Shown here in pieces: positions 1 through 64,000 of a stretch of DNA of 64,000 bases. Numbering within the stretch: the first letter of the stretch is position 1; each line of letters begins with the position of its first letter. A program made the translations under genes and the position numbers. The stretch covers positions 62,001 through 126,000 of the forward strand of contig NZ_QNRK01000021.1 of assembly GCF_003315135.1 (NCBI RefSeq), read 5' to 3'. The stretch is from Roseiarcus fermentans (GTDB lineage Bacteria > Pseudomonadota > Alphaproteobacteria > Rhizobiales > Beijerinckiaceae). The notes under the pieces are model-generated. The model was not told the DNA's origin, did not search any database, and worked only from the letters and a program-made list of their open reading frames with translations.

Positions 1-168
1 TACGGCCGGCGCGCCCTTGCGGATGACTACCGTTTCTCCGTGCTTTGGAGCGTCACGACTCCGGTCTGGCAGGCCGAGGGCGGCATCCCGCCAGTGATCT
101 GGTGGAACAATTACGAGCGGATCTGGCTCGCTTTCGACGATCTGGACTGCCGAGAGCTGCTCGGGTAA
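1..168 (+). CDS. C-terminal fragment of a phosphotransferase (APH/ecdysteroid-kinase-like)
   Basis: Frame 1 is open from the window edge to a TAA at 166-168, giving the last 55 residues of a protein that begins upstream. The visible tail contains TPVWQ, IPPVIWW and FDDLDCRELL. This tryptophan-rich ending resembles the C-terminus of aminoglycoside phosphotransferase/ecdysteroid-kinase-like proteins, but the catalytic loops lie outside the window, so the family is inferred from the tail alone. It runs convergently with the acetyltransferase gene on the other strand. Confidence 0.5.
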   Translation, partial: YGRRALADDYRFSVLWSVTTPVWQAEGGIPPVIWWNNYERIWLAFDDLDCRELLG

Positions 169-252
169 GCGCGCAAATTTGCGAGCCGCCAAACCAAACT
201 GCGTTCGCGTGGGGGCGAAAGCCGGCGATCGTCGCGAAGGCCTGGACAAGGC

Positions 253-801
253 CTACGGCTCGTCCCGCTTCTTGCGGTAGACGACGTGGCGGCGGAGCGG
301 ATCGTCCGGCTTGCGGTCCATGCGGTCGAAGTCGTCTACCGGATCATGGGTCATGCCGATCCGCTCCATGACGCGCCGCGACGGTGTATTGACGGCGACA
401 GCGTAGGCGACGATTTCCGCCAGACCGAGCCTTGCGAACCCGTCGCCCAGCGTCGCGCGTGCGCCCTCGGTCGCATAGCCGCAGCCCCAATATGCGCGAG
501 CCAGACGCCAGCCGGCCTCGACTGCCGGCCCGAACGGCAGTTCGGATCCGATGTGCAAAAGGCCGATGAAGCCGATGAAGCGCGCCACGCCGGGAACTTC
601 AGCAGCCCAGAAGCCGAAGCCGTATGCTTCGATGTGCTTCTGGAACGCTGCCGCCTGCGCGTCGCTCTCCTCGCGGCTCAGCGTCGTGGGCCAGTAGCGA
701 CGCACCTCCGGATCGGCGTTCAGCGCGGCGTAGGGCGCGAAGTCGTCATCCCGCCAGGGTCGCAGGATCATGCGTGGGGTTCTGATGACGAAGGCTGGCA
801 T
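253..801 (-). CDS. GNAT-family N-acetyltransferase (RimJ/RimL type)
   Basis: About 182 residues beginning MPAFVIRTPRMILRPW. The opening 'TPRMILRPW...D' and the later 'GWRLARAYWGCGYATEGA' followed by 'NTPSRRVMERIGM' are the usual signatures of the RimJ/RimL branch of GNAT acetyltransferases: the acetyl-CoA pyrophosphate loop and the motif B helix. It should transfer an acetyl group from acetyl-CoA to an amine in the cytoplasm; the substrate cannot be read from sequence. An alternative start at 837 adds 12 residues, and neither start has a strong ribosome binding site. It is convergent with the preceding phosphotransferase fragment. Confidence 0.85.
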   Translation of the reverse strand: MPAFVIRTPRMILRPWRDDDFAPYAALNADPEVRRYWPTTLSREESDAQAAAFQKHIEAYGFGFWAAEVPGVARFIGFIGLLHIGSELPFGPAVEAGWRLARAYWGCGYATEGARATLGDGFARLGLAEIVAYAVAVNTPSRRVMERIGMTHDPVDDFDRMDRKPDDPLRRHVVYRKKRDEP

Positions 802-936
802 CCAATCGATTTCTGCGGGAGAGAAGCAAGAACGCAAGACAGCGGCCGGATCGCGCGCCTTCGGGCCGACCTCGCGCTCTCCCGCCTCGGCGAATCGCGC
901 GTGCGGCGCCGGCCGGGTCGGCCGACGCCGCGCTTT

Positions 937-1755
937 TCAGCGGCCCTTCAACACGTCGGCGACTCGCTTGGCGAACCCGGCCGCCGAGCAGGCGAAGCCG
1001 CCGGGGCGGTCGGGATCGGGATTGCCTTCGCTGCGCGATCCGATGGCCACGATCGCCGGCCGGCCGTCGAAGTCGAACAGGATCGGCGCGCCCGAATAGC
1101 CGAAATTCGTCAGGCACGCGTAGCGGAGGACGGTGTCGAGGGGGGTCTGGCCGACCTTGCAGGGACGGGCGACCGACGGCAGGTAGGGCCGATCCATGCC
1201 GAAACCCACCTGGAACGCCGAACCGGTCCCGGACAGCGTCAGGATGTCCTCGGCCGAGGCCGCGCGCACCGCAATCGGTTCGACGGGGATCGCCTCGGCG
1301 AGGAACACGAGGGCCCAGTCGGCGCCGGCGCCCGTCCACGCGGCGTCGTCCGCCGCCGTGTATCCCTCACCGATCTCGAAGCGTTCGGCGACCGAATGAT
1401 GGGTCGGAACTCCCCTGTCGAGGCCGGCGGAGAAGTGGATGGCGCGAGGCGAAGCCGTTCGTCCGCCGCGACTGAGACAATGCGCCGCCGTCAGGACGAC
1501 TTTCGGCGCGACGAGCGCGCCGGTGCAGCGGGTGAGGACATTGGCGCCCCAGGGGATCGTGATCGCGCCGATCGCGGACACCGGCCACGCCGAGGGATCG
1601 GCGACGGCGCCGAAGTGACCGTCCGGGCGGCTCGCCGGCGCGGCCGGCTGCCCGAGCGAGACGTCGGGCGCCATGGCGGCGACGACGAACGCGGCGGCGG
1701 CCGCCGCCGCGAGGCGCCGCTTCACGGGCGTCGCTGTGAACTCCGCGTCGGCCAT
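937..1755 (-). CDS. Exported trypsin-like serine protease
   Basis: The protein has 272 residues. The start at 1755 is preferred because GGGAG precedes it at a good distance; a start at 1818 would add 21 residues. A hydrophobic alanine-rich segment (about 14-35) is a signal peptide or anchor, so the enzyme should act in the periplasm or outside. The chymotrypsin-fold triad is visible: His92 in TAAHC, Asp146 in ADWALV, and Ser221 in GYSGAP, a divergent form of the canonical GDSGGP. Paired cysteines (77/93 and others) fit disulfides. It resembles short trypsin-domain proteins with no PDZ domain, so it is not a DegP-type protease. Substrate unknown. Confidence 0.8.
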   Translation of the reverse strand: MADAEFTATPVKRRLAAAAAAAFVVAAMAPDVSLGQPAAPASRPDGHFGAVADPSAWPVSAIGAITIPWGANVLTRCTGALVAPKVVLTAAHCLSRGGRTASPRAIHFSAGLDRGVPTHHSVAERFEIGEGYTAADDAAWTGAGADWALVFLAEAIPVEPIAVRAASAEDILTLSGTGSAFQVGFGMDRPYLPSVARPCKVGQTPLDTVLRYACLTNFGYSGAPILFDFDGRPAIVAIGSRSEGNPDPDRPGGFACSAAGFAKRVADVLKGR

Positions 1756-1945
1756 CCCGCGATCTCCCGGCCCGACCGTGCGTCTGACGCGGCGTTGCAT
1801 CGTCGATCCGATCGGCAATCGGCGCCCGTCGCGCCCGTATCGATCCGCAAGGCGGACCGCGCCGCGTCGTTGTCGGCGCGGCCGCCGGCCGAGCTCGCGG
1901 AGCGCGGCTACGCGACGCCCACGGGCGGGCCGCTCCGGCGCGTTC

Positions 1946-2215
1946 TCACGCCGCCTTCGCCTGCGGCGCTTCGGCGCCGTCCATGGCGCGCAGATAGAGG
2001 TCGAGCAGCGATTCGTGCTCGTCGCGCTCGTCCTTGTCCAGCTTGCGCAGGCGAAGGATCTCCTTCAGCACCTTCACGTCGAAGCCTTCACCCTTGGCTT
2101 CGGCCATGACCTCCTTCTTGCCTTCGTTCAAGGCCCTGATCTCGTCGTCGATGTGTTCGACGCGCTCGATGAACGAGCGAATGCGGTCGCCCGCGATTCC
2201 AACCGTGTCCGACAT
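1946..2215 (-). CDS. gapR: GapR-type nucleoid-associated protein (DUF2312)
   Basis: The product has 89 residues. The conserved core EVMAEAKGEGFDVKVLKEI followed by LRLRKLDKDERDE is characteristic of the DUF2312/UPF0335 family, whose Caulobacter member GapR is an essential DNA-binding protein that recognises overtwisted DNA ahead of polymerases. The N-terminal half is a predicted coiled coil (about residues 10-45) and the C-terminal half carries the basic DNA-binding surface, as in the family. GAGGAG lies just upstream of the ATG. The family is almost confined to alphaproteobacteria. The gene follows lpxB on the same strand after a 45-base gap and could be co-transcribed. Confidence 0.9.
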   Translation of the reverse strand: MSDTVGIAGDRIRSFIERVEHIDDEIRALNEGKKEVMAEAKGEGFDVKVLKEILRLRKLDKDERDEHESLLDLYLRAMDGAEAPQAKAA

Positions 2216-2260
2216 GCATGGCTCCTCGTTGCCAGAGGTCTTACGGTAGGGCGGCGAAAG

Positions 2261-3463
2261 TTACCCGGTCGTTAAGCGCGGCGCCGCTGTCCCCAGCCGG
2301 CGCGCGATCGTCTCCAGCACCGCGGCCGCGGCGTGGGCGCTCGGCGCGCCGCCGTCGGCGAGCTGCATTTCGCGGTCGAGCCGGTCGAGCGCCTCGACCT
2401 GCGCTGCGCGCTCGGGGCCGTCGCGCATCAGGCCCGCGAGTTCGGCCGCGAGCGTCGCGGGCGCGCACTCGCGCTGCAGCTTCTCGGGGATCGCCCGCAG
2501 GCCGAGGATCAGGTTCGGCAGCAGGATCGACGGGACCTTGATGAGAAACCTGAGCTGCTCCTCGACGATCCCCACCTTGTAGGCGCCGACCAGCGGCACG
2601 CCGGCGAGCGCCAGTTCCAGCGTCACCGTACCGGAGGCGGCGAGCGCGGCGCGTGCGGTGCGGAACGACTCGTAGCGCGCCGCCTCGCCGAGCACGATCC
2701 GCGGCGCGACCGGCCACAGCGCCGCGCGCGCCCGCACTTCCGCCTCGATGTGCGGCAGGGTCGGCACGATCGCCGCGAACGGGCCGATCGTCTCGCGCAA
2801 CAGGCCGAGCGCGCCGCCGAAATCGGCCATCAACCGCCGGATCTCGGAGCGGCGCGAGCCCGGCAAAACCACCAGGATCGGCGGCTCGGCGTTGCGCCGG
2901 CGCGACTCGTCCTCGTTCGGACGCAGTTCGACCAGCCGTTCGATCAGCGGATGGCCGACATAGACGCAGCGGGGGCCGCCGAGGCGGCGATAGGCCTCCG
3001 GCTCGAACGGCAGCAGGCCGAGCACGCAGTCGACGTAGCCGAGCATCGCCTTGGCCCGGCCGGGCCGCCACGCCCAGACGCTCGGGCTGACGTAGTCGAC
3101 GACCGGCAGGTCCGGCAGCGCCTTGCGCACCCGGCGGGCGACGCGGTGGGTGAAGTCGGGGCTGTCGATGATGACCAGCGCGTCCGGGCGCTCGACGACG
3201 ATCGCCGCCGCGGTCTCGCGGATGCGCCGGAGCACGGTCCTGAGCCGGGCGATCACCGGCAACAGCCCCATGACTGCGATGTCGCTGATCGGAAACAGGC
3301 TTTTGAGGCCCTCGGCCTCCATCGCCTCGCCGCCGACGCCAGTGAAGGTCACGCCCCCGGCGTGGGCATCGCGCAGCGCGCGCATCAGCTTGAAGCCGAG
3401 CTGGTCGCCGGAATGCTCGCCCGCGACGATCGCGACGCGAAGCGCGCCGGCCGCGCCGCTCAC
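2261..3463 (-). CDS. lpxB: Lipid-A-disaccharide synthase
   Basis: LpxB is a family GT19 glycosyltransferase that joins UDP-2,3-diacylglucosamine and lipid X to form the lipid A disaccharide at the inner membrane. The 400-residue protein opens with VAIVAGEHSGDQLG and contains the diagnostic YVSPSVWAWRPGRAK and the VLPGSRRSEI nucleotide-binding segment. The start is a GTG at 3463 that overlaps the lpxI stop as GTGA, implying translational coupling; a longer ATG-initiated reading (to 3514) would run into lpxI and adds a non-homologous leader. It is the last lpx gene of the envelope operon. Confidence 0.95.
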   Translation of the reverse strand: MSGAAGALRVAIVAGEHSGDQLGFKLMRALRDAHAGGVTFTGVGGEAMEAEGLKSLFPISDIAVMGLLPVIARLRTVLRRIRETAAAIVVERPDALVIIDSPDFTHRVARRVRKALPDLPVVDYVSPSVWAWRPGRAKAMLGYVDCVLGLLPFEPEAYRRLGGPRCVYVGHPLIERLVELRPNEDESRRRNAEPPILVVLPGSRRSEIRRLMADFGGALGLLRETIGPFAAIVPTLPHIEAEVRARAALWPVAPRIVLGEAARYESFRTARAALAASGTVTLELALAGVPLVGAYKVGIVEEQLRFLIKVPSILLPNLILGLRAIPEKLQRECAPATLAAELAGLMRDGPERAAQVEALDRLDREMQLADGGAPSAHAAAAVLETIARRLGTAAPRLTTG

Positions 3464-4317
3464 GCCGAAAATCCCGCGATAAAGAGGCCCGCCGCATCCG
3501 CCTCGCGGACGCAACGCTCGCGGTCGACCATCAGCACGGCGCCCGCCGCGAGCGCGAGCCCGCGCAACCCCGCGCGCGCCGCGCCCGCGACCGTGGCGGG
3601 GCCGATCGCCGGCATGTCCAGCCGCAGGTCCTGCCCGCGCTTGGGCGCCTTGACCAGCACGCCGCCCGGCTCCCTGCGCTTCAGCCGGCCGCTGGCGCGC
3701 ATGTCGGCGACCCGGGCGAGCATGGCGTCAGTGCCCTCGGCCGCCTCGATCGCCAGCACCCGCCCCGAGGCCACCACCGCGCACTGTCCGGCGTCGAATT
3801 CCGACAACGCGCCGAGCAGCCTGGCGCCGAAAGCGATGTCCTCCTCGTCCCCGGCGCCCGGAGCACGCGGGCCGAGCGCGCCCGAAGGCGCCACGAGGCG
3901 CGGCGCGATCTCGTGCGCGCCGACGATGCGGACGCCTTCGCGCTCGAAGATCGCGGCGAGGCCGACCAGAAGGCCGTTGTCGCCGCGGCGGAAGAGTTGC
4001 GCCAGTTCGGCGGCGCGCCTGACCGCGCCCCAGTCGAGCCTGAGATCGGCGAATTCGGGGCGCGCGATGGCGCCGACCATCGCCATTTCCTTCACCCCCC
4101 GCCCCTCGAGCGCGGCGAACAGCTTGCCGACCTCGCCGATCCGGACCCAGACGTGCGGATAGGCTTCGATCGCGGCGTCCGAAGACCCGACCACGCCGAC
4201 GAGGAACGGGTCGCGGCCCCCCTTGCGGGCGTCGGCGGCCACTTCCAGCGGGAAGGCGCCGGCGCCGCACAGGATCGCAAGCGGCGGCGCGGCCGCGCCT
4301 GCAGCCCCGGCGTTCAC
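3460..4317 (-). CDS. lpxI: UDP-2,3-diacylglucosamine pyrophosphatase LpxI (DUF1009)
   Basis: The product has 285 residues. LpxI hydrolyses UDP-2,3-diacylglucosamine to lipid X plus UMP and replaces LpxH in alphaproteobacteria. Family landmarks are ILCGAGAFPLEVA near the N-terminus, the VGAIARPEFADLRLDW segment, and a C-terminal domain with GPATVAGAARAGLRGLAL and a final DREACV-like motif (here DRERCVREAD). The GTG start at 4317 overlaps the lpxA stop by four bases, and its own stop overlaps the lpxB GTG, so lpxA-lpxI-lpxB are chained by overlaps. Position between lpxA and lpxB is the expected alphaproteobacterial arrangement. Confidence 0.95.
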   Translation of the reverse strand: MNAGAAGAAAPPLAILCGAGAFPLEVAADARKGGRDPFLVGVVGSSDAAIEAYPHVWVRIGEVGKLFAALEGRGVKEMAMVGAIARPEFADLRLDWGAVRRAAELAQLFRRGDNGLLVGLAAIFEREGVRIVGAHEIAPRLVAPSGALGPRAPGAGDEEDIAFGARLLGALSEFDAGQCAVVASGRVLAIEAAEGTDAMLARVADMRASGRLKRREPGGVLVKAPKRGQDLRLDMPAIGPATVAGAARAGLRGLALAAGAVLMVDRERCVREADAAGLFIAGFSA

Positions 4318-5123
4318 GCCTCCTCGCCCCTGGCGTCGCGCGGCACGCAGATCGCCCGGTCGCCGCCCTCGAGCACGAAGGCGACGATCTGCCGCACCGC
4401 CTCCTGGCCGGGGAAGGCCGCAGCGACGTCGGCGGCGCGCTCCTTGAGGGTTCCCTTGCCGTTGAACAGCATGCGGTATGCGCGGCGCAGTTCGTGGATC
4501 GCCTCGTGCGAGAAGCCGCGCCGCTTGAGGCCGACGAAATTGAGGCCCGCGAGCGCGGCGCGATTGCCGAGCGCCATGCCGAACGGGATCAGGTCGTGCT
4601 CGAGGCCGGCGAGGCCGCCGACGAAGGCATGCGCGCCGATGCGCACGAACTGATGCGCCGCCGCGCCGCCGCTGACGATGGCGAAGTCGCCGACGGTGAC
4701 GTGGCCGGCCAGCATCACGTTGTTGGACAGGATCACCCCCTCGCCCACCCGGCAGTCGTGGGCGACATGAGCGTTGGTGAGGAACACCGAGCGCGGCCCG
4801 ACGACCGTCTCGCCGCCGCCGCCTTCGGTGCCCGGATTCATCGTCACATGCTCGCGGATCAGGCAGTCCTCGCCGATGACGAGCCGGACCGGCTCGCCCC
4901 GGTACTTGAGATCCTGCGGCTGGTGGCCGATCGCGGCGAAGGGAAAGATGCGCGAGCGCGCCCCGATCGTCGTGTCGCCGGCGAGGCTGACGTGCGAGAC
5001 GAGCCGGACGCCGTCTGCGAGCTTCACCGCCGGCCCGATATGGCAGAAGGGTCCGATCTCCACGCCTGCGCCGAGGACCGCGCCGTCCTCGACCACCGAA
5101 CTCGGATGAATCGCAACTGTCAT
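4314..5123 (-). CDS. lpxA: UDP-N-acetylglucosamine acyltransferase
   Basis: LpxA puts the first 3-hydroxyacyl chain on UDP-GlcNAc in the cytoplasm. The 269-residue product is a left-handed beta-helix of hexapeptide repeats ([17 protein letters not shown] onward) followed by a helical C-terminal domain. [11 protein letters not shown] contains the catalytic histidine equivalent to His125 of E. coli, and [13 protein letters not shown] and HQFVRIG are typical. The ATG at 5123 overlaps the fabZ stop as ATGA. Length is normal for the family. Confidence 0.96.
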
Positions 5124-5581
5124 TCGCGCACCAGCATGGCCGAGACCTCGGCCTCGCAGACGAGCGCGCCGTCCACCCTGGCCTCGCCGCGGAACCACCA
5201 CATGTTCCGCTTCTTGGCGGTGCGGGTCATGTGGAACCGCACCTGATCGCCCGGCACGACTGGCCTCCTGAACTTCGCCTTGTCGATGGTCATCAGATAG
5301 ACGACGCCGGGCGCTCCGGTCTTCTGCGAGGCGACGCAGAGCGCCCCGGCGGTCTGCGCCATCGCCTCGATCAGCAGCACGCCCGGCATCACCGGACGCA
5401 CCGGGAAATGGCCCTGGAAATGCGGCTCGTTCACCGTCACATTCTTGATCCCGACGCCGTATTCGTCGGCGCGCGCCTCGACGATCCGGTCGACGAGCAG
5501 AAACGGATAGCGGTGCGGCAGCAGCCTCAGGAGCTGCTGGATGTCGTAGCTCTCGAAGGTCTGATCCGTCGTATCGTTCAT
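5120..5581 (-). CDS. fabZ: 3-hydroxyacyl-[acyl-carrier-protein] dehydratase
   Basis: The product has 153 residues with the hot-dog-fold dehydratase motifs of Fab[14 protein letters not shown] containing the catalytic His, and [20 protein letters not shown] containing the catalytic Glu. It dehydrates 3-hydroxyacyl-ACP in fatty acid elongation and so competes with LpxA and LpxD for the same 3-hydroxyacyl-ACP pool, which explains its place between lpxD and lpxA. The ATG immediately follows the lpxD stop (TGA-ATG), and its stop overlaps lpxA. Confidence 0.96.
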
Positions 5582-6682
5582 TCATCCCCCCTTTCCGCCG
5601 GCGTCCGGGCGATGATCGTGGCCCGACTCCTCCTTCATACTCGAATCGGCGCGGGCCGCGGCGAGCTTCTTCACCAGCGCGACCTCGCGGAAGAATTCCC
5701 GGATGGGCTTGGCCGGGGCGCCGCCCCATCGCTCGCCCGGCGGAATGTCGGTCATCACGCCGGCCGCGGCCGCGACCTGGGCGCCGGCGCCGATCCTGAG
5801 GTGGCCGGCGATGCCGGCCTGGCCGCCGAGCGCGGCGAAATCGCCGATCACGCTCGAGCCCGACACGCCCGACTGCGACACCAGGACGGCGTGGCGTCCG
5901 ACGACGACATTGTGCGCGATCATCACGAGATTGTCGATCTTGGCGCCTTCGCCGACCACCGTGTCGCGGTTTGCGCCGCGGTCGATCGCGACGCCGGCGC
6001 CGATTTCGACGTCGTCCTGAATGATCACCCGGCCGACCTGCGGCACTTTCAGGTGGCCGCGCGCGCCGAGCGCGAAGCCGAAGCCGTCCTGGCCGATGTG
6101 GACGCCCGGGTGGATGATGACCCGATCGCCGATCAACGCCGCCTGGATCGTCGTGGTCGCGCCGATCGAACCGTCGCGGCCGATCCGCACGCCGGGGCCG
6201 ATCACCGCGTTGGCGCCGATCACCGTTCCCGCGCCGATCTCGGCCCCCGGCCCGATCACCGCCCCGGGATCGACGACGACGCCGGCTTCGAGGCGCGCCG
6301 TGGCGTGAACATGGGAGGCCGGCGAAATTCCGGTCACGCCGAACGCCGAGCCAGGCTTCCTCGCGGACGGGTAGAGCCGCGTCATCACGTGGGCCATGGC
6401 GCGGTAGGGCTCGCGGACGACGAGCGTCGCGCACCCCGGCGGGGCCGCCCTCGCGAAGCGCGGCGCGACCAGCGCCGCCGCCGCCCGCGTCGTCCGGAAC
6501 GCCTCGAGGTATTTCGGATTGTCGAGAAAGGTCAGGTCGCCGGGCCCGGCCTGATCGAGCGCGGCGACGTCGCTGACGACGCGGTCCGCGTCCTTCTCGT
6601 CCGAAAGGGTCGCCTCGCACCAGCTCGCGACCTCGGCGAGCGTCGGCGCCGAGCTTTGCGGAAAGAAGCGGATTTTGGTCAA
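5582..6682 (-). CDS. lpxD: UDP-3-O-(3-hydroxyacyl)glucosamine N-acyltransferase
   Basis: LpxD adds the second, N-linked 3-hydroxyacyl chain in lipid A synthesis. The 366-residue product begins TKIRFFPQSSAPTLAEV, with the family's N-terminal uridine-binding domain (DLTFLDNPKY), followed by hexapeptide repeats. HIGQDGFGFA and the NLVMIAHNVVVG segment with the catalytic His are diagnostic. The start is read as TTG at 6682; no ATG or GTG fits the homologous N-terminus. The stop is directly adjacent to the fabZ ATG. There is an 80-base gap to bamA upstream. Confidence 0.94.
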   Translation of the reverse strand: MTKIRFFPQSSAPTLAEVASWCEATLSDEKDADRVVSDVAALDQAGPGDLTFLDNPKYLEAFRTTRAAAALVAPRFARAAPPGCATLVVREPYRAMAHVMTRLYPSARKPGSAFGVTGISPASHVHATARLEAGVVVDPGAVIGPGAEIGAGTVIGANAVIGPGVRIGRDGSIGATTTIQAALIGDRVIIHPGVHIGQDGFGFALGARGHLKVPQVGRVIIQDDVEIGAGVAIDRGANRDTVVGEGAKIDNLVMIAHNVVVGRHAVLVSQSGVSGSSVIGDFAALGGQAGIAGHLRIGAGAQVAAAAGVMTDIPPGERWGGAPAKPIREFFREVALVKKLAAARADSSMKEESGHDHRPDAGGKGG

Positions 6683-6762
6683 GCGCGGGGTTCCGTCGAA
6701 AGCCGACGGGCGCGTCAGCCTGGTGACGCGCCCGCGGATCGGGAGACCGGGAAGGACGACGC

Positions 6763-9240
6763 TTAGAACGTCGCGCCGCCCGAGAAGTTGAACACCTGGG
6801 TCTGGTCGTACTTGCCCTTCGACAGCGGCAGGGCGAAGTCGAACCGGATCGGACCCATCGGCGAGTTCCAGATCAGGCTCGCGCCGACCGAGGAGCGGAT
6901 CAGGTTCGGGTCCCAGATCTTGGCGCAGCTCGGCTGGGTGATCAGGATCACGTTCTGCGCCGGGCAGTAGGTGTAGCCGAGGAAGCTGGCGAAGTTGGTC
7001 TGCCCGCTGTAGCCGATCAGGTTGCCCGCGTCGGCGAACAGCGCGCCCTTGAGGCCGATCTCCTTCGGCAAGCCGAAGATCGGGAAATCGACCTCGGCCG
7101 ACGCGCCGTAGTAGGTCGTGCCGCCGATCGCCGAGCCCGTGATGTTGTTCGAGCTCGCCACGTCGCGCGGCCCGATGCCGCCCGGAGCGAAGCCCCGAAC
7201 CAGCGTCGGCCCCATCATGAAGTTGTTGATGATGTCGAGCTGCTTGGAGCCGAAGCCGTTGATCTGGCCCGCCTGCAGGTGGATCTGGCCGATGAAGTCG
7301 TCGGTGACGACCGGATGGAACCAGCGCGCGTCCAACGTCTCGCGGATGAAGTCGGACTGACCGCCGACGCCGGCGAAATCCTGCTTGTAGTTCGCGGCCC
7401 AGCCGCTCGTCGGATCCCTGCGGTCGTCGAGCGTGTTGTAGCTCATTGTGAAGCCGATGAGCGACGTCGTGACCGCGCCCTGCGCCGCAGCCTGCTTGAT
7501 TTCCACCGGCGCCTCGCCGTTGGTCAAGCAGTTGATGTAAATCGTCGGGGTGACGGCGTAGTACGTGCCGCCGACATACCACGGCGAGTTCGGCCCCGAG
7601 CAGTCGTCATAGGGCTGCGAGGTCGTATTCGGGATGGAGATCTTGGACTGGTACAACGCGTAGTTCGGCTGGAAGGTCAATTCGTCGGTGATCGGCACGC
7701 CGAGCCGCAGAGTGGCGCCCGTGGTCCAGTTCTCGTACAGCGCGTACTGGTTCTGCGAATTGACCTGATGGTAAAGGTCGAAGCCCGCCGCCAGCCGCTG
7801 GCCGAGGAAGTAGGGCTCGGTGAACGACGCCTTCCATCCCTGACTGTACTGGCCGTCGGACACGCTCAACCGAACGTACTGGCCGCGGCCGAGGAAGTTG
7901 GTCTCGGTGTAGGCGAGTTCGGCCATGATGCCCTGGGTCGTCGAATATCCGCCGCTGAGGCTGAGCGATCCGGTCGGCTGGTCCTGCACCTCGACCACGA
8001 CGATCACGCGGTCGGGGGTCGAGCCCGGACGGTTCGAGATGTGGACCTTCTTGAAGTAGCCGAGGCCGTTGAGCCGGCGCTCGGCGCGCTCGATCATGAC
8101 GTGGTTGTAGGGGTCGCCTTCGCCGATGTCGAACTCGCGCCGGATCACGTAATCGCGGGTGCGGGTGTTGCCGACGATGTCGATGCGCTCGATGTAGACC
8201 TTCGGGCCGTTGTCGACCGAGTAGTTCAGCGCGATGGTGTGGTTGACCGTATCGCGCTCGCCGTGCGGGCGGACTTCGGAGAAGGCGTAGCCCTGGGTCG
8301 CGACCGCGCGGGTCATCTGATCCACCGTCTTGTCGACGCCGCCAGCGTCGTAGACGTCGCCCGCGTGCAGCGCCGAACGGCTGAGCAGCGCCGGACCGTC
8401 GACCGCCGGGATGTGCGAATCCACCGACACGCCGGAGACGTGATACTGCGGCCCTTCGTCCACCGTGATGGTGATCACGTAGCCGGCCGGATTGGGCTGG
8501 TAGGTCACGTCCGTGTTGACGATGCGGAAGTCGGCGAAGCCGTTCTTCATGTAATAACGGCGGATCGCTTCCTCGTCGGAGGCGAGACGGTCGGGGTCAT
8601 AGACGTCGGTGCTCTTGAACCACGACAGCAGGTTCATCGTGCTGGTCTGCATCAGGTTGTGCAGACGATACGAGGAAATCGCGTTGTTGCCGACGAAATT
8701 GATCTCCCGGATGCCGGTCTTGTCGCCCTCGTCGATGCTGAAAACGAGATCGACGCGTCCGTTCGGCAGGGTGACCAGCCGCTTGGTCACCCGCGCCTCG
8801 TTGCGCCCGTATTTCTTGTAGGCGTCCTTGATACGGCCGACGTCCCCCTCGCCGACCGCCTCGCTGTAAGGCTGGCCCGGCTTCGACTGCACCTCGACCT
8901 CGAGCTGGTCCTTGGTGATCTTGGAATTGCCCTCGAAGGCGACGCGGTTGATGACCTGCTTGGCGACCGCCAGCGACACGACGATGCGGCCGTCGACCGC
9001 CCTGGCGCTGACCGAGGAATAGATGCCGGTCGCCTTCAGGTCGTCCACGCCGCGCTGGATGGAAGCCGGATCGGTTCCGGAGAAATAGGGCTTGAGAGCC
9101 GCCGGATCGATGCCCGAGCCGCCCTCGACCACAATCTGCTGCGCAAAAGCCGGCGAAACCGGGACCATTCCGCCAAGGGCGAACACGACCGCCAGAACCA
9201 GCGCGCCAAAGACGCCGCGAATCCAATTCATGTCGTTCAT
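6763..9240 (-). CDS. bamA: Outer membrane protein assembly factor BamA
   Basis: BamA is the central beta-barrel of the BAM complex, which folds and inserts outer-membrane proteins. The 825-residue protein has a signal peptide ending near PAFAQQ (about residue 33), five POTRA domains (about 35-430; each carries repeats such as 'VAFEGNSKITKDQL' and 'INFVGNNAISS'), and a C-terminal 16-stranded barrel with RGF in loop 6 (VRGFAPGGIG). The last residue is Phe, the usual beta-signal ending. Two ATGs nine bases apart (9240 and 9231) could start translation. It lies between rseP and lpxD as in most proteobacteria; the chaperone gene skp is absent here. Confidence 0.97.
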   Translation of the reverse strand: MNDMNWIRGVFGALVLAVVFALGGMVPVSPAFAQQIVVEGGSGIDPAALKPYFSGTDPASIQRGVDDLKATGIYSSVSARAVDGRIVVSLAVAKQVINRVAFEGNSKITKDQLEVEVQSKPGQPYSEAVGEGDVGRIKDAYKKYGRNEARVTKRLVTLPNGRVDLVFSIDEGDKTGIREINFVGNNAISSYRLHNLMQTSTMNLLSWFKSTDVYDPDRLASDEEAIRRYYMKNGFADFRIVNTDVTYQPNPAGYVITITVDEGPQYHVSGVSVDSHIPAVDGPALLSRSALHAGDVYDAGGVDKTVDQMTRAVATQGYAFSEVRPHGERDTVNHTIALNYSVDNGPKVYIERIDIVGNTRTRDYVIRREFDIGEGDPYNHVMIERAERRLNGLGYFKKVHISNRPGSTPDRVIVVVEVQDQPTGSLSLSGGYSTTQGIMAELAYTETNFLGRGQYVRLSVSDGQYSQGWKASFTEPYFLGQRLAAGFDLYHQVNSQNQYALYENWTTGATLRLGVPITDELTFQPNYALYQSKISIPNTTSQPYDDCSGPNSPWYVGGTYYAVTPTIYINCLTNGEAPVEIKQAAAQGAVTTSLIGFTMSYNTLDDRRDPTSGWAANYKQDFAGVGGQSDFIRETLDARWFHPVVTDDFIGQIHLQAGQINGFGSKQLDIINNFMMGPTLVRGFAPGGIGPRDVASSNNITGSAIGGTTYYGASAEVDFPIFGLPKEIGLKGALFADAGNLIGYSGQTNFASFLGYTYCPAQNVILITQPSCAKIWDPNLIRSSVGASLIWNSPMGPIRFDFALPLSKGKYDQTQVFNFSGGATF

Positions 9241-9489
9241 AGTCCCTCTTCGCGTTGCCGGCGGCGACCGCCGTCCGCGCCAGCTCGCCATCCACACGAC
9301 CACGGTTCGTTCCGCAATCATCTTGTTCGCGAGGCGCTGCGCGCAACGCCCCCGCCGGGTCCCGCCCGAGGGACCCGCGTTTAACGGCCTTTTACCGTTT
9401 TCAGCCACTCCTGCAAACCTCTATTCGGCAAGCCTACACCTTTTCGCGAGGCCGTTGCCGCGAGGACACGCAAGATGGTCGACCAATGG

Positions 9490-10632
9490 TTAATTGCCGC
9501 TCGACACCAGCCGCAGGATGTCGTGCGACGTTGTGAACACCAGCAGCGTCGCCACCAGCACGATGCCCACTCTCAGCCCGATTTCCTGCATGCGCTGGCT
9601 CAGCGGCCGGCCGAGCAGCGCCTCGAAGGCGTAGAAGACGAGGTGCCCGCCGTCGAGCAGCGGAATCGGCAACAGGTTCATGAAACCCACCGAGACCGAG
9701 ATCAGGGCCGCGTAGTAGAATAGATCGAAGACGCTGATCTTGGCGATTTCCCCCGCCATCTGGGCGGCCCCGATGAGCCCGGACATCTGGTCGGTCGATT
9801 CGCGCCCGGCGACGACGCCGACGATATAGAGCGCGGTCGACTTCGTGATCACCCAGACCCTGTCCGCGCCCCAGGCGGCGCAAACCGGGACGCTGCAGCG
9901 CGCGATCCGGGTGTCGCTCGGCGCCGTCGACGACCCGAGGCCGAGATGGCTCATCTTGCGCTTGCCGAACACGCCCTGGTCGACCACGGTGACGGCCGGC
10001 GTCGCGGTCAATCCGACGGTTCGGCCGTCGCGCTCGACCTGGAAGGTCAAGGGGAGGCCGGCGCTCAGGAGCGTCGCCTCCTGCAACGCCTCGAAGCTGC
10101 GGACCGGATCGCCGTCGACCGACTTGACGAGGTCGCCGGGCAGGAAACCGGCCGCCGCGGCGGGGCTGTTCGCCTCGACGCGGCCGACGCGGGGCATGTG
10201 CTCGACGCGGCCGAAACTCATGAACACGCCGGTGAAGATGACGAAGGCGAGCAGGAAATTGGCGACCGGCCCGGCGAGCACGATGGCGGCGCGATTCTGG
10301 ACCGGTTGCGCAGCGAGCGTGCGCGACGGCTCGACCCCGATGTCGAGCGTCCCGACATCGACGCTGGCGGCGTTGGCGTCGCCGTGGAACTTGACGTAGC
10401 CGCCGAGCGGAAGCGCCCCGACCCGCCAGCGGGTTCCGTGCGAATCGACCCGCGCGAACAGCTCCGGCCCGAAGCCGATGGAGAAGGCGTCGATCCGCAC
10501 GCCGCACCATCGTCCGACGAGATAGTGCCCGAGCTCGTGGATGAACACGATCGCGCTGATGATCACGATGAACGGCAGGACATACCAGCCGAGCCACGAC
10601 AGGAGCTCGGAAACCGGGTGCAGGATCGCCAT
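9490..10632 (-). CDS. rseP: RIP zinc metalloprotease RseP (site-2 protease)
   Basis: The product is a 380-residue polytopic membrane protein with HELGH at residues 32-36 in the first transmembrane helix, the zinc/catalytic motif of site-2 proteases. A central PDZ domain (about 120-200; RVGRVEANSPAAAAGFLPGD) and the NLLPIPLLDGGHL motif carrying the third metal ligand follow. There is one PDZ domain rather than the two of E. coli RseP, which is common in alphaproteobacteria. It cleaves transmembrane segments of anti-sigma factors or signal-peptide remnants. The gene follows dxr by 83 bases and precedes bamA by about 250 bases. Confidence 0.95.
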   Translation of the reverse strand: MAILHPVSELLSWLGWYVLPFIVIISAIVFIHELGHYLVGRWCGVRIDAFSIGFGPELFARVDSHGTRWRVGALPLGGYVKFHGDANAASVDVGTLDIGVEPSRTLAAQPVQNRAAIVLAGPVANFLLAFVIFTGVFMSFGRVEHMPRVGRVEANSPAAAAGFLPGDLVKSVDGDPVRSFEALQEATLLSAGLPLTFQVERDGRTVGLTATPAVTVVDQGVFGKRKMSHLGLGSSTAPSDTRIARCSVPVCAAWGADRVWVITKSTALYIVGVVAGRESTDQMSGLIGAAQMAGEIAKISVFDLFYYAALISVSVGFMNLLPIPLLDGGHLVFYAFEALLGRPLSQRMQEIGLRVGIVLVATLLVFTTSHDILRLVSSGN

Positions 10633-10715
10633 CGACGTCTCCGCGCGCGCGCCCCGCGCATCGCCCGGCTGGAGCCGGGCCGGGTTTCACAAAACAGCCG
10701 CCGGACCGACCGGCC

Positions 10716-11933
10716 TCAGGCCAGGAGTCCGCGGGTTCTCTCGCCCGCCATATGGTGGACGGCGAGCGCCTGCGCAACGCTCGAAGGCGGCGCGAGCTCT
10801 CCCGCCGCGCTCATCGCCAGGATCGTCCGGTCGACGAGCCGGGCAATGTCGCTGAAGCCGATCCGGCGGTCGAGAAACGCCGCGACGGCGACCTCGTTGG
10901 CGGCGTTGAGCGCGGTCGGAGCGCCGCCGCCCGCCCGCAGGGCGTCGATGGCGATGCCGAGCGCGGGAAACCGCTCGAGGTCCGCGCGCTCGAAGGTCAG
11001 GCGGCCGAGCGCGGCGAGATCGGGCGAACGCACGCCCGAGGCGATGCGGTCCGGATAGGCGAGACAATGCGCGACCGGGGTGCGCATGTCGGGCGACGCC
11101 ATTCCGGCGATCATCGATCCGTCGGCGAAGGTGACGAAGCCGTGGATGATCGACTGGGGATGGACGACGACGTCGAGCCGGTCCGGCGGGACCCCGAACA
11201 GGAAATGCGCCTCGATCAGCTCGAGGCCCTTGTTCATCAGGCCGGCCGAATCGATCGTCACCTTGGGTCCCATCACCCAGTTGGGATGCGCCAGCGCCTG
11301 CTCGGGGGTCGCCGCGGCGATGCGCTCGGCGCTCCATTCCCGGAACGGGCCGCCCGAAGCGGTGATCGTCATCACCGCGATCGTGTCCTTGTCGCGCGAT
11401 CCGATCGCCTGGAACAGCGCGTTGTGCTCGGAATCCAGCGGCAGGAGCAGGCTTCCGGCGCGCGCCGCGGTCTCCATGATCACCGCGCCGGCGCACACCA
11501 GCGTCTCCTTGTTGGCGAGCGCGACCGTGCGCCCGGCCGAGACCGCCGCGAAGGTCGGCTCGAGCCCGGCGGCGCCGACGATCGCCGACACGACGAGGTC
11601 CGCCTCGCGCAACGCCGCCTCGCGGACCGCCTCCGGCCCGGCCGCGGCCTCGACGCCCGTCCCGGCGAGCCCCGCCTTGAGGTCGGCGTAGGAGGCCGGA
11701 TCGGCGATCGCCGCGAAGTCCGCGCCGAGTTCGATCGCGCGGCGGGCGAGCGCCGCGCCGTCGCGACCGCCCGCGACCGAGACGACGGCGAACCGGCCGG
11801 GCGCTGCGGCGATGACCTGGGCGCACGAGCCGCCGATCGAACCGGTGGCGCCGAGAATCGCGAGCCGCCTGGGCGGCGTGCGCCGGCTTGAAACGGTCTC
11901 GGGAGAAAGATCCAGGTCGAGTGCGCTCACCAT
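10716..11933 (-). CDS. dxr: 1-deoxy-D-xylulose 5-phosphate reductoisomerase
   Basis: Dxr catalyses the committed step of the MEP isoprenoid pathway, converting DXP to 2-C-methylerythritol 4-phosphate with NADPH. The 405-residue product has the NADPH-binding LAILGATGSIGGS, ALANKETLVCAG, the substrate loop TASGGPFREW, and HPNWVMGPKVTIDSAGLMNKG with metal and substrate ligands. The ATG at 11933 lies inside the end of cdsA (7-base overlap). Upstream reading to 12731 in this frame is a shadow of cdsA. Confidence 0.96.
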   Translation of the reverse strand: MVSALDLDLSPETVSSRRTPPRRLAILGATGSIGGSCAQVIAAAPGRFAVVSVAGGRDGAALARRAIELGADFAAIADPASYADLKAGLAGTGVEAAAGPEAVREAALREADLVVSAIVGAAGLEPTFAAVSAGRTVALANKETLVCAGAVIMETAARAGSLLLPLDSEHNALFQAIGSRDKDTIAVMTITASGGPFREWSAERIAAATPEQALAHPNWVMGPKVTIDSAGLMNKGLELIEAHFLFGVPPDRLDVVVHPQSIIHGFVTFADGSMIAGMASPDMRTPVAHCLAYPDRIASGVRSPDLAALGRLTFERADLERFPALGIAIDALRAGGGAPTALNAANEVAVAAFLDRRIGFSDIARLVDRTILAMSAAGELAPPSSVAQALAVHHMAGERTRGLLA

Positions 11934-12796
11934 TGGAACAATCCGCTTGCGATGAAGGAGCCGCGGGTGTTGAGCGCGGCGACGACGGCGGCGAAGGCCG
12001 AGGCGGCGATGAAGGAATCCAGCCGGTCCATCAGCCCGCCGTGGCCCGGAATGAGGCCGCTCGAATCCTTGACCCCGAAGCGGCGCTTGACCGCCGATTC
12101 GAACAGGTCGCCCAGTTCCGACACGATCGCCGCGGCGAGACCGAGGGTGAAGACCTCGTCCATGAGGATCGAGCCGGGAACGAGAACCAGGGCCAGGGCC
12201 AGTCCGAGCGCGGCTCCCGCGAGCGCCCCGGCGATCGCCCCCGACCAGGTCTTGCCCGGCGAGACGCTCGCCCAGAGCCTCGGTCCGCCGATCGCGCGGC
12301 CGGCGAAATAGGCCGCGACGTCCGCGCCCCAGACGATGGCGAACAGCCACAGGATCGCCGGCAGCCCATAGGACGGACTGGTCTGCAGCAGCCCGAGGCT
12401 GACGACCAGCGCGCCCGCGTAGAGCGCGCCCGCCGCCGCCCAGATCCGGTCTCGCGGCGCAGCGACGGCGCCGACGGCGAGCGCGGCCGCTGCGAGCGCG
12501 GCGAGGGAGAGGAGCGCATGATTGTGAAGGGTCTCGAGCGCGGCGAGCGCGAGCAGGAGCGCGCCCGCGGCGACCCGCGCAGCGAGCCGCTCCCCCCCGA
12601 CGAGCCGCTGCCATTCCCACAGGACGATCGCCGAGGCGACCCACCAGAAGGCGACAAAGACGATTCCGCCGAACCAGGTCGCGGCGAGCGCGGCCAGTCC
12701 GAGCACGATCGCCGCGGCGACGCGCGGCCACAGGTCGGGCCCGATCCGGGTCCCTTCCCTGCCCTGCGCCGGTTCGTCGGTCGGGTTCGCGCTCAT
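11927..12796 (-). CDS. cdsA: Phosphatidate cytidylyltransferase
   Basis: CdsA makes CDP-diacylglycerol from phosphatidate and CTP at the inner membrane, the branch point of phospholipid synthesis. The 289-residue protein has about eight hydrophobic segments and the family signature near the C-terminus, SAVKRRFGVKDSSGLIPGHG followed by GLMDRLDS, which holds the metal-binding Asp residues. It starts 10 bases after the uppS stop and overlaps dxr, so the genes are translated as one block. Confidence 0.95.
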   Translation of the reverse strand: MSANPTDEPAQGREGTRIGPDLWPRVAAAIVLGLAALAATWFGGIVFVAFWWVASAIVLWEWQRLVGGERLAARVAAGALLLALAALETLHNHALLSLAALAAAALAVGAVAAPRDRIWAAAGALYAGALVVSLGLLQTSPSYGLPAILWLFAIVWGADVAAYFAGRAIGGPRLWASVSPGKTWSGAIAGALAGAALGLALALVLVPGSILMDEVFTLGLAAAIVSELGDLFESAVKRRFGVKDSSGLIPGHGGLMDRLDSFIAASAFAAVVAALNTRGSFIASGLFQW

Positions 12797-12806
12797 CCGG
12801 TCGCCC

Positions 12807-13571
12807 TCACGAGGCGGTCATGGCGGCAGTCGTGTGGACGACCGCGCCGAAGCGGCGCTCGCGCGCAGCGTATTGCTCGAGCGCGGCGACGAACGCCGCG
12901 TCGTCGAAGTCCGGCCAGAGAATCGGCAGGAAGACGAGCTCGGCGTAGGCTGCCTGCCAGAGCAGGAAATTCGACAGCCGCATCTCGCCCGAGGTGCGGA
13001 TGATCAGGTCCGGGTCGGGGATGTCCGCGCTGTCGAGCCGGGCGGCGAAGTCCTCGTCGCTGATCGCGTCGGGATCGATTCGCCCCTGGCGGACGTCTTC
13101 GGCCAGACGCCGGGCGGCCGACACGATCTCGTGCCGCGACCCGTAGTTGAAGGCGACGACGAGGGTCAGGCCGCAGTTGTCCCGGGTGAGCTGCTCGGCC
13201 TCCTCGAGCAGGGCGAGAATGTCGGGCGGGAGCCCCTCGCGCTCGCCGATCACGCGCACGCGCACGAAATTCTTGTGCAGTTCGGCGAGATCGACCCGGA
13301 TGAAGCGCTTCAGCAGGCCCATCAGGAGCGCCACTTCGTCGGCCGGGCGGCGCCAGTTCTCGGAAGAGAACGTGTAGATGGTGAGGAAGCGAACATCGTG
13401 GTCGATCGCCGAACGCACCGCGCGACGCACGGCCTCGACGCCGCGCCGATGACCCTCGAACCGGGGCAGGCCGCGCGCCTTGGCCCAGCGGCCGTTGCCG
13501 TCCATGATGATGGCGACATGCGCGGGCGTCTGGTCCGAGCGAGGACCGGCCGGGGAGCGTGCGAAGGGCAT
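12807..13571 (-). CDS. uppS: Isoprenyl transferase (undecaprenyl diphosphate synthase)
   Basis: UppS elongates farnesyl diphosphate to undecaprenyl diphosphate, the lipid carrier for peptidoglycan and O-antigen. The product has 254 residues. The cis-prenyltransferase motifs are intact: [37 protein letters not shown], and [20 protein letters not shown]. The ATG at 13571 (MPFARSPAG) is chosen because sequence upstream in this frame is not homologous. It follows frr by 31 bases. Confidence 0.96.
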
Positions 13572-13602
13572 GCGGGGGATCCTCCGGCTTCGGCCGTTCC
13601 GC

Positions 13603-14169
13603 TTAGACCTGCATGATCTCCTTTTCCTTCGCCGCGAGCGAGGCGTCGATCTCCTTGATCGCCAGATCGGTCGCCTTCTGCACCTCCGCCGCCTGCTTGG
13701 CTTCGTCGTCCTCGCTGATCGCGTGCTCCTTGAGCAGCTTCTTGAGGACGTCGATCCCGTCGCGGCGCACGTGACGGACCGCGACGCGGGCATCCTCCGA
13801 GTACTTGTGCGCGATCTTCGCCATTTCCTTGCGCCGCTGCTCGTTGAGCTCGGGAATGCGGATGCGCAACGTCGTGCCTTCGACCGTCGGGCTGAGGCCG
13901 AGATTGGAATCGCGGATCGCCTTGTCGACCGCATGCACCATGCTCTTGTCCCAGACGGACACGGCGAGCGCGCGCGGCTCGGGAACGCTGATGGTGGCGA
14001 CCTGGACGATCGGCATGCGCTGACCGTAGGCCTCGACCTGGACCGGCTCGAGCAGGCTCGCGCTCGCCCGGCCCGTTCGCAAGCCGCCCAGCTCGTGCTT
14101 GAGGGATGCGTGGGCGGCCTGCATGCGCCGCTTGAGATCATCGAGATCGAATTTGGGCAATTGCGCCAT
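13603..14169 (-). CDS. frr: Ribosome recycling factor
   Basis: The product has 188 residues, the normal length for RRF, which with EF-G splits post-termination ribosomes. The conserved [20 protein letters not shown], the [16 protein letters not shown] arginine-rich segment and [15 protein letters not shown] are all present. In many proteobacteria frr follows rpsB-tsf-pyrH; here none of those genes precedes it, and upstream is a 146-base gap and then a DUF502 gene. The gap contains a GC-rich hairpin around 14207-14226 and probably the operon promoter. Confidence 0.97.
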
Positions 14170-14315
14170 GATGGTCCTATTCGATGTTCGTTCGCGAGCC
14201 GTCCCCGCCGCCTTGGCGGCGGCGCGAGGCTCGGCCGTCTTCTCTACGGGCGGCCATCGGCCTCATTAGCATAGCTGGCCGGTTGTGACAGCGTAGAAAA
14301 GGCGGAGCTCGGGCG

Positions 14316-15023
14316 CTATCCGGCCGGCGCGCGGGCCAGTCGCGCAGCCTCGGCCATCGCCGCGAGTTGGCCCGCGCCCTCTGGCTGGATCAGTCCGGCC
14401 GACATGATCAGCTTGGCCGCTTCGTCCGCGGTGATCGTCAGTTCGACGATGTCGTCGGCCGCGATGTAGAAGAAGAAGCCGGTCGTCGGGTTGGGCGTGC
14501 ACGGCATGAACACCGACACCATCGGCTTGTCGCCCGGCAGCGCGCGCGCCATCACCGAACCGGGGTCGGACGACAGGAACACGATCGACCAGCTGCCCTT
14601 GACCGGGAATTCGACCAGGCCGACCTTGCGAAACTGCGAGCCCGACTGACTGAAGACGGTCTCGAACACCTGTTTCAGGCCCTTGTAGACGCCGCGCACC
14701 ACCGGCGTGCGGTCGAGCATCGCCTCGCTGAAGCCGACCACGCTGCGGCCGATGATGTTGGCGGCGAGGAAGCCGAGCACGGTCAATCCCACCACGGCGA
14801 TCAGGACGCCGAGGCCGGGAACGTGGAACGGCAGCCAGCCGTCGGGCGACAGGCTCTGGGGAAGCAGCGGCTTCACCCAGTTGTCGATCGTATTGACGAC
14901 GAACCAGGCGATGTAGGCCGTCACCGCGACCGGTCCGAACACCACGAGGCCGGTGAAGAACCACGACCGAAGCTGACGTGCGAACGAGCGGTGGATGGAG
15001 GCAGGCGAAGATTCGATCGACAT
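14316..15023 (-). CDS. DUF502 family membrane protein
   Basis: A 235-residue protein with two strong transmembrane segments (about 22-48 and 70-95) and the DUF502 landmarks GLVVFGPVAVTAYIAW, VVRGVYKGLKQVFETV and FMPCTPNPTTGFFFY. Bacterial and plant DUF502 proteins are membrane proteins of uncertain function; plant members (LCV/COV) affect vascular patterning. ATG at 15023 is the first plausible start. It is transcribed in the same direction as the envelope operon, but a gap separates it from frr. Confidence 0.85.
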   Translation of the reverse strand: MSIESSPASIHRSFARQLRSWFFTGLVVFGPVAVTAYIAWFVVNTIDNWVKPLLPQSLSPDGWLPFHVPGLGVLIAVVGLTVLGFLAANIIGRSVVGFSEAMLDRTPVVRGVYKGLKQVFETVFSQSGSQFRKVGLVEFPVKGSWSIVFLSSDPGSVMARALPGDKPMVSVFMPCTPNPTTGFFFYIAADDIVELTITADEAAKLIMSAGLIQPEGAGQLAAMAEAARLARAPAG

Positions 15024-15094
15024 TCCGACACGCGACTTTTTTGCGCCGCAAAACTGGCGGCTTCGCGTGGCGAATGCAAGGCGCCGGCCGGCGC

Positions 15095-15529
15095 CTATTC
15101 CCGGTCTTCGCCGAGCTCGTAGTCCTCGCAGGAGCGGCCGAAGGCGTCGAGCGCGTCTTGCAGATAATCCGGCAAAAGCGGAATGCCGAGCAGGTACTTC
15201 CAGGTCGGGCCCTCGCGCCGGTCGTTGGCGGCGGCGACCGCCGCCTGCCAGTCGTCGGCCTCGTAGTCGCCGCGTCCGATCCAGGCGAGCGCCACCAGGG
15301 CCGCCGATTCGTCGACGTCGAGGTCGCGAACGAACTCGACCAGCTCGCGCCGGAAGGCGTTGTTGGCGTCGGTGAGGACGATTCGCTCGCCGTCGTCGGT
15401 CGGGTTGGACGCGTCGGGGTCGACGCCGACGTCCTCGCTCAGCAGTTCGCGCGCCTTTTCGATGATGAAACACACCTTGGCCGGATTGATTTCCGGCATC
15501 GGGCGCTCGCTCGTGTCGATCCTTCGCAT
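15095..15529 (-). CDS. DUF3775 domain protein
   Basis: A 144-residue acidic soluble protein. After a short leader it reads INPAKVCFIIEKARELL, then VDESAALVALAWIGRGDY and YLLGIPLLPDYLQDALDAFG, the pattern of the DUF3775 family found in alphaproteobacteria. The start at 15529 is chosen because AAGGAG sits 7 bases upstream; starts at 15550 and 15499 lack such a site. The function of the family is not known. It is 71 bases upstream of the DUF502 gene on the same strand. Confidence 0.8.
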   Translation of the reverse strand: MRRIDTSERPMPEINPAKVCFIIEKARELLSEDVGVDPDASNPTDDGERIVLTDANNAFRRELVEFVRDLDVDESAALVALAWIGRGDYEADDWQAAVAAANDRREGPTWKYLLGIPLLPDYLQDALDAFGRSCEDYELGEDRE

Positions 15530-15845
15530 TCCCGGACTCCTTCGCCGCATTCATGGCGCCGCAATACTCCGTCCGACTTGCGGCAGGTCAAAGCCGTTCG
15601 GAAAAACAGCCGCGGGCGAAGCGGACCGCCGACGCCGCGGCGCGCTGCGTAAGAAACACGGGGGGGCTCCGCCGCGTTCCCCTTCGACGCAGCGCGCGGC
15701 GCCTGCGGAAGCCCGCGTGTCGTTTCGCCCTGACAATGTCTTCAGCTGGTCAAATTGTTCAATGAGGCGGGACAATACTTATTTCACCTTCTTTTTCTGT
15801 CAACATGAGCTTGCCCGCCGCAGTCTCTGCCCAGCTCGCGATTAT
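15530..15845. other. Gene-free stretch with an inverted repeat
   Basis: No supported gene in about 316 bases. It holds an inverted repeat with an 11-base perfect core (GCGCGCTGCGT near 15640-15650 and its complement at 15687-15697). Base composition falls sharply after about 15740, where the sequence becomes AT-richer towards the decayed cytochrome gene. The minus-strand promoter of the DUF3775 gene should also lie here, but I see no convincing -35/-10 pair. Confidence 0.45.
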
Positions 15846-16300
15846 ATGCGCTATCGATGTGAACCTCTACGCTTCGCGCGGACCGTCGGGCTTTCGTCGC
15901 TCGTCTTTTTCGCCTAGGGGATCCTTCCGGCCTCGGCGCAACACGCCCCGCCGCCGGCCCCTTCGTTCTGGAGGGACCGGCAATGGCGCACGCCGAGGGA
16001 ATATGCAATAAATTACATAATTTCATTGGCGTTTTGCAGCCGACCCCGGCCGTGATTCCCATCTTCGTGTCCGATCCGCGATCCGACCGGCTTCGTCGCG
16101 ACGGAGCAACCATCGGGCGCGACCACCACAAGCGCGAACCCCTTCTTCAGGCTTTGGGGGTCAATCATCGGACAGGCTTCAGCTGCCACCAGCCGGCGAC
16201 GGGATGGTCGATCAGCGCCGCCAGCGCCCGGCAGCGCTTCGGCGACGGAGCGGCCAGCGGCGCCGATCCGCTATTCCGTCTTGCAGGAACTGGCGCTGAC
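15846..16300 (+). pseudogene. Decayed copy of the neighbouring di-heme cytochrome gene
   Basis: This stretch aligns in pieces with the first third of the intact gene that starts at 16553. A leader reading RYRCEPLRFAR then GLSSLVFFA, a TAG stop (15915-15917), then GILPASAQHAPP matches RFRGEPLHLPR, GFSILALFA and QGLPASAGNAPP in the intact copy. Further on, TPAVIPIFVSDP, ATEQPSGATTTSANPFF (another frame), and FSCHQPATGWSISAAS match TPAAIPAFESDP, ATDQPAGATLTASNAFF and FSCHQPQNGWAISAAS. At least two frameshifts and one stop break it, and the heme motif has become GFSCH, losing the first cysteine. No counterpart of the second heme domain is present. Confidence 0.85.
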
Positions 16301-16552
16301 AGAAAGCATCGCATTTCGCCCTATATTCACACTGAGAACTATATTTCCACGTCTTGACAACGCCTCTCAATTATAACATTCTTCAGTGAAACTACGAAAA
16401 CTTAATTTATCTGCGAGGAACGAAGTTCTCGACCCTTGCAACTTTGCAATGACCGTTTGAGCCCTGCGTTTATCGGAGCGGGGACTCCGATTGATCTAAT
16501 GATGGAGGTCATTTTGCGCTTTCGAGGCGAACCCTTACACTTGCCGCGAGAA

Positions 16553-18037
16553 ATGAAGTCGAAAGCCATCGGGTTTTCCATTCTCGCCCTATTTGCGCAA
16601 GGGCTCCCCGCGTCGGCAGGAAACGCTCCGCCGACCAACCGGTTGTGGTGGCTGGCGCCAGCGATCGAGCACGCCATGCAAATCCACAAGAGATTTCCTG
16701 ACACGCTGTTCGGATCCCAGACGACGCCAGCCGCAATTCCCGCTTTTGAATCCGATCCCGACCCGGCAGGGCTCGTCGCGACCGATCAACCCGCAGGCGC
16801 GACCCTCACAGCAAGCAACGCCTTTTTTCAGAATCTGGGAGCCAATCAGCGTACATGCTTTAGCTGCCACCAGCCGCAGAACGGATGGGCGATCAGCGCG
16901 GCCAGCGTCCAGCAACGCTTTTATTCAAGCCTTGGCAACGATCCACTCTTTCGTCTCATCGACGGCGCAACCTGCCCGAATTCCACCATTGAGACGTATG
17001 CGGGAAAAATTCTATCGTTTAGATTGCTCTTGACTAAGGGTCTCATAAGGGTTGGATTGCCTCTGCCTTCATCATTGACAATGACTGGCCTTGTTGATCC
17101 CTACCAATGTTCGAACAACACAACGGTAAACGTCGGGAGCACGTCTATATATTCTTTTTACAGGCGGCCATTACCGTCGACCAACTTTTTCTTCCAGACC
17201 TCCAACCCATCCAATCTCTTCATGTGGGACGGCCGTGAGCCAAGCCTCATCAGCCAAGCCAACGATGCGACCCTGATCCATGCGCAGGCGCCGACCGCGC
17301 CGACGTCGACCCAGCAGACGCAGATGGTCAGCTTCGAGTCCGGGATCTTCAGCGCGCAGAATTTCAGTTCCGCCGCCAGGTCGCTCCAGACGCAATCGGC
17401 GACGGGCGGGCCGTTCGCGCTATCGTCCCAGCCGTTCGTCCAGGGGGGGCCGCAGCCGAGCGCGGCTTCGCTGCCAGCTCCTTTCAACCTTTACACCAGT
17501 TGGGCGACCCTGACGGCGACCGATCCCGTGAGCGCGGCTCGGGAGTCGATTGCGCGCGGCGAGGCGATATTCAATTCGACCACAGCGAAGTCATGCGGCG
17601 GTTGCCACAATACGGTCAACAACGGCAATCGGGACAACGCCGCCAACCCGGGCATCCAGAAATTCTTCAACACGGGCCTTGCCAACGCGAGCGCCACGCC
17701 GCCCTCCGCGGGGCAGGGCATCACGTCGGCCGCCCTGGCGGATCTCGACATCTCCGGGCTGCCTGTCTTCACCGTCACGTGCAACGACGGCTCGAACCTG
17801 CAGGGCTCCGTATACACCGTCACCGATCTGGGTCGCGCGATGATCTCGGGCGTCTGCGCCGATATCGGAGCCTTCAAGGCGCCGTCGCTGCGCGGATTGG
17901 CCGCGCGCGCGCCCTATTTTCACAACGGCTCGGCCGCCACGCTTCTCAACGTCGTCAACTTCTACAACGACAATTTCAATCTCGGCCTGACGTCGTCGCA
18001 GGTGCAGGACCTGGTGAATTTCCTGAATACGCTGTAA
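16553..18037 (+). CDS. Exported di-heme c-type cytochrome (CcpA/MauG-like)
   Basis: The product has 494 residues. A signal peptide (about 1-24, ending near PASAGN) targets it to the periplasm. Two heme c attachment sites are visible: CFSCH at 102-106 and CGGCH at 348-352. Late motifs FKAPSLRGLAARAPYFHNGS and ATLLNVVNFYN are typical of the C-terminal domain of bacterial di-heme cytochrome c peroxidase/MauG-like proteins. The middle segment (about 150-290) is AT-richer and less typical. ATG at 16553 precedes the signal peptide directly; an ATG at 16499 or 16502 is possible. A decayed duplicate lies just upstream. Physiological electron donor and substrate are unknown. Confidence 0.85.
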   Translation: MKSKAIGFSILALFAQGLPASAGNAPPTNRLWWLAPAIEHAMQIHKRFPDTLFGSQTTPAAIPAFESDPDPAGLVATDQPAGATLTASNAFFQNLGANQRTCFSCHQPQNGWAISAASVQQRFYSSLGNDPLFRLIDGATCPNSTIETYAGKILSFRLLLTKGLIRVGLPLPSSLTMTGLVDPYQCSNNTTVNVGSTSIYSFYRRPLPSTNFFFQTSNPSNLFMWDGREPSLISQANDATLIHAQAPTAPTSTQQTQMVSFESGIFSAQNFSSAARSLQTQSATGGPFALSSQPFVQGGPQPSAASLPAPFNLYTSWATLTATDPVSAARESIARGEAIFNSTTAKSCGGCHNTVNNGNRDNAANPGIQKFFNTGLANASATPPSAGQGITSAALADLDISGLPVFTVTCNDGSNLQGSVYTVTDLGRAMISGVCADIGAFKAPSLRGLAARAPYFHNGSAATLLNVVNFYNDNFNLGLTSSQVQDLVNFLNTL

Positions 18038-18190
18038 TCCGGGCGCCATCGTTGCGGCCGTCAAGCCGCATCGTGGCCCCGTGACGATCGAGGGCGCGCG
18101 GGCCGGCGAGCGACATGCCGGCCCGCAGCGCCAGATCGACGACCACCCGGGGCGGGCGGGCCTTCTTCGCCGGCAAGCGGCCGCCGCACG

Positions 18191-20014
18191 CTATTCCACC
18201 GTCACCGATTTCGCCAGATTGCGCGGTTGGTCGGCGTCTTTCCCCATCAGCACGGCGGTGTGGTAGGCGAGCAGCTGGACCGGCACGGCGTAGACGATCG
18301 GGGCGAAGTTGGCGCCCACGTCGGGCATGGCGAGGAAGCGCTCGATCTCGACCGCCGCCTCCTCAGCGGCGTGGCGCGCTCCGATCAGGATGATCCGGCC
18401 GCCGCGCGCGGCGACCTCCTGCATGTTGGAGACGGTCTTCTCGAACACCGCGTCGCGCGGGGCGAGCACGACCACCGGCATGTCGGGATCGATGAGCGCG
18501 ATCGGCCCATGCTTCAGCTCGCCCGCGGCGTAGCCTTCGGCGTGGATGTAGGTCAGCTCCTTCAGCTTGAGCGCGCCTTCGAGGGCCAGCGGATAGCCGG
18601 TTCCGCGGCCGAGATAGAGCACGTCGCGCGCGTGCGCGATGCCCTGCGCGAGCTTTTCGGTGGCGCGCTCGAGCTTCAGCGCCTCGGCGATCAGGCCCGG
18701 CGTCGCGACGAGTTCGGCGAGCAGCGCGCCCTCCTCCTCGTCGCCGACCGTCCCGCGCGCCCGCCCGAGCGCGATGGCGAGCGCCGCCAGAGCCGCGAGC
18801 TGGCAGGTGAACGCCTTGGTCGAGGCGACGCCGATTTCCGGGCCCGCCAGCGTCGGCGCCGCGGCGTCGGTCAGGCGCGCGATGCTGGAATCGGGCACGT
18901 TCACCACGCCGACGGTCTTCGAGCCGCGCTCCTTGACGTATTTCAGCGAGGCCAGCGTGTCGGCGGTCTCGCCCGACTGCGAGATAACCAGGGTCAGCCC
19001 GTCCGGGTCGACCGGCGCCTCGCGATAGCGATATTCCGACGCCACGTCGACCTCGACGGGCAGCCGGGCGAAGCGCTCGATCCAGTACTTGCCGACGAGC
19101 CCGGCCATGTAGGCTGTGCCGCAGGCGATGATGGTGAGGCGGCGAAGGGTGGCCGGGTCGACCGGCCAGTCGAACGGCTTCAGCCGCATCGAGGCCATGT
19201 CGATATAGTGGGCGAGCGTATGCCCGACGACCTCGGGCTGCTCGTGGATCTCCTTGGCCATGAAGTGGCGATAATTGCCCTTCTCCGCGAGCAGACTCCC
19301 GACCGGGCTGCGCTGGATGCGCCGCTGCACCGATACGCCGCCGGAGTCGAAAACCTCGGCGCCGGCGCGGGTGACGACGACCCAGTCGCCGTCCTCGAGA
19401 TAGGCGACGCGGTCGGTGAAGGGGGCGAGCGCCAGCGCGTCGGAGCCGAGATACATCTCCCCGTCCCCGTAGCCGATCGCGAGCGGCGCGCCCTGGCGCG
19501 CGCCGATGAGCAGGTCCTCGTAGCCTTCGAACAGATAGACGAGCGCGAACGCGCCCCGCAGCCGCCCGAGCGCGGCGAACACCGCCTCGGCCGGCGTCTT
19601 GCCGGCGGCGAGCTCGTCCTCGACCACAAGCGCGGCGATCTCGGAATCGGTCTCGGTGACGAAGGCGTAACCCTTGGCCGCAAGCTCCTCGCGCAGCGCC
19701 TTGAAGTTTTCGATGATGCCGTTGTGGACCACCGCGAGCCCGCGCGCCGCATGCGGGTGGGCGTTGGCCTCGGTCGGCTTGCCGTGGGTCGCCCAGCGGG
19801 TGTGGCCGATGCCGATCGCGCCGCCGAGCGGCTCGGCGGCGAGCCGCGCTTCGAGGTTCCTGAGCTTGCCTTCAGCGCGCCTGCGCTCCAGCCTGCCGTT
19901 GTGGAGCGTGGCGACCCCGGCGGAATCGTAGCCCCGGTATTCGAGCCGCTTCAGCGCGTCGACGATCGCGCCCGCGACCGGCCCCTGACCCAGAACGCCC
20001 ACGATGCCGCACAT
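18191..20014 (-). CDS. glmS: Glutamine--fructose-6-phosphate aminotransferase (isomerizing)
   Basis: GlmS makes glucosamine 6-phosphate from fructose 6-phosphate and glutamine, the entry to UDP-GlcNAc for peptidoglycan and lipid A. The 607-residue product starts MCGIVGVLG, with Cys2 as the glutaminase nucleophile after Met removal. Two SIS isomerase domains follow (ISQSGETADTLASLKY; LYLGRGTGYPLALEGALKLKE) and the C-terminus is KSVTVE, as in nearly all GlmS. Translation starts at 20014; the in-frame leader to 20077 is not homologous. It is divergent from the copper cluster. Confidence 0.97.
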   Translation of the reverse strand: MCGIVGVLGQGPVAGAIVDALKRLEYRGYDSAGVATLHNGRLERRRAEGKLRNLEARLAAEPLGGAIGIGHTRWATHGKPTEANAHPHAARGLAVVHNGIIENFKALREELAAKGYAFVTETDSEIAALVVEDELAAGKTPAEAVFAALGRLRGAFALVYLFEGYEDLLIGARQGAPLAIGYGDGEMYLGSDALALAPFTDRVAYLEDGDWVVVTRAGAEVFDSGGVSVQRRIQRSPVGSLLAEKGNYRHFMAKEIHEQPEVVGHTLAHYIDMASMRLKPFDWPVDPATLRRLTIIACGTAYMAGLVGKYWIERFARLPVEVDVASEYRYREAPVDPDGLTLVISQSGETADTLASLKYVKERGSKTVGVVNVPDSSIARLTDAAAPTLAGPEIGVASTKAFTCQLAALAALAIALGRARGTVGDEEEGALLAELVATPGLIAEALKLERATEKLAQGIAHARDVLYLGRGTGYPLALEGALKLKELTYIHAEGYAAGELKHGPIALIDPDMPVVVLAPRDAVFEKTVSNMQEVAARGGRIILIGARHAAEEAAVEIERFLAMPDVGANFAPIVYAVPVQLLAYHTAVLMGKDADQPRNLAKSVTVE

Positions 20015-20207
20015 GGTCGATTCTCCTTCGGCCCAATTCGTTCGAACAACGGTTAGGCCGCGGACGCGCGCGATCACAAGTCACTTTCGGTGAGGGAGTG
20101 TGAACCGGCGGCGCCCTGCGGCGTCCGGGCGGCGATTGATCCGTCCGGCGCGTTAGGCTACGCAATGACTCAATATTGCAGGCGCCGAGCTGAAGGGGCC
20201 GTAAGCG

Positions 20208-20672
20208 GTGAAAAGCGGCGGCAAACGTGTGCGCGGAAAGCGGCGGGCGACGCCCGGCGCCGCCGTGTTCCGTTCGCCGCTGACGGCGATCGCCGCGGCG
20301 CTGGCGCTGCTCGTTCAGTTGGTCGTCCTCCCCTACCATCAGGCGCTGTCCGCTCCGGTCGCGCCGTCGGCGGCGAGCGACATTGCAACGGTCGCGGCGG
20401 AGCTGAAGGCGGTTTTCGGCGACGCGGCGGCGCTCTGCGTCCAGAGCGACGACCCGGGGGCGCCCGGCGCGCCTTCGGGCGACTGTGACGATCATTGCCC
20501 GCTCTGCCAGTTCGCGGCGCAAGCCTCGGCGCTGCTCGCGCCGGATCTTCCCGCCCTGCCCGACCGGTTCGACGCCGCCTGCCGGGCGCTCGGCGTTCGA
20601 CCCGAGCCGGGCGCGCTTCCCCTCCGTCCAGCCCATCAACACCGCGCCCGCGCGCCGCCCTTCGCCGTCTGA
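20208..20672 (+). CDS. DUF2946-like small exported/membrane protein of the copper cluster
   Basis: A 154-residue product starting at a GTG, with AAGGGG a few bases upstream. One hydrophobic segment (about 24-46) acts as signal peptide or anchor. The motif CDDHCPLCQFA (about 93-103) matches the cysteine/histidine cluster of DUF2946 proteins, which recur in bacterial copper and cobalt/heme-related clusters. The remaining C-terminus is Pro/Arg/Ala-rich and poorly conserved. It heads a plus-strand cluster with CopC, PCuAC and CopD, so a role in copper handling is likely by context. Confidence 0.7.
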   Translation: MKSGGKRVRGKRRATPGAAVFRSPLTAIAAALALLVQLVVLPYHQALSAPVAPSAASDIATVAAELKAVFGDAAALCVQSDDPGAPGAPSGDCDDHCPLCQFAAQASALLAPDLPALPDRFDAACRALGVRPEPGALPLRPAHQHRARAPPFAV

Positions 20673-20735
20673 GCCGATAACCGTCCAGCCGCGAACGGCT
20701 GCACCGCCATCCTCAGACCCGAAGGTCAAATTCCC

Positions 20736-21668
20736 ATGTCCTCCCCCGTTTCGCGCGCCCTCGCCGGCGCGCTCGCCGCGGCGTCCGCGCTTTGGCTCAC
20801 GCCCGCCTTCCCCCACGCCGTATGCGGCGACCGCATCTTCCCCGCCACGCTGGCGATCGACGACCCGGGCGTCGGCGACGAACTGGCGCTGCCGACCGTC
20901 AGCTATGTTCCCTTCAACTCCGACGGCGCCCACGAATGGGACGCGAACTTCAGCTGGACCAAGACGATCACCCCCGGCCTCAGCGTGGTGATCACCGACG
21001 GTCCCACCTGGGAGCACCCCGGAGGCTACGGCTGGAACGGGCTCGACACCGAGATCCAATACCAGCTCCTCTGCGTCCCCGACGCCGAGTTCATGGTGAA
21101 GGTCGGCTTCGATGTCGGCTGGGCCGGAACCGGCACGGGGATCAATGCCGGCTCCGGCGGGCAAAACACCTATACTCCCCTGGTGGACGCCGGTCTCGGC
21201 TTCGGGACGTTGCCGCCCGCCCTCAAATATTTGCGGCCGTTCGCCATCACCGGCGAATTCAGCACGTCCTCCCCGGGTCAGGACTTTACCGCCGGTGCGC
21301 CGAACGTGAGCTTCTTCAATTGGGGGTTCACGATCCAGTACAGCCTGCCGTACTTCAGCTCACACGTGGCCGCGATCGACAACGACTTCCTCAAGCACCT
21401 GATCCCGGTCGCAGAATTCGCATTCCAGACGCCGATCTACAACGGCGGCCTGACGGGGACGACGACGACGGGATATTTCCAGCCCGGCCTCATTTACATA
21501 ACTGACAAGTGGCAATTCGCACTCGAAGCCATGATCCCGATGACGGGCTCGACCGGTCACGGCGTCGGGGTGATCGGCCAAATCGACTTTTACATGGACG
21601 ACATCTTCCCCGATTCGCTCGGCAAGCCAATCTTCCCCCACGGCCTCGGCATAGCTCCAGGAATCTGA
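20736..21668 (+). CDS. Exported beta-rich protein of unknown function in the copper cluster
   Basis: The product has 310 residues. A signal peptide (about 1-26) ends before HAVCGDRIFPATL. The rest is rich in aromatic and glycine residues in alternating patterns (ITPGLSVVITDGPTWEHPGG, FFNWGFTIQYSLPYF, GYFQPGLIYITDKWQFALEA), which suggests an outer-membrane beta-barrel. I do not recognise a named family. The mature N-terminus begins with His after a likely AFP/H cleavage site, reminiscent of copper-site N-termini, but this is speculative. The gene ends 3 bases before copC, so the two are probably co-translated. Confidence 0.75.
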   Translation: MSSPVSRALAGALAAASALWLTPAFPHAVCGDRIFPATLAIDDPGVGDELALPTVSYVPFNSDGAHEWDANFSWTKTITPGLSVVITDGPTWEHPGGYGWNGLDTEIQYQLLCVPDAEFMVKVGFDVGWAGTGTGINAGSGGQNTYTPLVDAGLGFGTLPPALKYLRPFAITGEFSTSSPGQDFTAGAPNVSFFNWGFTIQYSLPYFSSHVAAIDNDFLKHLIPVAEFAFQTPIYNGGLTGTTTTGYFQPGLIYITDKWQFALEAMIPMTGSTGHGVGVIGQIDFYMDDIFPDSLGKPIFPHGLGIAPGI

Positions 21669-21671
21669 CCC

Positions 21672-22031
21672 ATGCGCAACACCTTGCTCACAATCGCGAC
21701 TTCGCTCGCCTTCGCCTTCGCGGCGTCGCCCGCCTTCGCCCACGCCCAGCTCGAGCGTTCGTCGCCCCCGGTCGGGGGCACGGTCTCCTCCCCGAGCCAG
21801 ATCCGGCTCGAATTCAGCGAAGGCGTCGAGCCGAAATTCTCGGGCGTGACCCTGTCAGGCCCCGGCGGTTCGGCGCCGCTCGGCGCGGCCGCGGTCGAGG
21901 CCGGCCATCAGAACGTGCTGATCGTTCCGGTCGCGAAGCCGCTGGCGCCGGGCGACTACACCGTCAAGTGGCGCGCCGTCTCGGTCGACACGCACCACAC
22001 GCAGGGGACGTTCGCGTTCACCGTGAAGTAA
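21672..22031 (+). CDS. copC: Periplasmic copper-binding protein CopC
   Basis: The product has 119 residues with a signal peptide cleaved after AFA so that the mature protein begins HAQLERSSPP. The N-terminal His and the C-terminal DTHHTQG pair are the copper(II) ligands of the CopC family; the methionine-rich Cu(I) site is absent. CopC binds copper in the periplasm and usually works with CopD. It starts 3 bases after the preceding gene and is followed by PCuAC and CopD genes on the same strand. Confidence 0.93.
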   Translation: MRNTLLTIATSLAFAFAASPAFAHAQLERSSPPVGGTVSSPSQIRLEFSEGVEPKFSGVTLSGPGGSAPLGAAAVEAGHQNVLIVPVAKPLAPGDYTVKWRAVSVDTHHTQGTFAFTVK

Positions 22032-22091
22032 CTTCCCGTCCGGGCCGTCCATGGCGGTCCGGATCAAATGTCGCCAGGAAAGGACAAAAAG

Positions 22092-22592
22092 ATGACCCGC
22101 AGGACCGTTTTCGCCCTCGCTCTGGCGCTCTGCGCAGCCGCCGCTCCGGCGCTCGCGCAGGAGTTCAAGGCGGGCGACATCGCCATCGACAAGGCCTGGT
22201 CGCGCGCCACCCCGAAGGGCGCCGACGCCGGCGCCGGCTATCTGACCATCCACAACAACGGCGCGACGCCGGAGCGGTTGGTCGGAGGCTCGGCCGATTT
22301 CGGCGCCGTCGAAATTCACCAGATGAAGACCGAAAACGGCGTCATGACGATGCGGGAGCTGAAGGACGGGCTCAACATCCCCGCCCACAGCGCAATCCGC
22401 CTCGCGCCCGGCGGCTACCACATCATGTTCACCCACCTGACCAGGCCGCTGGAAAAGGGAGCGAAGGTCACCGCGACGCTCAGCTTCGAGCACAGCGGGT
22501 CGATCGCGGTCGATTTCCCCGTCGAAGCCGTCGGCGCCTCCGCGCCCATGAAGGGCGACGACATGGGCGGCATGAAGGGCATGAAGATGTGA
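22092..22592 (+). CDS. Periplasmic copper chaperone PCuAC (DUF461)
   Basis: A 166-residue protein with a signal peptide (about 1-22). The Cu(I) site of the PCuAC family, H-M-x(n)-M-x(n)-H-x-M, is seen as EIHQMKTENGVMTM followed by GGYHIMF. PCuAC proteins deliver copper to cytochrome oxidase Cu sites. The C-terminus is a methionine-rich tail (MKGDDMGGMKGMKM), a further metal-binding feature. ATG at 22092 follows AGGAAAGGAC. It lies between copC and copD. Confidence 0.9.
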   Translation: MTRRTVFALALALCAAAAPALAQEFKAGDIAIDKAWSRATPKGADAGAGYLTIHNNGATPERLVGGSADFGAVEIHQMKTENGVMTMRELKDGLNIPAHSAIRLAPGGYHIMFTHLTRPLEKGAKVTATLSFEHSGSIAVDFPVEAVGASAPMKGDDMGGMKGMKM

Positions 22593-22617
22593 GCGATCCG
22601 ACTGCGCCGACCCTCGC

Positions 22618-23490
22618 GTGACGGCCCTCGCGCTCTGCCGCTTCGTCCATTTCCTGGCGGCGATGGCGGCCTTCGGGTCCAGCGCCTATCTCCGGCTCTA
22701 CGCGCCCGCCGACCTGCGGCAGGCGCTGACGCCGAAGATCCGCCGCATCGCGGTCGCGGCGAGCCTGATCGCGCTCGCGACCGCCGGCCTCTGGCTGGCG
22801 CTGCAGGCGGCGTCGATGGCCGACGACCCCGGCGCGATGATCGATCCGGACACGATTGCAGACGTCCTCGTCGACACGCGCTTCGGGCAGGCCTGGATCC
22901 TGCACCTCGCCCTGGCGGCGGCTTTGGCCGCCGCCGCGCTCCTTGCGCCGCGCGACGCCTGGATGACGATCGCGGTTCTCTCGGGCCTCATGCTGGCGAG
23001 CCTCGCGCTCGTCGGCCACGCGTCGATGCAGACCGGGGTCGAAGGCGTCCTCCATCGCGCCGGTCACGCCCTGCATCTCCTGACGGCCGGGGCCTGGATC
23101 GGCGGGCTCGTTCCGTTCGTCATGTGCCTCGACGCGGCCGGGCGCGCGGCGCTGCGCCGCGACGCGGTCACGGCGATGATGCGGTTCTCGTACTGGGGGC
23201 ATTTCGTCGTCGCGACGCTGGTCGCGACCGGGATCGTCGACATCGCGCTGACCTCGGGCCACGCGCCGCTGCCGCCGACCACGCCCTACCGCGTCCTGCT
23301 CGACGTGAAGATCGTCATCGTCGCGGCGATGATCGGGCTCGCCCTCGTCAACCGTTACGTCCTCGTCCCGCGTCTCATGGCGCGCGCCAACGCGCTTGCC
23401 GCGCTTCGCGCCCTCACGCTCGTCAACGTCGGCCTCGGCGCGCTCGTGGTCGCGCTCGTCAGCGTCTTCGCCCTGCTCGATCCGGCCTGA
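22618..23490 (+). CDS. copD: Copper resistance protein CopD (copper-import membrane protein)
   Basis: A 290-residue polytopic membrane protein with about eight hydrophobic segments. The opening LCRFVHFLAAMAAFGSSAYL, the HAGHALHLLTAGAWIGGL-like segment (here HRAGHALHLLTAGAWIGG) and the conserved histidines in helices are characteristic of CopD, thought to move copper across the inner membrane with CopC. The start is a GTG at 22618, 25 bases after the PCuAC stop. Residual uncertainty is only in the start codon. Confidence 0.9.
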   Translation: MTALALCRFVHFLAAMAAFGSSAYLRLYAPADLRQALTPKIRRIAVAASLIALATAGLWLALQAASMADDPGAMIDPDTIADVLVDTRFGQAWILHLALAAALAAAALLAPRDAWMTIAVLSGLMLASLALVGHASMQTGVEGVLHRAGHALHLLTAGAWIGGLVPFVMCLDAAGRAALRRDAVTAMMRFSYWGHFVVATLVATGIVDIALTSGHAPLPPTTPYRVLLDVKIVIVAAMIGLALVNRYVLVPRLMARANALAALRALTLVNVGLGALVVALVSVFALLDPA

Positions 23491-23526
23491 GGGCGTCGCC
23501 GCTCGGCCATTTCCCAAGACGTCGAC

Positions 23527-23685
23527 ATGTCGCGCCCCGCCCCGCTTCGCGCAGCCCTGTTCGCAGCGGCGTCCAGTCTCGTCGTCTTCGGCGCTCCCCT
23601 GCCCCTGCCCGACTTCGGCGGGGCGCGGATGCTCACAGCGAGCGGCGCACGCGCCGACGAGGCGCCAAAAGTCGTCCTTGGCTGA
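23527..23685 (+). CDS. Putative 52-residue exported peptide at the end of the copper cluster
   Basis: ATG at 23527 to TGA at 23683-23685 encodes a short protein with a basic N-terminus and a hydrophobic alanine-rich core (about 7-24) resembling a signal peptide, then a short tail ending EAPKVVLG. It lies 36 bases after copD on the same strand and stops 12 bases before the convergent MFS gene. No homology is recognised and the ribosome binding site is weak, so it may be a chance frame; position in the cluster is the main argument for it. Confidence 0.35.
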   Translation: MSRPAPLRAALFAAASSLVVFGAPLPLPDFGGARMLTASGARADEAPKVVLG

Positions 23686-23697
23686 GACGCGCCGCGC

Positions 23698-24912
23698 TCA
23701 CCGCGCGCCCTCGCGCGCCGCACGCTCGAGCGCGAAATTCACCAGCGCGCCCGCCGCCATGAGGACCGCGGTGCCGAGGAAGACGGCGCGCATGCCGATG
23801 TGGCCGCCGAGAAAACCGCCGGCGAGCGGACCGAGCACCTGCCCGACATATTGCGCCGACACCGACCAGCCGAGCAGGCTGCCGGCGATCGCCTCCGGCG
23901 CGCTGTGGCGGATGACGGCCGCCATGCCCGGCGCGAGCCCGCCGAGCGCCGCGCCCATGACAAAGCGCAGCGACACGAGTTGCCAGCTCGCGGTGACGAA
24001 CGCCTGGGGCACGAGCAGCAGCGCGGCGGCGGCGAGCGACAGCGCGACCAGGCGCCAGGGACCGAATCGATCCCCGAGGCGCCCGAGACGCGGCCCCGAC
24101 AGCACGCCGCCGAGCGCGCCGGCCGACATCGCGAGGCCGGAGACGAAGGTCACCGCGTCGGGCGGCGCGAACAGGGCGACATAGACGGTGATGATCGGCT
24201 CGATCGAGGTCAGCGCGAAGGTCAGCAGGAGCCCGGTCGCCAGCATCGCTGCGACCGGACGCGGGTCGGCGATCTGTCCCCATAAGCTCCCCGGACCCGC
24301 CTTGCGCGCCGCAGCGGGACGCGGGGCCTCGCGCAGGAAAAACGTCGTGCCGAGAAAGCTGACGAAAATCGCCGCGCCCGACAGCCAGAAGGTGGCGCGG
24401 ATGCCGATCAGCGGCGGCAGCACGCCGCCGATCAGCGGCCCGACCAGATTGCCGGCCATGATTCCCGACGACAGCACGCCGAGCGCCCAGCCCGCCCTGC
24501 GCCTCGGGGTCTGGGCCGCGACCAGAATCATCGAGCCCGAGGCGTAGCCGCCCAGGAGCCCGGTCAGCAGGCGCACCGCGACGAGCTGGTCGATGGTCTG
24601 CGCCATGCCGGTCAGCGACATCGCCACCGCCATGCCGAGGCTGGCGCGGATCAGCATGAGTTTCCGGCCGTAGCGGTCGCCGAGCCGGCCCCACAAGGGC
24701 GCGGTCAGCGCGGCGGTGAAGAAGGTCGCGCCATAGGCGACCCCCGACCACTGCACGATCGCCGCCCGGCCGGTCACGCCGATCTCCTCGACGTAGAGCG
24801 GCAGGAACGGCAGCAGCAGCGTCATCGCGACGATGGTGGTGAACGACCCGATCGTGCACACGATCAGGTTCGTGAACCAGTGGCGGTCGTCGGGAGGCGG
24901 AGCGTCGGGCAC
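23698..24912 (-). CDS. Major facilitator superfamily exporter
   Basis: About 404 residues with twelve predicted transmembrane helices. MFS landmarks are GRLGDRYGRKLMLIRASLG after helix 2 (motif A) and GRLGDRFGPWRLV as its repeat in the second half, plus GLLGGYASGSMILVAA in helix 4-5. The two-fold motif A and length fit drug/multidrug exporters (MdtG-like), but the substrate cannot be inferred. The start is uncertain: a GTG at 24912 is used here, while a TTG at 24948 would add 12 residues. It is convergent with the copper cluster. Confidence 0.85.
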   Translation of the reverse strand: MPDAPPPDDRHWFTNLIVCTIGSFTTIVAMTLLLPFLPLYVEEIGVTGRAAIVQWSGVAYGATFFTAALTAPLWGRLGDRYGRKLMLIRASLGMAVAMSLTGMAQTIDQLVAVRLLTGLLGGYASGSMILVAAQTPRRRAGWALGVLSSGIMAGNLVGPLIGGVLPPLIGIRATFWLSGAAIFVSFLGTTFFLREAPRPAAARKAGPGSLWGQIADPRPVAAMLATGLLLTFALTSIEPIITVYVALFAPPDAVTFVSGLAMSAGALGGVLSGPRLGRLGDRFGPWRLVALSLAAAALLLVPQAFVTASWQLVSLRFVMGAALGGLAPGMAAVIRHSAPEAIAGSLLGWSVSAQYVGQVLGPLAGGFLGGHIGMRAVFLGTAVLMAAGALVNFALERAAREGAR

Positions 24913-25011
24913 GAGGGTCTCTATCGCGGGATCGCGGCGCGGCCGCAAGCGCGCGCGGCAGAGCGCCGCCGCCCGTGCGACCAGCCGCTCGGCGGCCCGA
25001 CGCGTCGTTGC

Positions 25012-26073
25012 TTACACGCTCACCTTGACGTCGAGTTCGTCGTAACGCTTGACGCGATAGATCACGACGGAAAGCAGCCAGGCCAGCGCGAAGACGCCGA
25101 TGATGACATAGCCGAGCACCCCGAAATTGTCGTTCAGCGCGCCGATCGCTTGCCAGAACGGCCCTCCGAGCTTGAGCCTGTCGCCGATGAGGCCCAAGGT
25201 CTCGATCCCGCCGATCAGCACCGCGACCACGACCGAGACCGCGGTGATCGTGATGTTGTAATAGAGCTTGCGGACCGGCTTCATGAAGGCCCAGCCGTAG
25301 GCGCCGAGCATCAGCACGCCGTCGGTGGTGTCGATCAAGGTCATGCCGGCGGCGAAGAGGGCCGGGAAGACCAGCAGCGTTCCGAACGACGCGCCGTTCG
25401 CGGCCTGGGTCGCCGATATGCCGAACAGCGCCACTTCCGTCGCCGTGTCGAAGCCGAGCCCGAACAGGACTCCGATCGGAAACATGTGCCAGCTCTTGGT
25501 CACGATCTTGAACAGGGGACGAAAGATGCGGGCGAGGAAGCCGCGATTGTTCAGGAGCAGGTCGAAGTCGTCCTCGTGAAAGGCCTCGCCGCGCTTCACC
25601 GCCTGGAACGTTCGCCAGACGGAGATCAGGACGACGATGTTGAAGGCTGCGAGCAGGAACAGGAACAACGCCGAGGCGAGCGTGCCGAAAACATCGCCGA
25701 AGGCCTTGAGATCGTCGAAGCGCCCGCTGACCGCCGAGGCGGCGACGCCGACGGCGACCGCCAGCAGGAAGACGACGAGCGAATGGCCGAGCGAGAAATA
25801 GAACCCGACGGAGACCGGCCGCTCGCCCATCTGCATCAGTTTTCGCGTCGAATTGTCGATCGCTGCGATATGGTCGGCGTCGACCGCGTGGCGAAGGCCG
25901 AACGTATAGGCGAGGAAGGCCGAGCCGAACAGGACCGCGTTGCCGCGCAGGGCGGCGAAGGCCCATGTCCAGACGACGATATTGGCGCCGATCAGCAGCG
26001 CGTAGAGACCGATCAGACGCGCGCGAACGCTCGGATCGCTCTCCTTCCAGATGCGGGAAACAAAGCCTTGCAT
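25012..26073 (-). CDS. Nickel/cobalt permease (NiCoT family)
   Basis: The product has 353 residues and about eight transmembrane helices. The NiCoT signature RHAVDADHI (residues 61-69; H-x4-DH) in helix 2 is intact, as are LGHSLVVF, a loop with acidic residues, GLGFDTATEV and a late GMTLIDTTDGVLM motif. NiCoT proteins are secondary transporters for Ni2+ and/or Co2+. The cobalamin riboswitch immediately upstream indicates that this member supplies cobalt for B12 synthesis. The ATG at 26073 follows the riboswitch directly. Confidence 0.93.
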   Translation of the reverse strand: MQGFVSRIWKESDPSVRARLIGLYALLIGANIVVWTWAFAALRGNAVLFGSAFLAYTFGLRHAVDADHIAAIDNSTRKLMQMGERPVSVGFYFSLGHSLVVFLLAVAVGVAASAVSGRFDDLKAFGDVFGTLASALFLFLLAAFNIVVLISVWRTFQAVKRGEAFHEDDFDLLLNNRGFLARIFRPLFKIVTKSWHMFPIGVLFGLGFDTATEVALFGISATQAANGASFGTLLVFPALFAAGMTLIDTTDGVLMLGAYGWAFMKPVRKLYYNITITAVSVVVAVLIGGIETLGLIGDRLKLGGPFWQAIGALNDNFGVLGYVIIGVFALAWLLSVVIYRVKRYDELDVKVSV

Positions 26074-26119
26074 GACACCCTCGCATGCATTGGAGCCACA
26101 ACAGTCAGCGCAACCGGGA

Positions 26120-26318
26120 ACGGACGCGCTGCGCGAGACGGCAGGTCTCCTGGCTCGCGGTTCATCGCCTGTCGCCGGCCTTCCCAGGTTTCCCCAGTGG
26201 CCATGATCGGCGTCAGACTCGCCGCTTACAGTTGCGGGGGCAGCCGCGGCATAGGACAGATCGTCCGCACCGCATTCCCTTTTGATCCCGGACGGGAACC
26301 ATCGCAACCACGTTACAA
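26120..26318 (-). promoter_or_regulatory. Cobalamin (AdoCbl) riboswitch upstream of the NiCoT gene
   Basis: On the minus strand the sequence contains the conserved elements in the right order: GGTTCCC...GGGAATGCGGTG near the 5' side, then GCCCCCGCAACTGTAAGCGG, GCCACTGGGGAAACCTGGGAAG, and the B12 box GCGATGAACCGCGAGCCAGG followed by AGACCTGCC. These are the hallmarks of class I cobalamin riboswitches. The leader ends about 50 bases before the permease ATG, so repression by cobalamin, probably at translation initiation, is expected. Boundaries are approximate. Confidence 0.95.
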
Positions 26319-26541
26319 GACCATGGTCAGCGGCGCAAACTCGCCGCGCACGTCAACTCGCTGCAGACGGGGGCCGCCTCGGCGAGCCCGCACGGGCGTC
26401 GCGAACGGCAGGCTTCGCCGCGATCCTTCCGCACCGACTGAACAGCGCCGCCCGCTGCGCGGGCCCTCGTCTGTGGTATGCGAGCAAACCAGGGATGACC
26501 CGCACATCGCACGATCGGGCGCCTCATGAGCGGACGAAGTC

Positions 26542-26997
26542 ATGCCGATCGCCATTCTCGACGCCCTGCTCGTGGGATTCGCCGCCACCCTGGGCACGAT
26601 CGTCATTCACGGCTACGTCGTCCACACGATCGTCATGACCTTGCGCCGCAACCTGCAACGCGGCGTGCTCGGCATCCGGATCAGGAAGAACCTGACCTTC
26701 GTGATGAGCGCGACGCTGCTCGCTTTCGCCGGCCATCTGGTGGAGATCGTGCTGTGGGCGTTCGCGCTCGACATGTCCGGCGCGGTCGCCGATTTCAGCT
26801 CGGCCATCTACGCGTCGGCCGGCAGCTACACCACCGCGGGGTCCGACATCGTCCTGGCTTCGGGCTGGAGGCTTCTGGGACCGTTGGAAGCGGTGTGCGG
26901 AATGCTGATGTTCGGCGTATCGACAGCGTTCATCTACGCCGTGATCAACAGCCTGATCCATGCCCGGTTCGAGGACGCCGATCGCTTTCTTCCGTGA
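26542..26997 (+). CDS. Ion-channel-like membrane protein (Ion_trans_2 type)
   Basis: A 151-residue protein with about four hydrophobic segments (10-32, 50-75, 85-100 as a re-entrant pore helix, 115-145). The last part reads FSSAIYASAGSYTTAGSDIV followed by GWRLLGPLEAVCGMLMFG and STAFIYAVI, the layout of a two-helix potassium-channel pore domain. The selectivity-filter position has TTAGSD instead of TVGYGD, so potassium selectivity is doubtful. Similar YTT-type short proteins are widespread in proteobacteria and uncharacterised. It stands alone, 13 bases before the convergent TlpA gene. Confidence 0.75.
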   Translation: MPIAILDALLVGFAATLGTIVIHGYVVHTIVMTLRRNLQRGVLGIRIRKNLTFVMSATLLAFAGHLVEIVLWAFALDMSGAVADFSSAIYASAGSYTTAGSDIVLASGWRLLGPLEAVCGMLMFGVSTAFIYAVINSLIHARFEDADRFLP

Positions 26998-27010
26998 GCG
27001 CGGAAGGCCG

Positions 27011-27595
27011 CTACTGCGCCGGCTTGCCCCGCGCCGCCAGCGCCTCGAGCCGCGCCGCCATCGCGTCGCTGTCCCAGTCGGCCGCGCCCTCGCGCCGGGC
27101 GAGCGGCGCGCCGTCGCGGCCGATGACCAGCGTGGTCGGGAAGCCGCGCGCGCCGACCTCTTCGGCGAGTTTTCCGTCCGGATCGAGGTAGAGAGCGAGC
27201 CGCTTCAGCCCCATCCGGTCGAAGGTCCGCTTCGAGGCCGAGTCGCCGGCCGGGTCTTTCGTCACCGCGACCACCGCGAAGTCCGCGGCGGGCAGGCGCG
27301 CGGCGAGGCGGTCGAGCGACGGCATCTCGCTGAGGCACGGCGCGCACCACGGCGCCCAGAGGTTGAGGACGACCGTCTTGCCGCGAAAATCCTCGATTCG
27401 CACCGGCGCTCCCGACGCGTCGAGGAAGGCGCCGAGCGTCGCCGGCGGCTGGCCCAGCAGCTCGACGAAGCCGGCGTCGCCGTCCGGAGCGCGGGCCTGA
27501 AGCATCGCCAGAATCGCGAAGCCCGCGGCCAGCAGCCCGATCAGGGCCGTCCATTCGCGTCGCCGGCCGCCGGCCGTTTCGACGGCGGCGCTCAT
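27011..27595 (-). CDS. TlpA-like membrane-anchored thioredoxin
   Basis: A 194-residue protein with an N-terminal membrane anchor (about 15-33) and a thioredoxin-fold domain with the active site WAPWCAPC (WCAPC at 83-87) and the cis-Pro segment GFPTTLVIGRDG. This is the TlpA/ResA layout: a periplasmic thiol reductase involved in cytochrome c maturation or in delivering reduced cysteines for copper insertion into oxidases. Its start overlaps the stop of the upstream oxidase-like gene by four bases, so it should act on that product. Confidence 0.88.
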   Translation of the reverse strand: MSAAVETAGGRRREWTALIGLLAAGFAILAMLQARAPDGDAGFVELLGQPPATLGAFLDASGAPVRIEDFRGKTVVLNLWAPWCAPCLSEMPSLDRLAARLPAADFAVVAVTKDPAGDSASKRTFDRMGLKRLALYLDPDGKLAEEVGARGFPTTLVIGRDGAPLARREGAADWDSDAMAARLEALAARGKPAQ

Positions 27596-28974
27596 GCGGC
27601 CGCGGTTCGCGACCGGAGAAGGGCCCGGATCGCGATCACGACAAAGGCCGCGCCGCCGACGATGGTGACGATCGAGGCGATCCCGTGCGCCGCCATGCCG
27701 GCCGCCGCCACCGGATCGAGCGGGCCGCCCGGCGTCTTGCGCGCCGCGCCGTAGCCGCCAGCGACGAACATGGCGATCGAGGCGACGAACTGGCCGCCGG
27801 CGTAGAGCCCGATCAGCCAGCGAATCGCGCCGGCGCGCACAGGCGCGAGGTCGAGCGCGTCGAGGCCGAAGGTCAGCAGCATGCCGGCGCTCGACACGCT
27901 GACCGCGGTCACGACCGCATGGTAGTGCGCCGGCGTCCGCGTGTCCGAGCCGGAGATCAGAAAGCCCATGATGCCGCCCAGCGCGAACAGCGCCAGCGAG
28001 GCCGCGAGCGCGAACGCCGCCGGGTCGCGCCACGGCCACGGCTTTCGTCGAAGCGCGGCCTTGCGCACGAGCGCCGCCGCGAACACGAGCGTCGGCGCCG
28101 CGAGGCCGAACTGCAGCAGGCGGAAGGCCTCGTGCTGCCCAGGCGAAAACGGCTCGAACGCGGCGTAGAAGAAGGGCGCCGGCGCCGCGAGGACGGCGAT
28201 CAGCACGATCGCGACGCGGAAGGCGGTCTCGTCGACCGCCGTCTCGCCGAGCCCGCGCCGCGCCAGGATACGCCAGTTGACCACCAGCAGCATGGCGTTG
28301 ACGAACTGGAGCAGGTGGCCGCCGCCCCAGAACAAGGCCTCGCGGTCGCCGAGCGCGCCGCGCTGCGCCAGCAGTACGCCGGCGACGACGAAGGAGACCA
28401 GCGCCAGGCCGTAGACGAGCCCCGCCAGCGCCATCGCCAGCGTCAGCGGCGGCGGCGGCCGCCTGCCCGGCAGATTGACGATCAGCCGCACGACGGGGGC
28501 GAGCACGCCGAGCGCCAGCAGCACGAGGCCGATGTCGTAGGCCGGGTGGCGAAGCAGAGGGATGTAGTTGGTCAGCTCCGGCTGGGCCGCGTCGAGGAAG
28601 GCCGGCGCGAACAGGCAGGGAAAGGCGACGAGCACAATCCCCTGCCCGATCCGCCCGAGCGGCGCGGCGCGCACGGTCGGGCTCGCGGCGTCGCGCGTCG
28701 CGACCGTGGCCAGGAACGCGAACACGCCGAGGAGCCAGATCACCAGCGAGAACACGACATGGATGACGAGGCCCTTGTAGAAGAAGCCGATCGGCCACAA
28801 CGGCGCCCGGTCCATGCCGGGAATCCGCGACAGCGCCAGAAGGATCGCGAACACGCCCGCGAGCCCGAGCGCGCCCACCGCGATCAGCGCCCAGCCGCGC
28901 GCCTCGGGCGCGAGCGCTCCGGCCGCATCCGCCTTGCGCCCGATGGCGACGAACTGCGACGACGCGACGCTCAT
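27592..28974 (-). CDS. Heme-copper oxidase-like subunit I with an altered metal-site motif
   Basis: The product has 460 residues and twelve predicted transmembrane helices. Candidate ligands of the heme-copper superfamily are visible: His72 in helix 2 (low-spin heme), His220 in WGGGHLLQF of helix 6 (metal B), and His350/His352 in TPAHYHAV of helix 10 (both hemes). In helix 7-8, where the family normally has two adjacent metal-B histidines, the sequence is GQHEAF with His281-Glu282. No subunit II or III gene is nearby. Start at 28974 (MSVASSQF) overlaps the DUF420 stop by four bases. It could be a terminal oxidase or a nitric-oxide-reductase-like relative; the sequence alone does not decide. 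Confidence 0.75.
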   Translation of the reverse strand: MSVASSQFVAIGRKADAAGALAPEARGWALIAVGALGLAGVFAILLALSRIPGMDRAPLWPIGFFYKGLVIHVVFSLVIWLLGVFAFLATVATRDAASPTVRAAPLGRIGQGIVLVAFPCLFAPAFLDAAQPELTNYIPLLRHPAYDIGLVLLALGVLAPVVRLIVNLPGRRPPPPLTLAMALAGLVYGLALVSFVVAGVLLAQRGALGDREALFWGGGHLLQFVNAMLLVVNWRILARRGLGETAVDETAFRVAIVLIAVLAAPAPFFYAAFEPFSPGQHEAFRLLQFGLAAPTLVFAAALVRKAALRRKPWPWRDPAAFALAASLALFALGGIMGFLISGSDTRTPAHYHAVVTAVSVSSAGMLLTFGLDALDLAPVRAGAIRWLIGLYAGGQFVASIAMFVAGGYGAARKTPGGPLDPVAAAGMAAHGIASIVTIVGGAAFVVIAIRALLRSRTAAA

Positions 28975-29411
28975 CCGCCGGCGCCCGGCAGCGGATAGAG
29001 GTGAACCGCCATCCCGTAGACGACGAGGCCCGACACGGCGACGAACATCCACGACGGATAGGTCACCCGGGCGAAGCGGCGGTGGACGGCGAACCGGCCG
29101 GTGAGCGCGTTCCAGACCGTGATCGGAACGAGCACCGCGACCGCGAAGGCCATGACCACGTGAACGGCGAGCAGGGTGAAGTAGATCGGCCGAATCGCGC
29201 CTTCGCCGCCGAACTTCGCCAGGCCCGCGAACGCGTGATAAGTGAGATAGACCGCCAGGAAGACGGCGCCGATCGCGATCGCGACCATCATCGCGCGCCT
29301 GTGCCCGTCGCGATCGCCGGCGCGGATGCGGCGGTAGGCGACGACGAGCGCGACGATGGTGGCCGCGTTGAGAACGGCGAGCACGTGGGTGAGATCGTGG
29401 ACGGCGATCAT
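28971..29411 (-). CDS. DUF420 family membrane protein (CtaM-like)
   Basis: A 146-residue protein with four transmembrane segments. The opening HDLTHVLAVLNAATIVAL, YHAFAGLAKFGGEGAIRPIY and HRRFARVTYPSWMFVAVSGLVVYGM match DUF420 (YozB/CtaM), a family whose Staphylococcus member is needed for maturation of heme A-containing oxidase. Conserved histidines face the membrane. It overlaps the oxidase-like gene downstream and lies 7 bases from the small membrane peptide gene upstream, so the four are one transcription unit with ctaB. Confidence 0.88.
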   Translation of the reverse strand: MIAVHDLTHVLAVLNAATIVALVVAYRRIRAGDRDGHRRAMMVAIAIGAVFLAVYLTYHAFAGLAKFGGEGAIRPIYFTLLAVHVVMAFAVAVLVPITVWNALTGRFAVHRRFARVTYPSWMFVAVSGLVVYGMAVHLYPLPGAGG

Positions 29412-29418
29412 GTCTTCG

Positions 29419-29553
29419 TCAGAACCCGTAGCCGGCGATCTTGACCATCATGCTCCCGTACCCGAACGCCGCGACCGCGGCGAGCAGGGCCAGGAGCAGC
29501 CATTTGTTGATCAGCGGCTTGCGCCGCTGCGGCTGGGCGAGGGGGTCGTTCAT
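29419..29553 (-). CDS. 44-residue single-span membrane peptide (CoxF-like position)
   Basis: ATG at 29553 to TGA at 29419-29421. The peptide has a basic N-terminus (QPQRRKPLINK) and one hydrophobic span (about 18-33), then GSMMVKIAGYGF. It sits between the heme O synthase and DUF420 genes, 7 bases from the latter. In alphaproteobacterial oxidase operons a similarly small membrane protein (CoxF/CtaF) follows ctaB; size, topology and position match, though the sequence is too short to prove homology. Confidence 0.6.
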   Translation of the reverse strand: MNDPLAQPQRRKPLINKWLLLALLAAVAAFGYGSMMVKIAGYGF

Positions 29554-29656
29554 CTTGCAAAGCTCCAAAGGGTTCCGTCGCGTTCGCGCAACCGGCGCCG
29601 GGGTCTCTCGCCGCGGCCCTTGACCGCGAGCGCGGCTGCGCGCGGCGCCGGCGGGC

Positions 29657-30607
29657 CTAGCCCCTGAGCAGGGCCTCCGCGAGCAGCGTCGCGAACAGGA
29701 GGAACATGTACAGGATCGAGAAGCGGAACAGCGCCATCGCGGCCTTGCGGCGCACGGATTCGTCGCCGAGCCGCAACCGGTAGAGCGCGAGCGCGCGCCA
29801 CAGGAACACGGCGTTGCAGGCGGTCGCGACCGCGACGTAGAGGGGGCCGACGCCGGGAATCACCAGCGGGCCATAGGTCGAGGCGGCGAGCGCCACCGAA
29901 TAGAGGAGGATCTGCCGGCAGGTCTCGACCGGTCCGGCGACGTTGGGCAGCATCGGCACGCCGACCCGCTCGTAGTCCGTCGTGCGGCAGATCGCCAGCG
30001 CCCAGAAGTGCGGCGGCGTCCAGAGGAAGATGAGGAGAAACAGCGCGACCGAACCAAGGGTCATCGAGCCGCTGGCGGCGGCCCAGCCGATCATCGGCGG
30101 CAGGGCGCCGGCCGCGCCGCCGATCACGATGTTGAGCGGCGTCCGGCGCTTGAGCGTCATGCTGTAGAGCGGGATGTAGACGGCGATCGTGAGCACCAGC
30201 AGGGACGCTGCGAGCCAGTTCGCGCGCAGGCCGAGCGCGATCACCGAGACCACCGAAAGCAGCACGCCGATCGCCAGCGCCTCGTGCGGAGGAACGGAGC
30301 CGCGCGGGATCGGACGCATCGCGGTGCGCGCCATGCGGGCGTCGATGTCGGCGTCCCACCACATGTTGAGGGCGCCGCAGGCCCCCGCCCCCGCAGCCAT
30401 CGCCGACAGCGTGGCGAGCAGCTTCAGGCCGTCGAGCGGGCCGGGCGCGAGCAGGTATCCGACCGCCCCGGTGAAGACCACGAGCGACATCACCCGGGGC
30501 TTGAGAAGGACGAGGTGGTCCATGACGCTGCGCGACGGCCGCGCTTCCGCGGCCGGTTCGCCGGTTGCAATCGCCCTCACGCCGACACGAGACGTCCCCA
30601 TGCGCAT
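29657..30607 (-). CDS. ctaB: Protoheme IX farnesyltransferase (heme O synthase)
   Basis: A 316-residue UbiA-superfamily membrane enzyme that adds a farnesyl group to heme b. Nine hydrophobic segments, the first Asp-rich motif as NMWWDADIDARMARTAMRPI, the second as YSMTLKRRTPLNIVIGG, and LFLLIFLWTPPHFWALAI are diagnostic. The start may be 30607 or 30601, both ATG. Its presence next to the oxidase-like subunit suggests that enzyme uses heme O or heme A. No ctaA, coxA or coxC gene is in the window. Confidence 0.94.
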   Translation of the reverse strand: MRMGTSRVGVRAIATGEPAAEARPSRSVMDHLVLLKPRVMSLVVFTGAVGYLLAPGPLDGLKLLATLSAMAAGAGACGALNMWWDADIDARMARTAMRPIPRGSVPPHEALAIGVLLSVVSVIALGLRANWLAASLLVLTIAVYIPLYSMTLKRRTPLNIVIGGAAGALPPMIGWAAASGSMTLGSVALFLLIFLWTPPHFWALAICRTTDYERVGVPMLPNVAGPVETCRQILLYSVALAASTYGPLVIPGVGPLYVAVATACNAVFLWRALALYRLRLGDESVRRKAAMALFRFSILYMFLLFATLLAEALLRG

Positions 30608-30829
30608 ATCCGTTCCCAGCCGCAAGACTCGACTCGCGCGGATCCTCGGGGTCTGGTCGAGGGCCGCAACTTCCCCAGCGTGCAGGAAGCGCTTATCCGG
30701 CCCCGGATCGACAGCAGGACGCCGTGAACGCGCTTTTTCTCTGTCGAAAGCTCACGATGGCGGGGACCAAAAGTCAAGCCGTCATGCGACAGATTGACGC
30801 GCGCCGCGGCCAGCCGTCCGGCGCGCCGT

Positions 30830-32620
30830 TCACGCGCCCGCCTTCAGCGCCGCCGCCGCCGGCTCGAACTGAAGCCGCGCGAGGCGCGCATAAAGGCCGC
30901 CCCTGGCCACGAGGTCGGCGTGCGTCCCCTGCTCGACGATGCGGCCGCCCTCCAGCACGAGGATGCGATCGGCCTTCTGCACGGTGGCGAGGCGGTGCGC
31001 GATCACCAGCGTCGTGCGTCCCGCCATGACCTCGTCGAGCGCGGCCTGGACCAGGGCTTCGCTGTGGGCGTCGAGCGCCGAGGTCGCTTCGTCGAGCAGG
31101 AGAATCGGCGCGTCCTTGAGGATCGCGCGCGCGATCGCGAGCCGCTGTTTCTGGCCGCCCGACAACGTCGCGCCGCGCTCGCCGATTTCGGTGTCATAGG
31201 CTTCGGGAAGGTCGCGGACGAAGCCGTCGGCCGCCGCCCGCCGCGCCGCCTCGGCGATCGCCTGCGCGCTCGCCTCCGGGCGACCATAGGCGATGTTCTC
31301 GGCGACGCTGCCGCCGAAGATCGAGGGGTCCTGCGGCACGGACGCGATTCGCGCTCTCAACGCCTGCGGATCGACCGACTTCACGTCGACCCCGTCGACC
31401 AGCACCCGGCCCTCGGTGCAGTCGTAGAAGCGCATGATCAACTGGAAGATCGTCGACTTGCCGGCGCCGGACGGGCCGACGAGGGCGACCCGCTCGCCGG
31501 GCGCGATCGAGACGCTGAGACGGTCGAGCACCCGGGTGTCCGGCGCGCCGTCGTAGGCGAAGGAAACGTCCTCGAAACGCACGGCGCCGAGCGGCGGCGG
31601 CAGGACGGCGGGCGCTTTCGGGGCGACGATCCGCGGCTCGACCGCGAGCAGCTCGGCGATTCGCCCCGCCGCGCCGGCCGCCGCCGCGGCCTCGCTCCAC
31701 ACCTGCGACAGTTCGCCGAGCGAGGTCGCCGCCAGCACCGCGAACAGCACGAACTGCGACAGGAGCCCGCCGGTCATCCGCCCGGCCAGCACGTCGTGCG
31801 CGCCGAGCCACAGCACGAACACCACGCTGCAGAACGCGAGCGACACGGCGACCGCGATCAGGATCGCGCGCACCGCCGAGGCCTCGCGCGCCGCGGAATA
31901 GGCGCTCTCGACCGCGCGGGCGAATCGCCGCCCGCTCGGCGCCTCGGCCCCGAACGCCTGCATCGTCCGCACCGCGCCGAGGCTTTCGGAGGCGAAGGCG
32001 GTGGCGTCGGCGAGCGTGTCCTGGGCGTGGCGGGAGCGGCGCCGCACGATCCGGCCGGCGACGATCAGCGGCGCGGCGATCAGCTGAATGGCGGCGAGCA
32101 CCAGCGCGGAGAGCTTCGGGCTGGTGGCGATCATCAGCGCGGTCGAGCCGACGAACATGAAGAGGTTGCGCAGCGCCAGCGACGCCGTCGCGCCGAACGC
32201 CGACTTGATCTGGGTCGTGTCCGCGGTCAGGCGCGAGACCAGTTCGCCGGTGCGCGCGCGATCGTAGAAGGCGGCGTCGAGCGAGGTCAGATGCGCGTAG
32301 ACGTCGCGGCGCAGATCCGCCACCACCCGCTCGCCCAGCGTCGCCACGAGGTAGTAGCGCGCCGCGGCGGCGAGCGCGATCACGATCACGACCGCGCCCA
32401 TGACCACGAAATAGGCGTCGATCGCGCCGCCGCTGTCCTTCGAGAAGCCGGAGTCGATCATGCGCCTGAGCGCGAACGGCACAGCGAGCGTCGCGGCCGA
32501 CGACACGGTCAGCGCCGCCAGCGCGCACAGCGCCCGCGGCCAGTAGCGGCGTCCGTAGCGCACGAGCGGAACGAGCGCGCGCAACGAGGCGCTCCTGGTC
32601 GGTCGCGGCGCGTCTGTCAT
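30830..32620 (-). CDS. ABC exporter, fused permease and ATPase (MsbA-like)
   Basis: The product has 596 residues, with a six-helix type-1 exporter membrane domain (about 25-310) followed by an ATPase domain. Walker A GPSGAGKST, Q-loop, signature LSGGQKQR, Walker B ILLLDEATSALD and H-loop VIAHRLATV are all intact, so it should function as a homodimer. The family includes lipid, drug and peptide exporters; the arrangement resembles the MsbA-like exporters of alphaproteobacteria, but the substrate is not determined. It is the last gene of a run with the DHFR-like and DUF4239 genes. Confidence 0.92.
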   Translation of the reverse strand: MTDAPRPTRSASLRALVPLVRYGRRYWPRALCALAALTVSSAATLAVPFALRRMIDSGFSKDSGGAIDAYFVVMGAVVIVIALAAAARYYLVATLGERVVADLRRDVYAHLTSLDAAFYDRARTGELVSRLTADTTQIKSAFGATASLALRNLFMFVGSTALMIATSPKLSALVLAAIQLIAAPLIVAGRIVRRRSRHAQDTLADATAFASESLGAVRTMQAFGAEAPSGRRFARAVESAYSAAREASAVRAILIAVAVSLAFCSVVFVLWLGAHDVLAGRMTGGLLSQFVLFAVLAATSLGELSQVWSEAAAAAGAAGRIAELLAVEPRIVAPKAPAVLPPPLGAVRFEDVSFAYDGAPDTRVLDRLSVSIAPGERVALVGPSGAGKSTIFQLIMRFYDCTEGRVLVDGVDVKSVDPQALRARIASVPQDPSIFGGSVAENIAYGRPEASAQAIAEAARRAAADGFVRDLPEAYDTEIGERGATLSGGQKQRLAIARAILKDAPILLLDEATSALDAHSEALVQAALDEVMAGRTTLVIAHRLATVQKADRILVLEGGRIVEQGTHADLVARGGLYARLARLQFEPAAAALKAGA

Positions 32621-32672
32621 GCAGCCTCCGTGGGCGCTCGAGTCTCGTTCGGATGCGGACGCCCCACAGGCT

Positions 32673-33251
32673 TCAAGGCGCCCGCGTCCATTCCACCATC
32701 GTCACGCCGTCCGCGAACGCGCGCGCGGGGCCGGCCGCGAGCCCCGCGCCGGCCAGAACCGCCTCGGGCGAGCGCCCGTCCGCCTGCTCGCGGAACACCG
32801 GCAGGCCGCCGGCCAGGCGTACGCCGGGCGCATGGCTCAGGTGGAAGGCGTCGTAGCCGATCGTCAGGAACAGGCTGAACACGAAGGTTCCGCCGATCAC
32901 GGCGACCGTCCCCGACCGGACCCCGAGCGAAGCGCAGGCGTCGTCGAACGAGGCCCCCGCCGGATTCCAGAGGCGGGCGTTCGGATTGCCGGGGTCGGGG
33001 GCGAGCCCGGCGACGCGGCGCGTCACCACCAGCCGCTTGCGGGCCGGCGAGTTCGCCTGCCACTCGTAGGACAGATGGCCGTTGACGAGCGCGCTCGCCC
33101 CGTCGAGCGCCGTTTCGTACGCCTTCTGGTCGGACGGAAACTTGAGCGAATTCGGCATCAGCCCGGTCGAATCGGCGATCATGCCGTCCTCGGAGGCGAT
33201 GGCGTGGCCTTCTATGCGAAACGGACCGCGCATCCGACCTCCGTCGCTCAC
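32673..33251 (-). CDS. DHFR-like/RibD C-terminal reductase domain protein
   Basis: A 192-residue protein resembling the reductase half of RibD and DHFR-fold proteins: IEGHAIASEDGMIADSTG at the N-terminus, the middle KRLVVTRRVAG, and GTVAVIGGTFVFSLFL near residue 115, which is the NADPH-binding GG motif. There is no deaminase domain, so it is not riboflavin RibD. The start is GTG at 33251, overlapping the DUF4239 stop as GTGA; an ATG at 33233 is also possible. The physiological substrate is unknown. Confidence 0.75.
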   Translation of the reverse strand: MSDGGRMRGPFRIEGHAIASEDGMIADSTGLMPNSLKFPSDQKAYETALDGASALVNGHLSYEWQANSPARKRLVVTRRVAGLAPDPGNPNARLWNPAGASFDDACASLGVRSGTVAVIGGTFVFSLFLTIGYDAFHLSHAPGVRLAGGLPVFREQADGRSPEAVLAGAGLAAGPARAFADGVTMVEWTRAP

Positions 33252-34009
33252 GTCCCCAGCGCCTTGAGGGTTTCCTGGACCGGCCCGGGCGAGAGCTTCA
33301 GCACCCCGACGAACGGATCGGTCAGCTCGATGATCAGGAACATCGCGCTGGCGACCGCGACCGCGCCGAGCCCCAGCGAGACCATGACGGTGGCGTTGAC
33401 CGGAGACACCAGCCCGTAGCCGCAGAACAGCAGCAGCGACCAGGCGACCACGATCGACAGCATCGCCCAGTTGACGCCGCTGGCCAGTTGCAGGTCCATC
33501 AGAATTCGGGTCTGCCCGATCTGGGTCGCGGCGGCGGTGGCGGCGGCGAGCGCCTGCTTCTGGGCGTCGGTCTTGGGCGTCAGCGTGGCGAGGAATCCGT
33601 CGAGGATCTTGGTCCCCTCGAGACTGGACTTGACGCTCAGATCCGCGACTTCGGCCGTGTTGTTACCCCAGATCCTGTTGTAGCTTTCCGTGATCGCCTT
33701 GCGCAGGCCGTCCCGCCCGGGTTGCGCCTCGGGGCCGAAGGCTTCGAGCGCCATGTCCAGTTGCAGGGAGCGCGCCGACAGGGTTTCGATCTCGGACTTC
33801 TCGATGGCGTAGAGCGCGTAGGCGGAGCCGATCAGCGTGCCGAGGACGAGCGCCAGCAGCAGGCCGAGCAGGCCGGTCATCGCCCCGATCATTTCGCGCG
33901 ACTTTTCCGGGGCGTGCTTTTCCGGCAGCCACTCGTGCAGCTTGAGGCCGACCATGCCGGCGCCGAACGCCAGCACGGCCACCCCGAAGACGAAAATCAG
34001 CGAATCCAC
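33248..34009 (-). CDS. DUF4239 (bestrophin-like) membrane protein, copy 1
   Basis: A 253-residue protein with four hydrophobic segments: one at the N-terminus, one at about 45-68 (GLLGLLLALVLGTLIGSAY), and two near the C-terminus (180-230). A helical soluble part with EIETLSARSLQLDMALEAFG lies between. This layout and the GLL..LLLALVLG..I motif are those of DUF4239/bestrophin-like proteins, of unknown function. The start is a GTG with GGGAGG upstream. It is coupled by a four-base overlap to the DHFR-like gene. A paralog is at 38423-39214. Confidence 0.85.
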   Translation of the reverse strand: MDSLIFVFGVAVLAFGAGMVGLKLHEWLPEKHAPEKSREMIGAMTGLLGLLLALVLGTLIGSAYALYAIEKSEIETLSARSLQLDMALEAFGPEAQPGRDGLRKAITESYNRIWGNNTAEVADLSVKSSLEGTKILDGFLATLTPKTDAQKQALAAATAAATQIGQTRILMDLQLASGVNWAMLSIVVAWSLLLFCGYGLVSPVNATVMVSLGLGAVAVASAMFLIIELTDPFVGVLKLSPGPVQETLKALGT

Positions 34010-34054
34010 CAGGGCCTCCCAGACCGACAGCGGGGCGCACCGTAATTGTCGGGG

Positions 34055-34073
34055 GGCGGCGGTTCAAGCCGCC
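34055..34073. repeat. 19-base direct repeat, left copy
   Basis: GGCGGCGGTTCAAGCCGCC occurs here and again, exactly, at 36493-36511. The two copies bracket the AT-rich two-gene island. Each copy is itself a short hairpin (GGCGG, six-base loop, CCGCC). It could be an attachment-site-like duplication or two members of a small hairpin family. Confidence 0.6.
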
Positions 34074-34396
34074 TGTCGGACAGACCGAGTCTGGCGCCGT
34101 CGGCGAGGCGCCGACCGGAGGGCGTATCGCCGGTCGGGTCGCGGCGAGGGGCTTGCGACCCCGCCGCCGCGGGGAATCAGCGGCGCGTGGCGACAGGCGC
34201 GCGGCGCGGTCGGAACAGGCGAGATCGCGATCACAGCCGACGCGCTGAGCGACTGCTTCGCGCAAATAGCCGTCGCCGCTGACAGCGTGCAGAACGGTCA
34301 CTTGCAAACAGTCACCAGTAGGCCGTACGAGGGACGCACGTGGGAAGGCCGTCTCACGGCCTCGTATTAGCACAACACTGTACCGCCCTGAGACAT

Positions 34397-35206
34397 CTAT
34401 TTAGTGCTGGCGGGCAGACTAGGCGTTGCCGGTAGCAATATGTTTGGCCCAGGCACACAGCCCTGAATCGAACCAACACAGTACCTCACAAAGGTCGTAT
34501 GCTCCGTATCATCCACATACGTCTTGGGGATGTCGATTGGAACCGTAACTCGGTCTCCAGATTTCCAGTTCCCTTTGACAGATGTATATTCTCTGTCGTC
34601 GGACCTTGCGCAACTCTTGTTTGCCTTGTATGAATAAACTGTAATCAAATTTATGGGATTGCTCGTGAGCAATCCCTGTATTACGGGAACTGTAAAGCCA
34701 ACCTCGTAATGATAATGATCATCTTTCGCGACAGCAGTTACCACAGGCGCCATAGAAACGGCAGAGGGTGTGTCCAATACCGGCGTATATGTCGATCCGG
34801 ACGGCAAGACCGGTATGGCATTTAGATCTGTTTCGCATTTTCCAAGTCGACCTTCCGGGTCGTCCAAGAGCCCAAGACGAATAAACGATATAAGGTTACG
34901 ACAGGCCGATTTTTGATCGCCAGTACCAACGGCCTGTACAATCAAATTTGATTGAGCTTTGAACTGTTCGATACGTTGAGAGTTACTGCTGGAAACCAAC
35001 GCCACAAACATATTGCCAAAGAGACCAGAAGCCGCCGCAATAAGCCCAATAACTGTTGGATTAAGCCACCGTGACCTCCGTGCATCATTTTCCTTAAGTT
35101 CAAGCTCGCGAGTATTCAACAAATTTCTTTGTAATTGCATCTCCCTATCAAAAGCAAACTTTCGCTCTTCGAGCGATATATCGTTACCAGAATGCTCATT
35201 AGCCAT
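34397..35206 (-). CDS. Membrane-anchored protein with coiled coil and unknown C-terminal domain
   Basis: A 269-residue product. ATG at 35206 is preferred because GGTGGAG precedes it; GTG starts further up are weaker. The N-terminus is a charged helix (about 10-45: SLEERKFAFDREMQLQRNLL), then a transmembrane segment (48-72), then QRIEQFKAQSNLIVQAVGTG followed by ACRNLISFIRLGLLDDPEGR. This helix-TM-helix module with 'a.ILeAi.tGD...A..NL.Fl...GLi.Dp' recurs in many uncharacterised bacterial proteins in front of diverse domains. The C-terminal part (130-269) looks beta-rich and has four cysteines; I do not recognise it. It follows the HExxH protein gene by 66 bases. Confidence 0.7.
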   Translation of the reverse strand: MANEHSGNDISLEERKFAFDREMQLQRNLLNTRELELKENDARRSRWLNPTVIGLIAAASGLFGNMFVALVSSSNSQRIEQFKAQSNLIVQAVGTGDQKSACRNLISFIRLGLLDDPEGRLGKCETDLNAIPVLPSGSTYTPVLDTPSAVSMAPVVTAVAKDDHYHYEVGFTVPVIQGLLTSNPINLITVYSYKANKSCARSDDREYTSVKGNWKSGDRVTVPIDIPKTYVDDTEHTTFVRYCVGSIQGCVPGPNILLPATPSLPASTK

Positions 35207-35272
35207 TGCAATCTCCACCGCCAAAGGCACAGGGGATGCAAGCTTCGCTTCGGTCCGCGAATATCAGCCTTC

Positions 35273-36163
35273 TCACGGGCCAACTTGTCCTGGAACATTG
35301 CCCTGTGGGAGCGTCACAAAGCAGGGATTGCCTTGAGCTTGAATAGGCCCAGGCCCAAAACGCCCAAATGCAGTGTAGCAGAAAGCGCCTAGGGACTGAA
35401 TATTTGATGGTTGTGGTATATATGTCGCAGGCAGCGTATTTGGAATAGTTGGCATTCGATTTGTTATCGTATTACCATTCTTATTCTGACTATACCACGC
35501 GGCAAAACCATTACCCTTCATGTATGCGGGATCTTCAACGCTGCGCCAATCTCGAGTGTATTGGACGGAGAAACTATGAACTCCCCAGTCTCTATATTGA
35601 TCAACGTGGGTCAACTCGTGCGCCCAAGTGGATAAGTCGTTCGCCTCAATGGGGCCGCGGAAAATTACGACGTCAATCAGAGTGACTGCGTCGGCCTTTC
35701 CCCCTTGCTCGATTAGGTGCGCAAGATTGGCAAACCCGTTGTCGCCTATTTTATAACGGACCCGGTTCATTGAGTCTTCACTGGCGTAACCGGTCAATGC
35801 GCGCCTGACGTCCGGCGGGATAGACATGGCGCCATTTATCGCGGTATTGTGGGACGAGATGATCGCTTGTTCGAGAACTGGTCCTGACAGAAGACCTGCC
35901 TGAAGTTCGTTGAGGGCGTTTCCGACGTCCCGTTGAGCCTTGGCGATGGTGTTGACCGTATCCTGGGCGGCCTGTTGGGCCTGCGTCGAAATGTTCGAAG
36001 GGCTGAGTCCTCCGTGTGTCAAGTTACATTGCGCGTCAAAAAAGCCTCCGCAAGCCATGCCTTTTGACGGACTAAGAAATAACAAAGGGATTGCCGTGAC
36101 GATAGTCATGAGCTTTGACATCGCAACGGCCGGATAGCTCCGATTAAACTGCGGTAAACACAT
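35273..36163 (-). CDS. Exported HExxH protein (DUF4157/eCIS-core-like)
   Basis: A 296-residue product. The ATG at 36163 is supported by GGGAG 7 bases upstream; it gives a long basic leader before a hydrophobic signal segment (about 18-33) ending near GMAC, so secretion or lipidation is possible. After a helical region (55-95) the motif TWAHELTHVDQYRDWG (HELTH at 182-186) appears, with VHSFSVQYTRDW and ED downstream. This matches DUF4157, a zincin-like domain found in eCIS cargo and in toxins or stand-alone proteins. GC content is low, unlike the surrounding genome. The substrate is unknown. It forms an operon with the membrane-anchored protein downstream. Confidence 0.75.
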   Translation of the reverse strand: MCLPQFNRSYPAVAMSKLMTIVTAIPLLFLSPSKGMACGGFFDAQCNLTHGGLSPSNISTQAQQAAQDTVNTIAKAQRDVGNALNELQAGLLSGPVLEQAIISSHNTAINGAMSIPPDVRRALTGYASEDSMNRVRYKIGDNGFANLAHLIEQGGKADAVTLIDVVIFRGPIEANDLSTWAHELTHVDQYRDWGVHSFSVQYTRDWRSVEDPAYMKGNGFAAWYSQNKNGNTITNRMPTIPNTLPATYIPQPSNIQSLGAFCYTAFGRFGPGPIQAQGNPCFVTLPQGNVPGQVGP

Positions 36164-36492
36164 TTTGTTTCTCCCGGCATAGCCTTATTATTCGATTTGA
36201 TTTGACAAAGGAGTTGAGCAAAATTCTTGCTGGTGCGCAGTGACGGCGGTCACACAGCGAGCGATCTCGCGATTTGTTACTGGCGCCACGTGAAGACCAG
36301 ACGTTCACTTTCGTTCGTGCGGACCTACCCTGGCTCTATGACCTCTTCCTCCTTTGAGGCAGGCGGCGGCGACCGGCGATGGCCGTCGATACGTCGTTTG
36401 CTCCGTTCGATACTGGAACCGGGATCGCGGCGCGGGCCCGGCGCGACCTATCGCCCCACACGGTCCCGGGTTCTGGTTCTGGTCGCAGCCCC

Positions 36493-36511
36493 GGCGGCGG
36501 TTCAAGCCGCC
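36493..36511. repeat. 19-base direct repeat, right copy
   Basis: Exact second copy of GGCGGCGGTTCAAGCCGCC (first at 34055-34073). The base composition returns to the high-GC background between the island genes and this copy. It lies about 70 bases before the methyltransferase start. Confidence 0.6.
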
Positions 36512-36581
36512 CTGTTCAGCCGCCATCGTTTCGCTTAAGACCCGCGCTGGTTTCGAAAGCGCCGCTGGGACGCCTCCGCTG

Positions 36582-37307
36582 ATGAATGGCCGAAGACTGA
36601 TACCGGGCAAGCCTATCCCGGCCGCGGATATTCCGGACTACGCGATCGAGCGGGACACGCTCGCCGAAACGCTGTCCGAACGGTTCCGCGACCGCCTGCA
36701 ACGGCTCAACGCCATCGTCGCCGACTCGGGCGAGGCGCTCGAAGGCAACATTTTCTACCCCGATCTCGACGCGGCCTTCGCCGGCGCCCCGCCGGCCGAC
36801 TCGCTCGCGCCGGCGCGGCGCAACGTCTGGCGCGCGGCCCGATTCAAGCGGCGGATGCTGGAGGTCGGCGTCAACGCCGGCCACAGCGCGCTGCTCGCCC
36901 TGTCCGCCAACCCGAGGCTCGAATATTACGGGGTCGACATTCTCGCCCACGCCTACACGATTCCCTGCGTCGACTTCCTCAAGGGGGAGTTTCCCGGCCG
37001 GGTGCATCTCTTTCCCGGCGATTCGCGCGAGGTGCTGCCGTGGCTCGCCGATCGCGGCGACGACATGAATTTCGACCTCGCCGCCATCGACGGCGGCCAC
37101 ACCGACGAGGTGTGCCTCTCCGACATGACCCACTGCGTCCGCATGGCCGTGGGGCGGAAGGGCCGGCACCTGCTGCTCGACGACGTCCATGCGAGCTGGA
37201 TCTTCGACATCTACTGCGAATTCCTGGCGCGCGGCGACCTCACGACCGAGACCTTCTTCGGCGACTGGGAGGACGCGGGGCGCAACGTGCTGGCGCGTAT
37301 CGAATGA
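36582..37307 (+). CDS. Class I SAM-dependent methyltransferase (Methyltransf_24-like)
   Basis: The product has 241 residues. The SAM-binding motif I is MLEVGVNAGHSALLAL (about 96-111), followed by YYGVDILAH, a post-I acidic residue, and FDLAAIDGGH plus LLLDDVH, the pattern of Methyltransf_24/cephalosporin-hydroxylase-like enzymes that often act on sugars or small metabolites. ATG at 36582 lacks an obvious ribosome binding site; in-frame sequence upstream is open but not homologous. With the glycosyltransferase 244 bases downstream it may belong to a surface-glycan function. Confidence 0.82.
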   Translation: MNGRRLIPGKPIPAADIPDYAIERDTLAETLSERFRDRLQRLNAIVADSGEALEGNIFYPDLDAAFAGAPPADSLAPARRNVWRAARFKRRMLEVGVNAGHSALLALSANPRLEYYGVDILAHAYTIPCVDFLKGEFPGRVHLFPGDSREVLPWLADRGDDMNFDLAAIDGGHTDEVCLSDMTHCVRMAVGRKGRHLLLDDVHASWIFDIYCEFLARGDLTTETFFGDWEDAGRNVLARIE

Positions 37308-37551
37308 TCCTCGCCCCGGCTCAAATCGGGAGGCGGACACCTTCCCCGGCTCTGCCGGGGAAGGTGGCGCGTAGCGCCGGATGGGGTGTGGCCCACCGCT
37401 TCGCCGTCAGTCGAATTGCTTCGCCGGTGCAACTCGGATTGCGCGACCGTCGCCGCGAACGTCTGAATGAGCGGACCTGCTTTCCCCACCCCATCCGTCC
37501 CTTCGGGCCCCCTTCCCCAGCAATGCTGGGGAAGGGGCGGGCCGCCCTCGC
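37308..37551. repeat. Intergenic hairpin repeat cluster (REP-like)
   Basis: This stretch is a nest of inverted repeats: CTTCCCCGGC-TCT-GCCGGGGAAG at 37341-37363, GGCGC-GTA-GCGCC just after, then CGGATGGGGTG (about 37379) mirrored by CACCCCATCCG (about 37489-37499), and CCTTCCCCAGCA with its mirror at 37511-37535. The structure is typical of dispersed intergenic repeats in Hyphomicrobiales genomes. It could also act as an mRNA-stabilising or terminating structure between the methyltransferase and glycosyltransferase genes. Confidence 0.75.
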
Positions 37552-38403
37552 ATGACGACCCCCTGCGACTTCGCCTCGTTCTGGCACGGCGGGCCGCTGC
37601 ACGCCTTCGCCTACGCCTGCCTCGCGTCGTTTCCGAAAGAGGGCGCTCGCCTCGGCCTCTACGGCTACGACGCCGGCCTCGAGGTTCCCCCGGGCGTCGC
37701 GCTCATGGACGCGCGCGCGATCTGCCCGGACGAGACGCTGGTCTCGCGCTACCTCGCCAACGGCAAGCCGTCGATCGCCACCTTCGCCGACATGTTCCGC
37801 TACCGCATGATCCGCGCAACCGGCCTCTGCTGGGTGGACACCGATCTCGTCTGCCTGCGGCGGCCGGCGTTCGCGAACGACCCTTACGTCTTCTGCCGCC
37901 AGGCGGACGCCGTCAGCGCGCTGCTCGTCAACAACGCCGTGCTGAGGCTTCCCCGCGACGACCCCGCGCTCGCCGAACTGGTCGCGACCGCGGACGCGGC
38001 CGCCGGCGTCGACGGCCGCTGGGGCGCGCTCGGGCCGTTCCTGCTGACGCCGGCGCTCGAAAAGCACGGCCTCTACGCCCGCGCTTTTGCGCCGCGCGTC
38101 TGCTATCCGATCGAGCCGGAGCAGTTCTGGAAGCCGTTCCTGCCCGCCTTTCGCGACGAGGTCGCGACGAAGGTCGAGGGCGCGACCTTCCTGCATCTCT
38201 GGAGCGAGGCGATTCGCTGGAGCGGCTACGATTATCGCGCCTGCCCGCCGGAAGGGTCGTTCCTGCACGAGCGCTTCGAGAGGCTCGGCGTCCTCGGCCG
38301 GTTCGCCCGGACCAGCGACGAGGACGAGGTCCTGCGCCGGATGGGCGAACAGATCGCCGCGAGCCGGGCGCGCCCGGCGGCTCCTTCAGGCGGCGACGGT
38401 TAG
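37552..38403 (+). CDS. DXD-type glycosyltransferase-like protein
   Basis: A 283-residue protein. SFWHGGPLHAFAYACLASFP at the N-terminus, MFRYRMIRATGLCWVDTDLV (WVDTD holds the DXD metal/nucleotide-sugar motif, about residue 95), and late FLHLWSEAIRW are typical of the DXD-containing/alpha-1,4-type glycosyltransferase family (GT32-like). It probably transfers a sugar to a cell-surface acceptor; donor and acceptor are unknown. The gene follows the hairpin repeats and stands 20 bases before the convergent DUF4239 gene. Confidence 0.78.
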   Translation: MTTPCDFASFWHGGPLHAFAYACLASFPKEGARLGLYGYDAGLEVPPGVALMDARAICPDETLVSRYLANGKPSIATFADMFRYRMIRATGLCWVDTDLVCLRRPAFANDPYVFCRQADAVSALLVNNAVLRLPRDDPALAELVATADAAAGVDGRWGALGPFLLTPALEKHGLYARAFAPRVCYPIEPEQFWKPFLPAFRDEVATKVEGATFLHLWSEAIRWSGYDYRACPPEGSFLHERFERLGVLGRFARTSDEDEVLRRMGEQIAASRARPAAPSGGDG

Positions 38404-38422
38404 CCGGCCTCCCGACCCCACG

Positions 38423-39214
38423 CTACTGATGACCGCCGGGGGGCTTGGTCGCGGCTTCGACCGCGGCCAACACGTCTGTGATCGGAGACGGACTGACCTG
38501 GAACAGGCCGGAATACGGGCTGCTCAGATCGGCGATGACGTAGATCGCCGAAGCGATCGCCACAGCGCCGAACGCGAGCGCGATGTAGGTCATGGGATGG
38601 CCCTTCGCCATCAGCCCGTAGGCGCAAAACAAAATCGTCGCCCAGACGACGACGACGGCGAGGAGCGGATAGTTGATCGGATCGACGAGCGACAGGGCCA
38701 ACTGGGTTCGCGTCTGCCCCATCGCGATCGCGGCCTGCCCCGCCGCCGCCTTTGCGGCGATCTGCGCGTCCGAGGTCGGTTGGAGCGTCTTCAGATAGCC
38801 CTCGCGGGCTTTCAGGCCGTTCATCACGTGGGTGTAATTCTTGATGATGAAATCACTGTCGTCGCCGTCGTTCCAGATCTCGTCGACCGAGCGCGCGAGG
38901 CCTTCCCTCAGGAGGCGGCGCCCTTCCGCCGCCTCAGGCCCGTAGTCGCGCAAAGCCTCGTCGTACTTCATCCCGCTGAGCGCCAGCGTCTGAATCGCCG
39001 TCTTCTCGCCCGAATACACGCCGAACGCCGTCCAGATCAGCAGGCCGAGGACGAGGGCGAGAAGCAGCGTGATCAACCCGGAGACGGCGCCGATCATGTC
39101 CCTCGCGCCGCCCGTGGTGTAGCCCTCCGGCAGCGCGCGCTGGAGACCAACGCCGACGGCGCCGCCGGCGAACACGCCGACAAAAACGATCACCGCCAAA
39201 ATCAATGAGTTCAT
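38423..39214 (-). CDS. DUF4239 (bestrophin-like) membrane protein, copy 2
   Basis: A 263-residue paralog of the product at 33248-34009, with the same topology (one N-terminal helix, GLITLLLALVLGLLIWTAF at about 43-61, a soluble helical middle, two C-terminal helices) and shared motifs (MIGA.SGL/TGL, TDAQ/SDAQ, GQTR). Start at 39214 (MNSLILAVIV) is an ATG; in-frame sequence upstream is not homologous. It stands alone, unlike copy 1, which is coupled to a DHFR-like gene. Function unknown. Confidence 0.85.
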   Translation of the reverse strand: MNSLILAVIVFVGVFAGGAVGVGLQRALPEGYTTGGARDMIGAVSGLITLLLALVLGLLIWTAFGVYSGEKTAIQTLALSGMKYDEALRDYGPEAAEGRRLLREGLARSVDEIWNDGDDSDFIIKNYTHVMNGLKAREGYLKTLQPTSDAQIAAKAAAGQAAIAMGQTRTQLALSLVDPINYPLLAVVVVWATILFCAYGLMAKGHPMTYIALAFGAVAIASAIYVIADLSSPYSGLFQVSPSPITDVLAAVEAATKPPGGHQ

Positions 39215-39440
39215 CGCCCCGCTTTCCCCAACCCAGGCCTCGGGCGCCGCGCCCGGCCCGGCCGCCGACGCTTCCACGCCGCGTCGGGGCGGCCTCGAGC
39301 GCTCTCCCCGAGTGGGTCGTCTGCCTCACTTCATCGCATTTGTCGACCGGCTTGCGGCATGGCTCCGACCCGCTCGAACGCCCCGCAGAAGAAGCCCAAA
39401 TCGACGGCCTTGTCCTGTCCGGACGGACGACGCCGACCTT

Positions 39441-40565
39441 TCAGTCCCGCCGCTCCCACGCCCGCATCGTGTCCGGTCCGCAGGCGGCCGTCTCGACCAG
39501 GCGATAACGGGAGGGACTCGCCAGGCGTTCGCGCGCTTCGTCGCTCAACGCCGCCACGCCCTGGCGGCCGAGCGGCCTCTCCGCCGTGAACACCACGACC
39601 TGATCGGCGAGCCCGAGCGCGATCAGCCGCGCCGCGACCCGCGGTCCGCCCTCGCTGAACACCCGGGTGACGCCGCGCGCCGACAGCGCCCGCAACGCCG
39701 CGCCGAGATCGACGTGGCCGCCCGCGTCGAGGGCGACGCGCTCGACGACGACGCCCCGCTCGGCGAGCCTCGCTTCGGCCTCGGCGGACGCGTCCGGACC
39801 GGCGAAAGCCAGCGTCGGCAGGCTTTTCGCGTCCGTCGCGAGGCGCGATGAGGACGACAGACGCAGACGCGTGTCGAGCACGACCCGCCACGGTCTGCGG
39901 TCGAGGCCGGGCAGGCGCACGGTGAGCGCGGGATCGTCGGCGAGCGCCGTCTCGCTGCCCACCATGATCGCCTCGTGCGTCGCGCGCAGCATCTGCACGC
40001 GGGCGTTGGCGATCGCGCCGGTGATCTTGAGGCGCGAATCGTGGAGCCCGCCGGAGGCGAAGCCGTCCGCGGTCTCGGCGATCTTCAGGGTCACGCAGGG
40101 GCGGCCCTCGGTCACCCGGCGGATGTGGCCGAGGTGGTCGCGCCGGGCCTGATCCGCGCCGACCCCGACCGTCACCACGATCCCCGCGGCGCGAAGCCGG
40201 GCTGTCCCCTGGCCCCCGACCAGCGGATTCGGGTCCTCGATCGCGACCACGACGCGCGTCACGCCGGCCTCGATCACAGCGTCGGCGCAGGGCGGGGAGG
40301 CGCCCACGTGCGAGCACGGCTCGAGCGTCACATAGAGGGTCGCGCCGCGCGCCGCATCGCCCGCTTCCGCGAGCGCGATCCGCTCGGCGTGCGGACGGCC
40401 GCCGGGCGCGGTGACGCCGCGGCCGACCACCACGCCGCCCCTGACCAGGATTGCGCCGACCGACGGGTTCGGCGCGGCCTGGCCCAGCGACCGCTCGCCG
40501 AAATTCAGCGCCGCCTGCATCCAGCGGGCGTCCTCGCTCGCCGTGGCGGACGCAGGCGCGCTCAT
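39441..40565 (-). CDS. ribD: Bifunctional diaminohydroxyphosphoribosylaminopyrimidine deaminase/reductase
   Basis: RibD carries out steps two and three of riboflavin synthesis. The 374-residue product has the deaminase domain (about 1-150) with zinc ligands in [15 protein letters not shown] and [18 protein letters not shown], and the reductase domain (150-374) with [32 protein letters not shown] and [16 protein letters not shown] at 40565 overlaps the nrdR stop as ATGA. ribE, which often follows, is not present; the next gene is the unrelated DUF4239. Confidence 0.95.
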
Positions 40566-41074
40566 GAGGCCTGCGGCTCCTTGCGCCGGCGCGCGGGCGC
40601 GGGCGCGGGCGGCGGCGCCTCCGGCTCGGCCTCGAGTTCGCCGACGATGGCGTTGAAATCCCGCGCCTCGCGGAAATTGCGGTAGACCGAGGCGAAGCGC
40701 ACGTAGGCGACGTCGTCGATCGCCTTCAAGCCTTCCATCACCAGTTCCCCGATTCGCTCGGTCGGGATGTCGCCGTCGGTCTGGCTTTCGAGCTGGCGGA
40801 CGACGCCGTTGACCATCCGCTCGATCCGTTCGGGCTCGACGGTGCGCTTGCGCAGCGCGACCTGAACCGAGCGCATCAGCTTGTCGCGATCGAACGGCGC
40901 GCGCCGGCCGCTCTTCTTCACCACCATCAGTTCGCGCAGCTGGACGCGCTCGAAGGTGGTGAACCGCCCGCCGCAGTCGGGGCACACCCGCCGCCGGCGG
41001 ATCGACGCCGAGTCGTCGGTCGGGCGGGAGTCCTTCACCTGGGTGTCGAGACCGCCGCAATATGGGCATCGCAT
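40562..41074 (-). CDS. nrdR: Transcriptional repressor NrdR
   Basis: The product has 170 residues. The zinc ribbon [18 protein letters not shown] ... [17 protein letters not shown] and the ATP-cone domain ([19 protein letters not shown] onward) are the two halves of NrdR, which senses (d)ATP and represses ribonucleotide reductase genes. The C-terminal 20 residues are Pro/Ala-rich and specific to this species. It lies between glyA and ribD, the standard Hyphomicrobiales order, and overlaps ribD. Confidence 0.96.
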
Positions 41075-41105
41075 GGCGGGCCCTCCCCTAGAGAATCAGG
41101 CGCCG

Positions 41106-41150
41106 CCCTCTCCCGCCGGGAGAGGGGCGGCCGCCGAAGGCGGCAGGGCG
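41106..41150. repeat. Short dispersed hairpin repeat between nrdR and glyA
   Basis: A perfect 9-base stem with a 3-base loop (CCCTCTCCC-GCC-GGGAGAGGG, 41106-41126) is followed by a second small stem (CCGCC-GAA-GGCGG) and CAGGGCGAGGGCC. The same layout occurs at 58038-58087, so this is a dispersed intergenic element. Confidence 0.7.
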
Positions 41151-41190
41151 AGGGCCGGCCGGCGCCGCCATCGACGCAGTCGGTCCGCGC

Positions 41191-42489
<1,299 letters not shown>

Positions 42490-42890
42490 GGGCGGACCTT
42501 CCTCGGCGGGGGACGACGAGTCGCGTGAGGCCGCGCCCATAGCACGGGCGGCGCGCGAGAACCACAGAAAGCGTTCCCGGCTTGTCCCGCGGCGAGGCGG
42601 GGCCCGCGCGCTTTCGGGCGTCGGCGCGGGCGTGGACGGCGCGGGGCGGCGGACGAGAGGAAGGCGCCGGCGCGGCCGGCGTATCGACATCGCCGTGCCC
42701 CGGCCGCGACCTCGATCTCGTCACCGCCGAACCGCCTGCGACCGCCCGGACCGCCACACCGTCGCGGTCGAGGTCGTCGACATTGTCGCGAACGACACGA
42801 TGACCCTCGCGCCGGTGAACGCGGGTCGTCGCCGATGCGCCCTGCGCGCCGCCCGTCCGGCGTGGGCTTCCCCAGGCCGAAAACAATTCC

Positions 42891-42924
42891 TTGCCCTGCG
42901 CGGTCCGGTGTTCTAGTTTTGTTC
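42891..42924 (+). promoter_or_regulatory. Promoter with LexA box (locus A)
   Basis: TTGCCC at 42891-42896 and TAGTTT at 42914-42919 are 17 bases apart, a sigma-70-like arrangement. The -10 lies inside GTTC-TAGTTTT-GTTC (42910-42924), the exact GTTC-N7-GTTC form recognised by alphaproteobacterial LexA. AACAATTCC precedes the -35. A near-identical arrangement is at 57769-57802. The promoter points to the plus strand, away from glyA, into a stretch without a recognisable gene. Confidence 0.65.
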
Positions 42925-43309
42925 TCATCTGCACGGTGAGCCGGCTCCCGGGCCGATTCGTTGGCCGCTCCGGCAGGAGGTCGAGCGAAGCGCGCGCCGC
43001 GTGACCGTTTCAGGCGAGGAGGCCGTCGCCGCCGCCGGCGGCTCGAAAGGGCGAACTTGTGACAAGTCTTGCCGCCCAAGACCCCGGAATCCTTGCTTCC
43101 CTGCCGGAACTGCGCGCGCCCCGGGGCCCGACACGCGACCCGCTGCTCGTGTCCTCCCGCGCAGGCGGTGACGCGACGGCTCGGCCCGGACGAGCGGCGC
43201 ATGCGCGCCGGATCGCCGACGCGCCGCTCCCAAGGCTGCAGCGTTCGCGCGCATGACGACGCCGGCCGCGACGCTCGCCCGTAACTGCCAAGGTGGGGTC
43301 CTTACACCT

Positions 43310-43454
43310 CGTCATCGCGAGGAGCCCGAAGGGCGACGCGGCGATCCAGGAGCCGTCTGCGCTGCCGGCTGCCGAAGCGCTGGACTCCACTGGCGGCAGG
43401 CGTCGGCGTCCCGGACTCCTGGATCGCCACGTCGCTTCGCTCCTCGCGATGACG
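43310..43454. repeat. Long inverted repeat (locus A)
   Basis: The left arm (43310-43350, starting CGTCATCGCGAGGAGC and ending CGATCCAGG) is mirrored by the right arm (43418-43454, CCTGGATCGCC ... CTCCTCGCGATGACG), with a loop of about 67 bases. The two arms are slightly different variants (one contains CCGAAGGGCGACGCGG, the other GAAGCGACGTGG). The element recurs at 57864-57998 with the variants exchanged, i.e. in the opposite orientation. Confidence 0.85.
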
Positions 43455-43496
43455 GCTTTGAAGCGAGCCGCCGCCTTGGGAGATACGCTCGCCCGC

Positions 43497-43552
43497 TCGC
43501 CCGGAAAATCCGCCGCAACATCTTGAAAAGATGGATTCCGCGCCCGAGCCGC
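43497..43552. repeat. Partial copy of the 159-base repeat unit
   Basis: The sequence around GAAAATCCGCCGCAACATC and CTTGAAAAGATGGATTCCGC matches the segment GAAATCCGCCGCAACGCC / TTGAAAAGATTGAATCCGC present in each unit of the tandem repeat at 58132-58620, with a handful of differences. Only about a third of the unit is present here. Confidence 0.75.
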
Positions 43553-43624
43553 CCGGCCCGTGTGCGGCGGAGCCTCCGTCGTCTGCCGGGTCCGCGCGGG
43601 CGGCGCCCGGGCGACCGCCCCGCC

Positions 43625-43951
43625 CTACCGCACCTTCTGCGGCTTGGTGAAGATCACCACCTCGTCCTTGCCGACCCGGTCGAGCTGGAGGTGCGCCTCC
43701 TCGTCGAGCAGGTCGCGGTCGACGCTTTCGGGACGAAGCGCGGCGACGCGCCGCTCCCAGCGGCCGCGCTCCTCCTTGAGGGTTGCGAGCTGGTTCTGCA
43801 GCACGACCGCCTCGGCGGCGGCCTTCTCCGCCGCTTTCAGCCCGTGCGGGCCGTTCGAGGCGCCCCAGACCAGGTAGCCGGTCGCCACCCCGAGAACGAG
43901 GTAGAAGACGAAGGGCGCCAGGATCGAGCGCAGGCGGGTTCGGACGACCAT
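43625..43951 (-). CDS. ftsB: Septum formation initiator FtsB/DivIC-like
   Basis: A 108-residue bitopic membrane protein: transmembrane helix at about 9-28 (LAPFVFYLVLGVATGYLVW), then GPHGLKAAEKAAAEAVVLQ and a coiled coil (about 45-75) with QNQLATLKEERGRWERRV, and a conserved LLDEEAHLQLDRVGKDEVVI. This is the FtsB/DivIC layout used in the FtsQBL divisome subcomplex. It follows eno by 42 bases as in most proteobacteria. The pdhA gene that often comes next in this order is absent, replaced by the repeat-bearing stretch. Confidence 0.88.
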   Translation of the reverse strand: MVVRTRLRSILAPFVFYLVLGVATGYLVWGASNGPHGLKAAEKAAAEAVVLQNQLATLKEERGRWERRVAALRPESVDRDLLDEEAHLQLDRVGKDEVVIFTKPQKVR

Positions 43952-43993
43952 GCGCCGGACTCTGGCCGGGTCGCGGTTAAGGCCGCGTTACCC

Positions 43994-45725
<1,732 letters not shown>

Positions 45726-46859
45726 TCAAGTCTCCTCCGCCTCTCCCTCCGCCCAGCCCCTGCGCGTCTCCTCGATGTAGGCGTCGAGTCTCCCCTCGCC
45801 AATCGCGCTGCGCGCCCCGGCCATCAGATCCTGATAATAGGCGAGATTGATCTCGGTGAGCGCCATCATGGCGAGAATCTCGCCGGCCTTGACCAGGTGG
45901 CGGAAGTAGGCGCGCGAATAGTCACGCGCCATCGCCGAGGTCGACAGCGGGTCGACCGGCCGGGAATCGTCGGCGAAGCGGGCGTTGCGCAGGTTCAACC
46001 GGCCGGCCCGCGTGAAGACCATGCCGTGCCGCCCGGCCCGCGTCGGCATCACGCAGTCGAACATGTCGACGCCGCGCCGGAGCGACTGCAGCAGGTCGTC
46101 GGGCGTGCCGACGCCCATGAGGTAGCGCGGCTTCGTGTCCGGCAGGTGCGGGATCACCGCTTCGATCGTCGCCAGCATGTCCGCCTGCGGCTCGCCGACG
46201 GCGAGGCCGCCGATCGCGTAGCCGTGGAAATCCATGCCGACCAGCGCCCTGGCGCTCTCGATGCGCAAGGTCCTCTCGACGCCGCCCTGAACGATGCCGA
46301 ACAGAGCCCGGCCGGGCTGGTCGTCGCCAAAGGCCGCCTTCGACCGCTCCGCCCAACGCAGCGACAGGCGCATGGCGCGCTCGGCCTCCTCGGGCGGGCA
46401 CGGCAACTTCACGCATTCGTCCATCTGCATCTGGATGTCGGCGCCGAGCAGCCGCTGGATCTCCATCGACCGCTCCGGCGTCAGCTCGTGGCGCGAGCCG
46501 TCGATATGCGACTGGAAGATCACGCCGTTCCCGTTGATCTTGCGCAGCTTGGCGAGACTCATGACCTGGAACCCGCCCGAGTCGGTCAGGATCGGCCGCG
46601 GCCAGTTCATGAACCGGTGCAGGCCGCCGAGGCGCGCGATCCGCTCCGCGCCCGGCGCCAGCATCAGGTGGTAGGTGTTGGAGAGAACGATGTCGGCGCC
46701 GGTGGCGCGCACGTCCTCGGGACGCATCGCCTTGACGGTCGCCGCCGTCCCGACCGGCATGAAGGCGGGGGTGCGGATGTCTCCGCGCGGCGTCAGCAGC
46801 GCCCCCGTGCGCGCCGCGCCGTCGCGGGCGTGAATGGTGAGAGCGATGGCGTCGGTCAT
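45726..46859 (-). CDS. tgt: tRNA-guanine transglycosylase lacking the usual zinc ligands
   Basis: Tgt exchanges G34 for preQ1 in queuosine tRNAs. The 377-residue product has the catalytic aspartates in [12 protein letters not shown] (Asp93) and [15 protein letters not shown] (Asp268). Where bacterial Tgt has C-x-C-x2-C and a distant His as zinc ligands, this protein reads [15 protein letters not shown] and TEINLAYY: the four ligand positions are Ser306, Ser308, Ala311 and Ile337. The spacing matches the Zymomonas enzyme (318/320/323/349) with a constant offset, so the site is substituted rather than deleted. The start overlaps the queA stop (ATGA). Confidence 0.95.
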
Positions 46860-47950
46860 GCGGCGTCTCTGTCGCGCCGGCCGATCAGGAGGCAGGCGTC
46901 CCCATAGGAATAGAAGCGATAGCCGGCGGCGATCGCGTGGGCGTAGGCAGCCTTCACGGTCGCGAGCCCGCTGAAGGCGGACACCAGCATGAACAGCGTC
47001 GAGCGCGGCAGGTGGAAGTTGGTCATCAGCGCGTCGACCGCGCGGAAGCGGTAGCCGGGCGTGATGAAGATCGCCGTCTCGCCGGCGAACGGCCTAACCC
47101 CGCCCGCGTCGTCGGCGGCGCTCTCGAGGATCCGGGCGGAGGTCGTGCCGACCGCGACGATGCGGCCGCCCGCGGCGCGCGCGACGTTCAGGGCGTCGGC
47201 GGTCGCGGCGTCGATCGCGCCCCACTCGCTGTGCATGACGTGATCGTCGGTGTCGTCGGCCTTGACCGGGAGGAAGGTCCCCGCCCCGACGTGCAGCGTC
47301 ACGCGGTGGAGGGTGACGCCGCGTTCCGCGAGGCGCGCGGCGAGGTCCGGGGTGAAATGAAGCCCCGCCGTCGGGGCCGCGACCGCGCCCTCGCGCGCGG
47401 CGAACATCGTCTGGTAGTCGGCGCGGTCCTTGTCTCCGGGGGGGCGCCGGGCGGCGATGTAGGGCGGCAGCGGCGGCGAACCGAGGCGGTCGATCGCCTC
47501 GTCGAGTGCGGCGCCGGAGAAATCGAAGCGCAGCGTGACCTCGCCCGCCTCGCCCTTGTCCTCGACCTCGGCGTCGAGCGCGGCGAGGAGGCAGGCCATG
47601 CTCTCGCTCGCTTCGCCGAACCGGACCCGCTCGCCGACCCTGAGCTTCTTGGCCGGGCGGACGAGCGCCCGCCAGCGGCAATCGTCGATTCTCTTGATGA
47701 GCGTGGCCTCGATGGAGGCGACCGCCTCGCCGCGCACCCGAATCCCGTCGAGCCGCGCGGCGATCACCCGCGTGTCGTTGACGACGAGCGCGTCGCCGGG
47801 ACGCAGCAGGCCCGGCAGGTCCGCCACGCGCGCGTCCGCGAGGGCGCCGTCCGAGGCGACGACCAGCATGCGGGCGCTGTCGCGGGGAGACGCGGGCTCG
47901 AGCGCGATGCGGTCGGGCGGCAGGTCGAAGTCGAAGGCGTCGACGCGCAT
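46856..47950 (-). CDS. queA: S-adenosylmethionine:tRNA ribosyltransferase-isomerase
   Basis: QueA transfers and isomerises the ribosyl group of SAM onto preQ1-tRNA to give epoxyqueuosine. The 364-residue product contains [61 protein letters not shown], and [20 protein letters not shown], all diagnostic. It is translated just before tgt with a 4-base overlap. Upstream lies the inverted repeat and the divergent GxxExxY gene. Confidence 0.96.
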
Positions 47951-47982
47951 GGGTTTGCGCTCCTAACCCGCGGGCCGAAAGC

Positions 47983-48065
47983 CTTCGTGTATCTTCGTGT
48001 CCTTCGTGGTAAACACGTTCGGCGCTGGGTTGGGATCACCACGAAGGACACCAAGAGACACGAAG
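47983..48065. repeat. Inverted repeat between queA and the GxxExxY gene
   Basis: CTTCGTGTATCTTCGTGTCC (arm at 47983-48010) is mirrored, with two mismatches over 28 bases, by the right arm at 48038-48065 that contains ACCACGAAGGACACCAAG. The CACGAAGGACAC sequence is a well-known accompaniment of GxxExxY genes in many genomes. The right arm ends 2 bases before the GxxExxY start codon. Confidence 0.8.
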
Positions 48066-48067
48066 AG

Positions 48068-48457
48068 ATGCATGAGCCGATTCCCTCCCGGGTTGAAGCT
48101 GCCGCGCGAATTTGCGTCGACGCCGCTCTGCACGTTCACAGGGAGCTTGGCCCGGGCCTGCTGGAGTCCGCCTACGAACATTGCCTCGCTTACGAGATCT
48201 GCCGCCGCGGCTTTCCGATCCGACGGCAAGTCGCTCTCCCGATCGTCTATGAAGGCGAGAAACTCGACGCAGGCTACAGACTCGACCTCGTCGTCGACGG
48301 GGCGGTGATCGTCGAAATCAAGTCCGTTGACGCCCTGGCGCCGATTCACGACGCGCAGGTCCTGACCTATCTCAAACTGTCGGGCCTGCGCGTCGGGCTC
48401 CTGATGAATTTCAACGTCGCCCTGTTCAAGCAGGGGCTCAAACGCTTCGTTCTCTAG
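48068..48457 (+). CDS. GxxExxY family protein
   Basis: A 129-residue protein with the family's name-giving motif HRELGPGLLESAYEHCL (GPGLLESAY), then EICRRGFPIRRQVALPIVYE, YRLDLVVDGAVIVEIKSVD and LKLSGLRVGLLMNFNVALFK, which together suggest a PD-(D/E)XK-like fold. Its biological role is not established. The start at 48068 follows a repeat arm directly, and translation of the repeat in frame would yield TTKDTKRHEE, a typical spurious extension. It is on the opposite strand from and between ppiB and queA, genes normally adjacent in Hyphomicrobiales. Confidence 0.85.
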   Translation: MHEPIPSRVEAAARICVDAALHVHRELGPGLLESAYEHCLAYEICRRGFPIRRQVALPIVYEGEKLDAGYRLDLVVDGAVIVEIKSVDALAPIHDAQVLTYLKLSGLRVGLLMNFNVALFKQGLKRFVL

Positions 48458-48461
48458 ACCC

Positions 48462-48914
48462 TCAGCTCAAGCTGGCCGTGACGATCTTGTCCGGGTCGCG
48501 GACCGGCTCGCCGCGCTTGATCTTGTCGACGTTCTCCATGCCGGACGTCACCTTGCCCCACACCGTGTACTGGCGGTCGAGGAAGTGGGCGTCGCCGAAG
48601 CAGATGAAGAACTGCGAGTTGGCCGAATCCGGGTTCTGGGCGCGCGCCATCGAGCAGGTGCCGCGCACGTGCGGCTCGGCGTTGAACTCGGCCTTGAGGT
48701 TCGGATACTTCGAGCCGCCGGTGCCGGTGCCGTGCGGGCAGCCGGTCTGGGCCATGAACCCGTCGATCACCCGGTGGAACACGATGCCGTCGTAAAAGCC
48801 CTCGGAAACGAGCTTCTTGATGTGGGCGACGTGGTTGGGCGCAACGGCCGGGTTCATCTCGATCACGACCGGGCCCTTGGTCGTCTCCAGGGTCAGCGTA
48901 TTGCCTTCGCTCAT
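48462..48914 (-). CDS. ppiB: Cytoplasmic cyclophilin-type peptidyl-prolyl isomerase
   Basis: A 150-residue cyclophilin with no signal peptide: IVFHRVIDGFMAQTGCPHGTG, GTCSMARAQNPDSANSQFFI and LDRQYTVWGKVTSGM contain the active-site Arg, Phe and Gln/Met positions. ATG at 48914 is preferred because AGGAG stands 8 bases upstream; a GTG at 48923 adds three residues. It follows the exported cyclophilin gene closely, so the pair is co-transcribed. Confidence 0.93.
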   Translation of the reverse strand: MSEGNTLTLETTKGPVVIEMNPAVAPNHVAHIKKLVSEGFYDGIVFHRVIDGFMAQTGCPHGTGTGGSKYPNLKAEFNAEPHVRGTCSMARAQNPDSANSQFFICFGDAHFLDRQYTVWGKVTSGMENVDKIKRGEPVRDPDKIVTASLS

Positions 48915-48925
48915 GCCAATCACTC

Positions 48926-49477
48926 CTATTTTGCCGCGGCCATTTTCATCGACACGATCTTGTCCGGGTTGGCCACCGCGCCGTTGTTCGCCTGCGTCCC
49001 GGCCTTGATCTTGTCGACCGCGTCCATGCCCGAGACGACCTCGCCGAAGGCGGTGTACTGGCCGTCGAGGAAGCGCGAGTCCTTCGTCACGATGAAGAAC
49101 TGCGAATTGGCGGAATTGGGGTCGCCCGACCGCGCCATGCCGACGATGCCGCGCTTGAACGGGGTGTCGTTGAACTCGGCGTCGATGTTGGGCAGGTCCG
49201 AGCGGCCGCCGCCGGTGCCGGTCGGGTCGCCGGTCTGGGCCATGAAGCCCGGGATCACGCGATGGAACACGATGCCGTCGTAGAAGCCGCGCTTGACCAG
49301 GGTCTCGATCTGCTCGACGTGCTTGGGGGCCCAGTCGGGCCGCAGTCGGATCACGACCTTGCCGCCGTTCTTGAGCGTCATGACGACGGTGTTGTCCGCG
49401 TCCTCGCTCGCGGCCCAGGCGGCCCCGGCGAAAAGAAGAGGAATCGCAAGCGCCGCGCGGCGACTGATTGTGAACAT
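48926..49477 (-). CDS. ppiA: Exported cyclophilin-type peptidyl-prolyl isomerase
   Basis: A 183-residue cyclophilin with an N-terminal signal peptide (about 1-22, RRAALAIPLLFAGAAWA). IVFHRVIPGFMAQTGDPTGTG, GIVGMARSGDPNSANSQFFI and LDGQYTAFGEVVSGMDAV are the catalytic segments. It should fold proline-containing proteins in the periplasm. The tandem ppiA-ppiB order ahead of queA is typical of the order. Confidence 0.92.
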   Translation of the reverse strand: MFTISRRAALAIPLLFAGAAWAASEDADNTVVMTLKNGGKVVIRLRPDWAPKHVEQIETLVKRGFYDGIVFHRVIPGFMAQTGDPTGTGGGRSDLPNIDAEFNDTPFKRGIVGMARSGDPNSANSQFFIVTKDSRFLDGQYTAFGEVVSGMDAVDKIKAGTQANNGAVANPDKIVSMKMAAAK

Positions 49478-49767
49478 GCAGGGCCTCGAAGTGACTGCGC
49501 CCGCTCGGCGCCGGCGCTCCTTAGCAGGTTGAAGGCGCGTTGCAACCGCAGCGTGGCAGGCGGCGCCGCCGATCCTCTCCCCCGGCTCGACCCGGCGCCG
49601 CGTTTACGCCTCTTGCGGCGCGACGACGCGGCGCCCGTCAATATTTTGGCCGGCGCCGGAACAATCCCAATCTTGCCCTTTTTGGCCGATAGCCGGACAA
49701 TGACTGCTTGGGAGACGGCTCCCGGGCGGCCGGCGGCGGGGCTCTCCATGAACGCGTCCGAGGCTCG

Positions 49768-50175
49768 ATGAAAGGGATTTTACTTGCCGTTGCGGGCTGC
49801 CTGGCGGCGACCTTGACGGGGCCGGCCTTCGCCGATTCGCTGACCCGCTCTTGCGACTACAAGGGCGACGGGAAGCTCGGCCCGCTCACCATCGACTTCG
49901 ACGAGGCCGCGCGCTCGGTGCGGGTGACCACGCCGGACGGCCGCGTCTATCGCTACCAGAACGGGGTGACCGGTCGGATCGGCCCCGCCACGGCGGACGA
50001 CGATCTCGGCCCGGTCGAGCAATTCGTCAATCTGCGCCCGGACAGGGTCGAGGTCGGCTTCCGCTGGCTCGACGACGGCTCGACCGGCCATCTCGCCTAT
50101 TTCGACCCGACCGCTTTCAAGAACCCGGCCAAGCGCTGCGTCTGGCGCTCGCTCTGGGCCTTCGCGACCGGCTGA
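49768..50175 (+). CDS. Exported protein of unknown function
   Basis: A 135-residue protein with a signal peptide (about 1-22, ending FADSLTRSC). The mature part is acidic (CDYKGDGKLGPLTIDFDEAA, VRVTTPDGRVYRYQNG, VEVGFRWLDDGSTGHLAYF) with two cysteines (29 and 126) that may pair. I do not recognise a family; the beta-rich pattern suggests a small periplasmic domain. ATG at 49768 fits the signal peptide; the longer frame upstream does not. It is divergent from ppiA and convergent with trpB2. Confidence 0.65.
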   Translation: MKGILLAVAGCLAATLTGPAFADSLTRSCDYKGDGKLGPLTIDFDEAARSVRVTTPDGRVYRYQNGVTGRIGPATADDDLGPVEQFVNLRPDRVEVGFRWLDDGSTGHLAYFDPTAFKNPAKRCVWRSLWAFATG

Positions 50176-50226
50176 GCGGCCTTGGCCCGCCGCCGGCGCC
50201 GCGCGGCGCCGGCGGCGGCCTGGATG

Positions 50227-51594
50227 TCACTCCGCCGCCAGCTTGGGCAGGTGGGCGAGCGAGGCCTCCAGTTCCTTCGGATCGTAGTCCTGGTCGCGAA
50301 GCTTGCCGGCGAAATAGTCGGTGTAGGCCTGCATGTCGAAATGGCCGTGCCCCGAGAGGTTGAAGAGGATCGTCGGAGACTTGCCCTCCTCGCGCGCCTT
50401 CAACGCCTCGTCGATCGCCGCCCGGACGGCATGGGTCGATTCCGGCGCCGGCACGATGCCCTCGTTGCGGGCGAACAGGACCCCCGCCTCGAAGCACGGG
50501 TTCTGGTGATAGGCGCGCGCCTCGATCAAGCCGAGTTCCTTGCAGTGGCTGACCAGCGGCGCCATGCCGTGGTAGCGAAGGCCGCCGGCGTGGAAGCCCG
50601 GCGGGACGAACTCCGACCCCAGCGTGTGCATCTTGACCAGCGGGGTCATGTGGGCCGTGTCGCCGAAGTCGAAGGCGTAGGTTCCCCGCGTCAGCGACGG
50701 GCAGGCCGCAGGCTCGACTGCGATCACCCGCACGTCCCGCTTATCGCGCAGCTTCTTGCCGATGAACGGGAAGGCGAGGCCGGCGAAGTTGGAGCCGCCG
50801 CCGGCGCAGCCGATCACCACGTCCGGATAGGCGTCCGCCGCCTCCATCTGCTCGATCGCCTCGATGCCGATCACCGTCTGGTGCATCAGCACGTGGTTGA
50901 GCACGGAACCGAGCGCGTATTTCGTGTCGGCGTTCTTGGCCGCGACCTCGACCGCCTCGGAAATGGCCATGCCCAGGCTGCCCGGAGACTCCGGATGCGC
51001 GGCCAGGATCGCCCGGCCCGCCTCGGTCTCGTTGCTGGGGCTCGCGACGCAGGTCGCGCCGTAGGTCTCCATCAGCGCCCGCCGATAGGGCTTCTGCTGG
51101 TAGGACACCTTCACCATGAAGACCTTGACCTCGAGGCCGAACAGCGCGCCGGCGAAGGCGAGCGAGGAGCCCCACTGGCCCGCGCCGGTCTCGGTCGACA
51201 GCTTCGTCACCCCCTCGGCCTTGTTGTAGAAGGCCTGCGCGACCGCAGTGTTGGGCTTGTGGCTGCCGGCGGGGCTCACGCCTTCGTATTTGTAGAAGAT
51301 GCGCGCCGTCGTGCCGAGCGCCTGCTCGAGGCGGCGGGCGCGATGGAGCGGCGTCGGGCGCCACATGCGATAGATGTCGCGCACCGGCTTGGGGATCTGG
51401 ATGTGCCGCTCGGTCGACACCTCCTGGCCGATCAGCGCCATCGGGAACAGCGGCGCGAGATCGTCGGGCCCGATCGGGCCGCCGTGACCGGGATGCAGCA
51501 CCGGCGGGGGCGGCGTCGGAAAGTCGGCGACAATGTTGTACCAGGAATGGGGGATCCGGTCCTCGCCCATCGCGTATTTGATCGCTTCGCTCAT
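50227..51594 (-). CDS. Tryptophan synthase beta-like PLP enzyme (TrpB2)
   Basis: A 455-residue PLP-fold II enzyme of the TrpB2 type, longer than canonical Trp[20 protein letters not shown] contains the PLP-binding lysine, [13 protein letters not shown] the active-site glutamate region, and [18 protein letters not shown] the phosphate-binding glycine loop. TrpB2 proteins convert serine and indole to tryptophan but are usually not partnered with TrpA. No trp gene is nearby, which fits a salvage role. Confidence 0.92.
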
Positions 51595-51760
51595 TGTGCC
51601 TCCCTCGGGACGTTTCGCCCGAAAACACGGCGCGGAACGCTACATGACCGGCGGGACGCGGTGAACGGCTTTTTTTGTCGCGGGGGCGGTCGCCTTGACA
51701 GAGCGCGGAGCGCTGCGCCATCAGGCGCCGTCGGCCCGGAGCCGAACGGCTGGCCGAGAC

Positions 51761-52624
51761 ATGATTTCTTCGAAGGACCTGCGCCACCGGCTGGAATACG
51801 CCGGCTTTCGCGTCGCGGAGGCTGTCGCCCGAGCCGTTCCGCTCGAGGTCGCTTCGAAAGCCTCCGGCCTCGCCTGGCGCCTCATCGCGCCGCGCCTCTA
51901 CCGGCAGGAGCGCGTGCTGCGCAACCTCGCGCTCGCGTTTCCCGACATGCCGGAGACCGAGCGCAGGACGCTCGCCGCCGCGACATGGGAGAATCTCGGC
52001 CGCACCTTCGCCGAGTCCTTTCACCTCCGGCGCATCGCCTCGCAAGGCCGGGTGACCCTCGATCCCGACTCCCCCTGGGACGCGATCGCGAGCGGGCCGT
52101 GCGTGTTGTGCGGCCTGCACCTCGGCAACTGGGAGCTGATGGGCTGCGCGGCCAAGCGCGTCGGCGCGCCCTTGACCGGAGTCTACCAGCGGATGAGCAA
52201 CCCGCTCGTCGACGCCGAGACGCACAGGATGCGCGCCTTCCTCTACGAAGGCGGGCTCCTGCCCAAGACCCCGGTGACGGCGCGCGCCCTGCTCAGGGCG
52301 GCGAGGAGCGGCGGCTACCCGGCCTTTCTCGCCGACCTGCGCGACGACCGGGGCGCAGCCGTGCCGTTTTTCGGCCACCCCGCGCGCTCGAACGTCTTTC
52401 CCGCGCTGCTCGCCCGCACGACCGGACTGCCGCTCTATGCGGCTGCGGCGTTCCGCCTGCCGAAGGTGCGCTTCCGCGTCCGGGTCGTCCGCGTGCCGAT
52501 CCCGGAAACCGACGACCAGCAGGCCGACGCGGTCGCCGCCACCGCGGCGCTCCAGGCGCAGTTCGAGGCCTACATCCGCGAGGCCCCCGAGCAGTGGATG
52601 TGGGCGCATCGGAAGTGGGACTGA
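51761..52624 (+). CDS. Lipid A biosynthesis-type lauroyl/acyl acyltransferase (LpxL/HtrB family)
   Basis: A 287-residue protein of the LpxL/HtrB family. The catalytic H-x4-E motif is HLGNWELMG (about 125-133), with GVYQRMSNPLVD, LADLRDDRGAAVPFFG and APEQWMWAHRKWD at the C-terminus. A weak hydrophobic stretch near 25-45 may anchor it to the membrane. Enzymes of this family add secondary acyl chains to lipid A or related lipids. ATG at 51761 (MISSKDLRHRLE) is used; the open frame upstream is not homologous. It is divergent from the trpB2 gene. Confidence 0.88.
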   Translation: MISSKDLRHRLEYAGFRVAEAVARAVPLEVASKASGLAWRLIAPRLYRQERVLRNLALAFPDMPETERRTLAAATWENLGRTFAESFHLRRIASQGRVTLDPDSPWDAIASGPCVLCGLHLGNWELMGCAAKRVGAPLTGVYQRMSNPLVDAETHRMRAFLYEGGLLPKTPVTARALLRAARSGGYPAFLADLRDDRGAAVPFFGHPARSNVFPALLARTTGLPLYAAAAFRLPKVRFRVRVVRVPIPETDDQQADAVAATAALQAQFEAYIREAPEQWMWAHRKWD

Positions 52625-52812
52625 CGCGAACTTTCGACCGCCCATAGCCCATTCGGGAGGAAACCGCTTCGCCAGGGCTTGCTCCCGGCGAGCCCGTCGC
52701 CGATCCTGCCTCGACCGAGACGAACCGGTCAGGGAGAAACACACGCCATGCAGGTCGAGGCCGCCGAAAGCGTCGGAATGATACGGATCGCCTGAAGCGC
52801 ATCGGGCGCTGC

Positions 52813-53979
52813 ATGCAGGCCTATGTCGACCGCGGGACCTACGCGGGCGTCAGCACGCTGATCGCCCGGCGCGGCAAGATCGTTGACGCCGGGCAGTTCG
52901 GCTGGCGGGACAAGGAGGCCGCGGCGCCGATGACGGCGGACGCCATCTTCCGCCTCTACTCGATGACCAAGCCGATCGTCTGCACCGCGCTGATGACGTT
53001 CCTCGAGGAAGGGCGCGTGCGCCTCGTCGATCCGGTCGCGGCCTACCTTCCGGCCTTCGGGAGCGTGAAAGCGCTCGGCGACGACGGCGCGCTCGTCGAC
53101 CCGGTCCGTCCGATCCTGGTGTCGGACCTGATGGCGCACACGAGCGGCCTCACCTACCACTTCCTCGACGACTCGCCGGTCAGCCGGATGCTCGCCGACG
53201 CGCTCCTGTTCGACGCCAGCGCGTCGCTTCAGGAGGCCGTCGACGATCTCGCCCGCTATCCGCTCGCCTTCCAGCCCGGAACGCGGTGGCATTACAGCGT
53301 CGGGATCGACGTCGCGGCGCGCCTGATCGAGGTGGTCTCGGGCCAGCCGCTGGCGACGGTCCTGAGCGAGCGGCTGTTCGAGCCGCTCGGCATGATCGAC
53401 ACGGCCTTCGAGGTCCCGGCCGGAAAGCGGCCGCGGCTCGCGGCGATGTACGGACGCCCGGACATCACCCTTCCCACAACGACCGCCCGCCTCGCGCTCG
53501 AAGCGTGGCAGAGGGGCGTCAACGACCGGATCGACGTCTCCGCCACCCATCCAGTCGACCGGCCGGAGACCTTCGTCCGCGGCGGCCATGGCCTGTTCGG
53601 CACGATCGGCGACTATTTCCGCTTCGCCCAGATGCTGGCGAACGGCGGCGCGCTCGACGGGACGCGCGTCATCGGTCGCAAGACGCTGGAGCTGATGCAC
53701 GCCAACCACATTCCGCCGGCGCTGCTTCCGCTCGAGATCGGCGGCTTTCCCCTGCTCGGCTACGGCTTCGGCCTCGGCTCGCGGGTCGCCATGAACGTCG
53801 CTCTGACCGCGGCGCCGGGTTCCGTCGGCGAGTTCGGCTGGTCGGGCGCCGCCAAGACCCACTACTGGGTCGATCCGCAGGAACAGATGGTCGGGCTGTT
53901 CATGACCCAGTCGATGCTGAGCTACGACCTTCCCGAACTCGACCTGCGGGCGCTGGCGTATCAGGCGATCGACGACTGA
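52813..53979 (+). CDS. Class C beta-lactamase-fold serine hydrolase, 5' end probably frameshifted
   Basis: From 52813 the frame encodes 388 residues with FRLYSMTKPIVC (S-x-x-K nucleophile motif, Ser47), HYSVG (Y-x-N position replaced by Y-S-V) and GHGLFGTIGDYFRFAQM plus the GEFGWSGAAKTHYW segment. These are features of the beta-lactamase/esterase (EstB-like) family. The expected N-terminus 'ESVGM..DRLKRIGRCMQAYV' is split: ATG at 52748 with AGGGAG upstream reads MQVEAAESVGM then runs out of frame, while DTDRLKRIG continues in the frame of 52813. One extra base at about 52780 would join them. So the gene is either frameshifted or affected by a sequence error; it would otherwise start internally. 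Confidence 0.85.
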   Translation: MQAYVDRGTYAGVSTLIARRGKIVDAGQFGWRDKEAAAPMTADAIFRLYSMTKPIVCTALMTFLEEGRVRLVDPVAAYLPAFGSVKALGDDGALVDPVRPILVSDLMAHTSGLTYHFLDDSPVSRMLADALLFDASASLQEAVDDLARYPLAFQPGTRWHYSVGIDVAARLIEVVSGQPLATVLSERLFEPLGMIDTAFEVPAGKRPRLAAMYGRPDITLPTTTARLALEAWQRGVNDRIDVSATHPVDRPETFVRGGHGLFGTIGDYFRFAQMLANGGALDGTRVIGRKTLELMHANHIPPALLPLEIGGFPLLGYGFGLGSRVAMNVALTAAPGSVGEFGWSGAAKTHYWVDPQEQMVGLFMTQSMLSYDLPELDLRALAYQAIDD

Positions 53980-54096
53980 GGCGTCGCTCCGGCCGCTTCG
54001 GCGGCGGCGGCCCGACGGTCGCCCGATCGCCGGCGACGCAACGCGTCGCTTGTGATAGCATGTTCCGCGTCACGGCCGGTCCGGAGGCGTCGGGAC

Positions 54097-54618
54097 ATGC
54101 AGACCATCGGGCTCGCCGCTCTCATCGGTCTCGGTTTGGCCGCCTCGGCGACGGCGGGCGAGCCGGTCCCTGCGGACTATCAAGGCGTCTGGGCGGCGGC
54201 GAGAGACTGCAAGGGCGACTTTCAGACAATCCGCGAAGGAAGCGTCGATCGACGATCCACGGTTTGCCGGGTCGAGCGGGTCGCACGGTCCGACGCGGGG
54301 CCGAGCGCCGTCACCTTGACCTGCGGGGCCGGTCAGAGTCGCGAGATTTGGCGCGCCGAAACGGTCGACGACACGGATTTTCTCGTCATAGCCCGGTTGC
54401 AGCCGGAAACGGAAACGGGAGTCGCGATCGAGCTTCTCGAGCGTTGTCCCGGAATCCCGATCGCCGACATTCCGCTCAGCGAAATCCCGGGCAATCCGGT
54501 TGCAGCCGCCGCATCCGAGGCCCGGGCGGTTCCGCACTCCCCCGGCCGACATCGCGTGCGCCAGCATCTCCATCCACATCCGCAAACAGGCAACACGTGG
54601 AAGCATAGCTCGCAGTAA
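54097..54618 (+). CDS. Exported protein of unknown function
   Basis: The product has 173 residues, with a signal peptide (about 1-20, QTIGLAALIGLGLAASATAG) and a mature part containing four cysteines (near 37, 62, 83 and 122) that fit two disulfides. ADYQGVWAAARDCKGDFQTI and ELLERCPGIPIADIPLSEI show no family I know. The last 35 residues are Pro/Arg/His-rich and look like read-through beyond a conserved end. ATG at 54097 fits the signal peptide. Confidence 0.6.
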   Translation: MQTIGLAALIGLGLAASATAGEPVPADYQGVWAAARDCKGDFQTIREGSVDRRSTVCRVERVARSDAGPSAVTLTCGAGQSREIWRAETVDDTDFLVIARLQPETETGVAIELLERCPGIPIADIPLSEIPGNPVAAAASEARAVPHSPGRHRVRQHLHPHPQTGNTWKHSSQ

Positions 54619-54742
54619 GACATCAGAAGAGTGGGCCGTGTCACAGGTCCTTATCCGCCCGACTGCGTCTCTTGACGCTTGTCAAGACGGTCGGGCGGAC
54701 GCATTCTCCAGTCGCCTCCACCGACGACGCCGGGACTTGCCC

Positions 54743-56293
54743 ATGAGCGACCCCGATCGAACGCGCGGTCCGATTCACTCGCTTCGCGGCGCGAGGGACG
54801 ATGTCGCGCCGGGCGAGGGACCGGTGCGACGGCTGGCGGCGATCGTGGCGGCCGATATTTCCGGCTACAGCCGCCTGATGCAACTCGACGAGGAAGGCAC
54901 CTACGCGCGCCTGACGCGGCAACGGCGCGAACTCATCGAGCCGACCGTCGCCGAGCATCACGGCAGGCTGGTCAAGTATACCGGCGACGGATTCCTGGCG
55001 ATGTTCGACAGCCCGGTCGAAGCCGTCCGCTGCGCCGTGGTCGTCCAGCAGAGTATGGTGGGGCGAAACACGTCCCTGCCGCGCGACCAGTGGATCCAGT
55101 ATCGGATCGGCGTCCATCTCGGCGACGTCATCGTCGAGGCGGCGGACATCTACGGCGATGGCGTCAACATCGCCGCGCGCCTCGAGGGCATCGCGAACCC
55201 CGGACAGGTGTACGTCTCGGGCGGCGTCTATGAGCAGATCAAGAACAAGCTGGTGTGCGCCTACCAGTCGCTCGGCGACCGCCAGGTCAAGAACATCACC
55301 GATCCGGTCAGCGTCTATCGGGTGCTGCCCGATCCGGCGGCGCTCAGCGAGGCGAGACGGCGGCGCTTGCCGGTCGCGCTGGTTTCGAGCGCGCTCCTCG
55401 GCGTGATCGCCGTCCTCGGCGCCCTCACCGTCTTTCTCCTGCAAAGGCAGAGCGCAATCCAGACGCCGGCGGGGGCGCGAGCGCCGGAAGCGCCCGCCGT
55501 CGTCGTGACGGCGCCGCAGCCGGCGCCGGCTGAGAAACTGGTCGCGCCGGCGCCGGCGCCCGCCCCGGCGGCGGCGGAGAAGCCGGTCGCAGCGGCGCCG
55601 CTCCCGGCGGTCGCGCAGACGATCCCCGAGATGGTCTCCATCCCTGGCGGCGCCTTCGCCATGGGCAGCGACGACGATCCGACCGAGAAGCCGGTCCACC
55701 CGGTCACGATCAAACCCTTTGCGATCGGCAAGTTTCCCGTGACCATTCGCGAATGGAACGCCTGTGTCGCGGCGAAGGTCTGCGGCGGCCCGGCGAGCGG
55801 CGAGGACGACGCCCCGATCGGCAACCTGAGCTGGACGGACGCGCAAAGCTTCGTGGGCTGGCTCGCGAGCGTCTTGCAAAAGCCGGTTCGGCTCCCGACC
55901 GAAGCCGAATGGGAATTCGCCGCCCGCGGCGGCGCCAGAAGCCGGTTCTGGTGGGGCGATCAACTGCAGCCCGCAATGGCCAACTGCAAAGGCTGCGGCG
56001 AGCCTTACGAGGCGTCGCAGCCAGCGAAAGTCGGAAGCTTCAAGCCGAATCCGTTCGGCCTCTACGACATGGGCGGCAATATCGACCAGTGGGTGGAAGA
56101 TTGCTGGCACAGAACGTATCAAGGCGCGCCTTCGGACGGCTCCGCCTGGGTCGACAGCGGCTGCCCGTCGCGCGTCATCCGCTCGGGCTCGTGGCGGAAC
56201 GATCCCGACTACGTCCGGCCCTCGAATCGCGATCATTACGACGCCGCCGTGCGGTATCCGACACATGGCCTGCGCGTCGCGTATTCCTTGTAA
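54743..56293 (+). CDS. Class III adenylate/guanylate cyclase fused to an FGE/sulfatase-modifying domain
   Basis: The product has 516 residues. The cyclase domain (about 28-200) contains LAAIVAADISGYSRLMQLDE, VKYTGDGFLAMFDSPVEAV and YGDGVNIAARLEGIANPGQV, with the metal-binding Asp in ADISGYS. One transmembrane helix follows (about 213-235). A Pro/Ala-rich linker (about 240-290) leads to an FGE-sulfatase domain (about 300-516): MVSIPGGAFAMGSDDDP, RLPTEAEWEFAARGGARSRF, GLYDMGGNIDQWVEDCW and RVIRSGSWRNDPDYVR. The cyclase is cytoplasmic, the FGE-like part probably periplasmic. ATG at 54743. It precedes a DUF4399 gene by 12 bases. Confidence 0.9.
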   Translation: MSDPDRTRGPIHSLRGARDDVAPGEGPVRRLAAIVAADISGYSRLMQLDEEGTYARLTRQRRELIEPTVAEHHGRLVKYTGDGFLAMFDSPVEAVRCAVVVQQSMVGRNTSLPRDQWIQYRIGVHLGDVIVEAADIYGDGVNIAARLEGIANPGQVYVSGGVYEQIKNKLVCAYQSLGDRQVKNITDPVSVYRVLPDPAALSEARRRRLPVALVSSALLGVIAVLGALTVFLLQRQSAIQTPAGARAPEAPAVVVTAPQPAPAEKLVAPAPAPAPAAAEKPVAAAPLPAVAQTIPEMVSIPGGAFAMGSDDDPTEKPVHPVTIKPFAIGKFPVTIREWNACVAAKVCGGPASGEDDAPIGNLSWTDAQSFVGWLASVLQKPVRLPTEAEWEFAARGGARSRFWWGDQLQPAMANCKGCGEPYEASQPAKVGSFKPNPFGLYDMGGNIDQWVEDCWHRTYQGAPSDGSAWVDSGCPSRVIRSGSWRNDPDYVRPSNRDHYDAAVRYPTHGLRVAYSL

Positions 56294-56305
56294 AGGAAAG
56301 GCGCC

Positions 56306-56740
56306 ATGACGCATCGCCGCGCAATCATCCTGGCCGTCGCCTTGCTGGCCGGCCTCGTTCCGCCGGGGCCCGCCTCCGCTCAGGCGACGCCCGCGCCCGC
56401 CGACGCCATGACCTACATCATCTGGCCGTCCGACGGCGCGACCGTGAAAGGCGCCTTCTGGTGCCGGTTCGGCCTGCGCAACATGGGCGTCACCCAGGCG
56501 GGCAGCGCCGCCCCGAACAGCGGTCATCACCACCTCTTGATCGACGTCGACGAACCGCTCGACCCCAACGAGCCGATTCCGCAGGACAAGAACCATCTGC
56601 ATTTCGGGGCCGGACAGACCGAGGCGTTGATCGAACTGCCGCCCGGCAAGCATACCCTGCAACTCGTGCTCGGCGACGCCCGACACTACCCGTTCACCCC
56701 GCCGGTGATCTCGAACAAGATCACGATCACGGTGAAATGA
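56306..56740 (+). CDS. DUF4399 exported protein
   Basis: The product has 144 residues with a signal peptide (about 1-25) and the DUF4399 motif GHHHLLIDVDEPLDPNEPI, followed by LHFGAGQTEALIELPPGKHT and an HYPF ending. Conserved histidines (HHH) suggest a metal site, but the function of the family is not known. It follows the cyclase-FGE fusion by 12 bases on the same strand and is probably in the same operon. Confidence 0.85.
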   Translation: MTHRRAIILAVALLAGLVPPGPASAQATPAPADAMTYIIWPSDGATVKGAFWCRFGLRNMGVTQAGSAAPNSGHHHLLIDVDEPLDPNEPIPQDKNHLHFGAGQTEALIELPPGKHTLQLVLGDARHYPFTPPVISNKITITVK

Positions 56741-56776
56741 ATGGCGCAGGGACCGCGCCGCGCGACCCCGTGCGAA

Positions 56777-56836
56777 GGGCGAATAGGGAGCGGCGAGCGG
56801 CGCAGCCCCGTCCGCCCGCCATTCGCCGTTCGCCCT
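56777..56836. repeat. Intergenic inverted repeat upstream of xthA
   Basis: GGGCGAATAGGGAGCGGCG (from 56777) is mirrored imperfectly by the CGCCATTCGCCGTTCGCCC region ending near 56835. This 'gaatagggag...ccattcgcc' pattern is a common dispersed intergenic repeat. It may terminate the cyclase/DUF4399 transcript. Confidence 0.5.
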
Positions 56837-56901
56837 CCGCGCCCCTTCCGGTCGCGCCCGGAACGCGATAACCCGGACGCGGATCGCCCGAAGGAGCCCG
56901 C

Positions 56902-57681
56902 GTGCGCATCGCCACCTGGAACGTCAATTCCGTCCGCCAGCGGATCGGCCATCTGTGCGCCTATCTCAAGGAGGTCGCGCCCGACGCGCTCTGCCTGCAG
57001 GAGATCAAGTGCCTCGACGAGCAATTCCCGCGGCTCGAGGTCGAGGAGCTCGGCTACAACGTCGAGACCCACGGCCAGAAGGGTTTCAACGGCGTCGCCA
57101 TTCTCTCGAAGCGCCCCTTCGAGGTCGCCCGCGGACTGCCCGGCGACGACGCCGACGTGCAGTCGCGTTACGTCGAAGCGGTGATCCCGACCGAGAGGGG
57201 CGCCGTGCGGGTCGCGAGCATCTACCTGCCCAACGGCAATCCGCCCGACACGGAGAAATACCCCTACAAGCTCGCCTTCATGGATCGGCTGATCCGGCAC
57301 GCGAAAAAGTTGCTCGAATACGAGGAGCCGCTGGTGCTCGCCGGCGACTTCAACGTCATCCCCGAGGCGATCGACGCCGCCCGCCCGGAACTGTGGACCG
57401 GCGACGCGCTGTTTCTGCCGCAGACGCGGGAGAAATACCGCGAGCTGATGGCGCTCGGCTTCACCGACGCGCTGCGCGCGACCAGCGACGCCGGCGGCCT
57501 CTACACCTTCTGGGACTATCAGGCCGGGGCCTGGCAGAAGAACAACGGCATCCGCATCGACCACCTGCTGCTGTCGCCGCAGGCCGCCGACCGGCTCGTC
57601 TCGGTCGAAATCGACAAGAGCGTGCGCGCCAAGGACAAGGCGTCGGACCACACGCCGATCCGGATCGAGCTGGCGGTGTGA
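56902..57681 (+). CDS. xthA: Exodeoxyribonuclease III
   Basis: XthA is an AP endonuclease/3'-phosphodiesterase of base excision repair. The 259-residue product has MRIATWNVNSVRQRI, PDALCLQEIKCLDEQFP, LVLAGDFNVIPEAID and RIDHLLLSPQ with SDHTPI, the standard active-site motifs of the EEP superfamily. GTG at 56902 is preceded by AAGGAG. A LexA-type promoter lies 88 bases after its stop, pointing away from it. Confidence 0.95.
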   Translation: MRIATWNVNSVRQRIGHLCAYLKEVAPDALCLQEIKCLDEQFPRLEVEELGYNVETHGQKGFNGVAILSKRPFEVARGLPGDDADVQSRYVEAVIPTERGAVRVASIYLPNGNPPDTEKYPYKLAFMDRLIRHAKKLLEYEEPLVLAGDFNVIPEAIDAARPELWTGDALFLPQTREKYRELMALGFTDALRATSDAGGLYTFWDYQAGAWQKNNGIRIDHLLLSPQAADRLVSVEIDKSVRAKDKASDHTPIRIELAV

Positions 57682-57768
57682 GCAATCGTCGCCGGCGCGA
57701 GCGCGCGACGGGCGCCCTCCCTCTCCGCAATCCGGCTCGACCGTTCCGCTTTGGACGGCGACAATTGC

Positions 57769-57802
57769 TTGCCGGCCGGCGCCGCATGTTCTATATTTGT
57801 TC
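57769..57802 (+). promoter_or_regulatory. Promoter with LexA box (locus B)
   Basis: TTGCCG at 57769-57774 and TATATT at 57792-57797 are 17 bases apart. The -10 lies within GTTC-TATATTT-GTTC (57788-57802), an exact GTTC-N7-GTTC LexA-type box. ACAATTGC precedes the -35, as at locus A (42891-42924). It points into the repeats, not into a protein gene. Confidence 0.65.
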
Positions 57803-57863
57803 TCTCGACGCGAGAACGCGGCATGTTCGCCTGTCCCGAAGCGATGAGCGAAGCGACGTGGCG

Positions 57864-57998
57864 CGTCATCGCGAGGAGCGAAGCGACGTGGCGATCCAGG
57901 GGGCGGGCCGACGTCCGCCGCATGTGCGCCAAACCTGTTCGACCGCGGCGCAGGCGGCCCCTGGATCGCCGCGTCGCCTTCGGCTCCTCGCGATGACG
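57864..57998. repeat. Long inverted repeat (locus B)
   Basis: The left arm (57864-57900, CGTCATCGCGAGGAGCG ... CGATCCAGG) is mirrored by the right arm (57960-57998, CCTGGATCGCC ... CTCCTCGCGATGACG). It is the same element as 43310-43454, in opposite orientation by the order of the two arm variants. A partial third copy of the left arm's GAAGCGACGTGGCG lies just upstream at 57849-57863. Confidence 0.85.
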
Positions 57999-58037
57999 GC
58001 GGAAAGGGTCATCGGCCCTCGCCTCGGCGTTGGCGCC

Positions 58038-58087
58038 GCCCTCTCCCTCGGGGAGAGGGACAGTCGGGCGAAGCCCGGCAGGGTGAG
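58038..58087. repeat. Short dispersed hairpin repeat
   Basis: CCCTCTCCC-TCG-GGGAGAGGG (58038-58058) is followed by CGGGC-GAA-GCCCG and CAGGGTGAGGGCC, the same layout as the element at 41106-41150 between nrdR and glyA. Confidence 0.7.
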
Positions 58088-58131
58088 GGCCCGGAACGCC
58101 GACGGTCGGCGTGGCGAACCCCCGCCTGGCC

Positions 58132-58620
58132 CGGAATTTCCGAGGCGCCCGAAGAATGCCGTCATCGCCAGCCAACCGAAGCGAGCAAGGAACCGCCGTA
58201 CCGCCGTCGCGGCCCCCGCCCCGCTCGCCCCGACCGCGACAGTCGCCCGGGAAATCCGCCGCAACGCCTTGAAAAGATTGAATCCGCGCCCGGAATTTCG
58301 GAGGCGTCCGAAGAACGCCGTGATCGCCAGCCAGCCGGAGCGACCCACGGGCCGCCGCACCGTCGTCGCGGCCCCCGCCCCGCTCGCCCCGACCGCGACA
58401 ATCGCCCGGGAAATCCGCCGCAACGCCTTGAAAAGATTGAATCCGCGCCCGGAATTTCGGAGGAGCCCGAAGAACGCCGTGATCGCCGGACCGCTGAAGC
58501 GATCAGGGAGCCGCGGCGCCGTCGTCGCGGCCCCCGCCCCGCTCGCCCCGACCGCGACAGTCGCCCGGGAAATCCGCCGCAACGCTCTGATGGGATGGAA
58601 TTCGCGCCCGGGTTGCGGAG
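58132..58620. repeat. Three tandem 159-base repeat units
   Basis: The marker CGGAATTTC begins at 58132, 58291 and 58450, exactly 159 bases apart, and the corresponding point of the degenerating end is at 58609. Within each unit the blocks GCCCCCGCCCCGCTCGCCCC and GAAATCCGCCGCAACGC / CTTGAAAAGATTGAATCCGC are nearly identical, while a stretch of about 40 bases in the middle varies between units. The last unit ends with a divergent TCTGATGGGATGGAATTCGC. A partial copy of the unit is at 43497-43552. Confidence 0.92.
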
Positions 58621-58748
58621 CCCTCGGTCCCGGCCGCGCCGTGCGGGCCGCCGAGGCTGCAAGCCGGCCGGCCTCGGGCCCCGCATTGCGAACGGCCTCG
58701 CCGCGTGCTTTTGTCCCGCCGCACGATACACGAGCCCCGGGGGCCCTC

Positions 58749-60176
58749 ATGCTGACGAAACGCGACCTCCTCCGAAGCGGCGCCGCGGGCGCGCTCGCCT
58801 CCGTCCTGCCCGCCGCCGCGCTCGCCCAGACCGCGCGGCCGGGATTTTTCGGCGCGATCGACATCGCGCAAAAAGGCCTCGCCTACGGCCTGCCGATCGT
58901 CATGAACTATGCGGTCATGTATAAGTTCGTGATCGACAAGCAATCCGGTCAGTACAAGGGGCCGTTCAACACCATCGCCAACAGCCGCGACGTGTTCACC
59001 GACAAGGACACCGCCGTCGTCACGCCCAACAGCGACACGCCCTATTCGATGCTGTGGATGGACCTCAGGGCCGAGCCGATCGTCATCAGCGTGCCGGCAG
59101 TCGATCCCAAGCGCTATTATTCGGTACAGCTGATCGACAGCAGCACCTACAACTACGGTTACATCGGCTCGCGCGCCACCGGCAACGACGCCGGCGACTA
59201 CATGGTGGTCGGCCCGAACTGGCGCGGCGAGACGCCCGCCGGCGTCAAGAAGGTGTTCAAGAGCAGCTCGCAGCACTCGCTGGCGATCTTCCGCACCCAG
59301 CTGTTCAATGCCGCCGACATCGATAACGTCCACAAGGTCCAGGACGAATACGCCGCGCGCCCGCTGTCGACGTTCCTCAACCAGCCGGCCCCGCCGGCCG
59401 CGCCCGCGATCGACTTCCCCAAGATCGACGACGAGTCGGCGAAATCCAAGTTCTTCGAATACCTCGCCTTCATGATGCAGTTCATGCCGCCGATGCAGAA
59501 CGAGGACGCCATCCGCGCCGACCTCGCCAAGATCGGCGTCGAGGCGGGAAAGCCCTTCAGCCTCGACGGCCTCAAGCTCGACGACCGGCTCCAGGTCCTG
59601 GTCGGCGTGAGGATGGCGGACCGGCGGATCGACGACGTGCTCAATCTCTCCGGCAAGACCATCAACGGCTGGAAGGTCGGGCTCGCAGGCGGCGACGCGG
59701 CCTATTTCAACGGCGACTGGCTGAAGCGCGCCGCAGTCGCCAGGGGCGGCATCTACGCCAACGACGCACTCGAGGCGGCCTATCCCTTCGCGCGCGCCGA
59801 CGACCGCGGCCGGACGCTCGACGGAAAGAGCAAATACACGCTGACCTTCCCTGCCGACGGCCTGCCGCCCGTCAACGCCTTCTGGTCGGTGACGATGTAC
59901 GACGGCAAGACCCAGCTTCTCGTCAAGAACCCGATCGACCGTTATCTGATCAACGCGCCGATGCTGCCGGACCTGAAGAAGAATCCCGACGGCTCGATCA
60001 CGATCCACATCCAGAAGGACTCGCCCGGGCCGGACAAGGAGTCGAACTGGCTGCCCGCGCCGGAAGGCCCGATCTACATGGTCATGCGCCTCTACTGGCC
60101 GAAGACCAGCCCGCCCTCGATTCTGCCGCTCGACAACCCGACCTGGAAGCCGCCGGGGGTGATGCGGGTGGGGTAG
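58749..60176 (+). CDS. DUF1254/DUF1214 exported protein
   Basis: The product has 475 residues with a Tat-like or Sec signal peptide (about 1-27, TKRDLLRSGAAGALASVLP). The N-terminal DUF1254 domain contains YGLPIVMNYAVMYKF, TVNRDVFTDKD-like (here NSRDVFTDKDTAVVTPNSDT) and PYSMLWMDLRAEPIVISVP; the C-terminal DUF1214 domain contains PVNAFWSVTMYDG and a WLPAPEGPIYMVMRLYWPK ending. These domains co-occur in a large bacterial family of unknown function, often near transporters or in pathogenicity contexts. ATG at 58749 fits the signal peptide. It stands alone downstream of the repeats. Confidence 0.88.
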   Translation: MLTKRDLLRSGAAGALASVLPAAALAQTARPGFFGAIDIAQKGLAYGLPIVMNYAVMYKFVIDKQSGQYKGPFNTIANSRDVFTDKDTAVVTPNSDTPYSMLWMDLRAEPIVISVPAVDPKRYYSVQLIDSSTYNYGYIGSRATGNDAGDYMVVGPNWRGETPAGVKKVFKSSSQHSLAIFRTQLFNAADIDNVHKVQDEYAARPLSTFLNQPAPPAAPAIDFPKIDDESAKSKFFEYLAFMMQFMPPMQNEDAIRADLAKIGVEAGKPFSLDGLKLDDRLQVLVGVRMADRRIDDVLNLSGKTINGWKVGLAGGDAAYFNGDWLKRAAVARGGIYANDALEAAYPFARADDRGRTLDGKSKYTLTFPADGLPPVNAFWSVTMYDGKTQLLVKNPIDRYLINAPMLPDLKKNPDGSITIHIQKDSPGPDKESNWLPAPEGPIYMVMRLYWPKTSPPSILPLDNPTWKPPGVMRVG

Positions 60177-60210
60177 ATCTTTCACCGCCAGGGACCACCA
60201 CGGACCTGTA

Positions 60211-60231
60211 GGCGCGACCGCTGGTCGCGCC
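60211..60231. terminator. Hairpin between the convergent DUF1254 and methyltransferase genes
   Basis: A perfect 9-base stem, GGCGCGACC-GCT-GGTCGCGCC, lies 35 bases after the DUF1254 stop and 30 bases past the end of the minus-strand methyltransferase gene. It could terminate both transcripts. There is no T run on either strand. Confidence 0.45.
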
Positions 60232-60260
60232 GCCGCGCCCGAGCCGAGCGCGCTGCGGTG

Positions 60261-60884
60261 TCAGCGCTTCCGCACCAGAGCCCGCACGACAGCGCTGTCG
60301 CCGACATGCAGATGCCCCTCCTCCACCCGCACGTCGGCCGCCTCCAGCAGAAGGATCTGCTCGCCGGAAAAGTCCTCGCGCAAGTCCGCCAGGCGATAGA
60401 GCAGCGCCCGGTCGCGCGGGCCGCCGCGGGCGCCGGCGGCGTGGCGATCGATCTGTTCGGGGCGGAAGGCTTCGAGCACGATCAGGCCGCCGGGCTTCAG
60501 GGCCTTCAGCGCATGCGCGTGGACGATCCGGCGCTCGGGCTCGACGAGGTGCAGGTAGATCAGCGCGATCAGGTCGTAGCGCGCTTCGGGCCAGTCCCAC
60601 GTGAGCGCGTCTGCCTGGGCGGCGTCGATCGACACGCCGCGTTCGGCGGCGAGCGCCCTCGCCTTGGCGACCCCGTGGGCCGACAGGTCGAACGTGTCGA
60701 CATGGAGCCCCTGCTGCGCGAGCCAAACCCCGTTGCGGCCTTCCCCGTCGCCCGGAACGAGCGCGCGCCAGCCCCGCTGGAGCCGCTCCGACTGCGCGGC
60801 GAGAAAGGCGTTCGGCGCGAGGCCGTAGGCGTAGGAGGGCGGGCGGTAGCGCTCGTCCCACATGGCGGCGGCGGGTTCAGTCAT
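60261..60884 (-). CDS. SAM-dependent methyltransferase (tellurite-resistance/TehB-like)
   Basis: The product has 207 residues. MWDERYRPPSYAYGLAPNAF near the N-terminus, GDGEGRNGVWLAQQGLHVDT (motif I with the GDG of the TehB-like group), YDLIALIYLHLVEPERR and GGLIVLEAFRPEQ are the typical segments. Homologs are often annotated as TehB or simply class I methyltransferase; substrate unknown. ATG at 60884. It is convergent with the DUF1254 gene. Confidence 0.85.
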   Translation of the reverse strand: MTEPAAAMWDERYRPPSYAYGLAPNAFLAAQSERLQRGWRALVPGDGEGRNGVWLAQQGLHVDTFDLSAHGVAKARALAAERGVSIDAAQADALTWDWPEARYDLIALIYLHLVEPERRIVHAHALKALKPGGLIVLEAFRPEQIDRHAAGARGGPRDRALLYRLADLREDFSGEQILLLEAADVRVEEGHLHVGDSAVVRALVRKR

Positions 60885-61103
60885 CGGCGGGATCCTCGTT
60901 GCGGCGAAGCGGAACGGACAAGCCTTTGCCCGCCGGCGCCGGCCCCGGTCAACCGTCACACGCCTGTCAGCTCGCCGACCGAGGGTCCGGCCGGCGCCGC
61001 GACAAAAGGTTGCGCCCGGTTCGCGTATCGCGCGGGCCGGCGTTACACTACGAGTGAATGGGCGCGGGCGGGCGCGCAAGCTCGAGACTGAGGGGACGCT
61101 GAT

Positions 61104-61757
61104 ATGAAAAATGCGATTAGCCCGGACGAGGCGGCGGCACTGATCCCGGACGGGTCGGTCTGCCTGATCGGCGGGTTCATGGGGGTCGGCTCTCCCCATC
61201 GCCTGATCGACGCGCTGGTCAGGCGCGGCGCGAAGAACCTGACCGTCGTCGCCAACGACACCGCCATGCCGGGCAAGGGAATCGGCAAGCTCATCAGCGC
61301 CGGCGCCGTGACCCGTCTGATCGCCTCGCACATCGGCCTCAACCCCGAGACGCAGAAGAAGATGATCTCGGGCGAGATCGAGGTCGAACTCGTTCCCCAG
61401 GGGACGCTGGTCGAGCGCATCCGCGCCGGCGGCGTGGGTCTGGGCGGCGTGCTCACCGCGACCGGCATCGGCACGCTGGTCGAGAAGGGCAAGCAGATCG
61501 TCGAAGTCGACGGCAAGCCCTACCTGCTCGAGAAGCCGATCAAGGGGGATTTCGCCCTCATCGGGTGCAAGCAGTCCGACTACTACGGCAACCTCGAGTA
61601 CTCGCTGACCGCGCACAACTTCAACCCGATCATGGCGCTGGCCGGCGCCGTCGTCATCGCCGAGCCGCAACACATCGTGCCGGTCGGGGTGATTTCCCCC
61701 GACGACGTCAAGACGCCGGGCGTGCTCGTCACCCACATTCTGGAAAGGGCTATCTGA
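61104..61757 (+). CDS. 3-oxoacid CoA-transferase subunit A
   Basis: A 217-residue protein of the family I CoA-transferase alpha subunit: MGVGSPHRLIDALVRRGAKN, GGVGLGGVLTATGIGTLVEKG and a KADYYGN-like ending (CKQSDYYGNLEYSLTAHNFN). It should work with subunit B, transferring CoA between succinyl-CoA or acetyl-CoA and an acetoacetate-like acid. Its TGA overlaps the subunit B ATG by one base. Confidence 0.92.
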   Translation: MKNAISPDEAAALIPDGSVCLIGGFMGVGSPHRLIDALVRRGAKNLTVVANDTAMPGKGIGKLISAGAVTRLIASHIGLNPETQKKMISGEIEVELVPQGTLVERIRAGGVGLGGVLTATGIGTLVEKGKQIVEVDGKPYLLEKPIKGDFALIGCKQSDYYGNLEYSLTAHNFNPIMALAGAVVIAEPQHIVPVGVISPDDVKTPGVLVTHILERAI

Positions 61758-62410
61758 TGGAAGACAAGGACATCATCGCTCTGCGGGTCGCTCAGGAGAT
61801 CAAGCCCGAGATGCTGGTGAACCTCGGCATCGGCCTGCCCAGCCTGGTCGCCAATCACCTGCCGAAGGACGTGCACGTGTTCTTCCAGGCGGAGAACGGC
61901 GTCGTCGGCCTCGGCCCGCGGCCGCCGGAAGGCATGGAGGACGAGGACCTCACCGACGCCGGCGGCGGCTTCGTCACCGCCATGCCGGGCGCCGCCTCGA
62001 TCGACAGCGCCATGAGCTTCGGGCTCATCCGCGGCGGACATCTCGACATGACGGTGCTCGGCGGCCTGCAGGTCGACGAACGCGGCTATCTCGCCAACTG
62101 GATGGTGCCGGGCAAGATGGTGCCGGGCATGGGCGGCGCGATGGACCTCGTCGCCGGCGCCAAGCACGTCATCGTCGCCATGGTCCACACCGCCAGGGGC
62201 GCCCACAAGATCGTGGAGCGGTGCACCCTGCCCCTGACCGCGGTCCGGCGCGTGAGCCTGATCGTCACCGAAATGGCGGTGATCGAGCCGACCGAACAGG
62301 GCCTCGTCCTGAAGGAACGCGGCCCCGGCGTATCGATCGAGGACATCGTCAAGGCGACCGGCGCCAAGCTGATCATTGAGGGCGACGTGCCGGAGATGCA
62401 GCTGAACTGA
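61757..62410 (+). CDS. 3-oxoacid CoA-transferase subunit B
   Basis: The product has 217 residues. The active-site glutamate lies in FFQAENGVVGLGPRPPEGME (ENG), and GLIRGGHLDMTVLGGLQVD plus NWMVPGKMVPGMGGAMDLV are typical of the beta subunit. It is translated from the ATG that overlaps the subunit A stop (TGATG), so the two are made in a fixed ratio. A clear terminator follows. Confidence 0.94.
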   Translation: MEDKDIIALRVAQEIKPEMLVNLGIGLPSLVANHLPKDVHVFFQAENGVVGLGPRPPEGMEDEDLTDAGGGFVTAMPGAASIDSAMSFGLIRGGHLDMTVLGGLQVDERGYLANWMVPGKMVPGMGGAMDLVAGAKHVIVAMVHTARGAHKIVERCTLPLTAVRRVSLIVTEMAVIEPTEQGLVLKERGPGVSIEDIVKATGAKLIIEGDVPEMQLN

Positions 62411-62437
62411 CGGTCTGACGACGTCATCGAGCTTTCA

Positions 62438-62462
62438 GGGCCGCGTCCGCGCGGCCCTTCTT
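62438..62462 (+). terminator. Rho-independent-like terminator after the CoA-transferase pair
   Basis: An 8-base perfect stem with a 4-base loop, GGGCCGCG-TCCG-CGCGGCCC (62438-62457), is followed by TTCTT. It lies 28 bases after the subunit B stop. Confidence 0.75.
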
Positions 62463-62746
62463 GCTGGACCGTGAGACCGGGAGGCGGCCAGAAGCGGAAA
62501 TTCGAAACGAAGGCGTGAACGCGGATCGCTATCCGATCACGAACACGCTCAATGGCTCATTGGACGCGCGCGTTTCAGGCGATCGCCCGGCCGGCCTGTC
62601 CTGCCGCAGCGACCGCTCCGTTCGCGTGCGCCGACGCGACCCACCGCTGCTGCCGACGGCGTTCGACGGATCGACGCAGCGGTCGCCGCATCCCGACGCT
62701 CCGCCGATCCAGGCGGCCGGAGGCTCCGAGTGACGGGCATGCGACG
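62463..62746. other. Intergenic stretch before the anti-sigma-like gene
   Basis: About 280 bases between the terminator and the convergent membrane protein gene. I see no supported gene; short open frames on both strands show no homology. Confidence 0.3.
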
Positions 62747-63568
62747 TCACACATGCCTCGGGGCGGCCACCACGAGCTCCACCTTCTCGTGTCGGATATA
62801 AGCGAGGAGCGTCTCGACCCTCAGGCGCAGCGGCCCGATCAAACGCCGGTTCGCAGAGTCGGTCAGATCGAACACACGCACCGGCACGGTCCCCGTGCGG
62901 TCGCTCAGCAGCCGGGTCTTCAAATCGGCGTCGAACAGGTACTCCGGGGCGCCCGGCTGATGGAGGGTCGCCGACAGCTGCGCAAGGGTCCTCTTCTCGC
63001 GCGCCGCCCGATCGCCGCCCTCCCCGGCGAAGAAGTCGTTGAGCAAGATCCTCGGTTCTTCGGCGTCGACGTAGTTCAATCCGCCGCCGTCCTCGGCCAC
63101 CTGCCGCTCGGCGTCGTCGAGCGCGACGATATCGAAATTCGGGCCGCCGCGAAGCTCCAGCCCGTACAGGCTGAAGGCGACGGCGAGCGCCGCCGCGGCC
63201 GCCAGGGCCGAGACCATGCGCCGCCCGGGAGATGAGCGCATCCACGCCGGAGCCCCCCTTGCGGGCAGCCCGGCGCGGCGAAAAACCGCATCGGTGAGAC
63301 GGGCCGGCACCGCCGCCTGCCGGCGCGCGTTCGCCAGCAATTGCTCGTTCATGACGAGTTCGGCGGCCGCCGCGTTGCCGGCCAGCAGTTCGCGAACCGG
63401 CTTCGACATCGCCTCCGGCAGGGTTCCGGCGACCGCCGACCTGAGGGCGTCGAACTCCATTTCCGTCAGTGGGACACGGCGACGCGGCGCGTGCGCCAGC
63501 GCAAACAGCGCGACGTCGTCCGCCCGCCCGCCGAGGAAGTCCTCGCGTTCCGCCGGTCGCCCGGTCAT
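62747..63568 (-). CDS. Membrane protein, putative anti-sigma factor
   Basis: A 273-residue protein with one transmembrane helix at about 118-139 (MVSALAAAAALAVAFSLYGL). The N-terminal cytoplasmic part contains GTLPEAMSKPVRELLAGNAA followed by MNEQLLANARRQAAVPARLT, and the C-terminal part carries EKRTLAQLSATL, DRTGTVPVRVFDLTDSANRR and an alanine/valine-rich end. No zinc-binding anti-sigma motif is seen. The gene is transcribed directly behind a sigma factor gene, the usual place of an anti-sigma factor, so that role is inferred from context. Confidence 0.55.
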   Translation of the reverse strand: MTGRPAEREDFLGGRADDVALFALAHAPRRRVPLTEMEFDALRSAVAGTLPEAMSKPVRELLAGNAAAAELVMNEQLLANARRQAAVPARLTDAVFRRAGLPARGAPAWMRSSPGRRMVSALAAAAALAVAFSLYGLELRGGPNFDIVALDDAERQVAEDGGGLNYVDAEEPRILLNDFFAGEGGDRAAREKRTLAQLSATLHQPGAPEYLFDADLKTRLLSDRTGTVPVRVFDLTDSANRRLIGPLRLRVETLLAYIRHEKVELVVAAPRHV

Positions 63569-63652
63569 CGGGCGATCCGAGCCGCCGGATCGCGCATGGC
63601 GTCGTCCTTCATTCCGCCTTCGATCCTGAATGTCTCCGGTGTCACCATACGC

Positions 63653-64000
63653 CTATGAGAAGTATTCGGGAAGCGACAGTTTGACGAGCGCCATATACCG
63701 CCGCTGGGCGTCGAAAAGCGCCTTTCGGTAGGCGCCCGGGTTCAGGCGCTCCCGCTCCGCCGCCACGGCGGGCGGAAGATCCCGGAAATACTTGACGCAG
63801 ATCAGGCGGCGATCGCGCACCGACGACAGTTTCGACCAGGCCTTGATCGCTCCCTTGCGCAACTGGCGCATCTCGATCGCCTCCTGAGCCGAGACCTCAC
63901 CGGTTTCGACCTCGCCCGCTGGGTCCTCGGCCGACTCGAAGGCCCGTCGACGCGTCCGCTCCCGGCGCAGCCGGTCGAGAACGAAGTTGCGGACAACCTG
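63653..64000 (-). CDS. RNA polymerase sigma factor, ECF-like (truncated by the window edge)
   Basis: The frame is open from the right edge to the stop at 63653; about 115 residues are visible. The first part, QVVRNFVLDRLRRERTRRRA, resembles the end of region 2 of extracytoplasmic-function sigma factors (the 'iarNl.id.lRr..rr' helix). After a linker, the region 4-like part runs RQLRKGAIKAWSKLSSVRDR and RRYMALVKLSLPEYFS. The helix-turn-helix is less standard than in classical members, so the assignment rests on the region 2 motif and the neighbouring membrane protein. The N-terminus is outside the window. Confidence 0.55.
   Translation of the reverse strand, partial: QVVRNFVLDRLRRERTRRRAFESAEDPAGEVETGEVSAQEAIEMRQLRKGAIKAWSKLSSVRDRRLICVKYFRDLPPAVAAERERLNPGAYRKALFDAQRRYMALVKLSLPEYFS

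What the first reader, a model, noticed from the sequence alone, without database searches (positions are those of the whole stretch)
57769..58620. A LexA-boxed promoter reading into a non-coding repeat locus (locus B)
TTGCCG, a 17-base spacer and TATATT form a good promoter whose -10 is inside an exact GTTC-N7-GTTC box. It reads into an inverted repeat and three 159-base tandem repeats, not into a protein. An SOS-induced structured RNA, or a recombination or replication-related element, would fit. I know of no described system with this layout.
Basis: partly seen in the sequence, partly recalled or inferred. Interest (0 to 1): 0.8.

Follow-up and report, generated by a model that had tools for sequence, protein, structure and literature searches.

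The report
SOS-promoter repeat cassette, decayed copy
This looks like a broken copy of a DNA-damage-controlled gene cassette found at about two dozen places in this soil bacterium's genome: it keeps a damage-type promoter and a repeated 49-base DNA site but has lost its DNA-binding-protein gene.

Summary
In detail: promoter, exact LexA box over its -10, inverted repeat and three 159-bp repeats are all there. It is not a lone locus. This genome has 23 TTG-N16-box matches (at most 1 mismatch), reversed control 0; 20 of them align as one module from -35 to start codon. Four copies read into a helix-turn-helix (HTH) gene. A 49-bp DNA site follows, on the box strand, at 27 of 43 box loci examined. 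In locus B the HTH gene is gone, REP repeats fill its place, and three sites survive as the 159-bp repeats. Relatives G009 and G010 have xth next to the DUF1254 gene without a box, so about 970 bp were inserted here. Of 298 family genomes, convincing sites occur in four, all congeners with the module (the module was sought only in the 11 congeners). The site shows no codon-phase signal and no conserved RNA fold. Best reading: a decayed, HTH-less copy of a dispersed LexA-controlled cassette. LexA binding, the protein-site link and the spreading mechanism are inferred.

The parts
56902..57681 (+). xth-type exonuclease III gene, left neighbour
   Evidence: ORF; Pfam Exo_endo_phos E 1.1e-33; counterparts in all 11 congeneric genomes; the name xth is recalled
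57710..58680 (.). approximate bounds of sequence absent between xth and the DUF1254 gene in two relatives
   Evidence: last aligned xth codon to DUF1254 start: 1071 bp here, 108 in G009, 90 in G010, where no GTTC-N7-GTTC lies between
57769..57774 (+). -35 hexamer TTGCCG
   Evidence: the CTTGCC block recurs in the module alignment
57788..57802 (+). LexA box GTTCTATATTTGTTC; -10 TATATT at 57792-57797 lies inside it
   Evidence: same box type near recA and before uvrA
57804..57804 (+). predicted transcription start (inferred, 7 nt after the -10)
   Evidence: inference from spacing; not measured
57823..57996 (+). 57-codon ORF from the ATG at the family start-codon position; no Pfam match, no HTH
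57861..58001 (.). CGTC-type REP (exact 25-bp match 57864-57888, +) facing a diverged second copy (the inverted repeat)
   Evidence: family after PMC3733652, passages read
58033..58128 (.). second interspersed repeat, up to 95% identical elsewhere in the genome
   Evidence: query about 293-389
58129..58605 (+). three 159-bp tandem repeats, each carrying one 49-bp site
58244..58292 (+). 49-bp DNA site, copy 1
58403..58451 (+). 49-bp DNA site, copy 2
58562..58610 (+). 49-bp DNA site, copy 3 (diverged)
58651..58677 (+). G+C-rich hairpin at the right end of the insertion, possible end of the transcript (no T run)
   Evidence: (I7); not called as a terminator
58749..60176 (+). DUF1254/DUF1214 gene, right neighbour
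   Evidence: Pfam DUF1254 E 1.6e-43, DUF1214 E 3.2e-37
42910..42924 (+). locus A: LexA box of a sister copy in the same window
43430..43454 (-). locus A: CGTC-type REP
43498..43546 (+). locus A: 49-bp DNA site

Best explanation
Locus B is an HTH-less, coding-dead copy of a dispersed LexA-repressed cassette. Complete cassettes consist of a promoter whose -10 lies in the LexA box, a gene for a LuxR/NarL-like HTH protein, and one or more 49-bp DNA sites, often about 160 bp apart. Here the HTH gene is missing and REP repeats occupy its place; the 159-bp repeats are the surviving site array. On DNA damage LexA would leave the box and polymerase would transcribe from about 57804 through the REP hairpins and the sites, making an RNA with no meaningful protein. 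Shown by sequence: the box and its likeness to SOS operators of this genome, the shared module, the insertion relative to two relatives, absence of the HTH domain, start codon and sites in different frames, and co-occurrence of module and site. Inferred: LexA binding, induction, that HTH was present here and lost, that the HTH protein of complete copies binds the sites, and how the cassette moved.
For: Module: 23 matches here, reversed control 0 in all 11 congeneric genomes; 29 chosen loci, 20 of them among these 23, align from -35 to start codon. Operator: recA domain at C11:135713-136501(-), box at C11:136650; UvrA domains behind the box of L003. HTH gene directly after the box in 4 copies of this genome, one cut at its C-terminal end, and in copies of G005 and G010. 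Site: 27 of 43 box loci examined, 42 of 42 hits on the box strand, 15 of the 42 being the seeds of the profile. Spacing near 160 bp in 5 of 10 loci with two or more sites (one gap of 131), 323-580 bp in the other 5. Window copy: no HTH at E <= 0.01; the ATG at 57823 lies in a different frame from the one in which the sites read NPPQ, and that frame has no start codon before them. Insertion: 1071 against 108 and 90 bp. Distribution: 32, 17, 13 and 1 sites in G000, G010, G005, G009; 288 of 298 genomes have none and 6 have one 3-mismatch hit each unlike the site.
Against: No transcript or LexA-binding data. Loci were found mostly through the box, so box retention is biased: of 24 site loci of this genome examined with resolved upstream DNA, 7 have no recognisable box, one of them with a weak partial trace, E 0.033. 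In locus A the module block is better conserved between species (40 of 46 columns) than its flanks (96 of 184 upstream, 144 of 219 downstream), which a dead copy would not predict; a block near +177 is as well conserved. Only 5 of 26 box loci examined here have any HTH match, so 'lost' rather than 'never present' is an inference, firmest for L006, which keeps a fragment. The insertion test rests on two relatives; exact ends and target duplications could not be fixed. The single pattern hit in G009 has 3 mismatches like the six I dismiss; I keep it because it follows a box and scores 3e-14 with the profile.
Confidence: 0.76

Rival explanations
1. A functional SOS-induced non-coding RNA: the transcript with REP hairpins and repeats acts as an RNA, for example by sequestering a protein.
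For: Promoter and box intact with no meaningful ORF; in sister locus A the module block is 40 of 46 identical between species and a second block near +177 is as well conserved.
Against: Fold of 57804-58680 has z -1.42 against 20 shuffles; 54 aligned sites give no consensus fold on the box strand (0.0 kcal) and only -0.1 kcal on the other, which 1 of 100 column shuffles reached; the hairpin comes from a genome-wide REP family; no Rfam family reaches its threshold, six weak matches only.
Confidence: 0.1
2. An SOS-inducible cassette whose HTH protein binds the 49-bp sites and lets the cassette spread, HTH-less copies like locus B being moved in trans.
For: Sites follow the HTH gene in several complete copies; among the 11 congeners searched for both, sites and dispersed modules occur in the same 4; empty place in two relatives; module matches vary from 0 to 23 between congeners; weak, below-cutoff likeness of the HTH protein to the IS66 accessory protein TnpA, E 1.2e-5, 25.9 bits against a cutoff of 74.
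Against: No catalytic recombinase domain found in the HTH protein; Pfam gives only matches below cutoff, two of them transposase or resolvase HTH models; two HTH copies of G005 (L120, L123) show no site within the stretch searched; ends and target duplications not defined; 7 site loci lack a box.
Confidence: 0.2
3. The insertion acts as a promoter donor and puts the DUF1254 gene under SOS control.
For: Same strand, DUF1254 start 947 bp after the box; no GTTC-N7-GTTC between the genes in G009 and G010.
Against: Long G+C-rich leader with a hairpin at 58651-58677; locus A reads toward genes on the opposite strand, so driving a neighbour is not the common feature.
Confidence: 0.07
4. The box is chance and LexA does not act here.
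For: Bare GTTC-N7-GTTC is common: 247 in the genome against 55 reversed, 4 in the window against 2.04 expected.
Against: Extended, correctly spaced box: 23 matches, control 0, 20 of them aligned with shared flanks.
Confidence: 0.03

Closest known systems
LexA (SOS) regulon genes of Alphaproteobacteria, operator GTTC-N7-GTTC (PMC9578287 and PMC12700426, passages read)
   Same: Operator sequence; same extended box near recA and before uvrA.
   Different: Here the box belongs to a module with 23 matches in one genome, most without an HTH gene behind them.
CGTC-tagged REP elements of Alphaproteobacteria (PMC3733652, passages read)
   Same: The REP at 57864-57888 starts with CGTC and recurs genome-wide, often as facing pairs.
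   Different: REPs are only the filling; the REP pattern holds no LexA box, and the 49-bp site is a separate element.
PHROG 645 phage protein family (labelled RNase E there, which looks misleading for an HTH protein)
   Same: All 15 aligned HTH proteins match it, best E 3.7e-14.
   Different: One HTH protein tested found no match in 50,697 phage records; a pattern scan of IMG/VR confirmed no relative. Here chromosomal and LexA-boxed.
SOS-controlled mobile elements such as integrons and ICEs (named in PMC9578287, passages read)
   Same: An element with a damage-type promoter whose place varies between relatives.
   Different: No integrase or conjugation gene was noticed in the insertion (two of its ORFs scanned, no Pfam match); attC sites were not searched for.

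Membership tests
Alphaproteobacterial LexA-regulated promoter | GTTC-N7-GTTC operator in the core promoter | tested here: met
   57788-57802 over the -10
Alphaproteobacterial LexA-regulated promoter | same operator at known SOS genes of this genome | tested here: met
   box about 150 bp outside the recA domain match; UvrA domains behind the box of L003
Alphaproteobacterial LexA-regulated promoter | LexA binding and damage induction | not testable with these tools
   needs footprint and RNA data; the lexA gene itself was not sought
Dispersed SOS-HTH cassette (defined here) | promoter-box-start module | tested here: met
Dispersed SOS-HTH cassette (defined here) | HTH gene after the module | tested here: not met
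   no HTH at E <= 0.01 in the window copy; so it is filed as a derivative, not a complete member
Dispersed SOS-HTH cassette (defined here) | 49-bp site downstream on the box strand | tested here: met
   three copies, spacing 158 and 160 bp by hit starts
CGTC-type REP | CGTC-headed short palindrome in many copies | tested here: met
   exact at 57864-57888; 169 matches at <= 2 mismatches, control 0
Structured non-coding RNA family | match to a described family or a conserved fold | tested here: not met
   no Rfam match at threshold; no consensus fold of the site
Transposon / IS | transposase gene and terminal inverted repeats with target duplication | tested here: inconclusive
   two ORFs of the insertion scanned, no Pfam match; ends not defined to the base

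The most novel reading that the evidence does not exclude
A DNA-damage-induced dispersing cassette of a new kind: a LexA-repressed promoter, a phage-type HTH protein and an array of the protein's own 49-bp recognition sites spread together through the chromosome when DNA is damaged, and HTH-less copies such as locus B are passive passengers that carry only promoter and sites.
Probability: 0.18. Interest if true: 0.78.

Novelty: new variant of a known kind. Interest (0 to 1): 0.56.

Why it matters
SOS regulons usually consist of mostly single-copy genes (recalled). Here one genome carries 23 matches to a single LexA-boxed module, most without an HTH gene behind them; three congeners carry 11, 6 and 2 matches, and the other seven 0 to 2, which stood before other genes or frames where I looked. 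If the cassette spreads, it links DNA damage to genome rearrangement by a route I found nowhere described. If it only decays, it is still a large set of extra LexA operators that could titrate LexA, which is a testable idea.

Tried and rejected
Protein coding under the repeats: rejected as the source of conservation. 58 site copies (E <= 1e-6, box strand only searched; from 37 of the 41 stretches examined, seeds included) have similar information at the three codon positions, 1.04, 0.95 and 1.07 bits. By my reading of the translations, most ORFs that cross a site read it in one frame (NPPQ: L010, L117, L121, L124, L129, L132, L159), but L008, L064 and L160 in another. The first group is a hint of coding and is weak evidence against my reading.

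RNA structure: no conserved fold, transcript fold unremarkable, Rfam matches all below threshold.

Single-locus SOS gene: rejected by the genome counts.

A named function for the HTH protein: not found. Pfam and NCBIfam matches are all below cutoff, PDB sequence and fold matches are mainly to LuxR/NarL-type HTH domains and weak (best E 1.8e-4; no Foldseek match at E <= 0.001); the model is modest (pLDDT 75, pTM 0.42).

Rows dropped or kept by judgement: of the 23 module matches I left C41:13408 (L072) out of the 43 loci, as it lacks the CTTGCC block; C4:68515 and C14:6541 are in the 43 but not in the 29 aligned. Four further box loci of this genome outside the pattern (L017, L018, L027, L069) are in the 43. 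G005 C63 (exact match, before another gene) and G010 C389 were left out of the 43; G005 C141 and G010 C73 were kept in and have neither HTH nor site. For the fold test 4 of 58 rows with many gaps were dropped.

The C24 HTH copy was compared with G010: flanks are shared and I found no HTH cassette between them there, but about 4 kb differ, so I do not count it as an empty site.

A first module search used a spacer two bases too long and found nothing; repeated correctly.

Papers: seven searches, listings only, showed no dispersed LexA-promoter cassette; four papers were read by passages.

Full report
What is in the window. The promoter TTGCCG-17-TATATT and the LexA box GTTCTATATTTGTTC (57788-57802) are exact, and the scan finds no other promoter-like site in 57600-58900. 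Behind it lie a REP facing a diverged second copy (57861-58001), a second interspersed repeat (58033-58128) and three 159-bp tandem repeats (58129-58605). The bare GTTC-N7-GTTC pattern is not significant in the window (4 against 2.04 expected).

The box is an SOS operator by comparison. In the window's own genome (6.79 Mb, 90 contigs) the extended box with at most one mismatch occurs 46 times against 4 for the reversed pattern. One lies about 150 bp outside the recA domain match, on its upstream side, and one stands 68 bp before a frame with UvrA domains. GTTC-N7-GTTC is the published Caulobacter operator (PMC9578287 and PMC12700426, passages read).

The locus is one of a family. TTG-N16-box with at most one mismatch gives 23 matches in this genome, 11 in G005, 6 in G010, 2 each in G009, G001 and G006, 1 each in G002, G003 and G004, and 0 in G007 and G008, which are 79% and 86% complete; reversed matches are 0 in all 11. 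The matches of G001, G002, G003, G004 and G006 stand before other genes or frames. An alignment of 29 chosen loci, 20 of them among the 23, shows a shared module from just before the -35 to a start codon about 40 bases after the box start. The taxon is inferred to be a Roseiarcus-like member of Hyphomicrobiales: contig lengths tie the congener G005 to the assembly CP_BE_BS_23 and G010 to an uncultured Roseiarcus assembly.

What follows the module. Profile search finds the HTH protein at E <= 0.01 after 5 of 26 box loci examined in this genome (one a fragment, one cut at its C-terminal end), 5 of 10 in G005 (one cut by a contig end), 1 of 5 in G010 and 0 of 2 in G009; G010 has one more, with a box but another -35 spacing. 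The protein has a LuxR/NarL-like HTH and a helical hairpin; all 15 aligned relatives match PHROG 645. Behind many of the modules, with or without HTH, lies a 49-bp DNA site: 27 of 43 box loci have it, 42 of 42 hits on the box strand, 15 of these being the profile's seeds. Ten loci have two or more; spacing is near 160 bp in five (L010, L124, L159, L160 and the window, with one gap of 131) and 323-580 bp in the other five. Information is similar over the codon positions and there is no consensus fold on the box strand, so it behaves as a DNA element. Its consensus carries CGCCCGGAA at both ends, 43 bp apart.

The window copy. No HTH remnant is found, the ATG at 57823 opens a 57-codon frame that runs into REP sequence and has no Pfam match, and the frame in which the sites read NPPQ has no start codon before them. 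From the last aligned xth codon to the DUF1254 start is 1071 bp here, 108 bp in G009 and 90 bp in G010, with no box there, so about 970 bp were inserted, roughly 57710-58680. The neighbours are an Exo_endo_phos gene and a DUF1254/DUF1214 gene.

Sister copies. Locus A (box 42910-42924) lies between opposite-strand genes: serine hydroxymethyltransferase on one side, a DivIC-like protein (27.1 bits, just below the cutoff of 28.9) and enolase on the other. It has a positional counterpart in G009: 4510 bp of downstream flank align at 85%, while no match beyond the module region was found upstream. There the module block is 40 of 46 identical, against 96 of 184 upstream and 144 of 219 downstream, and a block near +177 is as well conserved. 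This is evidence against pure decay. The only two matches to the REP pattern in the window (up to 3 mismatches; both exact) lie in loci A and B. Of the 46 exact REPs of the genome, 8 lie within 1.5 kb downstream of one of 24 box loci by my count from the lists; about 0.24 would be expected from a uniform spread, but REPs are intergenic, so the true excess is smaller.

Distribution. A search of 298 family genomes (drawn from a larger group) for the 49-bp site with up to 3 mismatches found it in G000 (32), G010 (17), G005 (13) and G009 (1, with 3 mismatches); six other genomes have one 3-mismatch match each that does not look like the site, and 288 have none; the reversed control is 0 in every row. 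Within the 11 congeners these four are also those with the dispersed module; the module was not sought in the other family genomes. Limits: of 24 site loci of this genome examined with resolved upstream DNA, 7 have no recognisable box, and 4 further ones are cut by contig ends; in G010, 4 of the 6 places with sites that I looked at show no box within 1.5 kb upstream.

Reading. The simplest account is a dispersed LexA-controlled cassette (promoter, HTH gene, sites) of which locus B is an HTH-less copy. LexA control and the absence of the gene are supported by sequence; that the gene was once here, that the sites bind the HTH protein and that the cassette moves by a process of its own are inferences. 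My literature searches (listings only, apart from the passages cited) listed no such system.

Noticed in passing
window 42910-43546: Sister copy (locus A) between opposite-strand genes, with one REP and one 49-bp site; module block conserved in G009 although I found no shared reading frame, plus a second conserved block near +177.
   Followed up: partly
L051/L065 (G000 C13:63794): A relative of the HTH protein, without a module match upstream, that has by eye a four-fold C-terminal repeat of about 50 aa.
   Followed up: no
L028, L106, L107, L108, L109, L110, L114 (G000 to G006, one each): An apparently LexA-boxed gene for an uncharacterised ~150-aa protein, similar by eye in seven of the 11 congeners.
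   Followed up: no
L048 1947-3278 (G000 C44): A 444-codon transposase-like frame (Pfam HTH_29, HTH_28, HTH_32; transposase by eye) close upstream of the cassette at C44; flanks of other copies were not surveyed for transposases.
   Followed up: partly
G000 contigs C45, C47, C48, C49, C64, C66: Modules or 49-bp sites lie within about 600 bp of contig ends, as if the repeats broke the assembly, so copy numbers may be underestimates.
   Followed up: no
L192 (G000 C2:19000-23500): Three near-identical 49-bp sites alternate with REPs without a recognisable LexA box, a local amplification of site plus REP.
   Followed up: partly
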